The notes beneath the pieces were generated by a model. The model saw only the letters and a list, made by a program, of their open reading frames with translations. It did not search any database and had not been told where the DNA came from. A DNA stretch of 64,000 nucleotides from Luteibacter yeojuensis (GTDB lineage: Bacteria; Pseudomonadota; Gammaproteobacteria; Xanthomonadales; Rhodanobacteraceae), in NCBI RefSeq assembly GCF_000964085.1, contig NZ_JZRB01000023.1, positions 1 through 64,000 of the forward strand, read 5' to 3'. Each line of letters starts with the position of its first letter. The stretch's first letter is position 1. Shown in pieces: positions 1 through 64,000 of this stretch. The position numbers and the translations under genes are program-made.

Positions 1-62
1 GAGCGCGCTTGCGCGCGATAGGCCTTGCCACAAGCCCCATCGCGCGCAAGCGCGCTCCCACA
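1..62. repeat. Family B palindromic repeat, cut by the window start
   Basis: The window opens inside an imperfect palindrome. Bases 1-18 (GAGCGCGCTTGCGCGCGA) are mirrored by the arm at about 39-57, ending GCGCGCTCCCACA. The same arms recur at 43197-43264 and as half copies at 29706-29734 and 32532-32615. It is a short dispersed REP-like element. About 130 bases without a gene follow before glgE; I see no convincing promoter there. Confidence 0.75.
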
Positions 63-192
63 TTTTTTTGTAATTCACGAAATAGCAACACCCATCTGCG
101 CCAATGTCAGTGCTTCGCGTGTCCGGGTATTGGCACGATGCACACATCCGGCCCGGCATGCTTGTGTCTAATCCCCAGCGGAACACGAGGCA

Positions 193-3100
193 ATGTCGGC
201 AAGCATGCGTGCGCCCTTCTGCATCTATTACCTCCATCCGCTGCTCGCCGGCCCGATGACGGGGTGGAATGCGTGGATCGACCACGCCGCGGGCCTTGGC
301 TTCCGGCAATTGCTTATCGCGCCACCGTTCGAGACCTCGCCCGCGGGTGACGTTTTCGTGACACGCGATTTCGATCGCATGAACCCTGCGCTGCAGGCAA
401 ATGGCGATGCGACCACCCGGCTGGAGCAACTGGCGAAGGCGTGCCGCGCTCGCAACCTCGAACTGTGGCTCGACTTGCCGCTCGACGAACTGGCCGCCGA
501 CGCACCCGTGCGCAACGAGAACCCCGGCTGGTTCCGCGCCGTGGCCACCGAGCACGGCACGCCGGACCCTCGCTGGACCCCGAGCGAAAGCGATAGTGCG
601 CGTTGGCGCCTCAACGACCCCGATGTGGCGCAGGCCGCGACGCGATGGTGGGTAGATCGTTTGCGCAAGTGGGCGAAAGCGGGCGTGCTCGGTTTTCGCG
701 TCATGCATCCGCAACGCCTGAAGGCGTCGTTGTGGAGGAGCCTGATCGACGGCGTGCACGCGGATTCGCCCGGCGTCGGCTTCGTGGCGTGGACACCGGG
801 CGATACGCCGGATGACCTCGCCTCACTGCAAGGCGCAGGCTTCGATGCCGTGGTCAGTTCCTCCGCGTGGTGGGATTTCCGTGCGCCGTGGTTCGCCGAG
901 GAGGCCGCGCGCCTGCAGGCCGTCGCGCCCGCGCTCGCGTGCACCGAGCAGCCGTTCGCCGCACGGCTCGGCGATGCGCTTGGCGAGGAGAACCAGCTTG
1001 ACCATGCGTACCGCCGCGCCATCGCGTTTGCCGCGACATCACCCGCCGGCTGGCTCATGCCGATGGGCTTCGAGTACGCGGCGCACGATGCACTCGATCC
1101 CCGGCGTGGCTCGCCCATCACGCCGAGGGATATTGAAAGAACGGCCGCGGCCGATCTCACCGATACGGTGAGGGCCGCCAACAAGGCGGTGGGTGAAGAC
1201 GTGCCCGCCGCACCCCGCGTCACCACCCATGGTGGCGTTGCCACCTTCCTCACGGTGGATGGCGCCGACCCCCGCACGGCACCCAGCGCGACGCTCACCC
1301 TCGTCAACGCCTCGCTCGATCGCGAAGCGCTGGTGGTGGCAGGCGATGCGCTGGCTGGTGCCGCCAGCCATTTCGCGCCCTGGACCACCCCGGATGGGCG
1401 CAAGGTATTCGACCAGGGAGATAGCGTGGTTCTCGATCCAGGTGCGGTACTCACCCTTACAGGCACGCCAGGCACGCCGGTGAAGCGCAAGCTCGGCGCG
1501 TCGGCGCAGAAAGACGCGCTCGCGGCGGCGACCAAGGCCCCGCGTGTCGCCGTTGAAAACGTGCAACCGACCGTCGACGGCGGCCAGTTCCCCGCCAAGC
1601 GCGTCGTCGGCCAGCCGGTGACCGTGACCGCGGATGTGTTCGTGGATGGCCACGAAGTGCTCGCCGCACGCCTGCGGTATCGCGCCGCGGACGAGAAGGC
1701 GTGGCGCGAAGTGGTCCTGGAGCCGGTCAACAACGATATCCACGCCGCGACATTCACGCCCACGCGTGTGGGCCGCCATGAGTTCCAGGTGGAAGCCTGG
1801 CGCGACCCGTATGGCAGCTACCACCACGAGCTTGAGGTGAAGCATGCCGCCGGCGTCAACGTGGCACTGGAGCTGGAAGAAGGCCGCCTGATGGTCGAGG
1901 CACGCGCGAAGGATACGACCGGGCCGAAAGCCAAGGCGCTGCGGAGCCTCGCGGCCACGGTGGCCAGGGCCGAAGGCGAGCAGCGCGTCGCACTGCTGCT
2001 CGCCGACAGCACCGTGGAGCTCATGGCTGTCACCGACCCGCGGACACGCTCGACGGTGACGCCGGCCTACGTGCTGGAAGTGGATCGCCGCGAGGCGATG
2101 TTCGCCAGCTGGTACGAGTTGTTCCCGCGCTCGATGACCGACGACAAGGCGAAGCACGGTACGTTCCGCAACACCATCGCGCGCTTGCCCGCCATCCGCG
2201 ACATGGGCTTCGACGTGCTGTACTTCCCGCCGATCCACCCCATCGGCAAGGCGTTCCGCAAGGGCCCGAACAACACGCTTACACCGGGCCCCGACGACCC
2301 GGGCAGCCCCTACGCCATCGGCTCGCCCGATGGCGGCCATGATGCGATCCACCCGCAGCTGGGCACGCTGGACGATTTCCGCGCGCTGCGCGATGCCGCG
2401 CAGGCGCACGGCCTGGAGCTCGCGCTCGATTTCGCCATCCAGTGTTCGCCCGACCACCCGTGGTTGAAGGAGCACCCCGAGTGGTTCGACTGGCGCCCCG
2501 ACGGCACCATCAAGTACGCGGAGAACCCGCCCAAGAAGTACCAGGACATCGTCAACGTCGATTTCTACGCCGACGGCGCCGTCCCCTCGTTGTGGCAGGC
2601 GCTGTGCGACGCCGTGCTGTTCTGGGCGGGGGAGGGCGTGCGCACGTTCCGCGTCGACAACCCCCATACCAAGCCGTTCCCGTTCTGGGAGTGGATGATC
2701 GCGCGGGTGCGTGCGAAATACCCCGATGCCCTGTTCCTGTCCGAGGCGTTCACGCGGCCGAAGCCGATGTACCGCCTGGCCAAGGTGGGCTTCAGCCAGT
2801 CGTACACCTACTTCACGTGGCGCAACTCGAAGCAGGAGTTCATCGACTACCTCACCGAACTGACGACTACGCCACCGAAGGATTTCTTCCGGCCCAACTT
2901 CTTCGTCAATACGCCGGACATCAACCCGTACTTCCTGCAGACCTCCGGGCGGCCGGGCTTCCTTATCCGCACCGCGCTGGCCACGACGCTCTCGGGCCTG
3001 TGGGGCATGTATTCGGGCTTCGAGATCTGCGAAGCCGCGCCCATGCCGGGCAAGGAGGAGTACCTGGATTCGGAGAAATACGAGATCCGCATCCGCGACT

Positions 3101-3465
3101 TCGACGCGCCCGGCAACATCGTGGCCGAGATCACCCAGCTCAACCATATCCGCCGCGCACACCCGGCGCTGCAGACGCACCTGGGCGTGCGCTTCCTGCC
3201 GGCGAGCAACGACCAGGTGCTGTTCTTCGAGAAGCGCGCGGGCGATGACATCGTGCTGGTGGCCATCAGCATGGACCCATACAACGCGCAAGCCGCCGAC
3301 CTGACCCTGCCCGTGGGTGACTGGGGCTACGGGGCCGACGACGCGCTCGATATCCACGACCTCCTCCATACCCAACCCCTCGCCTGGCGCGGGCCCAACC
3401 AGCATGTGTGGCTTGGCCTCGGCCAGCCCTACGCGGTGTGGCATGTGCGCCTACCAGGAGTCTGA
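193..3465 (+). CDS. glgE: Alpha-1,4-glucan:maltose-1-phosphate maltosyltransferase with an extra N-terminal pseudo-amylase domain
   Basis: GlgE (GH13_3) transfers maltosyl units from maltose-1-phosphate to alpha-1,4-glucan in the cytoplasm. The canonical enzyme occupies about residues 440-1090. It has the beta-sandwich N domain and then the barrel with RVDNPHTKP (nucleophile D822), LFLSEAF (acid/base E851) and NTPDIN (D909). Usual GlgE length is about 660-700 residues; this one has 1090. Residues 1-430 read like a second GH13 barrel (LAKACRARNLELWLDLP, GVLGFRVMHPQ), but the nucleophile position is M171 and the acid position falls in FVAWTPG, so it looks inactive. First gene of the operon; the next gene starts 3 bases after its stop. 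A GAGG lies only 2 bases before the ATG, so a start at 205 (Met5) is possible. The role of the extra domain is unknown. Confidence 0.93.
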   Translation: MSASMRAPFCIYYLHPLLAGPMTGWNAWIDHAAGLGFRQLLIAPPFETSPAGDVFVTRDFDRMNPALQANGDATTRLEQLAKACRARNLELWLDLPLDELAADAPVRNENPGWFRAVATEHGTPDPRWTPSESDSARWRLNDPDVAQAATRWWVDRLRKWAKAGVLGFRVMHPQRLKASLWRSLIDGVHADSPGVGFVAWTPGDTPDDLASLQGAGFDAVVSSSAWWDFRAPWFAEEAARLQAVAPALACTEQPFAARLGDALGEENQLDHAYRRAIAFAATSPAGWLMPMGFEYAAHDALDPRRGSPITPRDIERTAAADLTDTVRAANKAVGEDVPAAPRVTTHGGVATFLTVDGADPRTAPSATLTLVNASLDREALVVAGDALAGAASHFAPWTTPDGRKVFDQGDSVVLDPGAVLTLTGTPGTPVKRKLGASAQKDALAAATKAPRVAVENVQPTVDGGQFPAKRVVGQPVTVTADVFVDGHEVLAARLRYRAADEKAWREVVLEPVNNDIHAATFTPTRVGRHEFQVEAWRDPYGSYHHELEVKHAAGVNVALELEEGRLMVEARAKDTTGPKAKALRSLAATVARAEGEQRVALLLADSTVELMAVTDPRTRSTVTPAYVLEVDRREAMFASWYELFPRSMTDDKAKHGTFRNTIARLPAIRDMGFDVLYFPPIHPIGKAFRKGPNNTLTPGPDDPGSPYAIGSPDGGHDAIHPQLGTLDDFRALRDAAQAHGLELALDFAIQCSPDHPWLKEHPEWFDWRPDGTIKYAENPPKKYQDIVNVDFYADGAVPSLWQALCDAVLFWAGEGVRTFRVDNPHTKPFPFWEWMIARVRAKYPDALFLSEAFTRPKPMYRLAKVGFSQSYTYFTWRNSKQEFIDYLTELTTTPPKDFFRPNFFVNTPDINPYFLQTSGRPGFLIRTALATTLSGLWGMYSGFEICEAAPMPGKEEYLDSEKYEIRIRDFDAPGNIVAEITQLNHIRRAHPALQTHLGVRFLPASNDQVLFFEKRAGDDIVLVAISMDPYNAQAADLTLPVGDWGYGADDALDIHDLLHTQPLAWRGPNQHVWLGLGQPYAVWHVRLPGV

Positions 3466-3468
3466 TCG

Positions 3469-6400
3469 ATGGCAACACGTGGCAAGGCACAGAAACCCTC
3501 GAAGGCCAAGGCACCGGAGTTTTCCAAGGATCCCCTGTGGTACAAGGACGCGATCATCTACCAGGTGCACCTGAAGTCGTATTTCGATTCCAACGACGAC
3601 GGCGTGGGTGATTTCCAGGGCCTGATCGACAAGCTCGACTACATCGCGGACCTCGGCGTAAACACGCTGTGGCTGCTGCCGTTCTATCCCAGCCCGCGCC
3701 GCGACGATGGCTACGACATCGCCGAGTACAAGGCGGTGCACGAGGATTACGGCAAGCTGGGTGACGCCAAGCGCTTCATCGCCGAGGCACACAAGCGCGG
3801 CCTGCGCGTGATCACCGAGCTGGTCATCAACCACACCAGCGACCAGCACCCGTGGTTCCAGCGTGCCCGCCACGCGAAGAAGGGTTCCGCGGCGCGTAAT
3901 TTCTACGTGTGGTCGGATACCGACCAGGCCTACGACGGCACGCGCATCATCTTCCTCGATACCGAGAAATCGAACTGGACCTGGGACCCCGTCGCCGGGC
4001 AGTACTTCTGGCACCGCTTCTTCTCCCACCAGCCCGACCTGAACTTCGACAACCCCGCGGTGCTCAAGGCGGTGATGGAAGTGATGCGGTTCTGGCTGGA
4101 CATGGGCGTGGACGGCCTGCGCCTCGACGCTGTGCCGTACCTGATCGAGCGCGAAGGCACCAATAACGAGAATCTGCCCGAAACGCACGGCATCCTGAAG
4201 CTGATGCGTGCCGAGATCGACCAGCACTACCCCGACCGCATGCTGCTCGCCGAGGCCAACCAGTGGCCCGAAGATACGCAGGATTACTTCGGCGACGGCG
4301 ACGAATGCCACATGGCGTTCCACTTCCCGCTGATGCCGCGCATGTACATGGCCATCGCGCGCGAAGACCGCTTCCCCATTACCGACATCATGCGGCAGAC
4401 ACCGGCCATCCCGGATAACTGCCAGTGGGCGATCTTCCTGCGCAACCATGACGAGCTCACGCTCGAGATGGTGACGGATAACGAGCGCGACTACTTGTGG
4501 CAAACCTATGCCGCCGACCGCCGCGCCCGCATCAACCTCGGTATCCGCCGGCGCCTGGCGCCGCTGCTGGAGCGCGACCGTCGCCGCATCGAACTGATGA
4601 ACTCGCTGCTGCTGACCATGCCTGGCACGCCCGTGCTCTATTACGGCGACGAGATCGGCATGGGCGACAATATCCATCTCGGCGACCGCGATGGCGTGCG
4701 CACGCCCATGCAATGGTCGGTGGACCGCAACGGCGGTTTCTCCCGCGCCGACCCCGCCAGCCTCGTGCTGCCGCCCATCATGGATCCGCTCTATGGCTTC
4801 CAGGCGATCAACGTGGAGGCGCAGCAGCGCGACCCGCATTCGCTGCTGAACTGGACGCGGCGCATGCTTTCCGTGCGTAACCGTTACAAGGCCTTTGGCC
4901 GCGGCACGCTCAAGTTCCTTTACCCGGGCAACCGCAAGGTGCTTGCGTACCTGCGCCAGTTCGGCGACGAGCACGTGCTGTGCGTGGCGAACATGTCGCG
5001 CTCGCTGCAGGCGGTGGAACTGGACCTTGCCGCGTTCGACGGGCAGGTACCCGTGGATATCGTCGGCGGTACGTCGTTCCCGCCGGTGGGGCAGCTGCCG
5101 TACCTGATGACGGTGCCACCGTATGGGTTCTATGCGTTCCAGCTGCTGCCCGATGCGCAGATGCCGGACTGGCACGAAGTGCCGGCCGAGCCGCTGCCCG
5201 ACTATGAAACCCTGGTGGTGCGCGGCGCGCTGGTGGAAGGCCCGGTCATGGAGCACCACCGCGGGGTCATCGAGAAGCAGGTGCTGCCGGGCTACCTTGG
5301 CGTGCGCCGCTGGTTCGCGGCGAAGGACCGTGGCGTCGAGTCGGTGCATGTCCTGTACGCCGCGCCGTGGCCCGACCGTGGCGACGACCTCATCCTGACC
5401 GAGGTGGAGGCGACCCTCGCCGATGGTGGCAAGGAGCGGTACAGCCTGCCGGTGGGCATCGCGTGGGAGGAGGACAACCCCACCGCGCGCGTGCAGCAGC
5501 TGGCGCTGGCGCGCGTGCGCCGCGGGCGCCGGATCGGCCTGCTCACCGACGGCTTCTCGCTACCGGAGTTCGCCACGGGCCTGTTGATCGGCCTGCGCGC
5601 CGGCACCGAGATCCCCGTGGCTGGCGGCACCGTGCGCTTCGAGAAAACGCCCGTCTTCGACGATACGCCGTTCGATTCGAGCATCGAAAGCCGCTGGCTT
5701 GCGGGCGAGCAGTCGAACAGTTCGATGATCCTCCACGACGCGGGCGTGCTTAAGCTGTTCCGCCGCACCTCCGCCGGCATCAACCCCGAAGTGGAAGTGG
5801 GCCGCTTCCTCACCGAGCACGGCTACGCCAACACCTCGCCCCTGCTGGGCGAAGTGGTGCGCGTGGGCGAGAACGGCGAGCGCACCACCATCGCGGTACT
5901 GCAGGGCTTCCTGCGCAACCAGGGCGATGCGTGGCGCTGGACGCTCGACTTCCTGCGCCGCAGCTACGACGAGTTCAGCCACTCGAACGACAGTGAACGC
6001 AAGGCCGAGCTTGAGGGCGGCTACGACGCGTTCGCGGCAGCCGTGGGCACGCGCCTTGGCGAGCTGCACGCCTTGCTGGCACAGTCCTTCGACATCCCTG
6101 CGTTCGATCCGGAAGAAGCGACCGCCGCGACGGCCGAGGGCTGGCGTGATGGCGTGCGTGCCCAGGTGGGCAGGGCGCTGCTCTCGGTCGATAACGTGAA
6201 GGAGCTGCCGAACGGCCTGCGCGCCGATGTCGAAGCCCTCCGCGGCCTTGCCGGCGCGCTCGAGGAACGCATTGGCCGGCTGGCGAAGGCGGGCAAGGGC
6301 GCCGTGCTCACCCGCATGCATGGTGACTTCCACCTCGGCCAGATCCTGGTCGTGCAGGATGACGCGTACATCATCGACTTCGAAGGCGAGCCGGCACGGT

Positions 6401-6792
6401 CGCTGGACGAGCGCCGCGCCAAGGGCACGCCGCTGCGCGACGTGGCCGGGTTCCTGCGCTCGCTGGATTACGCGGCGGCCATGGCCCGCCGCGGCGAAGA
6501 CGGCCTTGCCCCGGTGGAAGACCCCGGCTTTGGTGATTTCCTGGCCCGTTTCCGCGAGCGCGCGTCGCGCGTGTTCCTGCAGGCATACCGCGCCGTGCTC
6601 GACGCCGCGCCCAGGCGCTGGGTCAGTAGCGATGCCCTGGCGCCCCTCATCGAGCTGTTCGTGATCGAGAAGGCGGCCTATGAAGTGAGCTACGAGGCGG
6701 CCAACCGCCCCGGCTGGCTGGACGTGCCGCTGCGCGGCCTGTTGCATGCCGCCGAAGGCGATACCGCGACCGAACTGGAGGAGGACACGTGA
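3469..6792 (+). CDS. treS: Trehalose synthase / maltokinase fusion
   Basis: This bifunctional protein joins TreS (trehalose-maltose isomerase) to maltokinase, which makes the maltose-1-phosphate used by GlgE. Residues about 20-560 are a GH13 barrel: [10 protein letters not shown] (nucleophile D220), MLLAEANQ (E262), LRNHDEL (D328). Residues about 590-1100 are an aminoglycoside-phosphotransferase-like kinase with catalytic loop MHGDFHLGQ (D953) and metal motif IIDFEGEP (D970). The 1107-residue length matches known TreS-Pep2 fusions. AGGAG at 3456-3460 precedes the ATG, inside the end of glgE. The stop overlaps the glgB GTG start, so translation is probably coupled. Fusing the two steps links isomerisation directly to the committing phosphorylation. 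Confidence 0.95.
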
Positions 6793-8975
6793 CCGATCCG
6801 CGTAACCATGGCCTGGCCGACCGCGCCGCCGTCGACGCCCTTGTCGATGGCCGCCACGGCGATCCGTTCGCGCTGCTGGGCCCACACGAGGTGGAGGGCC
6901 GGCGCAGCGTCCGTACCTTGCAGCCCGGTGCCCTTGGCGTGGAGGCCATCGATGCGGACGGCCGCGTGCTGGCCGAACTGCACAAGGTGCACGACGGCGG
7001 CCTCTTCGCGGGCTTCGTCGACGGCGACGTGCCATACCGCCTCCGCGTGCGCTGGCCCTCGGCCTCGCACGAGACGCACGATGCCTACGGCTTCGGCACC
7101 TTGCTGGGCGACGACGACCTGGGCCGCCTTTCCGATGGCTCGCACATCGAGCTGTTCCGCTGCCTTGGCGCGCACCCTGTCACCATCGACGGCGTGCACG
7201 GCGTCCGCTTCGCCGTATGGGCGCCGAATGCCCAGCGGGTGAGCGTGGTGGGTGATTTCAACAGTTGGGATGGCCGGCGCTTCCCCATGCGCAAGCGCGT
7301 GCCGGCGGGTGTGTGGGAACTGTTCGTGCCCGGCCTGCTGGCCGGCGCGCGCTACAAATACGAAGTGTGGGGCGCTGACGGCTCGTTCACCCAGCGCGCC
7401 GACCCCGTGGCACTGGCGGCCGAGCTGCCGCCCGCCACGGCATCGATCGTGGCCGACCCCACGGCGTTCCGCTGGACCGATGACGAGTGGCTGCGCCGCC
7501 GTGGCAGCCTGCACCACGCCGGCTCGCCCATTTCCATCTACGAGCTGCACCCTGGCTCGTGGCTGCGCGGCAAGGATGGCGCGGACCTGCACTGGGACGA
7601 GATCGGCGAGCGGCTGATCCCGTACGTGGCGGGCATGGGCTTCTCGCACATCGAGCTGCTACCGGTCTCCGAGCACCCGTTCGGCGGCTCGTGGGGTTAC
7701 CAGCCACTGGGGCAGTTCGCGCCGACGTCGCGCTTCGGCACGCCGGAGGCCTTTGCGCGCTTCGTCGACCGCTGCCATGAGGCCGGCATCGGCGTCATCG
7801 TCGACTGGGTGCCCGCGCACTTTCCCACCGATATCCATGGCCTGGCGCACTTCGATGGCACGCCGCTCTACGAGCACGCCGACCCGCGCGAAGGGTTCCA
7901 CCAGGACTGGAACACGCTGATCTACAACCTCGGCCGCAACGAGGTATCGGCGTTCCTCGTGGCCAGCGCGCTGGCCTGGCTGGAACGTTTCCACATCGAT
8001 GGCCTGCGCGTCGATGCCGTGGCGTCGATGCTCTACCGCGATTACTCGCGCAAGCACGGCGAGTGGGTGCCGAACATCCATGGCGGCCGCGAGAACCTCG
8101 AATCCATCGCGTTCCTGCGCCGCGTGAACCAGCTGGTGGCCGAGCGCCACCCGGATTGCATGACCATCGCCGAGGAATCCACGGCGTGGCCGGGCGTCAC
8201 GAAGCCGGTGGGCGAGGGCGGCCTGGGCTTCACGTTCAAGTGGAACATGGGCTGGATGCATGATTCGCTCGAGTACATGTCGCGCGACCCGATCCACCGC
8301 CGCTACCACCACGGCGAAATGACCTTCAGCATGATTTACGCGTACTCGGAGAAGTACGTGCTGCCGCTGTCCCACGACGAGGTGGTGCACGGCAAGCGCT
8401 CGCTGCTGGGCCGCATGCCCGGCGATGAATGGCAGCGTTTTGCCAACCTGCGGGCCTACTACGGTTTCATGTGGGGCCACCCCGGCAAGAAGCTGCTGTT
8501 CACCGGCGGCGAGATCGCGCAGCCGCACGAGTGGAACCACGATGCCCAGATCGCCTGGGAACTGCTCGACGCGCCCCTGCACCTGGGCATGCAGAAGCTG
8601 GTCCGCGACCTCAACCGGTTCTTCGGCGAGGCGGCCGCCATGCACGCGTGGGATACCGATCCGCGCGGTTTCCGCTGGGTCATTGGCGACGATGCCGACC
8701 AGAGCGTGTTCGCGTGGCTGCGTTTCGCCGAGCACGGCCGCCCGGTGCTGGTCGTCAGCAACATGACGCCCGCGCCGCGGCACGGCTTCCGCATCGGCGT
8801 GCCCGAGGGTGGCCGGTGGCGCGAGGCCATCAACACCGACGCCAGCGAGTACGGCGGGTCCGGCATCGGCAACGAGGGCGAGCGCCATGCCCAGGACGTG
8901 CCGGCGCATGGGTTCGACCGCTCGCTGGTGCTCAGCCTGCCACCCCTTGCCACGCTGATGTTCGTGGCTGACTGA
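6789..8975 (+). CDS. glgB: 1,4-alpha-glucan branching enzyme
   Basis: GlgB introduces alpha-1,6 branches into linear glucan, here the product of GlgE. At 728 residues it has the long two-module N-terminus (N1 plus CBM48 domain, [20 protein letters not shown]) followed by the GH13 barrel. Catalytic residues are visible: [11 protein letters not shown] (nucleophile D409), MTIAEEST (E462) and [10 protein letters not shown] (D530). The GTG start forms a GTGA overlap with the treS stop, with GGAGGA just upstream, indicating coupled translation. Substrate chains are provided by glgE two genes upstream, and glgX downstream removes the branches. Confidence 0.97.
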
Positions 8976-8986
8976 CGAGGAACGCG

Positions 8987-11091
<2,105 letters not shown>

Positions 11092-11095
<4 letters not shown>

Positions 11096-12843
11096 GCGGC
11101 ACGTTCGTCCATGCCATGCCCTACGGCGCGAGGGCGCTGGGCGATGGCTCCACGCGGTTCCGCCTGTGGGCACCCGACCTCGACGCCGTGACCCTCGAAT
11201 GCGAGGACGGCCATGCCGCGGCCATGCGCGCGCTCGACGATGGCTGGTTCGAATGCATCTGCCCGCGCGGCATCGGCAGCGCGTACCGCTTCCGGATCAG
11301 CGACGACCTGGCCGTGCCGGACCCGGCATCACGCCGCCAGCAGGCCGGCGACGTGCACGGCTACAGCGTGGTGGTGGATGCCGCCGACTACGCATGGCGG
11401 CATGCTGACTGGAAGGGCAGGCCATGGCGCGAGGTAGTGTTGTACGAGCTTCACGTCGGCACGCTGGGCGGGTTCAAGGGCGTGGAGGCGGCCTTGCCGC
11501 ACCTCGCCGCGCTAGGCATCACCGCGGTGGAGCTGATGCCCATCGCCGAGTTCGCCGGCGAGCGGAACTGGGGTTACGACGGCGTGCTGCCGTACGCGCC
11601 GGCGGCGGCATACGGCACGCCCGATGAACTGAAGTCGCTCGTCGACACGGCGCATGGCCTGGGCCTCATGGTCTTCCTCGACGTGGTCTACAACCATTTC
11701 GGGCCGGAAGGTAACTACCTGCACGCCTATGCATCCGGCTTCTTCGATGGCGGTGCCGCCACGCCGTGGGGCTCGGCCATCGGCGTATCCACGCCGCAGG
11801 TGGGCGATTACTTCGTTCACAATGCGCTGTACTGGATCGAGGAATACCAGTTCGATGGCCTGCGCTTCGACGCCGTGCACGCCATCGGCAACCCCGGCTG
11901 GCTCGCCGCCCTGGCCGCGCGCGTGCACGCCGCCGTGGGCCCCGACCGCCACGTGCACCTGGTGCTGGAAAACGAAGCCAACCAGGCCAACCTGCTCGGC
12001 CGTGGCCGGTTCGACGCGCAGTGGAACGATGATTTCCACAATGCGCTGCACGTGTTGCTGACGGGCGAGCACGAAGGCTACTACGCGCATTACCAGCAGC
12101 CGATGGACAAGCTGCTGCGCAGCCTCCGCGAAGGCTTCGCGTTCCAGGGCGAGGCGTTCGCCGGCCGCCGCCGTGGCGAGCCCAGCGCGCACCTGCCGCC
12201 CGCGCGCTTCGTCAACTTCATCCAGAACCACGACCAGGTCGGCAACCGCGCGTTCGGCGACCGCCTGACGACACTGGTGGCGCCCGAGATCGTCGAGGCG
12301 GCGCTGGTGCTGCTGTTGCTCGCCCCCTTCGTCCCCATGCTGTTCATGGGCGAGGAGTGGGGCAGCACCACGCCGTTTCAGTTCTTCACCGATTTCCCCG
12401 ACGAAGCCTTGCGCACCGCGGTGCGCGAAGGCCGGCGCAGGGAGTTCGCGGCGTTTGCCCATTTCGGCGGGGACGATATCCCCGACCCGGGCGACGAGCG
12501 GACGTTCCTTGCGTCGATCCCCGAGCGCGATGTCCACACCGGCGACGCGCGCATGGCGCTCGTGCAACGACTCATCGCGCTGCGGGCGAAGCACGTGGCG
12601 CCGCACATCGATGCGGCCACGAGCAGGCGTGCCGAAGCGCTGGGTGAAAAGGCCCTCGTCGCGTCGTGGTCGCTCGGCGGCGGCACGCTTACCCTGTACG
12701 TGAATTTTGGCGAGGCCGACGTGGCCATCGCCCAGCCCCCATCCCCGGCGGCGGCGTGGCTCCATGGCGACGCCGCCGACATCGCTTCCCTTTCGCGCGG
12801 CCTGCTACCGGCACGCCGCGCGCTCGCCTGCCTGGAGTCCTGA
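11092..12843 (+). CDS. treZ: Malto-oligosyltrehalose trehalohydrolase
   Basis: TreZ cleaves trehalose from the end of malto-oligosyltrehalose made by TreY. The start is the ATG of an ATGA overlap with glgX, giving 583 residues, close to the usual 560-600. An upstream in-frame extension exists but lies wholly inside glgX. Features: a CBM48-like N-terminus (TRFRLWAPDLDAVTLE), then the barrel with FDGLRFDAVHAIG (D260), HLVLENEANQ (E293) and FIQNHDQVGNRA (D381). The glutamate-glutamate pattern in LENEANQ fits TreZ better than other GH13 enzymes. treY is two genes downstream, so both enzymes of the glucan-to-trehalose route are coupled. Confidence 0.95.
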
Positions 12844-12845
12844 CC

Positions 12846-14924
12846 GTGAACGCCCCCCTCGACGATCGCCTCGCGCTGCTGGCCGAACAAGCAGGCGTGG
12901 ACGTGCACTGGCGTGATGCGCTGGATCGTCCCCAGTCGGTGCCCGCCGACACCTTGCGCGCGGTGCTGCGCGCGCTGGGCTTGCCGGCTGACAACGGCGA
13001 TGACGTGGAAGCCAGCCTCGAACGGCTGGCCCAGGAACGGGCGGGGGCGAGCCTGCCGCGGCTCATCACCGCCGAGGCCGGTGCGCCCATCGAGGTGCCC
13101 GTGGCACCGCGTGGCCGCGCGTGGAAGCTGCTCGACGAACACGATGCGTTGATCGCCGAAGGCGAACTGCCCTCCAGCGACACGCGCCTGCCGCCGCTGC
13201 AGCAGCCGGGCTACTACACGCTGTACCTCGACGATGCCGAAGTGACCGTGGCCGTGGCACCGTCGCGCGCCTTCAGCGTGCGCGATATCCCCGGTGCGCA
13301 CCGGCCATGGGGCATGGCGGTGCAGGTCTCGGGTTTGCGGCGCCCCTCCGATGGCGGTATCGGCGATTTCACCGCGCTATCGATCTGCGCGCGCGCCGCG
13401 GCGGAGAAGGGCGCCGACGCGCTTGCCATCAGCCCCGTGCACGCCTTGTTTGCCGCCGCGCCCGAACGCTACAGCCCGTACGCGCCGTCGAGCCGCCTGT
13501 TCCTCAATGGGCTTTACGTCGACCCGGTGCAGACCAGCAGCGAGCAGACGGTGCGTGCCGTGATCGATACGCACAACCTGCGCCAGGAGCTGGCCGAACT
13601 GGAATGGATGGAGCTCATCGACTGGCCGCGCGCCGCGCGTGCCCGCATGACCATCCTGCGCTCGGTCTACGAGTGGGCCTCGGTCGATTTCGCGCACGCC
13701 GAGCGCTTCGCCACGTTCCGCCGTGAACAGGGCGAGCCGCTGGAGCGGCATGCGCGTTTCGAAGCGTTGCATGCGGACTTCACCGCGCACGGCCGTCCTG
13801 GCGGCTGGCAGGGTTGGCCGGCGGCGTTCCATGACCCGGCAAGCCCCGAGGTGGCCTCGTTCGCGCGCGAGCATTCGCGCGAGGTGGGTTTCCATGCCTG
13901 GCTGCAGTGGCTCGCCGCGCAAGGGTTGTCGGGCGCGCAGAAAGCGGCGCGCGACGCGGGCATGAAGATCGGCCTCATCGCCGACCTCGCCGTCGGCGCG
14001 GATTCCGGCGGCAGCCACGCGTGGGCCCACCAGGCCGAAGTGCTGAAGGGCCTGTCGGTGGGCGCGCCACCGGACGCGCTCAACCGGCTCGGCCAGGACT
14101 GGGGCCTCACCACGTTCTCGCCGCGCGGCTTGCGCGAAACCGGTTTCCGCGGCTTCATCGGCATGCTGCGCGCCGCGCTGGCGTACGCGGGCGGTGTCCG
14201 CATCGACCACATCCTGGGCCTGAAGCGCCTGTGGATGGTGCCGCACGGCGCGGGCGCCACCGAGGGCGCCTACGTGCGCTACCCGCTGCAGGACCTGCTC
14301 CGCCTCATCGCGCTCGAAAGCCACCTGCACCGCGCGGTGGTGATCGGCGAGGACCTGGGCACGGTGCCCTCGGATTTCCGCCAGGCCATTGGCGAGAAAT
14401 GCGTGCTCGGTATCCGCGTGCTGTGGTTCGAGCGCGCGGAGGATGGCGGCTTCGTGTCGCCGCGCGAGTGGTCGGATACCGCGATGGCCACGACGAGCAC
14501 GCACGACGTGCCTACCGTGGCCGGCTGGTGGAGCGGGCGTGACATTGAATGGCGCAAGCGCACCGGCCTCGATGATCCCAACGTGGACGAGGCCGCGCAG
14601 CGCGAGGTGGACCGCCACCGCCTGTGGAGCGCGATGTACGCTTCCAACTCCGCGTACAACGCCGAAGCGCCGCCCGCCCCGGACGATATCTCGCCCGTGG
14701 TGGTGGCGGCCGCCAAGCATGTGGCGCAGGCACCCGCGCCCATCGCCATCTTCCCCGTGGAGGATGTGCTCGGCCTGCACGAGCAGCCCAACCTGCCGGG
14801 CCCCACCGACGCCGTGCACCCGAACTGGCGCCGCCGCATGCCGGATTCCTCGTCGCGGCTGTTCGACGGCCCCATCGCCCACGCGGTCGCGGCCGCCATC
14901 GACCAGACCCGGAACCGCACGTGA
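12846..14924 (+). CDS. malQ: 4-alpha-glucanotransferase (amylomaltase)
   Basis: MalQ (GH77) disproportionates malto-oligosaccharides, lengthening short chains left by GlgX and TreY. I take the GTG at 12846, two bases after the treZ stop, giving 692 residues; longer in-frame readings run into treZ. Catalytic residues: GGVRIDHILGL (nucleophile D454), VVIGEDLGTVP (acid/base E502) and STHDVPT (D554). The N-terminal 200 residues form the extra beta-rich domain seen in proteobacterial MalQ. The stop overlaps the treY GTG start (GTGA). A malQ between treZ and treY is also seen in pseudomonad trehalose clusters. Confidence 0.94.
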   Translation: MNAPLDDRLALLAEQAGVDVHWRDALDRPQSVPADTLRAVLRALGLPADNGDDVEASLERLAQERAGASLPRLITAEAGAPIEVPVAPRGRAWKLLDEHDALIAEGELPSSDTRLPPLQQPGYYTLYLDDAEVTVAVAPSRAFSVRDIPGAHRPWGMAVQVSGLRRPSDGGIGDFTALSICARAAAEKGADALAISPVHALFAAAPERYSPYAPSSRLFLNGLYVDPVQTSSEQTVRAVIDTHNLRQELAELEWMELIDWPRAARARMTILRSVYEWASVDFAHAERFATFRREQGEPLERHARFEALHADFTAHGRPGGWQGWPAAFHDPASPEVASFAREHSREVGFHAWLQWLAAQGLSGAQKAARDAGMKIGLIADLAVGADSGGSHAWAHQAEVLKGLSVGAPPDALNRLGQDWGLTTFSPRGLRETGFRGFIGMLRAALAYAGGVRIDHILGLKRLWMVPHGAGATEGAYVRYPLQDLLRLIALESHLHRAVVIGEDLGTVPSDFRQAIGEKCVLGIRVLWFERAEDGGFVSPREWSDTAMATTSTHDVPTVAGWWSGRDIEWRKRTGLDDPNVDEAAQREVDRHRLWSAMYASNSAYNAEAPPAPDDISPVVVAAAKHVAQAPAPIAIFPVEDVLGLHEQPNLPGPTDAVHPNWRRRMPDSSSRLFDGPIAHAVAAAIDQTRNRT

Positions 14925-17527
14925 GCCCACCGCGTTCGCTGGCCCGCCTGCAATTCCATGCGGGCTTCACCCTCGACGATGCCGTCGGCGTCGTCGGGTA
15001 CTACGCGCGCATGGGCATCAGCCACCTTTACGCATCGCCCATCCTGCGCGCCCGCCGCGGTTCCACGCACGGTTACGACGTGGTCGACTGCAACGAGGTG
15101 AACCCGGAGATCGGCGGCGAGGAGGCGCTGCGCCGCCTCGTCGCCTCGCTGCGCGAGCACGGCATGGGCCTCATCGTCGACATCGTGCCCAACCACATGG
15201 GCGTGGGCAGCGAAAACGCCTGGTGGATGGATGTGCTGCGGCATGGGCGCGAAAGCCGCTACGCCAACCATTTCGACATCGATTGGCTCGCGCCGGATCC
15301 GCTGGTGCGCGGTCGCCTGCTGCTACCGATCCTCGGGGCCGGCTACGACCTAACGTTGCGCGAAGGCCACCTGCGCCTGGGCAAGCGCCGTGGCGAGTGG
15401 GTGCTGCGCCTGTACGACGATTACCTGCCGTTGTCGCCGGAGACGGCGGCGGCGCTAGCCGATGACGCGGAGCGCACGCACGACGCGAAGACCGACGAGG
15501 GCAGGGCACGGCTGCATGCGCTGATCGAGAAGCAGCATTACCGGCTCGCGTTCTGGAAACTCGCCAGCGACATGGTGAATTACCGCCGCTTCTTCGACAT
15601 CAACGAACTTGCCGGCCTGCGCATCGAGCGCACGGCGGTGTTCGAGGATACGCACCGCACCCTTTTCCGGCTGTACGCCGAGGGCCTTATCGACGGGGTG
15701 CGCTGTGACCACGTCGATGGCCTTGCCGATCCGCGCCGCTATTGCCGCCAGTTGCGCCATCGCCTCGACCGGCTGCGCACGCAGCGGCCCGCCGGTGCGC
15801 CCCGCGATGGCGCGTACGTGGTGGTGGAGAAGATCCTGGCCGAGGACGAAACCCTGCGGCTCGACTGGCGCACCGACGGCACCACCGGTTACGAATTCAT
15901 GGACCAGGTGTCCGCGGTGCTGCACGACGAAGGCGGGGAAGCGCCGCTCACCGATTTGTGGCGCCGCCTCACCGGCGATGCCTCGGATTTCGCAACGCAG
16001 GCGGTGAACGCGCGCAGGCAGATCCTGGTCGACAGTTTCGAAACCGAGCTGGACCGCACGGCCCGCGCGCTGTTCGCGGCGGCGCGTGCGGACGTGGCCA
16101 CCCGCGATGTCTCGCAGTCCGCGATACGCCGCGTGCTGGGCGAGCTGCTCGTGCATTTCCCCGTGTACCGCACCTATGCGGGCGGCGCGGGCCGCGACGC
16201 GTTCGACGAAGCCGTGTTCGCGCGCGCCGTGGAAGGTGCCCTGCGCACCATCCGCCTCGAGGACGCCGACCTGCTGCACCTAGTCGCCGGCTGGTTGGGC
16301 GGCGAGGCACCGCGCTCGCTGCCACCGGGCCCCGTGCGCCGCGCACGCGAGCGCGCTATCGCCGTCTTCCAGCAGGCGACATCGCCCGTCGCGGCGAAGG
16401 CCGTGGAAGATACGGCGGGCTACCGTTATGGCCGCCTGCTATCGCGTAACGAAGTCGGCGTGGACGCCGCGCGGCTGGCTATCCCGGCGGAAACCTTCCA
16501 CGCCCACGCCGCGCAGCGCCAGGCCACGTTCCCGCACAACCTGCTCGCGACGGCCACCCACGACCACAAGCGCGGGGAAGACCTGCGCGCACGCCTGGCG
16601 GTGCTGTCGGAGGTGGCGGAGCGCTGGGTGATCACCGTGGAGCGGTGGCGCACGCGGCATGCCGATCTACGCCAGCGCGCCGATGGCCGCATGGCGCCCT
16701 CGGCCTCCGACGAGGTGATGCTTTACCAGATGCTGGTGGGTGCCTGGCCCCTGAGCCTGGCGCCCAACGATGACGACGGCATCGAGCGGTTCGCCACGCG
16801 TGTCGCGGCCTGGCAGCGCAAGGCCCTGCGCGAGGCCAAGCGTTGGACGCGATGGACCTCGCCCAACGAGCCGTACGAGGACGCTTGTGAGGACTTCCTC
16901 AGGGCGATGCTCTCCGGCGGTGCTGCCGAAGAGATCCACGCCTTCGCCGAATACATCGCCACGCCAGGCGCGGCCAACGGCCTCGCCCAGGCGGTGCTGC
17001 GCCTGACGACGCCCGGCGTGCCAGACCTCTACCAGGGCACGGACTACTGGGATTTCAGCCTGGTCGACCCCGATAACCGCCGGCCTGTCGATTTCCTCGC
17101 CCGCTCCGCCTCGCTGGAGCGCGACCCCTCGCCGGTCGAGGCGCTGGCCACCTGGCGCGACGGGGCCATCAAGCAAGGGGTGATCATGCGGCTGCTCTGC
17201 GCCCGCAAGGGCCACCCGGAGCTGTTCGCGCGGGGCGCCTACCGGCCGCTGGAGGCCACGGGCCCCGCGGCGGGCAAGGTACTGGCCTTCGTGCGCGAGC
17301 ACCGCGGCCAGAAGCTCGTCGTGGCCGTGGGCCGCCACCTGGCGCCCTGGCTGGCGGGCAGCTCCGCGCCGGCGATACCGGCGGATCGCTGGCAAGGCAC
17401 CACGCTGGAGCTGCCGCCCGGCAAGTGGAGCAGCCTGCTGGATATCGGGAAGCGGGACGGGGGCGTGGTGCCCCTGGCCGAGCTGATGGGCGAGTTGCCC
17501 GTGGCTGCCTGGCTCTCGTCAAAGTAG
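14921..17527 (+). CDS. treY: Malto-oligosyltrehalose synthase
   Basis: TreY rearranges the reducing-end alpha-1,4 bond of a malto-oligosaccharide to the alpha,alpha-1,1 bond of trehalose. The GTG start overlaps the malQ stop and gives 868 residues, typical for TreY. Motifs: the N-terminal LARLQFHAGFTLDDA; HGYDVVDCNEVNPEIGG; DGVRCDHVDGLADP (nucleophile D263); VVVEKILAEDE (E303); ATHDHKRGEDLRARL (D548); and TPGVPDLYQGTDYWDFSLVD near the C-terminus. It is the last gene of the operon. Its TAG stop is part of a family A palindrome that also ends the convergent gene. Confidence 0.96.
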   Translation: MSPPRSLARLQFHAGFTLDDAVGVVGYYARMGISHLYASPILRARRGSTHGYDVVDCNEVNPEIGGEEALRRLVASLREHGMGLIVDIVPNHMGVGSENAWWMDVLRHGRESRYANHFDIDWLAPDPLVRGRLLLPILGAGYDLTLREGHLRLGKRRGEWVLRLYDDYLPLSPETAAALADDAERTHDAKTDEGRARLHALIEKQHYRLAFWKLASDMVNYRRFFDINELAGLRIERTAVFEDTHRTLFRLYAEGLIDGVRCDHVDGLADPRRYCRQLRHRLDRLRTQRPAGAPRDGAYVVVEKILAEDETLRLDWRTDGTTGYEFMDQVSAVLHDEGGEAPLTDLWRRLTGDASDFATQAVNARRQILVDSFETELDRTARALFAAARADVATRDVSQSAIRRVLGELLVHFPVYRTYAGGAGRDAFDEAVFARAVEGALRTIRLEDADLLHLVAGWLGGEAPRSLPPGPVRRARERAIAVFQQATSPVAAKAVEDTAGYRYGRLLSRNEVGVDAARLAIPAETFHAHAAQRQATFPHNLLATATHDHKRGEDLRARLAVLSEVAERWVITVERWRTRHADLRQRADGRMAPSASDEVMLYQMLVGAWPLSLAPNDDDGIERFATRVAAWQRKALREAKRWTRWTSPNEPYEDACEDFLRAMLSGGAAEEIHAFAEYIATPGAANGLAQAVLRLTTPGVPDLYQGTDYWDFSLVDPDNRRPVDFLARSASLERDPSPVEALATWRDGAIKQGVIMRLLCARKGHPELFARGAYRPLEATGPAAGKVLAFVREHRGQKLVVAVGRHLAPWLAGSSAPAIPADRWQGTTLELPPGKWSSLLDIGKRDGGVVPLAELMGELPVAAWLSSK

Positions 17528-17590
17528 GAGCCCACCCCCGTGGGCGACAGCTTTTCGCGAAACCCTGTCGCCCACGGGGTGGGCTCCTAC
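17524..17590. repeat. Family A palindrome between convergent genes (short form)
   Basis: This 67-base near-perfect palindrome starts GTAGGAGCCCACCCCCGTGG and ends GGGTGGGCTCCTAC around a short TTTTCGCGAAA centre. It supplies the TAG stop of treY (17525-17527) and, on the other strand, the TAG stop of the acyl-CoA-binding protein gene (17589-17587). It would form a strong RNA hairpin in both directions. There is no U-tract, so a terminator or RNA-stabilising role is inferred. Five related copies lie at 40827, 44290, 49161, 51133 and 54815. Confidence 0.85.
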
Positions 17591-17859
17591 ACGAAGCCGC
17601 TAGCCCCCAGCGCGCGCACCAGCGCGATGTAATCGCGCATCGCCTGCTCCCGGGTGGTGCCGCGCAAGGTGGCCCAGGCCTCGTACTTGGCCGTGCCCAC
17701 GAAATCGAAGAAGCCGGGCTTGTCGCCGTGGACGTCGCCCTCGGCGCCCTGCTTGTATAGGGCGTAGATGCGCAGCAGGGTGTCGTTGTCCGGCCGGTGC
17801 CCCAGCCGGGTGATGTCCAGCGATGCCTGTTCGAACTGGCTCTGGAGATCGTCAGGCAT
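17587..17859 (-). CDS. Acyl-CoA-binding protein
   Basis: This small cytosolic protein of the ACBP family binds medium- and long-chain acyl-CoA esters. At 90 residues it covers the whole four-helix domain: [15 protein letters not shown], the [12 protein letters not shown] segment and [16 protein letters not shown], which carries the conserved lysine and tyrosine ligands. I chose the ATG giving MPDDLQ because ACBPs are about 85-90 residues; longer readings add a low-complexity extension. No strong ribosome site is visible before either start. It is convergent with treY and divergent from cmk. The family is eukaryote-rich but occurs in many proteobacteria. Confidence 0.9.
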
Positions 17860-17980
17860 GGGGCGGGCGCGTCGTGGTGCGGGAAGGTTGGGGGCTTGTA
17901 GCATGCGTCCCGGGGGCTGTCCATCGGAACCGCCACCCGTGGCCTCGGGTATCATGCGGGTTTCCAGACCGAGGTTCCCC

Positions 17981-18658
17981 ATGGCCCACGCCCCCGTCCC
18001 CGTCCTCACCATCGACGGCCCCTCGGGCTCCGGCAAGGGCACCATCAGCCGCCTCGTCGCCGACCAGCTCGGCTGGCGCATGCTCGACTCGGGCGCCCTC
18101 TACCGGGCCGTGGGCTACGCGGCCGGTGCCGCGGGCATCGATCTCTCCGACGTGGATGCCGTCACCCGCTGCGCCCAGACCGTGAAGATCCGCTTCCAGC
18201 CCAGCCAGGACGGGGGCGAGACCCACGTGCTGGTCAACGGCCACGACGCCACCGACGAACTACGCACGGAAACGGCAGGGGCGGCCGCCTCGGCCATCGC
18301 CGTCATCCCCTCGGTCCGGCAGGCCCTGGTCGACCTGCAGCTGGCTTTCCGCAAGGCCCCGGGGCTGGTCGCCGACGGCCGCGACATGGGCACGGTGATT
18401 TTCCCCGATGCCCCCTTCAAGGTGTTCCTCACGGCCAGCGCGGCCGAACGCGCGAAAAGGCGCTATAAGCAGTTGAAGGATAAGGGGCTCAGCGTTACAC
18501 TTGCAGGCCTCCAACGGGAAATCGAGGCGCGCGACGAGCGGGATGCGTCGCGGCCGGTCGCCCCGTTGAAGCCCGCCACGGGCGCCGTCGTCATCGATAC
18601 GACAGGCATGCCCATCGAGGCGGTGGTGGCAAAGGTATTCGCCGTGGTGCGTCCGTAA
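17981..18658 (+). CDS. cmk: Cytidylate kinase
   Basis: Cmk phosphorylates CMP and dCMP with ATP in pyrimidine nucleotide recycling. The 225-residue protein begins [18 protein letters not shown] (P-loop) and has [34 protein letters not shown] and the lid segment [11 protein letters not shown]. The ATG at 17981 puts the P-loop at the usual distance from the N-terminus; longer readings extend over the divergent acyl-CoA-binding gene. It precedes rpsA, the conserved cmk-rpsA-ihfB order of gammaproteobacteria. Confidence 0.97.
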
Positions 18659-18804
18659 GGGGGCGCCCGGCACATCGCCCACGCAGTTGCGCGTGGGTTC
18701 TTGGTAACGGTGCGCAAGCACCCACAACCGGTGGGTCCCCCGTCCGCTCGCGTCAATGATGTTCGCGTGCGCCGGGTACGGCCTTTCATAACCCTGGAAT
18801 CAAC
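18659..18804 (+). promoter_or_regulatory. rpsA leader with two hairpins
   Basis: The 146 bases between cmk and rpsA contain CCCACGC (18678-18684) pairing with GCGTGGG (18691-18697), and ACCCAC (18720-18725) pairing with GTGGGT (18731-18736). S1 is known to repress its own translation through a structured leader in Escherichia coli. Whether these hairpins do the same here is inference. I find no clear -35/-10 pair. Confidence 0.35.
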
Positions 18805-20478
18805 ATGACTGAAAGTTTTGCCGAACTGTTTGAACAAAGCCAGCAGGCTATCTCGAAGCTGAAGCCCGGCTCGATCGTCACCGGTATCGTTGTGGAAATC
18901 CGCAACGACGTCGTGGTGATCAACGCTGGCCTGAAGAGCGAAGGCATTGTTCCGATCGAGCAGTTCAAGGACGAGAACGGTGCCCTCGAAGTAGAGGTGG
19001 GTGACGAAGTCAAGGTCGCGCTCGACGCGCTCGAAGACGGCTTCGGCGAAACCAAGCTCTCCCGCGAGAAGGCCAAGCGTTCGATGGTGTGGGACGACCT
19101 CGAGCAGGCGTTCGACAAGGAAGAGACCATCACCGGCAAGATCTCCGGCAAGGTCAAGGGCGGCTTCACGGTCGATATCAAGGATGTCCGCGCGTTCCTG
19201 CCGGGCTCCCTCGTCGACGTGCGTCCGGTCCGCGACCCGGTCTACCTCGAGGGCAAGGACCTCGAGTTCAAGATCATCAAGCTCGACCGCAAGCGCAACA
19301 ACGTGGTCGTCAGCCGCCGCGCCGTCGTCGAGACCGAGTTCTCCGAAGAGCGCGAGAAGCTGCTCGAGCGCCTCACCGAGGGCGCGGTCGTCAAGGGCGT
19401 GGTCAAGAACCTCACCGATTACGGCGCGTTCGTCGACCTCGGCGGCATCGATGGCCTGCTCCACATCACCGACATGGCGTGGAAGCGTGTTCGCCACCCG
19501 TCGGAAGTCGTCAACGTCGGCGACGAGCTCGATGTGCGCGTGCTGAAGTACGACCGCGAGCGCAACCGCGTCTCGCTCGGCCTCAAGCAGCTCGGCGACG
19601 ACCCGTGGGTCGCCATCGCCCGCCGCTACCCGGTCGGTAGCCGCCTGTTCGGCAAGGTCTCCAACGTCACCGATTACGGCTGCTTCGTCGAGATCGAGCC
19701 GGGCGTCGAAGGCCTGGTGCACGTCTCCGAAATGGACTGGACCAACAAGAACGTCAACCCGGCCAAGGTGGTGCAGGTCGGTGACGAGACCGAGGTCATG
19801 GTCCTGGACGTGGATGAAGAGCGTCGCCGCATCTCGCTGGGTATCAAGCAGACCCGCTCGAACCCGTGGGAAGCCTTCGCCGCCATGCACAAGAAGGGCG
19901 ACAAGGTGTCGGGCCAGATCAAGTCGATCACCGACTTCGGCATCTTCATCGGCCTGGAAGGCGGCATCGACGGCCTCGTCCACCTGTCCGACATCTCGTG
20001 GCAGGCCTCGGGTGAAGACCTCGTCCGCAACTTCAAGAAGGGCGACGAAGTCGAAGCCGTGGTGCTCGCCGTGGATCCGGAGCGTGAGCGCATCTCGCTT
20101 GGCATCAAGCAGATGGAGCAGGATCCGTTCGGCCAGTTCATGGCCACCAACCCGCGCGGCACGATCCTTAACGGCACCGTCAAGGAAGTGGACGCCAAGG
20201 GTGCGGTGATCGACCTGGGCGAAGGCGTCGAGGGCTACCTGCGTGCCAACGACATCGCCAAGGAACGCGTCGACGACGCCACCCAGCACCTGAAGGTGGG
20301 CGATGCGGTCGAAGCGAAGTTCACCGGCATGGATCGCAAGGGCCGCCAGCTGCAGCTGTCGATCCGCGCGAAGGACGAGGAAGAGCTGGCCGATACGATG
20401 GCCGACTACCAGTCCGCCGCCGGCGGTACGACGAAGCTCGGCGCGCTCCTCAAGGAGCAGATGAACAAGGCCGACTAA
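18805..20478 (+). CDS. rpsA: 30S ribosomal protein S1
   Basis: S1 binds mRNA near the start codon and helps the 30S subunit load structured messages. The 557 residues contain six S1 (OB-fold) repeats, recognisable by recurring [24 protein letters not shown] patterns in repeats 3-6 and the divergent ribosome-binding repeats 1-2 ([31 protein letters not shown]). The length equals that of the E. coli protein. No strong Shine-Dalgarno sequence precedes the ATG (CTGGAATCAAC), as is usual for rpsA. A perfect-stem terminator follows immediately. Confidence 0.98.
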
Positions 20479-20486
20479 AGTCGGAG

Positions 20487-20515
20487 CGAGGGGCGGCTAG
20501 CCCGCCCCTCGTTTT
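20487..20515 (+). terminator. Rho-independent terminator of rpsA
   Basis: CGAGGGGCGG pairs perfectly with CCGCCCCTCG (10 base pairs, loop CTAGC), followed by TTTTGTTGT. It starts 8 bases after the rpsA stop, so ihfB probably depends on read-through or its own promoter. Confidence 0.9.
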
Positions 20516-20563
20516 GTTGTAACCTGTTGTTTGCGTCAGCTTTATCGAAGAATCAGGGGACCC

Positions 20564-20863
20564 ATGACCAAGTCGGAACTGATCGAGGCGCTGGCTCGGC
20601 GCCAGACCCACCTTGCCTTCAGCGACGTGGAACTTGCCGTTAAGAGCGTGCTCGAACAGATGAGCCAGGCCCTCTCCACGGGCGAGCGCATCGAGATTCG
20701 CGGCTTTGGCAGTTTCGCGCTGCACTTCCGTCCGCCGCGCATGGGGCGCAACCCCAAGACCGGCGAGGCGGTGGCCCTGCCGGGCAAGCACGTGCCGCAT
20801 TTCAAGCCGGGCAAGGAACTACGCGAACGCGTGAACCTGGCCCTCGAAGACGCCGCGACTTAA
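20564..20863 (+). CDS. ihfB: Integration host factor subunit beta
   Basis: IHF-beta pairs with IHF-alpha to bend DNA sharply at specific sites. The 99-residue protein is a complete HU/IHF fold: [13 protein letters not shown] helix, [20 protein letters not shown] and the beta-arm [20 protein letters not shown], including the intercalating proline. The ATG at 20564 follows CAGGGGACCC. A slightly longer reading from 20531 is not supported by family length. Placement after rpsA is conserved in gammaproteobacteria. Confidence 0.97.
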
Positions 20864-20879
20864 CGCGGCGTTTTTTTTT
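20851..20879 (+). terminator. Terminator overlapping the end of ihfB
   Basis: CGCCGCG (20851-20857) pairs with CGCGGCG (20864-20870), followed by nine T residues. The left arm lies inside the last codons of ihfB and the loop includes its stop codon. Confidence 0.9.
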
Positions 20880-20897
20880 GGAGCAGGGGAGAAAGCA

Positions 20898-20988
20898 GGG
20901 GTGGGAAGTGGGGGCGCATGGCCCTGCGCCTTCGTGAACCTCCACTCCTCGCGGGAGCACTCATGCATGCGCCCCCACTTCCCACCTC
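20898..20988. repeat. Long perfect inverted repeat between ihfB and lapA
   Basis: A 21-base arm (20900-20920, beginning GGTGGGAAGTGGGGGCGCAT) is repeated exactly in reverse complement at 20966-20986, with a 45-base spacer. Wobble pairing extends it by two bases. It has no U-tract and resembles neither palindrome family A nor B. The rest of the 20880-21062 gap shows no gene. Confidence 0.8.
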
Positions 20989-21062
20989 CGCTTCCCCGTG
21001 AACCTGTACAAATACCGACCCTCACACCACCAAGCCTCCATGGATTCGGGTAAAGTCGCCGG

Positions 21063-21323
21063 ATGCGTCTGATCGCCTTACTTTTCCTGCTGTTATTCGT
21101 CGCCGCCGGCATCGTGTTCGGCGCGCTCAACGCCGACCTCGTCCCCTTCGATTTCGGGTTCGCCCGGGCGTCCCTGCCCAAGGGCGGCGCCATGCTGGCG
21201 TTCCTGCTCGTCGGCTGGGTGCTGGGTGGGCTCACGGCCTGGGTGGGCACGTCGTTCGCCCACCAGCGCAAGCGCCGGCGGGCCCTCCGCGGCGGCAAGG
21301 TAGTGAACGCGAAGCCCGCATGA
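21063..21323 (+). CDS. lapA: Lipopolysaccharide assembly protein A
   Basis: LapA is a small inner-membrane partner of LapB in controlling lipopolysaccharide synthesis (turnover of LpxC by FtsH in enterobacteria). The 86 residues contain two membrane helices (about 3-24 and 42-64) with NADLVPFDFG between them and a basic C-terminus (HQRKRRRALRGGK). This is the usual LapA_dom layout and length. Its stop overlaps the lapB ATG (ATGA), so the two are coupled. The ihfB-lapA-lapB order matches other gammaproteobacteria. Confidence 0.88.
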   Translation: MRLIALLFLLLFVAAGIVFGALNADLVPFDFGFARASLPKGGAMLAFLLVGWVLGGLTAWVGTSFAHQRKRRRALRGGKVVNAKPA

Positions 21324-22492
21324 ACCCGATCTGGCTGTTGGCGCTCGTCCCGCCCGTCGCTTTCTACTGCGGCTGGTGGCTGGCCCGCCGCACCGATGCC
21401 AGGCGCTCGGGGGCCAGGGTCAACGAACTTTCCTCCGACTACTTCCGTGGCCTGAACTACCTGCTCAACGAGGAGCAGGACAAGGCGCTGGAGGTGTTCC
21501 TGCGCCTGGCGGAATACAACCGCGATACCGTGGAAACCCACCTCGCGCTGGGCAACCTGTTCCGCAAGCGCGGCGAGGTCGACCGCGCCATCCGCCTGCA
21601 CCAGCACCTGGTCTCGCGCCAGGGCCTGTCCGATGAAATGAAAACCGTGGCACTGCTCGAGCTGGGCGAGGACTACATGCGCGCCGGCTTGCTCGACCGC
21701 GCGGAGACGCTCTTCTCCGACCTGGTGGCCATGGACGCGCTGGCGCCGTCGGCGCTGCGCCACCTCATCGCCATCTACCAGCACGAGCGCGAGTGGCACA
21801 AGGCCATCGACCACGCCCGCCGCCTCGAGGCCATGACGGGCGAGGACGAGTCGGCGATGATCGCCCAGTTCTACTGCGAGCTGGCCGAGCAATCGCGCCA
21901 GCATGGCGCACGCACCGAGGCACGCGACTACATCCGCGAGGCCTTCGCCTGCCAGGCCGATTGCGTCCGTGCCCACATGATCGCCGGCCGGCTCTCGTCC
22001 GAGGAAGACGACATGCCACGGGCCATCGCGTCGTACGAGGCGGCTATCGCGGCCGACATCGCCTTCGTGCCCGAGATACTGCCGCCGCTGCTGCACTGCT
22101 ACGCCCGCTCGCAGCAGATGGACCGCGCGGAAACGTTCCTGCGCGAGATCATGGCGCGCTACCACGGCATCTCGCCGGTGCTGGCGCTCACCCGCCTTTA
22201 CGAGGGGCGCGACGGCGAGCGCACGGCCATCGATTTCCTCACCGGCCAGCTGCGCAAGCGGCCCTCGGTGCGCGGCCTCATGGCGCTCATCGATGCGACG
22301 ATGGACAAGGTCTCGGGCGAGGCGCGCGAGAACTACCTCATCCTGCGCGACCTGACGCGCAAGCTGCTCGAGGGCCAGGCGATGTACCGCTGCAGCCGTT
22401 GCGGCTTCGGCGCCAAGGCGCACCACTGGCAGTGCCCGAGCTGCAAGAACTGGGGCACCGTGCGGCCCATCCATGGCGTCGCCAACGAATGA
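21320..22492 (+). CDS. lapB: Lipopolysaccharide assembly protein B (TPR protein)
   Basis: LapB (YciM) is an inner-membrane tetratricopeptide scaffold that coordinates lipopolysaccharide synthesis and, with FtsH, LpxC levels. It has one N-terminal membrane helix (residues 1-20), TPR repeats over about 35-340 (for example ETHLALGNLFRKRGEVDRAI) and a C-terminal rubredoxin-like zinc site, CSRCGFGAKAH followed by CPSCKNWG. The 390-residue length is standard. It is coupled by ATGA overlaps to lapA upstream and the sugar-phosphate transferase downstream, tying lipopolysaccharide control to O-antigen initiation. Confidence 0.95.
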   Translation: MNPIWLLALVPPVAFYCGWWLARRTDARRSGARVNELSSDYFRGLNYLLNEEQDKALEVFLRLAEYNRDTVETHLALGNLFRKRGEVDRAIRLHQHLVSRQGLSDEMKTVALLELGEDYMRAGLLDRAETLFSDLVAMDALAPSALRHLIAIYQHEREWHKAIDHARRLEAMTGEDESAMIAQFYCELAEQSRQHGARTEARDYIREAFACQADCVRAHMIAGRLSSEEDDMPRAIASYEAAIAADIAFVPEILPPLLHCYARSQQMDRAETFLREIMARYHGISPVLALTRLYEGRDGERTAIDFLTGQLRKRPSVRGLMALIDATMDKVSGEARENYLILRDLTRKLLEGQAMYRCSRCGFGAKAHHWQCPSCKNWGTVRPIHGVANE

Positions 22493-23523
22493 GCGCCTTG
22501 CCCAGCCCGTCGTGGTTCGCCGTCGGCTGCCTCGTCGCTGCATTCATCGTTTCTTTCGCCTGCGTGCGGGCCACCATCGGCTATGCCCATCGCAAGGGCA
22601 TGCTCGATGCCCCGGGCCAGCGCCGCTCGCACAGCATGCCGACGCCGCGCGGCGGCGGCATCGGCATCGTCATCGGCACCCTCGTGGGCATGCCCGCCGC
22701 CTTGCTGCTCCTGCCGCCCTCGCCGGGCCCGGCGGTGGTGGGGGCCTTCACGGTCGGGGTCATCGCCATCGCCGCCATCGGCTGGCTCGACGACCATGGC
22801 TCGCTGCCCATCCGGCCCCGCCTTGCCATCCAGCTTGCCGCCACGCTGCTGTTCTGCATCGCGGTGGCCAGCCATGCGGCCAGCCTGTGGTGGGCCGCGC
22901 CCTTGCTGCTGGCGGGTGTCTGGTGCGTCAACCTGCACAATTTCATGGACGGCATCGACGGCATCGCCGCCCTCCAGGCCATTTTCTTCGGCGGCGCCAC
23001 GGCGCTGCTGGCGGTGGGGGCAGGGGCCTATGGCATCGGCATCGCCGCGGGCTGCCTCGACATGGCGGCGCTGGCCTTTTGGTACTTCAACCGGTCCCCG
23101 GCCCGCATATTCATGGGCGACGTGGGCAGCGCCACGGTGGGTTTCATCGTGTTTGCCCTCACGGCCATGTTGTGGGCGTGGCGCACCGACCTGCTGTGGC
23201 CTGAACTGATCCTGTCCTCGGCCTTCGTCATCGACGCCTCGTTGACGCTGGCCGTGCGCATGCTGCGCGGCGCGCGCTGGTACACTCCGCATCGCGAGCA
23301 CCTGTACCAATGGCTCGTGCGGCGGGGACAAACCCATACCCGGGTAGCTTCTGGCTACCTCTTGTGGAACCTCGTTGTATGCGTACCCAGCGCATGGATC
23401 GCGCTCCGCCACCCGGCGGTGGCGCCTGCGTGCTGCGTGGGGGCCTACCTGCTGGGGGCAGCGGCCTGGCGTATTGGCAAGCGATCGTGCTTGCGTCGAA
23501 GGGAGCGACATGTTTCTGCGTAA
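22489..23523 (+). CDS. Undecaprenyl-phosphate sugar-1-phosphate transferase, WecA/WbpL/MraY family
   Basis: This polytopic enzyme would transfer a HexNAc-1-phosphate to undecaprenyl phosphate, the first step of O-antigen or related glycan assembly. The 344 residues have about 10 membrane helices and the family signatures: GWLDDHGSLPIRPRL (metal-binding Asp pair), NFMDGIDGIAALQA and FMGDVGSATVGF, plus a basic loop ending TPHREHLYQ. Start by ATGA overlap with lapB; readings beginning earlier lie inside lapB. It overlaps the next gene by 14 bases. The following gene is a WbpM-type dehydratase, so a WbpL-like role with a modified UDP-HexNAc is likely but not proven. Confidence 0.88.
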   Translation: MSALPSPSWFAVGCLVAAFIVSFACVRATIGYAHRKGMLDAPGQRRSHSMPTPRGGGIGIVIGTLVGMPAALLLLPPSPGPAVVGAFTVGVIAIAAIGWLDDHGSLPIRPRLAIQLAATLLFCIAVASHAASLWWAAPLLLAGVWCVNLHNFMDGIDGIAALQAIFFGGATALLAVGAGAYGIGIAAGCLDMAALAFWYFNRSPARIFMGDVGSATVGFIVFALTAMLWAWRTDLLWPELILSSAFVIDASLTLAVRMLRGARWYTPHREHLYQWLVRRGQTHTRVASGYLLWNLVVCVPSAWIALRHPAVAPACCVGAYLLGAAAWRIGKRSCLRRRERHVSA

Positions 23524-25408
23524 GTTCATTGGCATCATCCACCCCCGCACCGCGGTCGTCGCGCACGACCTGGCCATGGCGGCGCTCGCCTGGTGGATCG
23601 CGAAGGCGCTGCGTTACGCGCTGATGCCGGAATCCGCCCCGGTCACCTACCTGCCGATGGAATTCCCGCTGGTGCTGCTGGTGCAGGGCGCGGTGTTCAA
23701 CTGGACGGGGCTGTACAAGGGCGTCTGGCGCTTCGCCAGCCTTCCCGACCTGTGGAACATCATCAAGGCCACCGTCATCGGCTCGCTGATCATCGGCCTG
23801 GCCATGGTCATGTACGCGCGCCTCGACGGCGTGCCGCGCTCGGTGCTCCTGGTCTACCCGGTGGTGCTGGTGGTGCTGCTTGGCCTGCCGCGGCTCAGCT
23901 ACCGCTTCTGGAAAGACAGCCGCATCGACCTGTTCCAGTCCACGCCGACCAAGCGCGTGCTGATCGTCGGCGCCGACCGCGCCGGCGATGCCCTGGCGCG
24001 CGACCTGCGCCGTGACAGCCGCTACAGCGTCATCGGCTTCGTCGACGATAACCTGGCCCTGCGCGGTGCGCAGATCGGTGGCGTGCCGGTGCTGGGCACC
24101 ATCGACCAGCTGGCCGAGCTCTCCCGCGCGGTCGCCGTGCAGATGCTGCTCATCGCCGTGCCGGGCGCCACCACGGCGCAGATGCGCCGCATCGTCGCCT
24201 TCTGCGAAAGCACCGGGTTGCCGTTCCGCACCGTGCCGCGCCTGGAAGACGTGGTCGCCGGCCGCGCGCAGTTCAACGAGATCAAGGAAGTGGCCATCGA
24301 GGACCTGCTCGGCCGCGATGCCGTGGAGCTCGACTGGACCGCCATCCGCGAAACCGTCAGCGGCCGCCGCGTGCTGGTCACCGGTGGCGGTGGCTCCATC
24401 GGTTCGGAACTCTGCCGGCAGGTGGCCCGCCTGGGTGCCGCGTCGCTCACCGTGGTCGAGATGTCGGAGTACAACCTGTACCGCATCGGCCAGGAGCTCA
24501 CCTCGGCGTACCCCGAGCTCATCTTCAACGGCATGCTCACCGACGCCCGCGAATCGGTGGCCATCCAGCGTCTTTTCGAAGAGACCCAGCCGCAGATCGT
24601 CTTCCACGCCGCTGCCTACAAGCACGTGCCCATGCTGCAGGGCCAGCTGCGCGAGGCGTTCCGCAACAACGTGCTTGGCACGCGCGTGGTGGCCGATGCC
24701 GCCGTCCGCTGCGGGGCCGAGACCTTCGTGCTCATCTCCACCGACAAGGCCGTGAACCCCACGTCGGTCATGGGCGCATGCAAGCGCATGGCTGAGATCT
24801 GGTGCCAGAACCTGGCCGCGCACACCGCCACGCGCTTCATCACCGTGCGCTTCGGCAACGTGCTGGATTCGGCCGGTTCGGTGGTGCCGCTGTTCCGCCG
24901 GCAGATCCGCCAGGGCGGCCCGGTGACCATCACGCACCCGGAGATCTCGCGCTACTTCATGACCATCCCCGAGGCCTGCCAGCTCATCTTGCAGGCGGCC
25001 ACGCTGGGCAAGGGCGGCGAGATCTTCGCGCTCGACATGGGCGACCCGGTCAAGATCCGCGATTTGGCTGAACAGATGATCCGCCTCGCGGGCAAGCGTC
25101 CCGGTTCTGACATACAGATCGTCTACACCGGTCTTCGCTCGGGCGAGAAGCTGTTCGAAGAACTGTTCCACCCGCTCGAGAACTACACCAGCACCACCCA
25201 CGCCAAGATTTTCCAGGCCCAGCACCGCCAGGTGTCGTGGGAGCTGCTGCAGACGCAGCTGGCCCGCGCCGAGGAGGCTGTCTGGGCCTTCGATGAGGAA
25301 ACCCTGCGTCGGTGCGTGTCGCAACTGCTGCCTTCGTTCCGCTGGAGCGAGCCGCAGTCCGGCAACGTGCTGCCGCTTCGCCGCAACGAAAGTGGAGACA
25401 TCGCATGA
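23510..25408 (+). CDS. UDP-N-acetylglucosamine 4,6-dehydratase, WbpM/PglF/CapD type
   Basis: Membrane-bound nucleotide-sugar dehydratase that starts synthesis of 6-deoxy amino sugars for O-antigen. The 632 residues comprise four N-terminal membrane helices (to about 130), a CoA-binding-like Rossmann domain (VLIVGADRAGDALARDL, about 145-270) and an SDR domain (VLVTGGGGSIGSELCRQV, about 290-600). The active site reads LISTDKAVNPTSVMGACKR, with methionine in place of the usual SDR tyrosine, typical of this subfamily. GGGAG precedes the ATG at 23510; longer readings run through the previous gene. Coupled by ATGA to galU. Confidence 0.92.
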   Translation: MFLRKFIGIIHPRTAVVAHDLAMAALAWWIAKALRYALMPESAPVTYLPMEFPLVLLVQGAVFNWTGLYKGVWRFASLPDLWNIIKATVIGSLIIGLAMVMYARLDGVPRSVLLVYPVVLVVLLGLPRLSYRFWKDSRIDLFQSTPTKRVLIVGADRAGDALARDLRRDSRYSVIGFVDDNLALRGAQIGGVPVLGTIDQLAELSRAVAVQMLLIAVPGATTAQMRRIVAFCESTGLPFRTVPRLEDVVAGRAQFNEIKEVAIEDLLGRDAVELDWTAIRETVSGRRVLVTGGGGSIGSELCRQVARLGAASLTVVEMSEYNLYRIGQELTSAYPELIFNGMLTDARESVAIQRLFEETQPQIVFHAAAYKHVPMLQGQLREAFRNNVLGTRVVADAAVRCGAETFVLISTDKAVNPTSVMGACKRMAEIWCQNLAAHTATRFITVRFGNVLDSAGSVVPLFRRQIRQGGPVTITHPEISRYFMTIPEACQLILQAATLGKGGEIFALDMGDPVKIRDLAEQMIRLAGKRPGSDIQIVYTGLRSGEKLFEELFHPLENYTSTTHAKIFQAQHRQVSWELLQTQLARAEEAVWAFDEETLRRCVSQLLPSFRWSEPQSGNVLPLRRNESGDIA

Positions 25409-26277
25409 CCCAACCCCTGCGCACGGTGGTATTTCCGGTGGCTGGCCTCGGTACGCGCTTCCTTCCCGCGACCAAGGTGGTAGCCAAGGAAATGCTCCCG
25501 GTGCTCGACCGGCCGCTCATCCAGTACGCCGTGGACGAAGCCGTCGACGCCGGTGCCGACACGCTGGTGTTTGTCACCAACCGTTACAAGCACGCCATCG
25601 CCGATTACTTCGACAAGGCCTACGAGCTGGAAGAGAAGCTGGCCGAGAAGAACAAGGCGGAGCTGCTCGGCATCCTCCGCGACATCCTCCCGCGCCACGT
25701 GCGCTGCGTGTTCGTCACGCAGCCCGAGGCCATGGGCCTGGGCGATGCCGTGCTCCGCGCCAAGGCGGTGGTGAACGAAGAGCACTTCGGCGTCATGCTG
25801 CCCGACGACCTCATCTGGACGAAGGGCCGTGGCGCCCTGGGCCAGATGGCCGACCTGGCAAACAAGGAATCCGCCGGCGTCATCGCGGTGGAAGAGGTGC
25901 CGGAGCAGGACACCGACAAGTACGGCGTGGTGAAGCTCAGCGGCGAGGTGAACGACCGCTCTGGCGTCATCGAGCACATGGTGGAGAAGCCGAAGCCGGC
26001 CGATGCCCCGTCGAACCTGGCGGTGGTTGGCCGCTATGTGCTGCCGAGCACGATCTTCGGGTTCCTCGAGAAGACGACGCCGGGCGCGGGTGGCGAGATC
26101 CAGCTCACCGACGCCATCGAGGCGTTGCTGAAGTCGAAGGGCAAGGTGCTGTCGTATAAGTTCGAGGGCACGCGTTTCGACTGCGGTAACAAGTCGGGCC
26201 TGGTGCGCGCGACGCTGGCGATGGCGATGGAGGATCCAAAACTGGCCCCCATCGTCCGCGAGTACGCGGCGAAGTAA
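25405..26277 (+). CDS. galU: UTP-glucose-1-phosphate uridylyltransferase
   Basis: GalU makes UDP-glucose from UTP and glucose-1-phosphate for polysaccharides and nucleotide-sugar pools. The 290 residues show the nucleotide-binding start AGLGTRFLPATKVVAKEMLP, GVMLPDDLIW, GGEIQLTDAIEAL and FDCGNKSGLVRA. The ATG overlaps the previous stop. It is the last of the coupled group lapA-lapB-transferase-dehydratase-galU and is followed by a clear terminator. UDP-glucose could also link to the trehalose/glucan operon, but no gene here uses it directly for that. Confidence 0.96.
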   Translation: MTQPLRTVVFPVAGLGTRFLPATKVVAKEMLPVLDRPLIQYAVDEAVDAGADTLVFVTNRYKHAIADYFDKAYELEEKLAEKNKAELLGILRDILPRHVRCVFVTQPEAMGLGDAVLRAKAVVNEEHFGVMLPDDLIWTKGRGALGQMADLANKESAGVIAVEEVPEQDTDKYGVVKLSGEVNDRSGVIEHMVEKPKPADAPSNLAVVGRYVLPSTIFGFLEKTTPGAGGEIQLTDAIEALLKSKGKVLSYKFEGTRFDCGNKSGLVRATLAMAMEDPKLAPIVREYAAK

Positions 26278-26283
26278 GCAAAA

Positions 26284-26308
26284 GCCCGGCACCGCCGGGC
26301 TTTTTTTT
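26284..26308 (+). terminator. Terminator of the lapA-galU operon
   Basis: AGCCCGGC and GCCGGGCT form the stem around an ACC loop, with upstream A residues and a downstream run of seven T (26302-26308). It lies 7 bases after the galU stop. Confidence 0.93.
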
Positions 26309-26330
26309 GCGCGCGATGCTCTTTTTAATC

Positions 26331-26555
26331 GGTTCATTCGCTAGCGCGAATGCATGTCTTCAGCGGCGTTCGCCGCCTATGGCGTGCGGGGTTGAGGCAA
26401 AGAGCCCTTGCTGCCCACCCTCGCGTCCAAGGCTGCGGCTGCGCCGCCGTGTTTTCCATTCGCGCACGGGTGTGCGCTCCTACGGGCCTACGGCCGCTCT
26501 CTTGTGCGGAACTCGCCTTGAGGGTGGGCACCAAGGACTCTTTGCGGCACGGAGG
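26331..26555 (+). repeat. Structured repeat, left copy of an inverted pair
   Basis: Bases 26331-26423 match the reverse complement of 27215-27307 at close to 90 percent by eye, and 26485-26555 match 27079-27149 similarly. Within the copy are several hairpins: CATTCGC/GCGAATG (26335-26352), GCGGC/GCCGC (26363-26376), GCGCAC/GTGCGC (26462-26477), and a long-range pairing of about 26397-26423 with 26519-26545. Stem-forming ability is kept in the right copy although loops and some stem bases differ. Open frames across it are short shadows. The stretch to 26727 holds no other gene that I can see. Confidence 0.8.
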
Positions 26556-26727
26556 TGGGGTGGGGGCCGAGATACGCCTATGCGCGTGGACGACTCGGGG
26601 CCTCGCGGACGGGTGGCCGCCTGCAGGGTGCGCGTGCGCGGCGCGTTGGGCCCACTGCGAGGTGCAGGGCACCTGATGCCTCACGCCGGGTGGTGGGTGG
26701 TGGGTGTTGCGGCTTGGGGGTCGAGGG

Positions 26728-26859
26728 TTAGCGGGCCGAGGCGATGAGCGTGGTGGCCGCGTGGGCGGGATCGGTCGTCACCATCGCGCCCAGGGTCAGC
26801 ATGCAGGCCAGCACGGCGGCGACGAAGAAGGTCTTCAGCAGGAAGGTTTCGACTTTCAT
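26728..26859 (-). CDS. Tiny exported peptide, 43 residues, unknown function
   Basis: The ATG at 26859 (minus strand) has an excellent ribosome site, GAGGAGAACCACC, seven bases away, which makes a real gene likely. The product starts MKVETFLLKTFFVAAVLACM, a basic then hydrophobic signal peptide, and has the cleavage-site pattern AHA before ATTLIASAR. If signal peptidase cuts there, only about nine residues remain. If not, it is a small single-pass membrane peptide. I do not recognise a family. It lies alone in the segment between two inverted structured repeats, with a symmetric palindrome about 140 bases upstream. An upstream in-frame extension exists but has a poorer start. Confidence 0.6.
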   Translation of the reverse strand: MKVETFLLKTFFVAAVLACMLTLGAMVTTDPAHAATTLIASAR

Positions 26860-26997
26860 GGTGGTTCTCCTCAAGCTTTGCGGGTGGGCGTGTTTGCCCT
26901 TTCGCCAGAGGAGTTGCATCGGCCGTGCCAACCACAGAAACAGGCTGCAAAGCCCGCTAGAAAGCCATTCTCACCACGACCCGCGAGCTGCGCGTTG

Positions 26998-27036
26998 TTG
27001 TCCGCGGACAACCGGCTGTCCGCGTCCCCTTGTCCG
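26998..27036. promoter_or_regulatory. Operator-like palindrome upstream of the tiny peptide gene
   Basis: TTGTCCGCGGACAA (26998-27011) is a perfect 14-base palindrome. Its half-site TGTCCG recurs at 27017-27022 and 27031-27036. The second half-site also builds CGCGGACA/TGTCCGCG (27003-27024). Clustered half-sites suggest a repressor target, but no regulator gene is adjacent. Confidence 0.4.
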
Positions 27037-27078
27037 TGCGGGCGCCCCGCGCCGCGAGCGTGGCTCGACCTCATGCCG

Positions 27079-27307
27079 CCTCCGTGTTGCAAAGAGTCCT
27101 TGGTGTCCACCCTCGAGGCGAGTTCCGCACAAGAGAGCGGCCGTAGGCCAATTGATAACGTCGTGCGCCGGCAGGCGCATTTCCTTATCGAACGCGGAGG
27201 ACCTGTCTGAGCAGCGAGGGTGGGCACCAAGGGCTCTTCGCCTCGACGCCACACGTAATAGGCGGCGAACGCCGCTAAAGACATGCATTCGCCAAAGCGA
27301 ATGAACC
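27079..27307 (-). repeat. Structured repeat, right copy of an inverted pair
   Basis: Reverse-complement copy of 26331-26555: 27079-27149 pairs with 26485-26555 and 27215-27307 with 26331-26423. The intervening 65 bases are poorly conserved in sequence but still fold (TGCGCC/GGCGCA, 27164-27179). The first hairpin keeps CATTCGC/GCGAATG with a different tetraloop. The copy ends three bases before the amidase stop codon. Confidence 0.8.
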
Positions 27308-27309
27308 GC

Positions 27310-28881
27310 TTAATTCACCGGCAACGTAGGAAGAAACTTCGGCCGCTGGAATGCATTGGCCTTTTGCTCCACGCCATACGCAATCGCAATCAACGCTGGC
27401 TCACTCCACTTCGCCCCGAAAAACACCACCCCCACCGGCAACTCATGTGCAAACGACACCGGCAACGTGATCGACGGATACCCCGCGATCGCCGCCGGCG
27501 CGGACACGCCACCCACCGTCGGGTCGCCGCTCACCACGTGGTCGCCCAGCACCAGGTCGTTCACGAACGCGGGGCCCCAGCTCGGGGCGAGCAGGGCGTC
27601 GAGGTGGTCCTTCGCTAGCGCCGCATCGATACCTTCCGGGCCGGCGAGGCGCTTGTTCTTCTCGACGATCGCCTTGTACGTCGGGTCATCGAGGCCTGCC
27701 TTCTCCTGTGACATCAGGAACAGCTCCTGCCCGAACCACGGCATCTCCTTGTCCTTGTGCGCCTCGTTGAACGCGATGAGGTCGGCCAGCGTTTTCATCG
27801 GCTGGTTGGGGCGGGTGGCGAGGTAGGCGGCGATATCGTGCTTGAACTCGTAGAGCATGACGTCGAGTTCGTGTTCGCTGAGTTCCTTCAGGTGCGGGAT
27901 CTCGACGGGGTCGACCACGGTGGCGCCCTGCGCCTTCAGCAGCGCGATGGTTTTTTCCAGCGCGGCGTCGGCGTTGGGTTCGATGCCCGCGAGCTGGCGG
28001 ACCACGCCGATGCGCTTGCCCTTCAAGGCATTGGGGTCGAGGAACCGGGTGTAGTCGGTGGCGTGCCTGTCGGCGTCTTTCGTGGCTGGGTCGCTGGCGT
28101 CGCTGCCGGCGATGGCGCTGAGCACGGCGGCGGCGTCGGCCACGCTGCGGGCCATGGGGCCGGCGGTGTCCTGGCTGTGCGAGATGGGGATGATGCCGGT
28201 GCGGCTCACGAGGCCCACGGTGGGCTTGATGCCGACCAGGCCGGTCATCGAGGCGGGGCAGATGATGGAGCCGTCGGTTTCGCTGCCGATGGCCACGGTG
28301 GCGAGGCCGGCGGCCACGGCCGCGCCCGAACCGGCACTGGAGCCGCAGGCATTGCGGTCGAGCACGTAGGGGTTGAGCGTGAGGCCGCCGCGGCCGGTCC
28401 AGCCACTGGTGGCGTGGTTAGAGCGGATGTTAGCCCACTCACTGAGGTTGGCCTTGCCCAGCAGGATGGCGCCGGCCTTGCGCAGGCGCGCGGCAACGGT
28501 GGAATCCTTCGGTGCCGTGGAACCAGCGAGGGCGAGCGAGCCGGCCGTCGTCTGCATCCTGTCGCCGGTGTCGATGTTGTCCTTCAGCAGGATGGGGATG
28601 CCCGCCAGCGGGCCCTTGCCCTTCGCCTTGCCGGCAATGGCGAGCGCATCGGGGTTGGTCTCGAGCACGGCGCGCAGCGTGGGCCCGGCCTTGTCGATGC
28701 GCGCGATGCGGTCGAGGAACAGCTGGGTCATGCCAGCGGGCGTGAGCTCGCCGCGGGCGTAGGCCTGCTTCAGCGTCGCGATGGAGGCGTAGGCGTCGTC
28801 CTCGCCGGCGTCGCGCGCGTGGGCGGCGAATGGAAGCACGAGTGCGAGCGCGACGGCGAGCGCAAGGCGTGGCTGCGGCAT
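27310..28881 (-). CDS. Secreted amidase (amidase signature family)
   Basis: Hydrolase of the Ser-cisSer-Lys amidase family, probably periplasmic; substrate unknown. The start at 28881 gives 523 residues with a clean signal peptide (hydrophobic stretch to residue 20, cleavage near AHA) and GGGGGAGAGA upstream. Catalytic triad visible: K100 in PILLKDNIDTG, S181 in NACGSSAGSG, S205 in ETDGSIICPAS. The family usually has ETDTGGSIRxPA, so the variation just after the nucleophile is mild. Upstream in-frame codons beyond 28881 look like shadow. It is divergent from the cytochrome pair. Related secreted amidases are often annotated as glutamyl-tRNA amidase-like; that role is not implied. Confidence 0.9.
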   Translation of the reverse strand: MPQPRLALAVALALVLPFAAHARDAGEDDAYASIATLKQAYARGELTPAGMTQLFLDRIARIDKAGPTLRAVLETNPDALAIAGKAKGKGPLAGIPILLKDNIDTGDRMQTTAGSLALAGSTAPKDSTVAARLRKAGAILLGKANLSEWANIRSNHATSGWTGRGGLTLNPYVLDRNACGSSAGSGAAVAAGLATVAIGSETDGSIICPASMTGLVGIKPTVGLVSRTGIIPISHSQDTAGPMARSVADAAAVLSAIAGSDASDPATKDADRHATDYTRFLDPNALKGKRIGVVRQLAGIEPNADAALEKTIALLKAQGATVVDPVEIPHLKELSEHELDVMLYEFKHDIAAYLATRPNQPMKTLADLIAFNEAHKDKEMPWFGQELFLMSQEKAGLDDPTYKAIVEKNKRLAGPEGIDAALAKDHLDALLAPSWGPAFVNDLVLGDHVVSGDPTVGGVSAPAAIAGYPSITLPVSFAHELPVGVVFFGAKWSEPALIAIAYGVEQKANAFQRPKFLPTLPVN

Positions 28882-28910
28882 AAGGTCTCTCCCCCGGGGT
28901 TTGGCGACCG

Positions 28911-28939
28911 ATGGTAGCCCTATACTCAGGCAGACCCAA
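28911..28939. promoter_or_regulatory. Candidate divergent promoters between amidase and cytochrome genes
   Basis: On the minus strand TTGGGT (28939-28934) and TACCAT (28916-28911) are 17 bases apart, facing the amidase. On the plus strand TATACT (28921-28926) resembles a good -10 facing the cytochromes, but its nearest -35-like TTGGCG is only 14 bases upstream. Confidence 0.3.
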
Positions 28940-28963
28940 GGTCGGCCCCAGGGGAGCGAGGCG

Positions 28964-29665
28964 ATGCGACGTTCGTTCGGATGGTTCGTGCTGTTCGCGC
29001 TGGCGTGCGCGGTGCGCGCGCAGGATGCCGCCCCCGTGCCCGATACCCTGCAGCAGCGCATCGCCGCGTGCACCAGCTGCCACGGCCCGCACGGCGAGGG
29101 CGGCGAAAACGGCTTCAACCCCCGCCTGGCCGGCAAGCCGGCGGGTTACCTGGTGCGGCAGCTGCAGGCATTCCAGAAGGGCCTGCGCCACTACGAGGTG
29201 ATGGAGTACATGGTGGCGCCGCTCGACGACGTCTACCTGCATGAGATCGCCGATTACTTCGCGAGCCAGGACGTGTCCTATGCCATGCACCCGGTGCCGC
29301 CCATGCCGCCCACCGCCACCGCGCGCGGCGAGCAGTTGGTGACGAAGGGCGACCCGGCGAAGGGCGTGCCCGCCTGCATGGCCTGCCACGGCCCGAACCT
29401 CACCGGCGTGCAGCCCGATATCCCCGGCCTCGTCGGCTTGCCGTACGACTACATCAGCGCGCAGCTCGGCTCCTGGCGCACTAACACGCGCAGCACCACC
29501 GCGCCCGACTGCATGGCCACGGTGGTCAGCCGCCTCACCGACGCCGACATCAGCGCCGTCGCGGGGTGGCTCGCCGCGCGCCCCGTGCCTGACGGCGCCC
29601 ACCCCGAGCCCGCGGGCAGCGTGAAGCCGCCCCTGCGCTGCGGCGTGCTGGGAGACGGCACATGA
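28964..29665 (+). CDS. Diheme cytochrome c, c4-like
   Basis: Periplasmic electron carrier. The 233 residues begin with a signal peptide (to about residue 20, AVRAQ). Two cytochrome c domains follow, each with a heme motif: CTSCH (C36, C39, H40) and CMACH (C138, C141, H142). Likely axial methionines lie in the segments after each. AGGGGAGCGAGGCG precedes the ATG at 28964. The stop overlaps the start of the next cytochrome (ATGA), so the two are co-translated. No oxidase or dehydrogenase gene lies nearby, so the redox partner is unknown. Confidence 0.9.
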   Translation: MRRSFGWFVLFALACAVRAQDAAPVPDTLQQRIAACTSCHGPHGEGGENGFNPRLAGKPAGYLVRQLQAFQKGLRHYEVMEYMVAPLDDVYLHEIADYFASQDVSYAMHPVPPMPPTATARGEQLVTKGDPAKGVPACMACHGPNLTGVQPDIPGLVGLPYDYISAQLGSWRTNTRSTTAPDCMATVVSRLTDADISAVAGWLAARPVPDGAHPEPAGSVKPPLRCGVLGDGT

Positions 29666-30882
29666 GCCGCCTCCGCCTAGTTATCGCATTCTTGTTCTTG
29701 GCTCCCTGTGGGAGCGCGCTCGCGCGCGATCCCCTCACCGAAGGCCAATACCTCACCACCGCCGGCGACTGCGCCTCGTGCCACACCGCCCGCAACGGCA
29801 AACCCATGGCGGGTGGCCGCGTCGTGCCCACGCCCTTCGGCGCCATCCCGTCGCCCAACCTCACGCCCGACGCTGAAACCGGCCTGGGCACCTGGACCGC
29901 CGACGATTTCTACAAGGCATTGCACGAGGGCATCTCGCACGACGGCACGTCGCTGTACCCCGCATTCCCGTTCACGTCGTATACGAAGGTGACGCGCGCC
30001 GATAGCGACGCGATGTTCGCCTACCTGAAGTCGCTGCCCGCGGTGCGCAACCCGGCCACGCCGAACACATTGCGCTGGCCCTACCGCATGCGCTCGCTGA
30101 TGGCTTCGTGGCGCCTCATGTATTTCGACGAAGGCGAATACCAGCCCGACCCGAAGCAATCGAAAGCGTGGAACCGCGGCGCCTACCTCGTGCAGGGCCT
30201 GGGCCATTGCAACGAATGCCACGCGAACCGGAACAGTTTCGGCGCGATGGCCACCGAGCCGTTCCTCGCCGGCGGCCTCGTGCCCGTGCAGAACTGGTAT
30301 GCGCCCGACTTGTCGATGGGCCGCGACGGCGGCCTCGCGGGCTGGAGCGAGGCCGACGTGGTGGCGCTGCTGAAGACGGGCCGCTCGGCGAAGGGCACGG
30401 CGCTGGGCCCGATGGCCGAGGTGGTGGTGAAGAGCACGCAGCACCTCACCGACGACGATCTCGCCGCCATCGCGGTGTACCTCAAGTCGCTGCCGCCGCG
30501 CCCGCCGGTGACGCAGCGTGGCAACGCCGTCGATGCGGCCACTGTCGCGCAGGCCGGCCAGAAGGTGTACGCGCAACACTGCGCCGCGTGCCACGCCACC
30601 GACGGCCGCGGCAAGGGCGCGGCGTACCCCGCGCTGGATGCCAACGCATCGGTCACCGAGCCCACCGGCATCAACGCGATCCGCACGGTGTTGTCGGGTG
30701 GTTTCGCGCCGGCCACGGCGGGCAACCCGCGCCCGTACTCCATGCCGCCGTTCTCGCAGGTGCTCAGCGACGAGGATGCGGCAGCGGTGGTGACGTACAT
30801 CCGCCATGCGTGGTCGAACCGCGCGTCATCCGTGTCGCCCGCCGACGTGCGCGCCTACCGGTCGATCCCCGGCGCCAACTGA
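29662..30882 (+). CDS. Triheme cytochrome c, dehydrogenase electron-acceptor subunit type
   Basis: The 406 residues hold three c-type heme motifs: CASCH (C37-H41), CNECH (C183-H187) and CAACH (C307-H311). This matches the cytochrome subunits of membrane alcohol and gluconate dehydrogenases (ADH II/GADH cytochrome family), which pass electrons from a periplasmic dehydrogenase to ubiquinone. No dehydrogenase subunit is adjacent. The end of the signal peptide (LAPCGSALARD) is encoded by a half copy of palindrome family B at 29706-29734. Cleavage after SALA is likely; a lipobox reading of LAPC is unlikely because proline precedes the cysteine. The 3' end overlaps the convergent mug gene by 28 bases. 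Confidence 0.92.
   Translation: MSRLRLVIAFLFLAPCGSALARDPLTEGQYLTTAGDCASCHTARNGKPMAGGRVVPTPFGAIPSPNLTPDAETGLGTWTADDFYKALHEGISHDGTSLYPAFPFTSYTKVTRADSDAMFAYLKSLPAVRNPATPNTLRWPYRMRSLMASWRLMYFDEGEYQPDPKQSKAWNRGAYLVQGLGHCNECHANRNSFGAMATEPFLAGGLVPVQNWYAPDLSMGRDGGLAGWSEADVVALLKTGRSAKGTALGPMAEVVVKSTQHLTDDDLAAIAVYLKSLPPRPPVTQRGNAVDAATVAQAGQKVYAQHCAACHATDGRGKGAAYPALDANASVTEPTGINAIRTVLSGGFAPATAGNPRPYSMPPFSQVLSDEDAAAVVTYIRHAWSNRASSVSPADVRAYRSIPGAN
29706..29734 (+). repeat. Half copy of family B palindrome inside a signal-peptide coding region
   Basis: CTGTGGGAGCGCGCTCGCGC followed by GCGATCCCC matches the left arm of the full repeat at 43197-43264. It is in frame within the triheme cytochrome gene and encodes residues PCGSALARDP. 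Confidence 0.8.
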
Positions 30883-31388
30883 CGCACTTCGTCGGCCATG
30901 GCCTGCCAGGTGGCGAGGTTCCATGACCCGCGTGCCTGGCCGCTGGGCGAGGGCAGCACCCAAGCGATGGCGCCAGCGAAGGGCTCGGCCTGGCGCCCCG
31001 TGGCGACGGTTCTGCGCCCCAACGCGGCCATGCCTGCCTGCTTGCTCGTGAACGCGACGACGCGCGGCGCGGCGCGTTCGATCTTCGCGTGCAAGGCGAT
31101 GGCGTCGTAGGCACCACGCGGCAGCTGGTTGTCGTTGCCGTGGTGGAACTTGGCCACGTCGGTGAAGCCGATGCCGAACCCCGGCATGAGCGGGAATTCG
31201 GCAGGCACGAGCAGCCGGGGCGTGAGGCCCACGGCGAACACGGCACGCCAGAACCGGTTGCCGGGGTGCGCATAGTAGGCGCCATCGCGCGCGGAACGCG
31301 CGCCGGCGGCCGTGCCGCAGAAGACAAGGCGCAGCCCGGGTTCGAGCACATCGGGCAGCACGTGTTGCGCGGAATCGGCATCGCTCAT
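30855..31388 (-). CDS. mug: G/U mismatch-specific uracil DNA glycosylase
   Basis: Mug removes uracil and ethenocytosine from mismatches in double-stranded DNA. The 177 residues (start ATG 31388) contain VFCGTAAGARSARDGAYYAH (the active-site loop in the GTAAG variant), NRFWRAVFAVGL, and VLPSPSGQA near the C-terminus (the NPSG-like loop). No strong ribosome site is seen for this start or for an alternative at 31421. The 3' end overlaps the convergent cytochrome gene by 28 bases, an antisense overlap of real genes. Confidence 0.88.
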   Translation of the reverse strand: MSDADSAQHVLPDVLEPGLRLVFCGTAAGARSARDGAYYAHPGNRFWRAVFAVGLTPRLLVPAEFPLMPGFGIGFTDVAKFHHGNDNQLPRGAYDAIALHAKIERAAPRVVAFTSKQAGMAALGRRTVATGRQAEPFAGAIAWVLPSPSGQARGSWNLATWQAMADEVRQLAPGIDR

Positions 31389-31460
31389 GCGGGCTACTTT
31401 AACGCGCGTTTGATGCACCACAACAAAGTGTCGACATCCGGCCTCTTAGGCTAGTGGCCC

Positions 31461-32564
31461 ATGAACTCTTCTGACTGGATGCCTGACATCACGCATCCGT
31501 GGACGCGTTTTGCGCTGGTGGTGATCATCGCGCTGGCCGTCGCGGGCCTCGTCCACCGGGTAGCGGACCTGTTCCTGCGCCGCCTGGCGCTGCGCCACCC
31601 CATGGGCGCCAGCATCGTCGCGCGGGCGAACACGCCACTGGAGGCCATCGTGCCGCTGGTGGCCGTGCTGGCGGCGTTCCGCGCCGCGCCGGACGAGCCG
31701 GCACGCCTGATCGATGGCCTCGAACACCTGGTGGGTATCGCGCTCATCGGTGCCTGCACGTGGTTCCTCGTCCGCTGCATCGGCGCACTCGAAGCCACGG
31801 TGACGCGCTTCAACCCCATCGACCTCGAAGACAACCTGCGGGCACGGCGCCTGCAGACGCAGGTGCGTGTGCTGTCGCGCACGGCGATGGTCGTGATCAT
31901 CGTGCTGGGCATCGCCGTGGCGCTGATGACGTTCCCGGGCGTCCGCCAGTTCGGCGCGAGCCTGCTGGCTTCGGCCGGTATCGCGGGCCTGGCCGTGGGC
32001 CTGGCGGCAAAACCCGTGCTCGGCAACCTCATCGCCGGGATACAGATCGCGCTGACCCAGCCCATCCGCATCGACGACGTGGTGATCGTGGAAGGGGAGT
32101 GGGGCAAGGTGGAGGAAATCACCAGCACCTACGTGGTGGTGAAGATCTGGGACGAGCGGCGGATGATCGTGCCGTTGCAGTACTTCATCGAGACGCCGTT
32201 CCAGAACTGGACGCGCACGTCGTCGCAGATCCTGGGCTCGGTGCTGCTGTGGTTCGACTACGGGCTGCCGCTGGAGCCACTGCGCGGCGAGCTGGAACGC
32301 ATCTGCAAGGCCGCGCCCGAATGGGATGGCCGCGTGATGGTGCTGCAGGTGGTGGACAGCAACGACAAGGCGATGCAGGTGCGTGCGTTGATGAGCTCGA
32401 CGAACTCGGGCAAGTCGTTCGATCTGCGGTGCAAGGTGCGGGAGGGGTTGATCGCGTTTGTCAGGCGCGAATGCCCGGCGTTCCTGCCGCGCTGGCGGGG
32501 GGATGTGGAGGGCCCGCTTCGGAACCTGGAGCATCGCGCGCAAGCGCGCTCCCACATGGGGTAG
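31461..32564 (+). CDS. Mechanosensitive ion channel, MscS family
   Basis: Inner-membrane tension-gated channel protecting against hypo-osmotic shock. The 367 residues have membrane helices at about 15-35, 60-75, 90-110 and 135-160. The pore-lining helix follows (FGASLLASAGIAGLAVGLAA) and then the soluble beta domain (IRIDDVVIVEGEWGKVEEIT; IVPLQYFIETPFQNWTR). The last ten or so codons (EHRAQARSHMG) are encoded by a half copy of the family B palindrome, so the C-terminus is repeat-derived. Osmoprotective context: trehalose operon and a second, larger channel at 54922-57336 in the same window. Confidence 0.93.
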   Translation: MNSSDWMPDITHPWTRFALVVIIALAVAGLVHRVADLFLRRLALRHPMGASIVARANTPLEAIVPLVAVLAAFRAAPDEPARLIDGLEHLVGIALIGACTWFLVRCIGALEATVTRFNPIDLEDNLRARRLQTQVRVLSRTAMVVIIVLGIAVALMTFPGVRQFGASLLASAGIAGLAVGLAAKPVLGNLIAGIQIALTQPIRIDDVVIVEGEWGKVEEITSTYVVVKIWDERRMIVPLQYFIETPFQNWTRTSSQILGSVLLWFDYGLPLEPLRGELERICKAAPEWDGRVMVLQVVDSNDKAMQVRALMSSTNSGKSFDLRCKVREGLIAFVRRECPAFLPRWRGDVEGPLRNLEHRAQARSHMG

Positions 32565-32615
32565 GCGCCATTGGCGTTGTCTGGCGGGGACTCTTGTGCA
32601 AGCAAGCTCCCACAG
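32532..32615. repeat. Family B palindrome fragments at the end of the MscS gene
   Basis: CATCGCGCGCAAGCGCGCTC plus CCACA (32532-32556) is the right arm of family B and lies in frame at the end of the channel gene. A second degenerate arm, CTCTTGTGCAAGCAAGCTCC plus CACAG, is at 32591-32615. Together they look like a decayed element. Nothing else is visible up to the typA terminator. Confidence 0.7.
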
Positions 32616-32627
32616 GAGGGCAAGCAT

Positions 32628-32653
32628 AAAAAAAGCCCGGCTTTCGCCGGGCT
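32628..32653 (-). terminator. Terminator of typA
   Basis: AGCCCGGC (32634-32641) and GCCGGGCT (32646-32653) pair around TTTC. On the minus strand the hairpin is followed by seven T residues, right after the typA stop codon. Confidence 0.92.
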
Positions 32654-32659
32654 CTTTCG

Positions 32660-34507
32660 TTACATACCGCGGGAGGCCTTCTTGCGGTCGTTTTCCGTCA
32701 GGTGCTTCTTGCGCATGCGGATTTCCTTCGGCGTGACTTCGACCAGCTCGTCGTCGTCGATGAAGTCCAGCGCCTGCTCGAGCGTGAACTTCGTGGCCGG
32801 GGTGAGCTGGATCGCGTCATCCTTGCCCGAGGCGCGCATGTTGGTCAGCGGCTTGGGCTTGATCGCGTTCACGGTCAGGTCGTTGTCCTTCGCGTGGATA
32901 CCGATGAGCTGGCCTTCGTACACCGAATCGCCCTCGGCGGCGAACAGCTTGCCGCGCTCCTGCAGCGGGCCAAGCGAGTAGGCCGGGGTGGTGCCCGGGG
33001 CGTTCGCGATCATGACGCCGTTCTGGCGCTTGGCGATCGGGGCCGGGGTGTACGGGCCGTAGTGCTTGAACACGTGGAACAGCAGGCCCGAACCCTGGGT
33101 GAGGGTCTTGAACTGGTTCTGGAAGCCGATGAGGCCACGCGCCGGGATTTCATACTCCAGGCGCACGCGGCCCTGGCCGTCGGAGACCATGTTCTTCAGG
33201 TCGCCCTTGCGGATGCCGAGGCGCTCCATGACGCCGCCCTGGTGCACTTCCTCGATGTCGATGACGAGTTCTTCGATCGGCTCCATTTTCTGGCCGTCGA
33301 TGTCCTTGAGGATGACTTCCGGACGCGACACGGCCAGCTCGTAGCCTTCGCGGCGCATGTTTTCGATCAGCACCGAGAGGTGCAGTTCGCCGCGGCCCGA
33401 GACCAGGAACTTGTCGGCGTCGGAGCCGTCTTCCACGCGGAGGGCCACGTTGTGGACCTTTTCGCGGTCAAGGCGCTCGCGCAGCTGGCGGCTGGTGAGG
33501 AACTTGCCGCCGGAGAGATCCTTGTTGCCGACGAACGGCGAGTTGTTGACCTGGAAGGTCATGCTGATCATCGGCTCGTCGACGCTCAGCGCCGGCAGCG
33601 CCTCCGGGGTATCGAGCGCGGTGACGGTATCGGAGATGGTCAGCTCGGGGATGCCCGAGATGGCGACGATGTCGCCGGCTTCGGCCGAGTCCTGCTCGAT
33701 GCGCTCGAGGCCGAGGAAGCCGAGCACCTGGACCACCTTGCCCTGGCGCTTCTTGCCTTCGCGGTCGATGACGGCGACCGGCATGCCCTTCTTCAGGGTG
33801 CCGCGCTGGATGCGGCCGATGCCGATGACGCCGACGAAGTTGTTGTAGTCGAGCTGGCTGATGCGCATCTGGAACGCGCCTTCCGGGTCGACGTCGGGCT
33901 TGGGCGCGTGCTGCATGATCGCTTCATAAAGCGGGGTCATGTCGCCTTCGCGCGCGTTCTCGTCCAGCGAGGCGTAGCCGTTGAGGGCCGAGGCGTAGAC
34001 GATGGGGAATTCCATCTGCTCGTCGGTGGCGCCGAGCTTGGCGAACAGATCCCACACCTGCTCGACCACCCACTCCGGGCGGGCGCCCGGGCGGTCGACC
34101 TTGTTGACGACCACGATGGGCTTGAAGCCCATGGCGAACGCCTTCTGGGTGACGAAGCGGGTCTGCGGCATGGGGCCGTCCATCGCGTCGACGAGGATCA
34201 GCACGGTATCGACCATCGACAGCACGCGCTCGACTTCGCCGCCGAAGTCGGCATGCCCCGGGGTGTCGACGATGTTGATGCGGTTCTTGACGCCCTTCTT
34301 CTTGTCTTCCCAGGTGATGGCCGTGTTCTTGGCCAGGATCGTGATGCCACGCTCCTTTTCCTGGTCGTTCGAATCCATGACGCGCTCGGCGAGCACGGTA
34401 CGCTCGTTGAGCGTGCCCGACTGCTTAAGCAGCTGGTCGACGAGGGTGGTCTTGCCATGGTCGACGTGGGCGACGATGGCGATATTGCGCAGGAATTCGA
34501 TGGACAT
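32660..34507 (-). CDS. typA: Ribosome-binding GTPase TypA/BipA
   Basis: Translational GTPase of the EF-G type that helps 50S assembly and stress adaptation. The 615 residues show [15 protein letters not shown] (G1), [16 protein letters not shown] (G3) and [12 protein letters not shown] (G4), then domains II, III and V and the BipA-specific C-terminus (ending in a basic KKASRGM-type tail). Length is standard. A perfect TATAAT lies about 60 bases upstream on the minus strand and a terminator directly follows the stop, so this looks like a single-gene unit. Confidence 0.97.
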
Positions 34508-34562
34508 GCGTCATGCACCGGCTTTTGCGCCGGGGCGGCCTCTTTGGGATGGGAAGCCGCCG

Positions 34563-34568
34563 ATTATA
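34563..34568 (-). promoter_or_regulatory. Promoter -10 element of typA
   Basis: Minus-strand TATAAT in context GTCTTTATAATCGG is a perfect -10 hexamer. The region 17-19 bases upstream (around CATGCG) is a poor -35. It lies 56 bases before the typA start. Confidence 0.5.
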
Positions 34569-34597
34569 AAGACTTTTTCAAACTTTCGCATGACGGT

Positions 34598-34623
34598 GCC
34601 GGGGCCCGGTCGCGGGCCCCGGC
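34598..34623. other. GC-rich hairpin between the lipoprotein gene and typA
   Basis: GCCGGGGCCC and GGGCCCCGGC form a perfect 10-base stem with a 6-base loop, 14 bases after the lipoprotein gene stop. There is no U-tract on the minus strand. It could be a weak or Rho-assisted terminator or a 3' end stabiliser. Confidence 0.55.
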
Positions 34624-34637
34624 GAGACGGCCCCGGA

Positions 34638-36845
34638 TCAGGGCTCCAGCGGCTCTTCGCGGCAGGCTTCGGGCACGTATTTCGGCTCGATTCCCTCGGC
34701 CGAACAGCGCCAGGTGACCTCCTTGCCTTCCACCACCGGGCTGAGCACCAGGATGCCGCCTTCCAGCTTGGCATTTGCCTTGTGCGGCGCCGTGGCGTCG
34801 AACTGGGCCGTGATTTCGCCGCCCGTGCCCACCTCGATGCTGCCGAGGTCGTCGTTGCCCAGGGCCTCGGGGGCATCGAGCCCGGCGGCCTTGTTGCTGG
34901 CCGGGAACTTGCCCGTGGCCAGGCGGCGCTCGGCCACGGCGGCCTTCACCGGCTCAAGCGCGTCGAGGCTGCGTTTGACCTCCGCGCGGATCATGTACTC
35001 CTGGTACTGGGGCACCGCCACGGCGGCCATGATGGCGAGCGCGGCGACGCCGGTGGCACCGCCTCCCTGGCCGACCAGCTCGATCGGCGACTGCTCGTAG
35101 GTGAGCGAGATGCCCAGCGTTTCCTTGTCCATCTCCAGCGCCGCGCCGACCACGCCCTTGTCCGGCAGGCCCAGGGTGTGGGCCGAGGGCAGGGTGGCGA
35201 TATCGGCCGTGGAGCCCGAGGCGGCGGCGAGTACTTGCAGCAGCTGCAGGTAGGTGTAATACGCGTCGCGCTGGGCGCCCTGGCTGGTGGCCGTGTAGCC
35301 CATGAAGGTGCGCTGCCCCGGGTAGCCGTGGGCCTTGAACCAGTCGTCCACGGCGAAGCTGGCGCCGGCGGCCGCGCGGTCCGAAAGGGCCTGCGGCACC
35401 TTGGCGAACACCGCCCACTCGCCGTCCTCCGTCCACCATGCCTTGCCACCGGCGCGGTCGATCAGCTGCATGAAGCCACGCATGGTCGCGTCGGCATCGG
35501 CGGGCAGGTCGTCGGCCGAGTGCCCCGGCACCGACAGCCAGTGCACCTCGGTGCCGTCCACCTTCGTCGTGCCCGTGGCCCAGCCGGCGTTCGTGTTCTT
35601 CGCGAGGAAATCGTGCCAGGCCTTCCAGTCACGCACATGGATGGCGTTGAACATGCCGGCGTCGTCGGCGAAGAGGATGGCCTCGGGGCCGAACCAGGCG
35701 GTGTAGCTGGCCGGGTTGAAGTGGAAGCGCTTCTCGAGCTTGTCGAGGCCTTCGCGCACCTTCTTCGCGCCGTCGGGCCCGAAGTCGAGGTTGAGGTTGT
35801 TTTCGAAGGCCTTCCAGCCGTCGGCCGAGGGCACGGCAAAGGTGACCGCCCAGTGCGGTTCGCCCACCGTCTTCAGCGTGGGCGCGAAGCCCGACGGGGC
35901 CAGGTACTGCAGGGCGCGTGCCTGCGGGGCGTGCACCAGGAACTGGAACTGGCCGCGGCCGTTGACCGTGCCCGCGCCGAAGGCGATGGCGTCGGCCTTC
36001 GAGGCGAAATCGCCCGGCAGCTTGCCGAACGGCTGGTCGCCCGCCTGCGCGGCGGCGACGGCACCCACGCCACGCATCGTCACCCAGCCGAAGAAGCCTT
36101 CGCCGGTGGTATCGATGCGCGCTTCGAGCACCGGCAGCAAGGCCGGCGCGGTGTTGGCGGTGGCCTTGTTGATGTCGGCCATGAGGCTGGCGAGTGTCGC
36201 CGGGTCGGCGGGCGACGGGCCCTTCGGCATCGGCACCCCCGCGCTGATCCACAGCCGGTGCTGGGCCAGGTCGTAGTGCACGGCACCCATGCCGCTGGCG
36301 AGCTTGCCGTTGCCCTGCGCATCGAGCGGTGCCTCGAGTAGTGGCGTCGCCGGCGAAAGGGCGGCAAGGCGCTGGTTGAAGGCGTCGACACTGGGGAAAT
36401 CCAGCACCGCGGTGATCACGCCGCGCGACGTGGGCGAGGGGATGCCCAGCGGATCGATCAGCGCCACTTCCAGCGTCGAGCGCAGGTCGCCCAGCAGCAG
36501 GGTCAACGCGGGGCCGGCCTTCAGGTCGGCGAGGAGCTTGTCCTTCGCGATGGCCTCGCGCACCTTGGCGATGGCGTCGAGGTTGGCCTTGGCCGACAGC
36601 GCCGCATCGAGCGGGCGGCCATTCGGTACGCCGTTGAGCATGCCCCACGGCGAGGGGATGCGGAGGTAGGCCACGGTCTGCGCGGGCAGGTGCTGGCGCA
36701 GCCATGCGGGCGCCGAGATCGCGGCCTGCGCGGCCGCCACCGCCTGCGGGTCGGCCTTCGGCGCGTCATCGTTCTTGTGGCAGGCCGCGAGGGCCAGCGC
36801 GGTGGAAATGGCTGCCGAAAGCAGCACGGTACGACGGGCAATCAT
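34638..36845 (-). CDS. Lipoprotein with a C-terminal type IV pilin-like domain
   Basis: I do not recognise a named family for the whole protein. The ATG at 36845 gives 735 residues beginning [12 protein letters not shown] with lipobox LAAC (Cys22), so the product should be a lipoprotein. Residues about 40-590 form a large extracytoplasmic domain starting [20 protein letters not shown], perhaps similar to DUF3352 proteins; that is a guess. Residues 599-735 resemble a type IVa pilin. They have [20 protein letters not shown] (second half of the pilin alpha-1 helix), then [19 protein letters not shown], a beta region, and the C-terminal loop [17 protein letters not shown] (Cys714 and Cys728), as in pilin disulfide loops. 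The prepilin leader, cleavage site and Glu5 are absent. No pil genes are nearby. It is transcribed toward typA. Confidence 0.8.
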
Positions 36846-36913
36846 TGCTCGGTATCCCCTGGGTTCGTCCGGCTCCTGCCGGGAAGCCGGAGGATAGCAG
36901 CGATACGTGGCGC

Positions 36914-37333
36914 TTAAGCGGCCTTCCGCCGCCCCCGCGCCACCACCGCATGCCCAAAGAACCACCCATAAAGCACCACCGGCACCGCGGCCATGACGTA
37001 CTTCCCCACGGCCGGCACGTCCACGAGATCGAACGGAATCTGCGCCAGGAAAAACACGGGAAGCAACCACACCAGCGCCGTGGCGAACAGGGCGGTACCA
37101 CCCGCCTGGCCGTGATAAATCCGCGAGAAGAGGGCGCTCTGCGCTGCGATCTGGCCCAGCGGCTCGGCGGGGTTCGGGAAGCCCTCGGGTGGAAGGGGTG
37201 CGGCCTGTTCGCTGCGGGTGCGTTCGGTGTCGACGCCGGGGCGGCCCGTGCGTGGGTCCACCGTGTGCGCGAGGACGCCGTGGGGGTCGTCCGTGGTGAT
37301 CGTCTTGCCGTCGATCTCGATGCGCCGTTCCAT
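36914..37333 (-). CDS. Small membrane protein, unknown function
   Basis: 139 residues from the ATG at 37333, preceded by GGGAGGG. Residues 1-65 are soluble and charged (MERRIEIDGKTITTDDPHGV). Two membrane helices follow at about 84-103 (FATALVWLLPVFFLAQIP) and 113-133 (YVMAAVPVVLYGWFFGHAVV), and a basic end (ARGRRKAA). No family recognised. It is divergent from the secreted protein at 37441 with about 107 bases between, and ends 68 bases before the lipoprotein-pilin start in the same direction, so the two might be one unit. Confidence 0.75.
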   Translation of the reverse strand: MERRIEIDGKTITTDDPHGVLAHTVDPRTGRPGVDTERTRSEQAAPLPPEGFPNPAEPLGQIAAQSALFSRIYHGQAGGTALFATALVWLLPVFFLAQIPFDLVDVPAVGKYVMAAVPVVLYGWFFGHAVVARGRRKAA

Positions 37334-37440
37334 CCGTTCCCTCCCGGGGCTGCCAGGTGATGTCGCCCCGGATGGTAGGGGCGAGGTTGTTAGGGTGTTG
37401 TTGTAGGCTTGCCGCACCTTACGGCTCAGGGATCCAGCCG

Positions 37441-38373
37441 ATGTTCAAGGACGTGCGCAAGGCGTGGCGGTGGCCGGTGTTCGTGGCCAGCCTGTTGATC
37501 AGCATGGGAAGCATCGCGACGCTGCTCGCCGCGCGGCTGCCGGTGCATGCGGCGGCCAGCCGTTCGCCGGTGGGGCGGTACCTGCAGCCGGGCGACTCGT
37601 ACGCCATGGCGTTCGCGCGCCTGGCGAACCATGTCGATACAGACCCCACGGCGCTCTATGCGCTATGGCAGGCCTCGCTGCCCTGTGCCGGTGGCATGGC
37701 CCGCGATCTCTTGCAGCGTCGTGGGTACTCCGCGAGCGAGAAGGCCTTCCGGTACTGGCAGGCCGCTTACTGCAATGACATGCCACAAGATGGCTGGGCA
37801 TTCTGGTATGGCCAGGGTGTGTCGACGCAGTTCCGGCTACGCCACCCGAATTGGCCCCACGCAAGGCATGCGAAGGTGCCGACGGGGTTCTACGCCGACG
37901 TGTTGCGCGACGCGCCCGCAGCCGACATCCGCACGGCGTGGATGGCGATTCTCGAACCCGGGCAGGTACCGTGGCGCTTCGGCGAAGACCTGGTGGCGAA
38001 CACGCCGTATCACGAGCGCCTCGCCAAGCTCCAGGGCATCGCCCTAATGTTGCTCGAATGCGACCTGGTCGGAGGCTGCGGCCCCGATGGCCCGATCACC
38101 TTTGGCGTATGCCGCTGGCAGCACGATTGCCAGTGGGGTGCGTCCCTGGGCGAGATCTTCCATGCGCGCTACACGTCCGGGGAAATGCGCATCGCTGAAG
38201 CGCTGCATGAGCGCCTGGTGGCGGAGCGGGCGCAATGGGCGAGCGCGCACCCCGCGCGTGCGTTGCCGCCGTTGCGGGCGGTGCGCCATGTGCATGGCGA
38301 GCGTGCCGAGTACGCCCATTGGCTGGCACACTGGCATGCCGCGCGCATCGGCCGCATCAGCCGGCGGCGCTAA
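37441..38373 (+). CDS. Exported or membrane-anchored protein with six cysteines, unknown function
   Basis: 310 residues. The N-terminus FKDVRKAWRWPVFVASLLIS then ends in LPVHAAASR, a signal peptide or anchor. The rest is soluble and rich in Trp, His and Arg. Six cysteines (in LPCAGG, YCNDM, LECDLVGGC and VCRWQHDC) suggest three disulfides in the periplasm. No catalytic motif or family recognised. ATG at 37441 follows CAGGGATCCAGCCG. The next gene starts 17 bases after the stop, but the products look unrelated. Confidence 0.75.
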   Translation: MFKDVRKAWRWPVFVASLLISMGSIATLLAARLPVHAAASRSPVGRYLQPGDSYAMAFARLANHVDTDPTALYALWQASLPCAGGMARDLLQRRGYSASEKAFRYWQAAYCNDMPQDGWAFWYGQGVSTQFRLRHPNWPHARHAKVPTGFYADVLRDAPAADIRTAWMAILEPGQVPWRFGEDLVANTPYHERLAKLQGIALMLLECDLVGGCGPDGPITFGVCRWQHDCQWGASLGEIFHARYTSGEMRIAEALHERLVAERAQWASAHPARALPPLRAVRHVHGERAEYAHWLAHWHAARIGRISRRR

Positions 38374-38389
38374 CAGGAATGCCCTGGCC

Positions 38390-40138
38390 ATGCCCGATAC
38401 CTTCGGCGACGTACGCACCACCGAGCACCGCGATGGCGACGACCTGCTGAGCGCGGGGCTGGGCCTGCGCGCGCTCGCAGGGGCGCCCGCACGCTTCGCG
38501 CAACCCGCGTTACCCACGCCTGCCGAGCTGCGCCGCCGCGCCATCCAGGCCAGCTGGCGTGGCATTGCCGACCTTGGCCCGCTTGGTGGGTTCGGCACCG
38601 TCTATGGCGCGGTGCCCGATGTGCCGGGCCGCGAATTCACGGCGTTCGCATGGCTGCCGGGTGCGCGTCACCCGCACCGCGTGCTTGCACAGGTTCCCGA
38701 TGGGTTCGATCACGGGCAGCGTTGCCTTGTCGTCACGGCGTCATCCGGTTCGCGCGGTATCTACGGCCCGATCGCCCTGGCGGGTGCATGGGGCCTGCCG
38801 CGAGGGTGTGCCGTTGCCTACACCGACAAGGGCACCGGCGCAGGCTATTTCGACCCTGCTGATCGAAGCGGCGTCGCGCTCGACGGCACGCGTGCGAAGG
38901 CCGGTGACGCAACGCTGGAATTCGAACCGAAGGGCGTGGATGCCGACGCCGGCATCGCGGTGAAGCACGCACATTCCGGCGACAACCCGGAAGCGGACTG
39001 GGGCCAGCACGTGTTGCAGGCCGCGCGCTTTGGCCTCGCCATGCTGGACCGTGCCTTCCCCGACGAAGCCCCGTTCACGCCGGCAAACACGCGCATCATC
39101 GCCACCGGGCTTTCGAACGGTGGCGGCGCCGTGCTGCGCGCGGCGGGCGACGACACGGACGGCATCCTTTCCGCCGTCGTCGCGCTTGAGCCCAATATCC
39201 ACGTGGAGGGCCACGGGCGCGCGTTCTACGACTACGCCACGGAAGCCGCGGTGTTGCTTCCCGCCGCGCTCGCCGCGCCTGAGTTCGATGGCGTGCCCTT
39301 CGCCCGTGTCGGCATCGCATCGCCGCCCGCCTGGGCGCTCCGCGGGGCCGCCTTGCGCGCGCACGGCAGGCTCACCGCGAACACGCCGCAGGGGCAGGCC
39401 GCCGAGGCGCTGGCGATGCTGCGCGATGCGGGCTGGCGCGACGACGCGCTGCGGGTGGCCGCGTCGTCCACGTCGCTGGACCTGTGGCGCGCCGTGGCGG
39501 TGGCTTACGCCTCCGCCTACCTGCGCCGCGAGGCCGGCCGCATGCCGTGCGGGTTCTCGTACCGTATCCAGCAGTCGGCGGGCATCCCGTCGCCCATCGA
39601 TGCGGTACTCCGCGCCGCCTGGTGGGCGGATGGTTCCGGCGTGCCGCCCCACGCGGGCATCGCACTGGCCGGCGGCACCGATCTGTCGCTGGACCCCACC
39701 CTGCCGGGCAGCCTCTGCCTGCGCGAGTTGTGGACGGGGCAGGGCGTGGATGCCCATGCCCTGCGCCAGGGGGTGGCCGGCACGGCCGCCGCGTTACCCC
39801 GGGAGGGCCTGCCGGTCCTCGTCGTCCACGGGGCCGGGGACGGCCTGATCCCCACCGCCTTCAGCTCCGAGCCCTACGTGGCCTGGCTGCGCGCTTCCGG
39901 CCGCTCCCCAGTGTTCTGGAAGGTGCCCCACGCCCAGCACTTCGACGCCTTCCTGGCCTTCCCGGATTTCGGCGACCGCCACGCGCCCTTGCTGCCGTTC
40001 GGCTACGCGGCGCTGGACCGGGCCTGGGCGCATATCACCGCCGGGCGCCCCCTGCCGGAGGATGCGTTGGTCCGCGATACCCGGCCGCGCGGGCCCGGGG
40101 CGCTCACGGCCGAGGCCCTGGCCCTGCCCACGGGCTGA
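38390..40138 (+). CDS. D-(-)-3-hydroxybutyrate oligomer hydrolase-like protein
   Basis: Resembles the 3HB-oligomer hydrolase family, which cleaves short poly-3-hydroxybutyrate oligomers to monomer. Family-like stretches: [48 protein letters not shown] and the nucleophile motif [11 protein letters not shown] (S242), with [11 protein letters not shown] and PHAQHFDAF as likely Asp and His positions. The 582-residue protein starts without a signal peptide, whereas many relatives of about 690 residues are exported, so it may act in the cytoplasm. No PHA synthase or depolymerase gene is in this window. Confidence 0.82.
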
Positions 40139-40265
40139 GCCTTTCATCACGCAGCGCCGCTTGAGTTATTGGGCGGCGGGCGCCATCTTCGGTAGCCTTT
40201 GCATCCCCCCCGGGGCCGGCACGCAAGGTGTTCGTCCCGTTTATCAACGAGTTACAGGAATTACG

Positions 40266-40772
40266 ATGACCATCAACGTCACCATGAAGACCAACAAGGG
40301 CGATATCCACCTGCGCCTGCACGACGACAAGACCCCGATGACGGTCGCCAACTTCGTGAACCTGGCCAAGCGTGGTTATTACGACGGTCTGTCGTTCCAC
40401 CGCGTCATCGCCGATTTCATGGTCCAGGGCGGCTGCCCCGAGGGCTCTGGCCGCGGTGGCCCGGGCTACCGTTTTGGCGATGAGTTCGACAGCAGCCTGA
40501 AGCACGACAAGCCGGGCGTCCTGTCCATGGCCAACGCCGGCCCGGGCACCAACGGCTCGCAGTTCTTCATCACCCACGGCCCCACCCCGTGGCTGGACGG
40601 CAAGCACAGCGTCTTCGGCGAGATCGTGGGCGCGGAAGACCAGGCCGTGGTCGACGCGATCCGCCAGGAAGACACTATCGAGAAGGTGGAAGTCAGCGGT
40701 GATGTCGACGCCCTGCTCGAGAAGCAGGCCGCCAACGTGGCCAAGTGGAACGAAGTGCTGGCTGCCCGCTAA
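40266..40772 (+). CDS. ppiB: Peptidyl-prolyl cis-trans isomerase, cyclophilin type
   Basis: Cytoplasmic cyclophilin that catalyses proline isomerisation during folding. The 168 residues match Ppi[40 protein letters not shown] and [12 protein letters not shown] contain the active-site Arg, Phe, Gln and His residues. No signal peptide, so it is the cytoplasmic form. ATG at 40266 follows ACAGGAATTACG; longer readings would overlap the previous gene. Followed by a terminator and a family A palindrome. Confidence 0.95.
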
Positions 40773-40796
40773 GCGCGGCTGCGTCCCGCACGATGG

Positions 40797-40826
40797 AACG
40801 CCGCTCCCGGGGCGGCGTTTCTTTTC
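40797..40826 (+). terminator. Terminator of ppiB
   Basis: AACGCCGC (40797-40804) pairs with GCGGCGTT (40812-40819), followed by TTTCTTTT. It lies 24 bases after the stop and abuts the family A palindrome. Confidence 0.85.
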
Positions 40827-40893
40827 GTAGGAGCCCACCCCTGTGGGCGACAGTTCCTCGCGAAGGCTGTCGCCCACAGGGGTGGGCTCCTAC
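40827..40893. repeat. Family A palindrome (short form)
   Basis: GTAGGAGCCCACCCCTGTGG ... GGGTGGGCTCCTAC, 67 bases, almost identical to 17524-17590 with compensatory changes (CCCCTGTGG/CCACAGGGG). It lies between ppiB and the aminotransferase and supplies no stop codon here. Confidence 0.85.
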
Positions 40894-40958
40894 GGCGTTC
40901 CGTTAGGCCTGGCGTGTTAGAATGGCGGCCTTTGTTCCGTCCCCACGACGAGGAAACG

Positions 40959-42158
40959 ATGCCGCAGCTCGCCACGCGAATGGGTCGCGCCAAGCCCAGT
41001 GCGATCATGGTCATTGCCGAGAAGGCCAAGCGCCTGAAAGCCGAGGGGCGCGATATCGTCAGCTTCTCGATCGGCGTCCCCAATTTCCTCCCCGGCGAGC
41101 ACGTCTACGCTGCCGCCCGCGAGGCGCTGGCGAAGGATTCCGGCCAGTACGGCAGCAACCGCGGCGCCGATGCCCTGGTCAACGCCTTCCTTGCCCACAT
41201 CGAAGCCCTGGGCCTCACCGGCTACACGGCCGAAAACGTCAGCACGGGCGTGGGCGCCAAGCAGATCCTCTACAACCTGGCCGAGGCCCTGCTCGATGAA
41301 GGCGACGAGATCGCCTTCCCGGCCCCGTACTGGACCAGCTACCTCGATATCGCCGAGATCGTCGGCGCGAAGATCAACATCCTGCCGTGCCCGCCCGAGC
41401 AGCACTACAAGCTCACGCCGGCGCAGCTTGAAGACGCCCTGAAGCGCAAGCCGCGCGTCTTCCTGTTCAACAACCCCTCGAACCCCACGGGCATGGTCTA
41501 CACGCGCGAGGAGATCGCCGCGCTGGCCGATGTCATCGTGAACTACCCGGATACCTGGGTCATCACCGACGACATCTACAACACCATGGTGTTCGACGGC
41601 GTGGGCTACCACAACTTCGTGCACGTGCGCCCGGAACTGAAGGATCGCGTCATCTTCGTCGATTCGCTGTCGAAGACCTACGGCATGCCGGGCTGGCGCG
41701 TCGGCTTCATCGCCGCGCCCGCCGTCGTGGCCAAGGCCGTCACGACGCTCAACTCGAACCACATCACCAGCCTGCCCGAAGTCGTCACGGCGGCCGCCGT
41801 CGCCGCGCTCGCCGGCCCGCAGGATGTGCCCGCGCAGAAGTGCGTGGAGTTCGCCGCCAAGCGCGATCGCGTCTACAACGCCCTGGTGTCCATCCCCGGC
41901 GTGGTCTGCCCGCGGCCGCAGGGCGCGTTCTATGCGTTCCCCGATATCTCGGTGGCCTTCGGCAAGCAGCACAACGGCGTCGCCATCACCGATGACGTCA
42001 GCTTCTGCGCCGTGCTGCTGGAAGCCAAGGGCGTGGCCTGCGTGCCGGGCTCGGCGTTCGGCGAGCCGCGCGCGCTGCGCATTTCCTATTCGTGCCCGGA
42101 CGAAGCACTCGACAAGGGCATGGCCCGCATCGTCGAGTTCTTCGCCGAGCTGAAGTAA
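40959..42158 (+). CDS. Aspartate aminotransferase, class I PLP-dependent
   Basis: Transfers the amino group between aspartate and 2-oxoglutarate, linking oxaloacetate and glutamate pools. The 399 residues show [41 protein letters not shown] and the PLP lysine in [16 protein letters not shown] (K239), plus the substrate arginine near LRISYSCPD. This is the I-gamma (AAT1b) type common in proteobacteria. ACGAGGAAACG precedes the ATG; an upstream extension is not supported. The next gene is mdh, which makes its oxo-acid partner oxaloacetate. Confidence 0.9.
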
Positions 42159-42195
42159 TCGTCTGTCCCACGCGATATCCCTGAGGAGTCGAAAG

Positions 42196-43179
42196 ATGAA
42201 AGCACCCGTACGCGTTGCCGTGACCGGCGCAGCCGGCCAGATCGGCTATGCCCTCCTGTTCCGTATCGCCGCCGGCGACATGCTGGGCCCTGACCAGCCG
42301 GTGATCCTGCACCTCCTCGAAATCACCCCGGCGCTGCCGGCCCTGCAGGGCGTGGTGATGGAGCTCAACGATTGCGCGTTCCCCACCCTCGCGGGCGTGG
42401 TCGCCACCGATGACGTCAACGTCGCCTTCAAGGACGTCGACTACGCCCTGCTCGTCGGCGCGCGCCCGCGCGGCCCGGGCATGGAACGCAAGGACCTGCT
42501 CGAAGCCAACGGCGCCATCTTCGGCCCGCAGGGCAAGGCCCTGAACGACCACGCCAAGCGCGATGTCCGCGTCCTGGTCGTCGGCAACCCGGCCAACACC
42601 AATGCGCTCATCGCGCAGCAGAACGCCCCGGACCTCGATCCGAAGTGCTTCACCGCCATGGTGCGCCTGGACCACAACCGCGCCCTGTCGCAGCTGGCCG
42701 AGAAGACCGGCACGCACAGCACCGACATCAAGAAGCTCACCATCTGGGGCAACCACAGCTCCACCCAGTACCCCGACCTGCACACCACCACGGTGAAGGG
42801 CAAGCCGGCGCTGGAGCAGGTCGACCAGGCCTGGTACGAGTCCGACTTCATCCCGACCGTGCAGCAGCGCGGCGCGGCCATCATCAAGGCCCGTGGTGCC
42901 TCGTCGGCCGCCTCGGCCGCCTCGGCCGCCATCGACCACATGCGTGACTGGACCCACGGCACCGCCGAGGGCGACTGGGTCTCCATGGGCATCCCGTCCG
43001 ACGGCTCCTACGGCATCGAGCCGGGCGTCATCTTCGGCTACCCGGTCACGGTCAAGGGCGGCAAGTACGCCATCGTCCAGAGCCTGGACATCAATGCGTT
43101 CTCGCAGGCCCGCATCGACGCCACCAACAAGGAACTGCGCGAAGAGCGCGCCGGCGTCGAGCACCTGTTCGCGAAATAA
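42196..43179 (+). CDS. mdh: Malate dehydrogenase
   Basis: Interconverts malate and oxaloacetate with NAD in the citrate cycle. The 327 residues have the NAD fold [20 protein letters not shown], the loop [15 protein letters not shown] (substrate arginines), [24 protein letters not shown] and the catalytic histidine in [12 protein letters not shown]. This is the cytosolic-type mdh typical of Xanthomonadales and Burkholderiales. GAGGAG lies 8 bases before the ATG, 37 bases after the aminotransferase. Confidence 0.97.
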
Positions 43180-43196
43180 GCGGTAACGCTGGAAAA

Positions 43197-43264
43197 CTGT
43201 GGGAGCGTGCTTGCACGCGATGGGTCTTGCGGTAACCCCATCGCGCGCAAGCGCGCTCCCACAG
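43197..43264. repeat. Family B palindrome, full copy
   Basis: CTGTGGGAGCGTGCTTGCAC plus GCGATGGG is mirrored by CCCCATCGCGCGCAAGCGCG plus CTCCCACAG around TCTTGCGGTAA. It lies between mdh and the cation transporter, and matches the copies at 1-62, 29706 and 32532. Confidence 0.85.
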
Positions 43265-43336
43265 TCGTTTTCGGGGCCGCAGGCAAGGCATGCAAGTATT
43301 TACGGGCCGCACACGCCCGTCTGGCCACCATCAGCC

Positions 43337-44293
43337 ATGGCCAGCGACAACAAGCTCATCGTCTACGCGGCCCTGGCCGCCAACGTCGGCATCGCCGTGG
43401 CGAAGTTCATCGCCGCGTCGCTTACCGGCAGCGCCGCCATGGTGTCCGAGGGCGTGCATTCCCTTGTCGACAGCGTCAACGAAATCCTCCTGCTCTACGG
43501 GCTGCGCCGTTCACGCCTGCCGCCCGATAGCCAGCACCCGCTCGGCCATGGCCGCGAGCTTTACTTCTGGAGCTTCATCGTCGCGCTGCTCGTGCTGGCG
43601 CTGGGCGCCGGCTTTTCCCTCTACGAGGGCGTGAACCACATCCTCGCGCCGGAACCGTTGCGCGACCCCACGGCCAACTATATCGTGCTGGGCATCGCCG
43701 CGCTGTTCGAGGGCACGTCGTGGTACCTGTCGCTGAAGAGCGTGCAGCGCCGCAAGGGGCGCATGGGGTACTTTGAGGCGTTTCGTGGCACCAAGGATCC
43801 CACCACGTTCACCGTGCTGTTCGAAGACAGCGCCGCCTTGATGGGCCTCGCCATCGCGGGCATCGGCGTGTACCTGTCGCATGCTTTGAACGACCCGCGC
43901 CTCGACGGCTGGGCTTCGGTAGGCATCGCCGTGGTGCTGGCACTGGCGTCGGCGCTGCTGGCGCGCGAAAGCAAGGCGCTGTTGATCGGCGAGGCCGCCA
44001 CGCCGCACTTGCTGGAGAAGGTATGCGCCATCACGGCGAAGGTGCCGGGCGTGCGCCGCGTCAACGGCGTGCTAACCGTGCAGCTGGGGCCCGACCAGGT
44101 GATGGTGGCGCTATCGACCGAGTTCGAGGACCACTTGACCACGCCGGCCATCGAGGACTGCGTGCGGCGCATGGAGGCCGCGGCGCGCGATGCGAAGCTG
44201 CCCATCGTGGCGCTGTTCGTGAAGCCACAGACGCCCGAGCAGTGGAAGGCGCGGCAGAAGGAGATCGACAACGGCGACTGGAACGCGTTGTAG
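43337..44293 (+). CDS. Cation diffusion facilitator family transporter
   Basis: Inner-membrane metal/proton antiporter, probably for zinc or a related divalent cation. The 318 residues carry five to six membrane helices. Family metal-site motifs are visible: SEGVHSLVDSVNEILL (HxxxD in helix 2) and TVLFEDSAALMGLAIAG (helix 5), with a short cytoplasmic C-terminal domain (VRRVNGVLTVQLGPDQVMVA). It resembles the SLC30A9-like branch. Start at the ATG 43337; the longer frame from 43199 passes through the family B repeat. The TAG stop is contributed by a family A palindrome. Confidence 0.9.
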   Translation: MASDNKLIVYAALAANVGIAVAKFIAASLTGSAAMVSEGVHSLVDSVNEILLLYGLRRSRLPPDSQHPLGHGRELYFWSFIVALLVLALGAGFSLYEGVNHILAPEPLRDPTANYIVLGIAALFEGTSWYLSLKSVQRRKGRMGYFEAFRGTKDPTTFTVLFEDSAALMGLAIAGIGVYLSHALNDPRLDGWASVGIAVVLALASALLARESKALLIGEAATPHLLEKVCAITAKVPGVRRVNGVLTVQLGPDQVMVALSTEFEDHLTTPAIEDCVRRMEAAARDAKLPIVALFVKPQTPEQWKARQKEIDNGDWNAL

Positions 44294-44363
44294 GAGCCCA
44301 CCCCGTGGGCGACAGCTTTTAGGCGATATCGCCAAGAGCATCGCCCACGGAGTGGGCTCCTAC
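44290..44363. repeat. Family A palindrome (medium form)
   Basis: GTAGGAGCCCACCCCGTGGG ... GTGGGCTCCTAC with a longer centre (GCGATATCGCC). It provides the TAG stop (44291-44293) of the cation transporter gene and sits between it and the convergent gnd. Confidence 0.85.
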
Positions 44364-44372
44364 AAGAGAAAG

Positions 44373-44396
44373 AAAGCCCCGCATCAGCGGGGCTTT
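44373..44396. terminator. Bidirectional terminator between the cation transporter and gnd
   Basis: AAAGCCCCGC and GCGGGGCTTT form a perfect 10-base stem with loop ATCA. T-rich ends on both strands suit termination of both convergent genes. Confidence 0.85.
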
Positions 44397-44401
44397 GTTG
44401 C

Positions 44402-45406
44402 TTACGAGTGCTCGCCTTCCTTAGGGGGGGTGCCGCGGCCTTCGATGTGGCCGCCGAAGCCCATGCGCATGGCCGAGAGCAGGCGCTCGGCGTAGGTGTG
44501 GTCCTGGCGCGAGCGGAAGCGGGCGAACAGGGCGGAGGTGAGCACCTCGGCCGGTACGGCTTCCTCGATGGCGGCGTTGACCGTCCAGCGGCCTTCGCCC
44601 GAGTCGTTGACGTAGCCCGAGTAGTTGTCGAGCTCCGGGCCCTTGGCCAGGGCGCTGGCGGTGAGGTCGAGCAGCCACGAGGAGACCACGCTGCCGCGGC
44701 GCCACACCTCGGCGATGTCGGCCATGTCGAGGTCGTAGCGCTCGTGTTCCGGCAGGAAATCGGCGTTGCGGTTCTTCAGGATATCGAAGCCCTCGGCGAA
44801 CGACTGCATCATGCCGTACTCGATGCCGTTGTGGACCATCTTGACGAAGTGGCCCGCGCCGGCCGGGCCGGCGTGCATGTAGCCGTTCTCGACGCGCGGA
44901 TCGCGGCCGTCGCGGCTTTCTGTCTTGGGGATGTCACCCGCGCCCGGGGCGAGGGTCTTGAAGATGGGGTCGAGGTAGTCGACCGTGGGCTTGTCGCCGC
45001 CGATCATCATGCAGTAGCCGCGATCGAGGCCCCACACGCCGCCCGAGGTGCCGACGTCCACGTAGTGGATGCCCTTGGCGGCGAGTTCCTTGCCGCGGCG
45101 GGCGTCGTCCTTGTAGAACGTATTGCCGCCGTCGATGATGATGTCGTCCTTGCCCACCAGGCCGGCCAGCTGCTGGACGGTGGCTTCGGTGATCTCGCCG
45201 GCGGGCAGCATCACCCAGACGGCCTTCGGGGAGGGCAGCGCCTTCACCATGGCTTCGACGGAATCGACGGCTTCGGCGCCGTCTTTCGCCAGGGCGGCGC
45301 GCGCATCCGCGCTGACGTCAAAGACGACCGTTTCGTGGCCATCCCTCATCAGGCGGCGGGCGATGTTGCCGCCCATGCGGCCCAGACCGATCAAACCGAT
45401 TTTCAT
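44402..45406 (-). CDS. gnd: 6-Phosphogluconate dehydrogenase, decarboxylating, short form
   Basis: Oxidises 6-phosphogluconate to ribulose-5-phosphate and CO2. At 334 residues it belongs to the short GndA/YqeC branch (about 300-330 residues), often NAD-preferring, rather than the 470-residue form. Motifs: [20 protein letters not shown] (cofactor fold), [30 protein letters not shown] and the catalytic [23 protein letters not shown] precedes the ATG at 45406. It is convergent with the cation transporter and likely has its own promoter. Confidence 0.92.
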
Positions 45407-45437
45407 GCGTGGGGTCCTCGTGGGAGATATCGGGGGA

Positions 45438-45465
45438 AATATGCGGCTGCCCGTGCGGGATGCAA
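45438..45465 (-). promoter_or_regulatory. Candidate gnd promoter
   Basis: Minus strand: TTGCAT (45465-45460), 16-base spacer, CATATT (45443-45438), 32 bases before the gnd start. Match to consensus is modest. Confidence 0.25.
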
Positions 45466-45488
45466 GGTATACCAACGGATAAGTGGCT

Positions 45489-46451
45489 TCAGGGCGGGGC
45501 CTCGAAGTCGATTTCCGGGCCCACGGGGACGATCCGCGTGGGGTCCAGCCACGGGTGGCTCATGTAATAGTGCTTTTTGATGTGCCCGAAGTCGACCGTT
45601 TCGCGAATGCCTGGCTGCTGGTAAAGCGCCCGCGTATACGCCCACAGGGCCGGGTAATCGACGATGCGGCGTACATTGCATTTGAAATGGCCGTGGTAGA
45701 CCAGGTCGAAGCGGAGCAGGGTGGTGAACAGGCGCCAGTCGGCCTCGGTGAGCTCGTCGCCGCAGAGATAGCGGTGCCCGGCCAGGTGCAGCTCGAGCCA
45801 GTCCAGCGTGGCGAACAGGGGGCCAATGGCCTCCTCGTGGGCTTCCTGCGTGCTGGCGAAACCCGCCTTGTACACACCATTGTTGAGCGTGTCGTAGATG
45901 CGTTCGTTGAATCCGTCGATCTCGGTACGCAGGCCCGCGGGGTAATAATCGCCGCGCCGTGCGCCCACGCCGTCGAATGCGCTGTTGAACATGCGGATGA
46001 TATCGGCCGATTCATTGCTCACGATGGCGCGGCGCGCCTTGTCCCACAGCACCGGCACCGAGGCCCGGCCCGAGACGGCCGGGTCAGCGAGCTGGTAAAG
46101 CTCGTGGAGGTATCGCACGCCGTTGATGTCGTCGGGCACCACGCCCCCGGCAGGCTCGAAGGTCCAGCCGTCCTCACCCATCAGCCAGTGGGTTACCGAT
46201 AACCCGATCATGTCGTCCAGCCCCTTGATGGCGCGGAAGATCGTGGTGCGGTGCGCCCAGGGGCAAGCTCTTGCGATGTAGAGGTGGTAGCGGCCGGGCT
46301 CGGCCTTGAAGCCACCCTCGCCCGTGGGGCCGGGCGCGCCGTCAGGGGTGATCCAATGCCGGAAGCGGGTGGGCTCGCGTTCGAAGCGGCCGCCGCTCTT
46401 GCCGGTGTCGTAGCCCGTGTCGGTCCAGCGCCCGTCGACGAGGAGTCCCAT
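45489..46451 (-). CDS. Glutathionyl-hydroquinone reductase (xi-class glutathione transferase)
   Basis: Reduces glutathionyl-hydroquinones and similar conjugates in the cytoplasm. The 320 residues carry the xi-class catalytic motif [11 protein letters not shown] (Cys63). The thioredoxin-like N-domain includes [20 protein letters not shown], and the C-terminal helical domain includes [21 protein letters not shown]-like sequence (here beginning [12 protein letters not shown]). Length is typical of YqjG. It is oriented like gnd, which lies 82 bases downstream. Confidence 0.94.
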
Positions 46452-46600
46452 CGGCCCTGCCTTGCATGGAGAAGCCCCGATGATGCCGCGCCGGGTGGCA
46501 AGATTTCGTCATCCGGCGCGCGGGCACCCCTGACTTCCGGCACGGTAGGGCGGCGGCGGGCAGGCGGGTAGTCTCGGTGGGTCAACCCACGAGCGCCTCC

Positions 46601-48532
46601 ATGAACCGCACCTTCCGCCTCTCCCTGGCTGGCCTGGCCCTCGCCACCACGCTGGGCGCCACCGCTGGCACCTACGATCCGCGCGAGACCTATGCCCCCT
46701 TCACCTACCCGCAGCCCGTGAACGGCTACCGCTCCGGTAGCGGCATGCCCGGCCCGCTGTTCTGGCAGAACCGTGCCGACTACGACCTGGCCGCCACGCT
46801 CGACCCGGTAAAGAACACGCTGGTGGGCAAGGCCACCATCCACTACACCAACAACAGCCCCGACGCGCTCGACGTGCTTTGGCTGCAGCTGGACGAGAAC
46901 CGCTTCACCGAGTCCGCCCGCGGCAACTTCACCGGCGACAGGATGCCGAAGCAGTTCACCGACGGCTACCGCATCGCCTCGGTGACGGTGAAGCAGGGCG
47001 GCACGGCCAGCAAGGCGCAGTTCGTGGTGGCCGATACGCGCATGCAGGTGCGCCTGCCCCAGCCGCTCGACGCGAAGGGCGGCAAGGTCGACGTGACCAT
47101 CGAGTACTCGTACGACCTGCCGGGCGATTTCGGCGGCCGCACGGGCTTCGATCCCTCGAAGAACGGCAACATCTACGAGATGGCCCAGTGGTATCCGCGC
47201 ATGTGCGTCTATGACGACCTGCGCGGCTGGGATACCGCGCCCTACCTCAACAGCGAGTTCTACCTCGAGTACGGCGATTTCAATTACGCGATCACCGTGC
47301 CGTCCAACATGATCGTGGCGGGTTCGGGCGAGCTGGTGAACCCCGGGGAGGTGCTGACCAAAGCGCAGCAGCAGCGCCTGGCCAAGGCGCGCGATAGCGA
47401 TGCCACGGTGATGATCCGCACGCCGGCCGAGGTCACCGACCCGTCGAGCCGCCCGAAGCAGGGCGGCACGCTGACGTGGAAGTTCACGATGCACGATACG
47501 CGCGACGTGGCCTTCGGCGCCTCCACCGCGTACGTGTGGGATGCCGCGCGCATCAACCTGCCGGAGGGCAAGAAGGCGCTCGCCATGTCGGTGTACCCGG
47601 TGGAAAGCGCCACGCCGCAGCTGTGGGGCCGCTCCACCGAGTTCCTGAAGGCGTCCGTCGAGCACTTCTCCACGAAGTGGTATCCCTACCCATACCCCGT
47701 GGCCATCAACGAGGGCGGCAGCGCCGCCAGCGGCATGGAATACCCGGGCATCGTCTTCGACCCGATGAAGGCCCCGGCGAAACCGCTGCACATGGTCACC
47801 GCGCACGAGATCGGCCACACGTGGTTCCCGATGATCGTGGGCAGCGACGAGCGCCGCAACGCGTGGATGGACGAAGGTTTCAACACCTTCATCGACGTGT
47901 ACGAGATGGACGCGTTCAACCACGGCGAGTTCGGGCCCAAGCGCGATGGCGAGTACGCGCCCAAAGGCGGTAACCCCGTCGATGGCATCCTGCCGCTGCT
48001 GGCCGACCAGGACGCGCCCGCCTTGCTGATGGGCGCCGACATGGTGAAGGAGAAGTACCGCCACCCCGCCACCTACTACAAGGCGGCGCTGGGCCTGGTG
48101 CTGCTGCGCGAGGAGATCATCGGGCCGGAGCGCTTCGACCCCGCCTTCCGCAAGTACATCGCCACGTGGGCGTACAAGCACCCCACGCCGTCGGATTTCT
48201 TCCGCCTGATGGAAAGCGAAGCGGGTGAGGACCTCGGCTGGTTCTGGCGTGGCTGGTACGCCAACAACTGGCAGCTCGACCTCGCCGTGGCAAAGGTGGC
48301 CGGTTCGGTCGTGACGATCGAGAACCGTGACCAGCTGGTGATGCCGGCGACGCTGCGGGTCACCTTCGACGACAAGACCACCCGCGATATCCGCATCCCG
48401 GTGGAAACCTGGCAGCAGCACAAGAGCTTCGACCTCACCGTGCCGGGTAACCGCAAGATCGTGGGGGCCGTGATCGACCCCGACCACAAGGTGCCCGACC
48501 GCGACCGTTCCAATAACGGCTGGCCTCGCTGA
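46601..48532 (+). CDS. Secreted M1-family zinc aminopeptidase
   Basis: Periplasmic or secreted metallopeptidase. The 643 residues start with a signal peptide (RTFRLSLAGLALATTLGATA). The zinc site is VTAHEIGHTW (H402, E403, H406) and WMDEGFNTF (E425), with the usual 18-residue gap. The exopeptidase signature is seen as EGGSAASGMEYPG, a variant of GAMEN, so substrate selectivity may differ from classical aminopeptidase N. A C-terminal beta domain follows (RDRSNNGWPR end). GTGGGTCAACCCAC, a short palindrome, lies about 10 bases before the start. The next gene begins 11 bases after the stop. Confidence 0.92.
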   Translation: MNRTFRLSLAGLALATTLGATAGTYDPRETYAPFTYPQPVNGYRSGSGMPGPLFWQNRADYDLAATLDPVKNTLVGKATIHYTNNSPDALDVLWLQLDENRFTESARGNFTGDRMPKQFTDGYRIASVTVKQGGTASKAQFVVADTRMQVRLPQPLDAKGGKVDVTIEYSYDLPGDFGGRTGFDPSKNGNIYEMAQWYPRMCVYDDLRGWDTAPYLNSEFYLEYGDFNYAITVPSNMIVAGSGELVNPGEVLTKAQQQRLAKARDSDATVMIRTPAEVTDPSSRPKQGGTLTWKFTMHDTRDVAFGASTAYVWDAARINLPEGKKALAMSVYPVESATPQLWGRSTEFLKASVEHFSTKWYPYPYPVAINEGGSAASGMEYPGIVFDPMKAPAKPLHMVTAHEIGHTWFPMIVGSDERRNAWMDEGFNTFIDVYEMDAFNHGEFGPKRDGEYAPKGGNPVDGILPLLADQDAPALLMGADMVKEKYRHPATYYKAALGLVLLREEIIGPERFDPAFRKYIATWAYKHPTPSDFFRLMESEAGEDLGWFWRGWYANNWQLDLAVAKVAGSVVTIENRDQLVMPATLRVTFDDKTTRDIRIPVETWQQHKSFDLTVPGNRKIVGAVIDPDHKVPDRDRSNNGWPR

Positions 48533-48543
48533 TACTGCGCGGC

Positions 48544-49164
48544 ATGCCCCAGCGTGCCGCCCTTGCCAACCTCTTTGCCGTCGTCGTGGCCGCGCTGGCG
48601 TGGCCAGCGTTGATGCTGCAGTACTGGCTCATCCTGTGGTCCGGCCCGGTGCTGGAAGCCACGGTGCGCTTCTTCAGCTTCTTCACCATCCTGTCGAACC
48701 TGCTGGTGGCGATGGTGGCCGGCGCCGCCGCCACCGGCGGCAACTGGCGCGTGCTGCGCGCCTTGCGTGGCGCGCGATGGCGTGGGCTGGCGGCGCTGGC
48801 CATCACGGTCACCTGCCTGGTCTATGCCACGGTGTTGCAGGGCCAGTGGCACCCGCAGGGGCTACAGCTCGTGGCCGACCGCCTGCTGCATTACATCGTG
48901 CCCGTGCTCTACGTGGCCTGGTGGGCGGCGTTGCTGCCGCACCGCCAGCTCGCCTGGGGCGACGCGCTGCGCTGGCTCGCGTTCCCCGGGCTGTTCGCCG
49001 CGTGGACCTTCCTGCGCGGCGCCGCGGTGCATGAGTACCCGTATCCGTTCATGGATGTCACCCAACTGGGCTACGCCACGGTGCTGGTGAACACCGCCAT
49101 CGTCGGCGCGCTGTTCCTGGGGCTGGGCCTCCTCTACGTGGCCCTGGACCGCAAGCTCCCGTAG
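48544..49164 (+). CDS. Pr6Pr family membrane protein
   Basis: 206 residues with six predicted membrane helices and little soluble sequence. The pattern fits the bacterial Pr6Pr group (FTILSNLLVAMVAG near the N-terminus; RLLHYIVPVLYVAWW; YPYPFMDVTQLGYATVLVN near the C-terminus). The conserved tyrosine/proline/histidine residues in the last two motifs are present. Function of the family is not established. It follows the M1 peptidase by 11 bases. Its TAG stop (49162-49164) is part of a family A palindrome. Confidence 0.8.
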   Translation: MPQRAALANLFAVVVAALAWPALMLQYWLILWSGPVLEATVRFFSFFTILSNLLVAMVAGAAATGGNWRVLRALRGARWRGLAALAITVTCLVYATVLQGQWHPQGLQLVADRLLHYIVPVLYVAWWAALLPHRQLAWGDALRWLAFPGLFAAWTFLRGAAVHEYPYPFMDVTQLGYATVLVNTAIVGALFLGLGLLYVALDRKLP

Positions 49165-49255
49165 GAGCCCACCCTGTGGGCGACGCCTTTCGTACCGCTG
49201 CTGCAGGGCTTATGTGTTTTCGCGAGGAGATGTCGCCCACGAGGTGGGCTCCTAC
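49161..49255. repeat. Family A palindrome (long form)
   Basis: GTAGGAGCCCACCCTGTGGG ... GAGGTGGGCTCCTAC with about 50 bases between the arms. It supplies the TAG stop of the Pr6Pr gene and lies 45 bases before the ABC transporter start. Confidence 0.85.
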
Positions 49256-49300
49256 CTTGGCGGCATGCGTTGGACATGGGGTGGGTTTACAATGCGCCCC

Positions 49301-51133
49301 ATGATTTTCCGCTGGTTCGAATCCCTTATCGATATCTTCCGCGACGCGCCCGATACGGCGCCGCCGAAGAGCGTGGTGCGCTTCTACGCCTACTACCTGC
49401 GCCAGGTGTGGAAAATCTTCGCCGTGGCGCTCGCGGTGGGCCTGGCCGTGGCGTTCATCGAGGTGGCGCTGTTCGATTTCCTTGGCCGCGTGGTCGACAT
49501 GGCACAGAAGACGCCCGCCGCGGTGTTCTTCCAGACCCACTGGCAAACCCTTTCATGGATGGCCTTCGTCGTGGTGGTGCTGAGGCCCGTGGCCATCGGC
49601 CTGCACGACCTGCTGGTGAACCAGACGCTCAACCCCGGCATGACCAACATGGTGCGCTGGCAGCACCACCGTTACGTGCTGAAGCAGAGCCTGGCGTTCT
49701 TCCAGAACGATTTCGCCGGCCGCGTGGCCAACCGCATCATGCAGACCTCGCCCTCGCTGCGCGAGTCGGCGGTGCAGGTGGTCGACGCCATGTGGTACGT
49801 CTCGGTGTACGCGGCCACGTCCATCTACCTCTTCGCCAAGGCCGATGTCTGGCTGGCGTTGCCGCTGGTGCTGTGGATCGCTGGCTACATCGGCATGCTG
49901 GCGTTCTTCGTGCCGCGCGTGAAGGACCGCTCGTGGCATGCCTCCGAGGCGCGCTCCAAGCTCATGGGCCGCATCGTCGACGGCTACAGCAACATCATGA
50001 CGCTGAAGCTGTTCGCGCATACCAACCGCGAGGAGGCCTACGCGAAGGAAGCCATGCGCGAGCAGACCGACAAGGTGCGCGCGCAGAACCGCATGATCAC
50101 CACGATGGATTTCTCCATCACCTCGATCAACGGCCTGCTCATCGCCGGCACCAGCGCGCTGGCGCTGTGGCTGTGGGTGCGTGGCACGGTGTCGACGGGC
50201 CAGGTGGCGTTGGCGGTTGGCCTCGTCATCCGCATCAACAACATGTCCGGCTGGATCATGTGGGTGGTGAACGGCATCTTCGACAACGTCGGCACTGTGC
50301 AGGATGGCATCACCACCATCTCGCAGGAGCGCACCGTGGTCGACCGCCCCGATGCCGTGCCGCTGCGCGTGGCGCATGGCGAGGTGCGTTTCGACGACAT
50401 CCACTTCCACTACGGCAAGGCCGGCGGCGTCATCAGCGGGCTCGACCTCATCGTGCGCCCGGGCGAGAAGATCGGTCTCGTCGGCCCGTCGGGTGCGGGC
50501 AAGTCCACGCTGGTGAACGTGCTGCTGCGCCTGTACGACCTCGAGGATGGCCATATCTTCATCGATGGGCAGGACATCGCCCGGGTGAACCAGGAGTCGC
50601 TGCGCTCGCAGATCGGCGTGGTAACCCAGGATACCTCGCTGCTGCACCGGTCCATCCGCGACAACCTGCTCTATGGCCGGCCCGATGCCAGCGATGCCGA
50701 GATGGCCGAGGCGGCACGCAAGGCGCGCGCCGATGAATTCATCCCGCTGCTATCGGATGGCGAAGGCCGCACCGGCTACGACGCCCATGCCGGCGAGCGT
50801 GGCGTCAAGCTGTCCGGTGGCCAGCGCCAGCGCATCGCCATCGCGCGCGTGCTGCTGAAGGACGCGCCCATCCTCGTGCTCGACGAGGCCACCTCGGCCC
50901 TCGATTCCGAGGCCGAGGCCGCCATCCAGGAAAGCCTCGAGACGCTGATGCAGGGCAAGACGGTCATCGCCATCGCGCATCGCCTTTCCACCATCGCGCG
51001 CATGGACCGCCTCGTGGTGATGGAGAAGGGCGCGATCGTGGAAACGGGTACCCATGCGGAGCTCATTGCGCGTGGTGGTCTTTACGCGCGTCTCTGGGCC
51101 CACCAGACCGGCGGCTTCGTCGGCGTCGATTAG
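49301..51133 (+). CDS. ABC transporter, fused permease and ATPase
   Basis: Homodimeric-type exporter in the inner membrane; cargo unknown. The 610 residues have a six-helix membrane domain (about 30-330) and an ATPase domain: IGLVGPSGAGKSTLVNVLL (Walker A), VKLSGGQRQRIAIARVLL (signature), ILVLDEATSALDSEAE (Walker B) and AIAHRLST (H-loop). It resembles the multidrug/lipid A exporter-like group. Start could be 49301 (MIFRWFES) or 49292; earlier codons lie in the repeat. No partner subunit nearby. The stop directly abuts a family A palindrome. Confidence 0.92.
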   Translation: MIFRWFESLIDIFRDAPDTAPPKSVVRFYAYYLRQVWKIFAVALAVGLAVAFIEVALFDFLGRVVDMAQKTPAAVFFQTHWQTLSWMAFVVVVLRPVAIGLHDLLVNQTLNPGMTNMVRWQHHRYVLKQSLAFFQNDFAGRVANRIMQTSPSLRESAVQVVDAMWYVSVYAATSIYLFAKADVWLALPLVLWIAGYIGMLAFFVPRVKDRSWHASEARSKLMGRIVDGYSNIMTLKLFAHTNREEAYAKEAMREQTDKVRAQNRMITTMDFSITSINGLLIAGTSALALWLWVRGTVSTGQVALAVGLVIRINNMSGWIMWVVNGIFDNVGTVQDGITTISQERTVVDRPDAVPLRVAHGEVRFDDIHFHYGKAGGVISGLDLIVRPGEKIGLVGPSGAGKSTLVNVLLRLYDLEDGHIFIDGQDIARVNQESLRSQIGVVTQDTSLLHRSIRDNLLYGRPDASDAEMAEAARKARADEFIPLLSDGEGRTGYDAHAGERGVKLSGGQRQRIAIARVLLKDAPILVLDEATSALDSEAEAAIQESLETLMQGKTVIAIAHRLSTIARMDRLVVMEKGAIVETGTHAELIARGGLYARLWAHQTGGFVGVD

Positions 51134-51227
51134 TAGGAGCGCACTTGTGCGCGACAGCTTTCGCCTCGACGCAGCAGGGCCTGTAGCTCTTCGCTAGAAG
51201 CTATCGCCCACGGGTGTGGGCTCCTAC
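51133..51227. repeat. Family A palindrome (long form, mutated left arm)
   Basis: GTAGGAGCGCACTTGTGCGC ... GTGTGGGCTCCTAC. The left arm reads GCGCACTTGTGCGC instead of CCCAC...GTGGG, itself a small palindrome resembling family B. It begins at the last base of the ABC gene and supplies the TAG stop of the convergent LysR gene (51226-51224). Its interior (CTCTTCGCTAGAAGCT) nearly matches that of 54815-54910. Confidence 0.8.
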
Positions 51228-52102
51228 GAGGGTTTTGCTGCCGCTTCGCGCTCCAGCCAGCTGATGAAGGCGTGGGCCGCCGCCGTCGGCGAGCGGTTGG
51301 CCGCGTGCACCACGTAGTACGCATAGCGCGTGGGCAGCGCGGGGCCGGGCAGGCGCACGAGGCGGCCGTCGGCGAGGTGAGCGGCAGCGAGGCGCGAGCG
51401 CGCGAGCACGGCCCCCAGGCCTGTCGCCGCGGCGTTCAGGCCATCGGCCGAATCGCTGAGCGTATGCATGGTGCCCGTGCGCGGGTAGCGCACGCCCGCC
51501 GCCTTGAACCATTCGCGCCAGCCTTCGGGGGCGATGTCGGCAAGCAGGGGCAGGGTGGCCACGTCGGCTGGCTCGCGCACCTTCGCGGCCAGCGCTGGCG
51601 GCGCCAGTGGCTGCAGCGAGTCGTCCATGAGGAAGCGCGAGGTGAGGCCGGTCCACGCGCCCAGGCCATAGCGGATGCCAAGGTCGGGGCCGCCTTCGTC
51701 GAAGCGCACGAGGGTACGGTCGGTGTCGATGGACAAGCGGATATGGGGGTGGGCCCCGACGAAGCGGTGCAGCCGCGGCACCAGCCACGTGCCCGCCAGC
51801 GAGGGCAGCACGCTGATGCGTACGCCGTTGTCGCGGCGGTGCTGGCGCAGGCTGTCGAGCACCGACTCCACCTCGCCCAGCGCCGAGCCGGCGGCATCTG
51901 CCAGCAAACGGCCCTCGGGTGTCAGGGCCACGCCACGCGCGTGCCGTTGGAAAAGGCTGACCCCGAGCGCAAGCTCGAGCTTCCGCACGTGGTGGCTCAC
52001 CGCGCTGGCGGTGAGGTGCAGTTCCTCCGCGGCATGCGCGAAGTTCTGGTGCCGGGCCGCGGAAGCGAAGGCGGCGAGGGCAGGTAGCAGGGCGGAGCGC
52101 AT
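51224..52102 (-). CDS. LysR-type transcriptional regulator, GcvA-like
   Basis: DNA-binding regulator of 292 residues. The winged helix-turn-helix is at about 5-62 (ALAAFASAARHQNFAHAAEE; ASAVSHHVRKLELALGVSLF), followed by the effector-binding domain (RISVLPSLAGTWLVPRL; DLGIRYGLG), typical of the GcvA/AmpR branch. I chose the ATG at 52102. A much longer in-frame reading covers the divergent transporter and is not real. It is divergent from an EamA exporter 100 bases away, the usual sign that it controls that gene. The stop comes from the neighbouring repeat. Confidence 0.92.
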   Translation of the reverse strand: MRSALLPALAAFASAARHQNFAHAAEELHLTASAVSHHVRKLELALGVSLFQRHARGVALTPEGRLLADAAGSALGEVESVLDSLRQHRRDNGVRISVLPSLAGTWLVPRLHRFVGAHPHIRLSIDTDRTLVRFDEGGPDLGIRYGLGAWTGLTSRFLMDDSLQPLAPPALAAKVREPADVATLPLLADIAPEGWREWFKAAGVRYPRTGTMHTLSDSADGLNAAATGLGAVLARSRLAAAHLADGRLVRLPGPALPTRYAYYVVHAANRSPTAAAHAFISWLEREAAAKPS

Positions 52103-52147
52103 GGCGAGAGTTGAATCGTTTGATAGGCTGGCGTGCAAAGAATGCGC

Positions 52148-52181
52148 TTGTCCGGCCCCATGTTCCAGCGACAATGGTCGC
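52148..52181 (+). promoter_or_regulatory. Candidate promoter and operator between lysR and the EamA gene
   Basis: TTGTCC (52148-52153), 16-base spacer, GACAAT (52170-52175). The symmetric GCGACAATGGTCGC (52168-52181) overlaps the -10 element, where a regulator could block or recruit polymerase. This is suggestive only. Confidence 0.35.
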
Positions 52182-52202
52182 CTAGCCACAAGTGAGGTTC
52201 GC

Positions 52203-53105
52203 ATGTCAGCCGCCGCCCAGACCCCCCTCGACCCCATCGCCCCCGTGGCCGCGCGCGACTGGCGCACTGGCGCCGAGCTGGTGGCCCTGGGTGCCATCTG
52301 GGGCGGCTCGTTCCTGTTCATGCGCGTGGCGGCAAAGGATTTCGGCCCGTTCCCCATGGTGGCCACGCGCCTCGCTTTTGGCTCGGCCATCCTCTTGCCG
52401 CTACTGTGGCGGGCGCGCGCCACCATCCGCGTGGCGCACCTGTGGAAGATGCTGCTGCTCGGTGGCCTCAGCGCCGCCATCCCGTTCACCCTGTTCGCGT
52501 GGGGCGCCGAGCGCGCTCCCGCCGGCATCGGCGCCATCGCCAACAGCATGACGGTGCTCTTCGCGGCCCTGGTGGCCTTCGTTGGCTTCGGCGAGAAGAT
52601 CGGCACCCGCAAGGCCATCGCGCTGGTGGCCGGTTTCATCGGCGTGGTCATCCTCGCCAGCGGCAAGACGGCGGGCGACAACGTCGGCATGGCCGCGCTG
52701 GCGGGTGCCGCCGCGTCGTTCTGCTACGGCCTGGCGGGCAACCTCATCAAGCGGTTCCTCTCGGATATCGCGCCCACCGCCGTGGCGGCGGGCTGCCTGT
52801 TGGGCGCCACGATCCTCACCGCGCCGCTGGCCTGGCTCACCTGGCCGGATGCCCCCATCCCGGCGAAGTCATGGGCCTGCGTCGTGGCGCTGGGCGTGCT
52901 CTCCACCGGGCTTGCGTACGCGTTCTACTTCCGCCTTATCCAGAAGATCGGCGCGCCGCGCGCGGCCACGTCCACCTACCTGGTGCCGCTGTTCGGCGTG
53001 GCATGGGCGTGGATGTTCCTGGGTGAAGCGCTCACGCCCACCATGGCCCTCGCGGGCGCCATCATCCTGGGCAGCGTTATCTTCAGCCAGAAAAGCAAGG
53101 CCTAA
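52203..53105 (+). CDS. EamA/DMT family transporter
   Basis: Inner-membrane exporter of the drug/metabolite superfamily with ten helices in two EamA repeats (ALGAIWGGSFLFMRVAAKD; second repeat around ALAGAAASFCYGLAGNLIKR). The 300 residues are standard length. The start ATG 52203 follows AAGTGAGGTTCGC. It is divergent from the LysR gene, which probably regulates it. Substrate is unknown; relatives export amino acids or small metabolites. Confidence 0.92.
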   Translation: MSAAAQTPLDPIAPVAARDWRTGAELVALGAIWGGSFLFMRVAAKDFGPFPMVATRLAFGSAILLPLLWRARATIRVAHLWKMLLLGGLSAAIPFTLFAWGAERAPAGIGAIANSMTVLFAALVAFVGFGEKIGTRKAIALVAGFIGVVILASGKTAGDNVGMAALAGAAASFCYGLAGNLIKRFLSDIAPTAVAAGCLLGATILTAPLAWLTWPDAPIPAKSWACVVALGVLSTGLAYAFYFRLIQKIGAPRAATSTYLVPLFGVAWAWMFLGEALTPTMALAGAIILGSVIFSQKSKA

Positions 53106-53175
53106 GCGGTCCCTTCCGCCGGCGGCCCCGGCGCGGCATAGTCTGGAACACCGTTTTTCCAGCAGGGGTTACCCA

Positions 53176-54804
53176 ATGCCGCGTCTCCACCACCTCCTCG
53201 CCTTCGGGGTCACGTCGTTCGCCTTCGCGCTGGCCGCGCAGGCCCAGGACACCGCCATGGCGCCGGCCGCCGCGGCCAGCACGGCCGCGCGCCCCGCGGC
53301 ACTGGCCGATTTCGATGCCTACGTCGACGCCACCCGCAAGCAGTTCGACGTTCCCGGCATCGCCGTGGCCATCGTCAAGGACGGCAAGGTCGTGCTGGAG
53401 ATGGGCTCGGGCGTGCGCAAGCTGGGCGACCCGGCCAAGGTCGATGCGCACACGCGCTTCGCCATCGCATCGAACACCAAGGCGTTCACCGCCGCCTCGC
53501 TGGCCATCCTCGCCGACGAGAACAAGCTCGACATGAACGACCGCGTCGTGGATCGGCTGCCGTGGTTCCAGATGTCGGACCCGTACGTGACCCGCGAGAT
53601 GCGCGTGCGCGACCTGCTTGCCCACCGCAGCGGCCTCAGCCTGGGCGCGGGCGACCTGCTGTACTGGCCGGCCACCTCATACACCACGAAGGAGGTGGTG
53701 GAACGCCTGCGCTACGTGCCGCTCACCAACAGCTTCCGCGCCGAGTACGCGTACGACAACATCCTGTTCGCGGTGGCAGGGCTCGTGATCGAGCAGGTCT
53801 CGGGCAAGCCGTGGGCGGACTTCGTCCGCGAGCGCATCTTCCAGCCGCTGGGCATGGGTGAATCGATCACCAGCGCGCCCGACCACATCAACCCCGGTGA
53901 CGACACGGCCATTGGCCATGCCAAGTTCGATTTCAAGGACCTGAAGCCGGTCGAGCCCATGTCGTGGAACAACAACCCGTCGGCCGGCGGCATTTATTCC
54001 AGCGTGCACGATCTGTCCAAGTGGATGAACATGCAGCTCGCGGGCGGTGTGTATACCGACGCGGCCGGCAAGCAGCAGCGCCTGTTCTCGGCCGCGCGTC
54101 AGAAGGAGATGTGGTCGCTGATCACCCCCATCCGCATCAACGAGCCCAGCGTGCCGGAGCTGAAGGCCGCCACGCCAAATTTCTCCGGCTACGGCGAGGG
54201 CTGGTTCGTCTCTGATTACCGCGGCCACAAGCTTGTGTGGCATACCGGCGGCTGGCCGGGCATGGTCTCGCGCCTCACGATGGTGCCCGACCTGCACCTG
54301 GGCGTGGTGGTGCTCACCAACCAGGAGAGCGGCGCGGCGTTCCAGGCCGTGACCATGCGCGCGCTCGACGCCTTCATGGATGCGCCGAAGACCGACTGGA
54401 TCGCCGCGTACGCCGCGCAGGTGAAGAAGGCCGAAGGCAATGCCGACGACAGCATGAAGAAGCACGAGGCCGCGCGCATGAAGGGTGCGAAGCCCTCGTT
54501 GCCGCTCGACGGCTACGTGGGCACGTACCGCGACCCCTGGTATGGCGACGTCAAGGTGGCGAAGCAGGGCGGCAAGCTGGTCATGAGCTTTACGAAGACC
54601 GCGCAGCTCACCGGCACCCTCGACCCCTGGCAGCACGATACGTTCATCGCCCACTGGAACGACCGCTCGCTCAACGGCGACGCGTTCGTCAACTTCGAGC
54701 TCGATCCCGACGGCAAGGTGCGCGAGGTGCGCATGGAGCCGGTATCGCCGCTGACCGACTTCAGCTTCGACTTCCAGGACCTGCGGCTTACCCCCGCAAA
54801 GTAA
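53176..54804 (+). CDS. Secreted serine hydrolase of the beta-lactamase/class C family with DUF3471-like tail
   Basis: Periplasmic serine hydrolase of 542 residues with signal peptide (LAFGVTSFAFALAAQAQ). The penicillin-binding-protein fold motifs are present: IASNTKAFTA (S99 to K102), AYDN (Y193 to N195) and WHTGGWPG (H356). A C-terminal domain (about 430-542, LPLDGYVGTYRDPWYGDVKV) resembles DUF3471. Members include esterases and peptidases as well as beta-lactamases, so resistance should not be assumed. CAGGGG lies before the ATG at 53176; longer readings overlap the transporter. Confidence 0.92.
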   Translation: MPRLHHLLAFGVTSFAFALAAQAQDTAMAPAAAASTAARPAALADFDAYVDATRKQFDVPGIAVAIVKDGKVVLEMGSGVRKLGDPAKVDAHTRFAIASNTKAFTAASLAILADENKLDMNDRVVDRLPWFQMSDPYVTREMRVRDLLAHRSGLSLGAGDLLYWPATSYTTKEVVERLRYVPLTNSFRAEYAYDNILFAVAGLVIEQVSGKPWADFVRERIFQPLGMGESITSAPDHINPGDDTAIGHAKFDFKDLKPVEPMSWNNNPSAGGIYSSVHDLSKWMNMQLAGGVYTDAAGKQQRLFSAARQKEMWSLITPIRINEPSVPELKAATPNFSGYGEGWFVSDYRGHKLVWHTGGWPGMVSRLTMVPDLHLGVVVLTNQESGAAFQAVTMRALDAFMDAPKTDWIAAYAAQVKKAEGNADDSMKKHEAARMKGAKPSLPLDGYVGTYRDPWYGDVKVAKQGGKLVMSFTKTAQLTGTLDPWQHDTFIAHWNDRSLNGDAFVNFELDPDGKVREVRMEPVSPLTDFSFDFQDLRLTPAK

Positions 54805-54814
54805 GCCGCCCTAT

Positions 54815-54910
54815 GTAGGAGCCCACTCCGTGGGCGACATCTTTTCGCGACAACTCAGCAGGATCTGTTGCTCTTTCGCTAGAAGCTGTCGCCCACAAGT
54901 GGGCTCCTAC
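54815..54910. repeat. Family A palindrome (long form)
   Basis: GTAGGAGCCCACTCCGTGGG ... CCCACAAGTGGGCTCCTAC, 96 bases, with interior CTCTTTCGCTAGAAGCT shared with 51133-51227. It lies between two convergent genes and supplies neither stop codon. Confidence 0.85.
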
Positions 54911-54921
54911 ACATGCAGGAG

Positions 54922-57336
54922 TCAACTTTCCGGGTCGGTCGATGCCTTCGGTGCGCCCGCCCCGGTGGGCCCGGCGATGTCCTGCATGCTGCCGCCCGTG
55001 CGCAACACGAGGTCCTGCGGCCGCAGCAGCGGGATATCCGCGCCGCGCAGGCGCGCGATGATGTCGAACAGCAGGTCGCTCTTCACACCCCCGACATCGC
55101 GCGGGCTGCCGACGTAGCACGTGATCGAAAAGGTCATCGCGGCGCGGTCGATGCTGTCGAGCGTGACCGACGGCGCGGGTGCCTCGGATACACCCTGGTG
55201 CCCTTGCATCGCTTCGAGCACGTGGTCGCGCACGGCGACCGGGTCGGAATCCAGTGGCATCGGCAACTTGATCAACACGCGGCCCTGCGGGTTGGCCATC
55301 GTCATGTTGCGGACAGGCTTGGTGATGAACGACGAGTTCGGCACGATGATGGTGGAGCGGTCGGCCACCTGGATTTCGGTGGCGCGCACGTTGATGCGGC
55401 GGATATCGCCTTCCGCATCGTCGAGCACCACCCAGTCACCGACCTTCACCGGGCGCTCGGCGAGCAGGATGAGGCCGGAGATGAAGTTCTGCACGATGGC
55501 TTGCAGGCCAAAACCGATGCCGACGGAGAGGGCGGATGCCACCCACGCGATGTTCTGCAGCGAAAGGCCCAGCGAGAGCAGGGCGATCGACACGACGATG
55601 ACGATACCCACGTAGCCCAGCAGCGTGGTGAGCGACGTGCGCATCCCCGGGTCGAGGCTGGTGCGCGGCAGGTACTGGTCGGCCATCCAGCTCTTGACCA
55701 CGCGCACCGCGAGCAGGCCGACGAAGAAGACGCCGATGCCAACGAGGATTTGGGTGGGCGCGAGCGGCACGCCTGCGATCTTTACCTGCTGGATCTTGCT
55801 GGCCAGGTCGAGGATATCGGACGTGCCGGCGCCGAAGCCCGAGATCACCGCGGTGACACCGAACAGGAACAGCGCGAGGCGCGACACGCCCGAGAGCAGC
55901 ACGCCAGCCTGGTCCAGCAGCTTGGGGTGCGTGCCGAAGATGGCCTGCGCCCGTGCACTCATCGGGCCTTTCTCCGAAAGCAGCGTTTCGAAGAGGTCGT
56001 CGACCAGGCGCATCGCCAGGTAGATGGCGGCGATGACGATCAGCGTCCACACCACCTGGCCCGCCATCCACGAGGCGAACGCGATGAAGCCGGCGAGCAG
56101 GCCGACCCAGGACGCGACGATGGCGACCCACGCGGCGGCGATGAACAGGCTCGCCCAGATGGGCCGTGGCGGCTCGGTGCTGCCTTCCTCCACCGCCTTG
56201 TGCGTGCGGCTGAGGCGGATCAGCGCGAGCGCCGTCAGGATGGTAAGCACGACCGCCTGCAGGCTGCTCGTCAGCACTTCGGCCGCGAGGCTGGTGCCCA
56301 CGATGCGGTTGAGCACGCGCAGGAAATAGAACACCACCACCGCGAGCGAGAAAAGCATCGGGAAGCGGCGCAGGCTCAGCGCCGTCTCATCCGAGATCGG
56401 CGGCAGGCGCCATGACGGCCGCTTGGCGGAGATCAGCGCGCGGCCCAACCCGGCGATGAACGCGCCGAAGAAGACGAGGCGGACGATGGCCTTGGCGACC
56501 TCGTTGGTTTCGTCGCTGAACGTGTCGCGCCAGTTGAGCCCGATATAGAGCAGCTGCGTGCCCAGCCCGGTCGTGAGGGCGGAGGTCAGCGTGATGCCGA
56601 CGATGAGCGCCGAACGGCGCAGGCGGCCGGGTGGCATGCGGTTGGCCGTCAGGCTGCGCACGCGCGACTCGATCCAGAACCGCACGGCGGTCATGAGCAG
56701 CAGGCCGAGCAGGACACAGCTGACGAGCGCGGTGCGATTTCCGTTCGTCCAGCTATCGGCGATATCCGCGCGTGCCTGGGTGGCGAAATCGCGCATGTTG
56801 GCCGAATCGCGCGGGAAGGCCTTGGCGGGTTCAGACCAGAAGGGGCGCGACAACGGGGAATACGTCTGGCGCGAAATGCGGTCCTGGAAGCGGGTGCGGC
56901 GCAGGTCGGACAGGGCGTTCGCCGTCTGCAGGGCTTCGAGGCCCATGGCATCGGCCTGCTTGATCTGGCCGTCGATTGCATCGAAGGCTTTCTGGGCGTC
57001 GCGACGGGCCTGGACGACTTCCGGCGGCTCCTTGTTGCCACCCGTGGGCGGCGGGCCCAACTGGTCGAGGCGGGCCTTGGCGGCATCGCGCGTGCCCTGC
57101 ATGGAGCCCGACACCTTGCCGGCCTTGCCGCTGATGTCGTTGGCCTGGGTACGCAGGTCGTCGATCTGGCCATCGGTGATGTCGTTGGCCTTCATGGCCT
57201 TTTCGACGCCGTCGAGCTGGCCGCGCAGGTCGTCCAGCTGCTGGGCAGGCGTGGCCGGGGCATCCCCGTCCTGGGCGAAAACGGGGCCCATGCCGGCGAG
57301 GAGCAGGGCGATGAAGAGGATTCTCAAGGTGCGCAT
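54922..57336 (-). CDS. Large mechanosensitive channel, MscK/YbiO-like with periplasmic coiled-coil domain
   Basis: 804 residues. Signal peptide (LRILFIALLLAGMGPVFAQ), then a periplasmic helical domain to about 190 (resembling DUF3772; DDLRGQLDGVEKAMKANDI), about ten membrane helices, then the MscS core. The pore helix runs ASALSVGIGFGLQAIVQNF and the beta domain PVKVGDWVVLDDAEGDIRRI with STIIVPNSSFITKPVRN. Start ATG at 57336; an upstream extension lacks support. No strong ribosome site seen. It is the second MscS-type channel in the window. The C-terminal tail (GAGAPKASTDPES) is low complexity. Confidence 0.92.
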   Translation of the reverse strand: MRTLRILFIALLLAGMGPVFAQDGDAPATPAQQLDDLRGQLDGVEKAMKANDITDGQIDDLRTQANDISGKAGKVSGSMQGTRDAAKARLDQLGPPPTGGNKEPPEVVQARRDAQKAFDAIDGQIKQADAMGLEALQTANALSDLRRTRFQDRISRQTYSPLSRPFWSEPAKAFPRDSANMRDFATQARADIADSWTNGNRTALVSCVLLGLLLMTAVRFWIESRVRSLTANRMPPGRLRRSALIVGITLTSALTTGLGTQLLYIGLNWRDTFSDETNEVAKAIVRLVFFGAFIAGLGRALISAKRPSWRLPPISDETALSLRRFPMLFSLAVVVFYFLRVLNRIVGTSLAAEVLTSSLQAVVLTILTALALIRLSRTHKAVEEGSTEPPRPIWASLFIAAAWVAIVASWVGLLAGFIAFASWMAGQVVWTLIVIAAIYLAMRLVDDLFETLLSEKGPMSARAQAIFGTHPKLLDQAGVLLSGVSRLALFLFGVTAVISGFGAGTSDILDLASKIQQVKIAGVPLAPTQILVGIGVFFVGLLAVRVVKSWMADQYLPRTSLDPGMRTSLTTLLGYVGIVIVVSIALLSLGLSLQNIAWVASALSVGIGFGLQAIVQNFISGLILLAERPVKVGDWVVLDDAEGDIRRINVRATEIQVADRSTIIVPNSSFITKPVRNMTMANPQGRVLIKLPMPLDSDPVAVRDHVLEAMQGHQGVSEAPAPSVTLDSIDRAAMTFSITCYVGSPRDVGGVKSDLLFDIIARLRGADIPLLRPQDLVLRTGGSMQDIAGPTGAGAPKASTDPES

Positions 57337-57496
57337 AGGGGGATGATAGGCCGGAACCGACAAGCTCAAAGGCCTAAAGCATGCGGTACCCTCGGTGAAC
57401 GCCACATGCGGCGGGTTCCATGCGGCATTGCAGCTTTGCCGCCCGGGTATCCGCCGTTATCCTGCCGCCCCCTTGATCCCGCCGGGAAACCAAGCC

Positions 57497-58249
57497 ATGC
57501 GCAAGAAGCTGGTCGCTGGAAACTGGAAGATGCATGGCTCGCCGGCCATGGCCGACAAGCTCGTCCGCGACATCGTCGAAAACCTGCCCGATGGCACCGA
57601 CGTGCTGGTGTGCCCGCCGGATGTCTTCCTGGCCGGCCTGGCCGACCGCTATGGCGACCGCGGCCTCGCCTTCGGCGCGCAGGATCTCTCCGAGCACCAC
57701 GTGCAGGGCGCCTACACCGGCGAGGTTTCCGGGGCCATGCTGCGCGATGTCGGCGCCACGTGGGTGCTGGTCGGCCACTCCGAGCGCCGCCAGTACCAGC
57801 AGGAATCCGACGCGTTGCTGGCCAGGAAATTCAAGGCGGCGCGCGAATCAGGCCTGACGCCCATCCTCTGCGTGGGCGAGACGAAGGACGAGCACGAGGC
57901 AGGCCAGGCCGAGGCCGTCATCGCGCGCCAGTTGGCGGCCGTGCTCGACCACAACGGCATCGAGGCCTTCCGCGAGGCGGTCATCGCGTATGAGCCGGTC
58001 TGGGCCATTGGCACGGGCCTCACGGCCACGCCGGAGAAGGCGCAAAAAATTCATGCGTTCATCCGTAGCCAACTGGCAAAAAAGGATGCTACTATCTCGC
58101 TCCTGACCCGGGTGCTTTACGGTGGAAGCGTCAAGCCGGCCAATGCGGCCGAACTTTTCGCCCAGCCGGACGTGGACGGGGGACTGATTGGCGGCGCCGC
58201 CTTGGTGGCTTCCGATTTTTTGGATATATGCGCCGCGGCGCGTCGATAA
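57497..58249 (+). CDS. tpiA: Triosephosphate isomerase
   Basis: Interconverts dihydroxyacetone phosphate and glyceraldehyde-3-phosphate. The 250 residues start KKLVAGNWKMHGS (catalytic lysine), with VGHSERRQ (histidine) and IAYEPVWAIGTG (glutamate), then VLYGGSVKPANA and GGLIGGAALVASDF. The ATG at 57497 is fixed by the conserved N-terminus. secG follows after 27 bases, a conserved pairing in gammaproteobacteria. Confidence 0.98.
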   Translation: MRKKLVAGNWKMHGSPAMADKLVRDIVENLPDGTDVLVCPPDVFLAGLADRYGDRGLAFGAQDLSEHHVQGAYTGEVSGAMLRDVGATWVLVGHSERRQYQQESDALLARKFKAARESGLTPILCVGETKDEHEAGQAEAVIARQLAAVLDHNGIEAFREAVIAYEPVWAIGTGLTATPEKAQKIHAFIRSQLAKKDATISLLTRVLYGGSVKPANAAELFAQPDVDGGLIGGAALVASDFLDICAAARR

Positions 58250-58276
58250 TTCGCGACACGGCAAAAACAAGAAGAC

Positions 58277-58720
58277 ATGTTTATTCTCTTCAGCGTTTTT
58301 TATATCCTGATCGCCGCGGCGATGATCGTGCTGATTCTCATGCAGCGCGGCGCCGGTGCGGAGGCAGGTTCGGGCTTCGGCGGCGGCGCTTCCGCCACCG
58401 TGTTCGGTGCTCGCGGCTCGTCGAGCTTCATGACGCGTGCGACGGCGGTGCTGGCCACGCTGTTCTTCCTGTTGAGCCTCGGCATGGGTATCTACCTGGG
58501 CCGTACGGGTAATCCCCAGCCAACAGCAGATCTCGGCGTCATGTCGGGTGCGGCCGCGCCGGTCGCACCGGCGAACAACGCGGCGGTTCCGGCCACCGAC
58601 GTGCCCAAGGCTCCGGCCAACAGTGATGTCCCGGCGGCTACGGCCCCGGCGGCCAACAATGAAGTTCCGGCCCCGCAGCAGGCAGCCAATCCGGCGTCCG
58701 CTTCGACGGCAAAGAAGTAA
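58277..58720 (+). CDS. secG: Preprotein translocase subunit SecG
   Basis: Small subunit of the SecYEG channel. The 147 residues have two membrane helices (about 2-22 and 55-73) separated by the conserved QRGAGAEAGSGFGGGASATV and GARGSSSFMTRATA. The long Pro/Ala tail (after about residue 80) is common in this lineage. It follows tpiA and precedes tRNA-Leu by 25 bases, so the three may be cotranscribed. Confidence 0.96.
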   Translation: MFILFSVFYILIAAAMIVLILMQRGAGAEAGSGFGGGASATVFGARGSSSFMTRATAVLATLFFLLSLGMGIYLGRTGNPQPTADLGVMSGAAAPVAPANNAAVPATDVPKAPANSDVPAATAPAANNEVPAPQQAANPASASTAKK

Positions 58721-58745
58721 AAGTAATACCTCGTTTCAAAGTTAT

Positions 58746-58830
58746 GCCCAGGTGGCGGAATTGGTAGACGCACTACCTTGAGGTGGTAGCGGCTTAGGTC
58801 GTGGGGGTTCGAGTCCCCCCTTGGGCACCA
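58746..58830 (+). tRNA. tRNA-Leu (anticodon GAG)
   Basis: 85 bases including an encoded CCA. Acceptor GCCCAGG pairs with CTTGGGC (58820-58826), then discriminator A and CCA. The D-loop contains TTGGTAGA. The anticodon stem CTACC/GGTAG encloses TTGAGGT, so the anticodon is GAG (decodes CUC and CUU). A long class II variable arm and the T-arm (GGGGGTTCGAGTCCCCC) are as expected for leucine tRNA. Confidence 0.97.
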
Positions 58831-58867
58831 ACATGGATCCGGACAACCTCAACCGGATCGCAAAGAG

Positions 58868-58889
58868 ACCCGCGCAAGCGGGTTTTTTT
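58868..58889 (+). terminator. Terminator after tRNA-Leu
   Basis: ACCCGC and GCGGGT pair around a GCAA tetraloop, followed by seven T residues. It lies 38 bases after the tRNA and would end a tpiA-secG-tRNA transcript. Confidence 0.9.
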
Positions 58890-58993
58890 GTGCGCGCGAG
58901 GTATTCGCCTACACAAGGTGCGGCCCGCGCTGACATACATCCTTCTTTCGTTTGCCTACCCTGTGCGTCCACATCGTAACCAGGGAGTAGCAC

Positions 58994-59530
58994 GTGGCGA
59001 ACATTCGCAGGGAAGAACTCAACGCGCGCATCGAGGCGATGGACGCGCGCATGGATGCACGTTTTGAAAGCATCGATACCCGCTTCGAAAACATGGATGC
59101 CCGTATCGATGCTCGTTTCGAAAGCATGGATGCCCGCATCGATGATCGTTTCAAAAGCATGGATGCCCGCATCGACGCCCGGTTCGAAGCTACCGATGCC
59201 CGCATTGATACCGTCCGAGTCGAGCTGGGCGCCGCCATCATCACCGCCAAGTCCGCGCTTCGCGACGACATCCACAAGCTCCGGGCCTGGGTGCTCTCCG
59301 GTGTTGTCGCCACGCTGGGTTCGGTCCTGGGGCTCATTGGCATGAATCTCTCGCGCGAGGTCCGGCTCCAGCCGGCCCCGGTCGCCGCCCGCGTTGCCGT
59401 CGCGCCGCCGGCGCTGCCCACGGCACCCTCTGTTCCCGCGGCATCCACGCTTCCCTCCGGCTCGCAAGCCAGCCGCCAGCAGGGCGCCGCAACGTCCGGG
59501 GGCGGCGCCACGCTGGCGGCTGGCAGGTAA
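58994..59530 (+). CDS. Coiled-coil membrane protein with 11-residue repeats, unknown function
   Basis: 178 residues from a GTG with AGGGAG upstream. Residues 12-70 are near-perfect repeats of MDARIDARFES (11 residues, with one 7-residue unit IDTRFEN), encoded by 33-base direct DNA repeats. The 11-residue period points to a right-handed or mixed coiled coil. A membrane helix follows at about 97-119 (WVLSGVVATLGSVLGLIGMN), then a Pro/Ala/Ser-rich tail that may face the periplasm. The repeats resemble DUF1640-like coiled-coil proteins in style; no firm family. It stands alone between the tRNA terminator and the c-di-GMP gene. Confidence 0.8.
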   Translation: MANIRREELNARIEAMDARMDARFESIDTRFENMDARIDARFESMDARIDDRFKSMDARIDARFEATDARIDTVRVELGAAIITAKSALRDDIHKLRAWVLSGVVATLGSVLGLIGMNLSREVRLQPAPVAARVAVAPPALPTAPSVPAASTLPSGSQASRQQGAATSGGGATLAAGR

Positions 59531-59658
59531 CCCGCGTCTGAAGGGATCCGCAACAATTTTCGGCTGGAGGCTCAAGATTCCAGCAAAACTACCGAAATTG
59601 GTGATGTAGACGCGGCGTGAAGGCCGCGGCCCGCGGTTTTCCTTCCCAGGATGGTTCG

Positions 59659-61719
59659 ATGCTCGTCAGCAGCTACAGCAGCGTCCTTGTCATGTTCTCG
59701 TTCGTGGTGGCCATCCTGGCCTCGTACACGGCGCTGAACATGGCTGGCCGCGTGGCGGCTACCCGGGGGCGGGCATCCGTCCTGTGGCTGGTGGGCGGCT
59801 CGTTCGCCATGGGGCTGGGCATCTGGGCCATGCATTTCGTGGGCATGCTCGCCTTCAGCCTGCCGATCACGCTGGGCTACGACATCGACCTGACCGTCCT
59901 TTCGCTGTTCATCGCCGTGGGCTCGTCGGCCTTCGCCCTGTGGCTGGTCTGCCAGAACGAATTGCCCTGGCGCCGGCTGGCGGTGGGCGCGATCCTCATG
60001 GGCGCGGGTATCGCGGCCATGCACTACACCGGCATGGCCGCGATGCGGATGATGCCGGGCGTCCAGTACGATCCGCTGCTCTTCAGCCTGTCGGTGCTGT
60101 TCGCCATCGCGGCATCAGGTGCGGCACTGTGGATCGCCTTCCGCCTGCGCCGCGACCAGGGACGCGTATGGGTTTGGCGCTTTGGCGCGTCGCTGGTCAT
60201 GGGGTGCGCCATCGTCGGCATGCATTACACCGGCATGGCCGCCGCCAGTTTCCCCGAGGGCAGTTGGTGTGGCGCCGCGGTGGCCGGCGGCATCGACGTC
60301 AAATACCTTGCCGTTTTCGTCATCGTCGTCACCCTGTCGGTGTTCGCCATCGCCCTGGCCACGGCCATGCTCGATGCCCGCGCCAACCTGCTGGCCACGT
60401 CGCTCGACCGGGCCAACAGCGAACTCCTGCAGCTGGCGATGCACGATAACCTCACCCGGCTGCCCAACCGCGTGCTTCTCGAGGATCGCCTCGACCAGTC
60501 CATCCATAACGCCTCGCGCAGCGGCCGCCGTTTCGCGGTGCTGTTCCTCGATCTCGATGGCTTCAAGGCCGTCAACGATGTCTACGGCCACCACGTGGGC
60601 GACGAGCTGCTGCGCGACGTGTCGCGTCGCATCCTTGCCTGCAAGCGCGACGAAGAAACCGTGGCGCGCCTGGGCGGCGATGAGTTCGTGGTGCTGGTGG
60701 ATATCAAGGGCCCCGAGGATGCCGCCGTGCTGGCGGAGGAACTGGTCGATCTGCTCAGCGAGCCGTACCAGATCAGCGGCATCACGGCGCATGTCTCGGC
60801 CAGCGTGGGCATCGCACTGTACCCGGAAAACGGCCGTACGCGGCACGACCTCATGATCAACGCCGACGCTGCCATGTACCACGCGAAGGAGCAGGGCCGC
60901 CGCGGCTTCCGCTTCTTCGAGATGGCCATGAACGCCAACGTGCACCAGCAGCTGAAGCTGCAGCAGGATCTGCGCCGCGCCATCGAGTGCCAGGAGTTCA
61001 CGCTTCACTACCAGCCCAAGCTGGTGTCGCCGGACGGCCCGGTCACGGGCGTGGAAGCACTGTTGCGCTGGAACAAGCCCGGCGAGGGCCTGGTGCCGCC
61101 CGACCAGTTCCTGCCTGTCGCCGAGCGCACCGGGCTTATCGTGCCCATCGGCAACTGGGTCATCGACGAGGCCTGTCGCCAGATGGGTGCGTGGCGCGAT
61201 GCCGGCCGTGGCGACTGGACCGTCGCGGTCAACGTCTCCACCGCGCAGCTCAACCACGCGGGGATGGTCGATACGCTGCGCGGGGCGCTGGAGCGCCACG
61301 GCATCGAAGCACGGCACCTCACGCTCGAGGTCACCGAATCCACCGCCATGCGTGATGCCGAGGCCAGCCTTGCCATCCTGAACCAGGTGGCCGCGCTTGG
61401 CGTCGGCATTTCCATCGACGACTTCGGTACCGGCTACTCCAGCCTGCTGTACCTGAAGCAGCTGCCCGCGGATGAACTCAAGATCGACCGCGGGTTCGTC
61501 ACCGAGCTGGCCTGCGGCAACGACGATGAAGCGATCGTCGCCGCCATCATCGCGCTGGGCAAGACACTCGGGCTGAAGATCGTTGCCGAAGGCGTCGAAA
61601 CGGTGGAGCAGCAGGAGCTGCTCACGCGCCTGGGCTGCAATGCCTTGCAGGGTTACCTGCTCGGCGTCCCCGTGCCCGCCGCCGAGCTCGAGCGAACGCT
61701 ACGCACCAGCGCGGCCTGA
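59659..61719 (+). CDS. MHYT-GGDEF-EAL cyclic-di-GMP protein
   Basis: Inner-membrane signalling protein of 686 residues. The N-terminal MHYT sensor has seven membrane helices with AMHFVGM, AMHYTGM and GMHYTGM motifs, proposed to bind copper and sense a gas. A GGDEF domain follows (about 260-415) with intact ARLGGDEFVVL but RDEE where the RxxD inhibitory site would lie. The EAL domain (about 430-680) has EALLRW, VNVSTAQL, LEVTEST, DDFGTGYSSL and AEGVETVEQ, all consistent with phosphodiesterase activity. Both activities are possible. ATG 59659 (AGGA upstream) fits family N-termini better than GTG 59617. Confidence 0.93.
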   Translation: MLVSSYSSVLVMFSFVVAILASYTALNMAGRVAATRGRASVLWLVGGSFAMGLGIWAMHFVGMLAFSLPITLGYDIDLTVLSLFIAVGSSAFALWLVCQNELPWRRLAVGAILMGAGIAAMHYTGMAAMRMMPGVQYDPLLFSLSVLFAIAASGAALWIAFRLRRDQGRVWVWRFGASLVMGCAIVGMHYTGMAAASFPEGSWCGAAVAGGIDVKYLAVFVIVVTLSVFAIALATAMLDARANLLATSLDRANSELLQLAMHDNLTRLPNRVLLEDRLDQSIHNASRSGRRFAVLFLDLDGFKAVNDVYGHHVGDELLRDVSRRILACKRDEETVARLGGDEFVVLVDIKGPEDAAVLAEELVDLLSEPYQISGITAHVSASVGIALYPENGRTRHDLMINADAAMYHAKEQGRRGFRFFEMAMNANVHQQLKLQQDLRRAIECQEFTLHYQPKLVSPDGPVTGVEALLRWNKPGEGLVPPDQFLPVAERTGLIVPIGNWVIDEACRQMGAWRDAGRGDWTVAVNVSTAQLNHAGMVDTLRGALERHGIEARHLTLEVTESTAMRDAEASLAILNQVAALGVGISIDDFGTGYSSLLYLKQLPADELKIDRGFVTELACGNDDEAIVAAIIALGKTLGLKIVAEGVETVEQQELLTRLGCNALQGYLLGVPVPAAELERTLRTSAA

Positions 61720-61723
61720 GCCA

Positions 61724-62059
61724 TCAGGCCAGCCGCGTGCCGTTGGGCACGGTGCGCTCGGTGGTGGCGATCACCACGCCCTCGTCGGTGTGGAAGCCCG
61801 TCAACAGGAACTGCGACCGCAGGGGCCCGATCTGCTTCTCGGGGAAGTTGACCACCCCGATGACCTGCCTGCCCACAAGCTCTTCGGCGGTGTAAACGCC
61901 CGTGACCTGCGCGCTCGTCTTTCGCTCGCCGTACTCGCCAAAATCCACCCAGATCCGGTAGGCAGGGCGCCTGGCTTCGGGGAAGGCTTCGGCGCGCGTC
62001 ACGGTGCCGGCCAGCATCACCACCTTGGTGAAATCGTTCCAGTCGATCAGTTCAGTCAT
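61724..62059 (-). CDS. csaA: tRNA-binding domain protein, CsaA-like
   Basis: 111 residues forming one OB-fold tRNA-binding domain (as in the MetRS C-terminus), the size of CsaA. Motifs: [40 protein letters not shown] and [20 protein letters not shown]. CsaA was described as a secretion-related chaperone in Bacillus; the role in proteobacteria is unclear. Its start overlaps the end of the zinc-finger gene by 8 bases, so the two are probably coupled. Confidence 0.88.
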
Positions 62060-62417
62060 CAGCGCGGGACATCAATACGCGTTGCCAGTTGCGCGGCACG
62101 AGGCCTTCGGGGCCGGGCACGGGCTGGTTATCGGGGTGGCAGGGCGCGCCTGCCAGCGTGGGGCCGTCGAACACATCGCCCGTGCGGTAGTCGTAGAACC
62201 AATCCTCGCCGGGCTCGAAACTCTGGATGACCGGGTGGCCGCTATCGTGCGCATGCTTGCTGGCGTGGCGGTTGAGCGAATCATCGCAGCAGCCCACGTG
62301 CCCACATTGCGCGCAGCGGCGCAGGTGGAACCACCAGCTGCCGCTGGCCAGGCATTCCACGCAGCCGGTGCCACTGGGCGGGGCGTGGGTATCGATGCCG
62401 GTCACGTCGTGGCTCAT
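62052..62417 (-). CDS. UBP-type zinc-finger protein
   Basis: 121 residues dominated by a UBP zinc finger, the ubiquitin-tail-binding module of eukaryotic deubiquitinases. Ligand pattern visible in [40 protein letters not shown] (Cys and His spacing as in ZnF-UBP), and [13 protein letters not shown]. Bacterial members are short and of unknown function. A tail ([20 protein letters not shown]) follows. It shares an 8-base overlap with csaA downstream and is divergent from the DUF1304 gene. Confidence 0.88.
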
Positions 62418-62503
62418 CGGGGCGTCCTCACAGGCGTCTTCCCCGATCCTACCCGAGACCGCGCGCGTTATGCTTCGCCGTCGCCACGTACCGAAGGAAC
62501 GCC

Positions 62504-62863
62504 ATGACCCTGCTTGCCACCCTCCTCACCGCCCTCGTGATCCTCATCCACGTCTACATCGTGGTGCTCGAGATGGTCCTGTGGCGCTCGCGCGGGCCCA
62601 GGGTGTTCGGCATCACGCGGGAGTTCGCGCAGCAGAGCGCTGCGCTGGCGTCGAACCAGGGCCTGTATAACGGTTTCCTCGTCCTAGCCCTGGTGCTTGG
62701 CCTCGCCCTGCGCGAGCCGTACGCCACGGCGTTCGTCTTCTACGGCCTGGGGTGCGTCGTGGTCGCGGGGTTGTGGGGTGGCTTCACCGCCAGCCGCCGC
62801 ATCCTGTACGTGCAGGCGCTGCCGGCCGCGCTTGCCTTGGCGGCGCAGTGGTTGGCGCGTTAA
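62504..62863 (+). CDS. DUF1304 family membrane protein
   Basis: 119 residues with four membrane helices (about 5-22, 52-68, 74-92, 100-115). The family pattern is present: VYIVVLEMVLW in helix 1, NQGLYNGFLVLAL in helix 2 and LYVQALPAALAL in helix 4. Function is unknown. GAAGGAACGCC precedes the ATG. About 86 bases separate it from the divergent zinc-finger gene. Confidence 0.88.
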   Translation: MTLLATLLTALVILIHVYIVVLEMVLWRSRGPRVFGITREFAQQSAALASNQGLYNGFLVLALVLGLALREPYATAFVFYGLGCVVVAGLWGGFTASRRILYVQALPAALALAAQWLAR

Positions 62864-62929
62864 GGTCCACGGGTTCTTCGAGGCGCCGCGCAGGGGGCGG
62901 GGCGTACCTTCGCCTTATGGAATCCACCG

Positions 62930-64000
62930 ATGCCAGAGACCGAGCTGCCCCTAGCCCGCCCCCGGGAAACCCCCGCCTGCCGCCCGCGCACGTTTGAACT
63001 GGGCTTCGCCCTGGCCGGCGCCGTCTCCGGTGGTGCCTATGCCGCGGGCGTGCTCGATTTCTTCTACGAAGCCCTGGAGCACTGGCAGGATGCCAAGGCG
63101 CGGGGCCTGCCCGTGCCGAACCACGATGTGCTGCTGCGGATCATCTCGGGCGCGTCGGCGGGCAGCATCAACGGCGTGCTGTCGGCTATCGCGCTGCCGT
63201 ACCGGTTCCCGCATGTGCACGCCGGCCCGGCGCCCGCCACGCCGACGGGCAACCCGTTTTACGACGCATGGGTGAAGCGCATCGATATCCGCGCCCTGCT
63301 GGGCCGGGCCGACCTCGCCGACCCCAGCCAGCCGATCGCCTCGCTCCTGGATTCCACCTGCCTGGATGCCATCGCGAAGGACATGCTCGCGTACACCAAC
63401 GGGCCGGCCACGCGGCCGTACATCGCCAACCCGATGAAGTGCGTGTTCACCGTGACCAACCTGCGTGGCGTGCCCTACGTGGTGCAGTTCCGGGGCAACC
63501 CCGAGATCCCCGGCCACGGCATGATGGCCCACGCCGACTGGCTGCGGTTCGCGGTGAACACGGGGCAGGGCAGGTACGAGCAGGCGTGGAAATTCCCGGA
63601 TGAGCGTATCGTCACCGGCCCCAACCACCCCTACAGCAAGGATTGGCAGGGCCTGATGGACGCCGCGCTGGCGTCGTCCGCGTTCCCCGCCGGCCTGCGC
63701 TACCGCGAAGTGGCGCGCCCGTGGGCCGATTACGACCAGCGCGTGGTCGTGGTGCCGGCCGAGGATGGCAAGGCCACGCCGGTACCCATCCCGCCGGCCT
63801 GGGCCGATGACGAAGGCGGGAACGGTGATTACCGCTTCGTCGCTGTCGATGGCGGCGCCATGGACAACGAGCCGTTCGAATTGGCGCGCACGGAACTGGC
63901 CGGGACGCTGGGCCGCAATCCGCGTGAAGGCGATCGCGTGAATCGCATCGTGATCATGCTCGATCCATTCCCCGAAGCCGAGGCGCCGGGCCCGGTGGAA
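62930..64000 (+). CDS. Patatin-like phospholipase, 3' end beyond the window
   Basis: The frame is open from the ATG at 62930 to the window end (357 codons, no stop). The N-domain has LAGAVSGGAYAAGVLDFFYE (oxyanion-hole region, variant of GGGxRG) and IISGASAGSINGV (nucleophile S76 in GxSxG). The second dyad residue is D307 in AVDGGAMDNEPFE. This is a Ser-Asp lipid acyl hydrolase, probably cytoplasmic or membrane-associated, since there is no signal peptide. An out-of-frame ATG at 62917 is not used. Full length and C-terminal domains cannot be seen. Confidence 0.85.
   Translation, partial: MPETELPLARPRETPACRPRTFELGFALAGAVSGGAYAAGVLDFFYEALEHWQDAKARGLPVPNHDVLLRIISGASAGSINGVLSAIALPYRFPHVHAGPAPATPTGNPFYDAWVKRIDIRALLGRADLADPSQPIASLLDSTCLDAIAKDMLAYTNGPATRPYIANPMKCVFTVTNLRGVPYVVQFRGNPEIPGHGMMAHADWLRFAVNTGQGRYEQAWKFPDERIVTGPNHPYSKDWQGLMDAALASSAFPAGLRYREVARPWADYDQRVVVVPAEDGKATPVPIPPAWADDEGGNGDYRFVAVDGGAMDNEPFELARTELAGTLGRNPREGDRVNRIVIMLDPFPEAEAPGPVE

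Follow-up and report, generated by a model that had tools for sequence, protein, structure and literature searches.

A conserved gammaproteobacterial protein family that joins a predicted TP0453-like domain to an apparently non-assembling type IVa pilin module

The gene in the window and its parts

The window, the whole 64,000-nucleotide stretch of Luteibacter yeojuensis DNA analysed here, contains on its minus strand an intact open reading frame of 735 aa that starts with an ATG at 36845 and ends with a stop codon at 34638-34640. A sequence-only reading of the window had described it as a single frame with a lipobox N-terminus (LAAC), about 550 residues of unrecognised sequence and a C-terminal segment with pilin hallmarks, and our analysis found the frame and the lipobox as described, the latter ending at Cys22. 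The features discussed below are as follows.

34638..36845, minus strand: whole gene, 735 aa, lipoprotein signal, predicted TP0453-like domain and pilin module (from the open reading frame, Pfam and the structural model)
36780..36845, minus strand: signal peptide with lipobox LAAC, residues 1-22, His at +2 (from sequence; strict pattern in 56 of 68 family members)
35076..36779, minus strand: N-terminal mature domain (N-domain), residues 23-590, no Pfam or NCBIfam family, predicted fold TP0453-like
35052..35075, minus strand: Gly-rich linker, residues 591-598, in place of pilin residues 1-8, with neither prepilin site nor Glu5
34980..35051, minus strand: conserved pilin helix segment, residues 599-622, equal to pilin positions 9-32
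34659..34988, minus strand: PF00114 pilin domain, residues 620-729 (Pfam and structure comparison)
34662..34706, minus strand: Cys714-Cys728 loop, the pilin D-region, disulphide predicted
32660..34507, minus strand: typA/bipA GTPase, downstream neighbour on the same strand (adjacent in seven named loci)

From its sequence, the protein is predicted to be exported, lipidated on Cys22 and retained in the envelope. In E. coli the residue at +2 of a lipoprotein bears on which membrane it reaches, and by analogy with this sorting rule the His at +2 suggests the inner leaflet of the outer membrane. Consensus searches for promoters and terminators found none.

The C-terminal tail matched PF00114 (Pilin) over residues 620-729 in a Pfam scan (E 5.6e-16, 59.8 bits against a cut-off of 22), and phmmer against PDB sequences aligned Neisseria pilins to residues 600-715 (best E 4.4e-9). 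The hallmarks claimed for it are present, namely a 16-letter pilin helix stretch with a motif of the IPxYQxY type, a KFPASN loop and the pair Cys714...Cys728. In the whole-protein AlphaFold2 model (alignment of 16 sequences, mean pLDDT 81.1, pTM 0.68, pLDDT <50 at residues 1-30 and 594-611), the pilin-derived helix begins near residue 597, in agreement with the proposed start at 599. Foldseek ranked Neisseria pilins first (2HI2, E 9.2e-8, TM 0.67 on target), and VIA-align matched the model to Neisseria PilE (5JW8, Z 15.2 over 109 residues at 1.8 Å; 2HI2, Z 15.0), showing that the tail is, as modelled, a real type IVa pilin fold; a fold unlike a pilin, set beforehand as the contrary outcome, did not occur. 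A viral structure library gave nothing at E≤0.001.

The signals for fibre assembly are gone, as had been proposed. Setting Pro612 as pilin Pro22 places Gly595 at pilin position 5, and the helix is preceded by ~590 residues with no class III signal peptide or prepilin site (G|FxxxE) before it. Passages of PMC10191384 state that Glu5 bridges to the free N-terminus of the next subunit and that prepilin processing is required before assembly. Judged from its sequence, the tail would be neither cut by prepilin peptidase nor polymerised via the known route, and the module is apparently non-assembling.

The rest of the protein remained unrecognised at the profile level: residues 23-590 gave nothing beyond chance against Pfam and NCBIfam. 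This domain may resemble DUF3352 (PF11832), perhaps through remote kinship; the DUF3352 profile matched neither the window protein nor 25 N-domains of the family, and nothing in 150 phylum genomes, the Luteibacter source genome included. Structurally, a single match emerged. Modelled alone (18 sequences), the N-domain forms one compact unit (pLDDT 85.4, pTM 0.83) for which only TP0453 stood out (VIA-align Z 10.3, 216 of 250 TP0453 residues, 5.3 Å), with four TP0453 entries (PDB 3K8G-3K8J) topping the list and the next fold at Z 5.8; Foldseek gave E 7.0e-4 to 5.3e-3. Both are lipoproteins (the family's by prediction), whereas TP0453 has ~250 residues against 568, the matched chains lack a pilin part, the match spans ~216 N-domain residues, under half, and sequence similarity is undetectable, a profile of 25 family members finding no TP0453 chain at E≤10. 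RseB, TiME and a StAR-related protein score about Z 4, a level that the tool itself labels as noise. Passages of PMC7521688 describe TP0453 of Treponema pallidum as a lipoprotein of the inner leaflet of the outer membrane, and passages of PMC9200625 report membrane-inserting amphipathic helices for it.

Distribution and conservation of the family

Copies in the genus, class and order rule out an artefact or a fusion confined to one genome, the other contrary outcome set beforehand. Intact full-length copies occur in 16 of 22 congeners (53-73% identity), the remaining six comprising one frameshifted copy, one copy at a contig edge and four genomes with none. Searched with a profile of the N-domain alone, 16 of 369 genomes in the class draw matched (14 near full length, two short and weak), as did 30 of 121 in the order draw (28 in one piece, two in three pieces) and two of 299 in the phylum draw, both of the latter within Luteibacter's own family, the Rhodanobacteraceae; the class and order draws overlap in the source genome and one other (G035). 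Named carriers among the matches listed are Luteibacter, Rhodanobacter, Dyella, Tahibacter, Kangiella, Wenzhouxiangella and Saccharospirillum. Pilin helix and head terminate all 14 near full-length class members, the pilin tail is present in 30/30 order members, and in none of the three draws was the N-domain found without the pilin helix. One Saccharospirillum protein (L047:7899-9674) retains the helix and ends right after it, the head being absent.

The fusion is kept at 22-28% identity among divergent members. Together with the intact copies in congeners, this leaves a chance open reading frame, an assembly error or a decaying gene with a negligible probability, even though one Luteibacter genome does hold a frameshifted copy. 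In that genome, Luteibacter sp. OK325, the gene is broken near residue 550 (L018 and L033, on the same contig), by sequencing error or decay. The protein family is thus real, conserved and unusual. As read from sequences and models, its members consist of a signal peptide (in most cases bearing a lipobox), one N-domain of ~565 residues and a type IVa pilin module that retains pilin positions from about 9 onward. Conservation of the fusion in scattered Gammaproteobacteria makes a role in the cell envelope probable, perhaps one alongside the type IV pilus.

We counted features in 68 distinct intact members, excluding the frameshifted L018 and L033, the contig-edge copy L020, the incomplete L027 and duplicates. 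Twelve lack the strict lipobox pattern and, of the 56 lipoboxes, 11 carry Asp at +2, meaning that members may differ in how they are anchored and where they end up; L119 and L122, for example, seem to carry an ordinary signal peptide. The mature N-domain is Cys-free in 62 members. The head has exactly two Cys in 66, four in L192 and none in L047, such that a head with Cys is retained more often (67/68) than the strict lipobox (56/68). Pilin positions 1-8 include at least two Gly or Ser in 64 of the 68. Position 5 is non-acidic in 65, the exceptions being Glu in L204 and Asp in L175 and L191, and a further 12 members are acidic at position 3, 4 or 6; complete loss of that charge is therefore no family rule. 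Members L196-L203 form a subgroup with Glu at pilin position 4 which, with the Glu5 of L204, looks as if a remnant of Glu5 had survived. Just before the Gly-rich linker stands a nearly invariant Glu589 (window 35079-35081) within SPxEL, a stretch that vaguely resembles the IEL of prepilins but lies too distant from Pro22.

These counts bear on whether the protein could be a true modular minor pilin that displays its N-domain in the tip or shaft of a pilus. The pilin fold is real, L204 has its Glu at position 5, and passages of PMC10191384 note that Glu5 can be missing from tip-cap subunits. We nevertheless hold this reading to be very improbable, with the class III signal absent, ~590 residues in the place of a free processed N-terminus, Gly and Ser recurrent at positions 1-8, and the pilin module N-terminal in the published modular pilins that passages of PMC8179133 describe.

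Conservation is uneven along the protein. Among ten divergent rows, mean pairwise identity was 0.517 in the helix segment (residues 599-622) versus 0.293 in residues 48-588, 0.195 in 623-644, 0.234 in 645-713 and 0.399 in 714-728, and of all 24-residue windows (n=682) only those starting at 43-53 or 600-601 ranked above the helix segment. When 31 family rows were set against 39 pilin rows, both after thinning, identity was lower in the family than in the sampled prepilins for the helix segment (0.633 vs 0.741), alpha1C (0.248 vs 0.382) and the head (0.240 vs 0.325), with the drop proportionally smallest in the helix segment.

Relation to pilins and to other pilin fusions

In head fold, helix motif, alpha1C and Cys-bounded D-region the module is like type IVa pilins (PF00114; Neisseria PilE). 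Unlike them, it is C-terminal and lacks the class III signal, the Luteibacter protein has lost Glu5 and had residues 1-8 replaced, and the family heads separate from 128 of 129 sampled prepilins. This separation comes from a quick tree of 193 heads, which placed 51 family heads, six other fusions and one pilin on one side and 128 pilins with seven fusions on the other (SH-aLRT 88). This arrangement does not favour the idea that hosts have repeatedly, and recently, captured their own pilins. In a 71-row tree with 33 family heads, long-branch rows excluded, the family did not form one clade (four changes, with starred branches forcing at least two); an AU test on this tree did not reject a single family clade (p 0.451), and the fusion may have had a single origin.

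Pilin heads without assembly signals also occur at the C-terminus of other proteins. We inspected 20 order regions chosen for their long open frames, a selected sample that gives no rate, and found 15 fusions (13 of other architectures and two family members) and three prepilins; L161 and L178 fell outside the prepilin-site pattern used but have GFTLIEL. The 13 others (L159, L160, L163, L165, L166, L168, L169, L171-L174, L176 and L177) have a C-terminal pilin head that follows a long hydrophobic helix and has neither prepilin site nor Glu5. GYF_2 matched at E≤0.001 in 9/9 of those scanned, eight over the cut-off, with RDD in three and below-cut-off DUF4234 matches in two. A wider class of non-fibre pilin heads thus appears, from these sequences, to exist within the order. 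The GYF_2-pilin, GYF_2-RDD-pilin and GYF_2-(DUF4234-like)-pilin proteins resemble the family in their heads but differ in that a presumably transmembrane helix precedes the head, GYF_2 occupies the other end and no N-domain match was seen in them. PF00114 matches should not be counted as pilins without a signal check.

The sequence-only reading knew of no described system of this form. Our literature search found no description of this lipoprotein-pilin family; within the order, however, C-terminal heads lacking assembly signals also occur in the GYF_2, RDD and DUF4234-like fusions. In passages of PMC8179133 and PMC10191384, pilins are described as N-terminal, processed, polymerising modules. 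Modular pilins such as Streptococcus sanguinis PilB likewise combine a pilin module with a bulky second domain; as described in passages of PMC8179133, however, they begin with the pilin module, which is processed and polymerised, and carry the extra domain behind it, whereas our family has the opposite order and lacks the assembly signals. What sets the family apart is a real pilin module that distant lineages retain, stripped of assembly signals, as the C-terminal part of a large exported protein.

Topology, genomic context and possible roles

A Cys pair in the head of an otherwise Cys-poor protein indicates an oxidising compartment, where the pilin tail is probably located, and from the sequence a Cys714-Cys728 disulphide is very likely. 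With the N-domain exported and the head very likely disulphide-bearing, both ends of the helix would lie outside the cytoplasm; unlike a pilin helix, it would therefore not span the inner membrane, and it is unlikely on this sequence evidence that so short a pilin-derived helix spans any membrane. A helix that can be neither processed nor polymerised and does not span the inner membrane should need shielding, whether by a partner, by a membrane surface or by the N-domain itself.

Shielding by the N-domain would make the protein a self-contained switch, in which the pilin-derived helix occupies a hydrophobic groove of the N-domain, plugging it or standing in for a substrate, until real pilin helices or lipids displace it. 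The need to shield a hydrophobic segment whose likely head disulphide argues against a membrane span, the Gly/Ser-containing stretch before the helix in most members, and the closed-to-open change that TP0453 reportedly undergoes at membranes (by the title of Luthra 2011) all fit such a switch. We consider it rather improbable, as the models show no confident docking: residues 594-611 have pLDDT <50, and pTM is 0.68 for the whole protein against 0.83 for the N-domain.

The sequence-only reading had suggested that the pilin-like head could cap, anchor or compete with pili, or serve as a decoy receptor. Genomic context did not tie the gene to the pilus, and no pilus assembly genes were found near it in the loci examined. 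The typA gene adjoins it in 7 of 18 named loci, all of them in Luteibacter, Rhodanobacter, Dyella or Tahibacter (7/7 of those), and in 0/11 of the others, an adjacency that is probably incidental. A Pfam scan of 16 flanking ORFs from eight of these 11 loci returned mixed families, three ORFs without a family and no pilus assembly gene; a PilZ/YcgR-type protein adjoins L040. Co-occurrence was similarly uninformative. The survey that had been suggested for the fusion bore out its conservation beyond the genus, but its second part, co-occurrence with pil genes, did not discriminate: PilQ exceeds the cut-off in 118 of 121 order genomes, including 30/30 with the family, and in 16/16 chosen genomes with and without it, so its presence says little. 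PilB was found in 13 of 14 family genomes of the class draw versus 252 of 369 overall (one-sided Fisher p 0.033), a difference to which we give no weight, as the cut-off was judged from listed E-values, usually for three candidates per genome, and kinship was ignored; one genome (G095) falls below the PilB cut-off yet has PilQ. An order relative (G038) has the family protein and PilQ with no PF00114 match at E≤0.001, which means that its major pilin has either diverged or belongs to a different type.

The function we tentatively infer, at a probability of about 0.38, is that of a pilin mimic that is tethered in the envelope and acts on the type IVa pilus. The TP0453-like domain would rest on the membrane and expose the helix segment and head, both pilin-like, to the periplasm. 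There they would bind pilin subunits, a passing pilus or a part of the pilus machine, and this binding would tune extension or retraction by braking, anchoring or terminating the pilus. The pilin fold, the universal fusion in the draws, the conservation of the helix, the Cys pattern and the non-acidic position 5 support a pilin mimic, and PilQ in all family genomes of the order is consistent with it without discriminating. Counted against it are the lack of a pilus neighbourhood, the saturation of PilQ, the headless L047 and G038 without PF00114, as well as the variation of the lipobox, the acidic residues at positions 3-6 and the low pLDDT at 594-611. The lower conservation of head and alpha1C than in prepilins also speaks against it, being unexpected if the head surface binds pilins.

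Nearly as likely is that the N-domain does the job, as a TP0453-like periplasmic lipoprotein handling membranes or lipids, with a borrowed pilin tail whose helix touches or dips into the membrane, a head that serves as spacer and no involvement of the pilus. TP0453 as the clear best structural match (Z 10.3 against 5.8 for the next fold), the rows for RseB, TiME and the StAR-related protein (within noise), a helix retained while the head drifts or, in L047, is lost, the pilin heads that end GYF_2/RDD membrane proteins, and the flanking ORFs devoid of pilus assembly genes all favour this account. It has to accommodate a TP0453 match of ~216 of 568 residues at 5.3 Å without sequence similarity, and a mere spacer does not explain why a head with Cys outlasts the strict lipobox. 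If the pilus is indeed uninvolved, a pilin helix and head have been turned into a general envelope module; if instead the pilus is its target, the pilin mimic would be a kind of envelope-side part unnamed in those portions of the pilin literature consulted.

A broader version of the pilin mimic would posit a whole class of envelope-tethered, non-polymerising pilins in Gammaproteobacteria, with TP0453-like lipoproteins capturing pilin helices or the pilus base as terminator, anchor or chaperone and the GYF_2/RDD-pilins doing likewise from the inner membrane; we regard this extension as unlikely.

Elsewhere in the window, two neighbouring ORFs at 28901-30882 on the plus strand contain several CxxCH motifs and probably encode c-type cytochromes.
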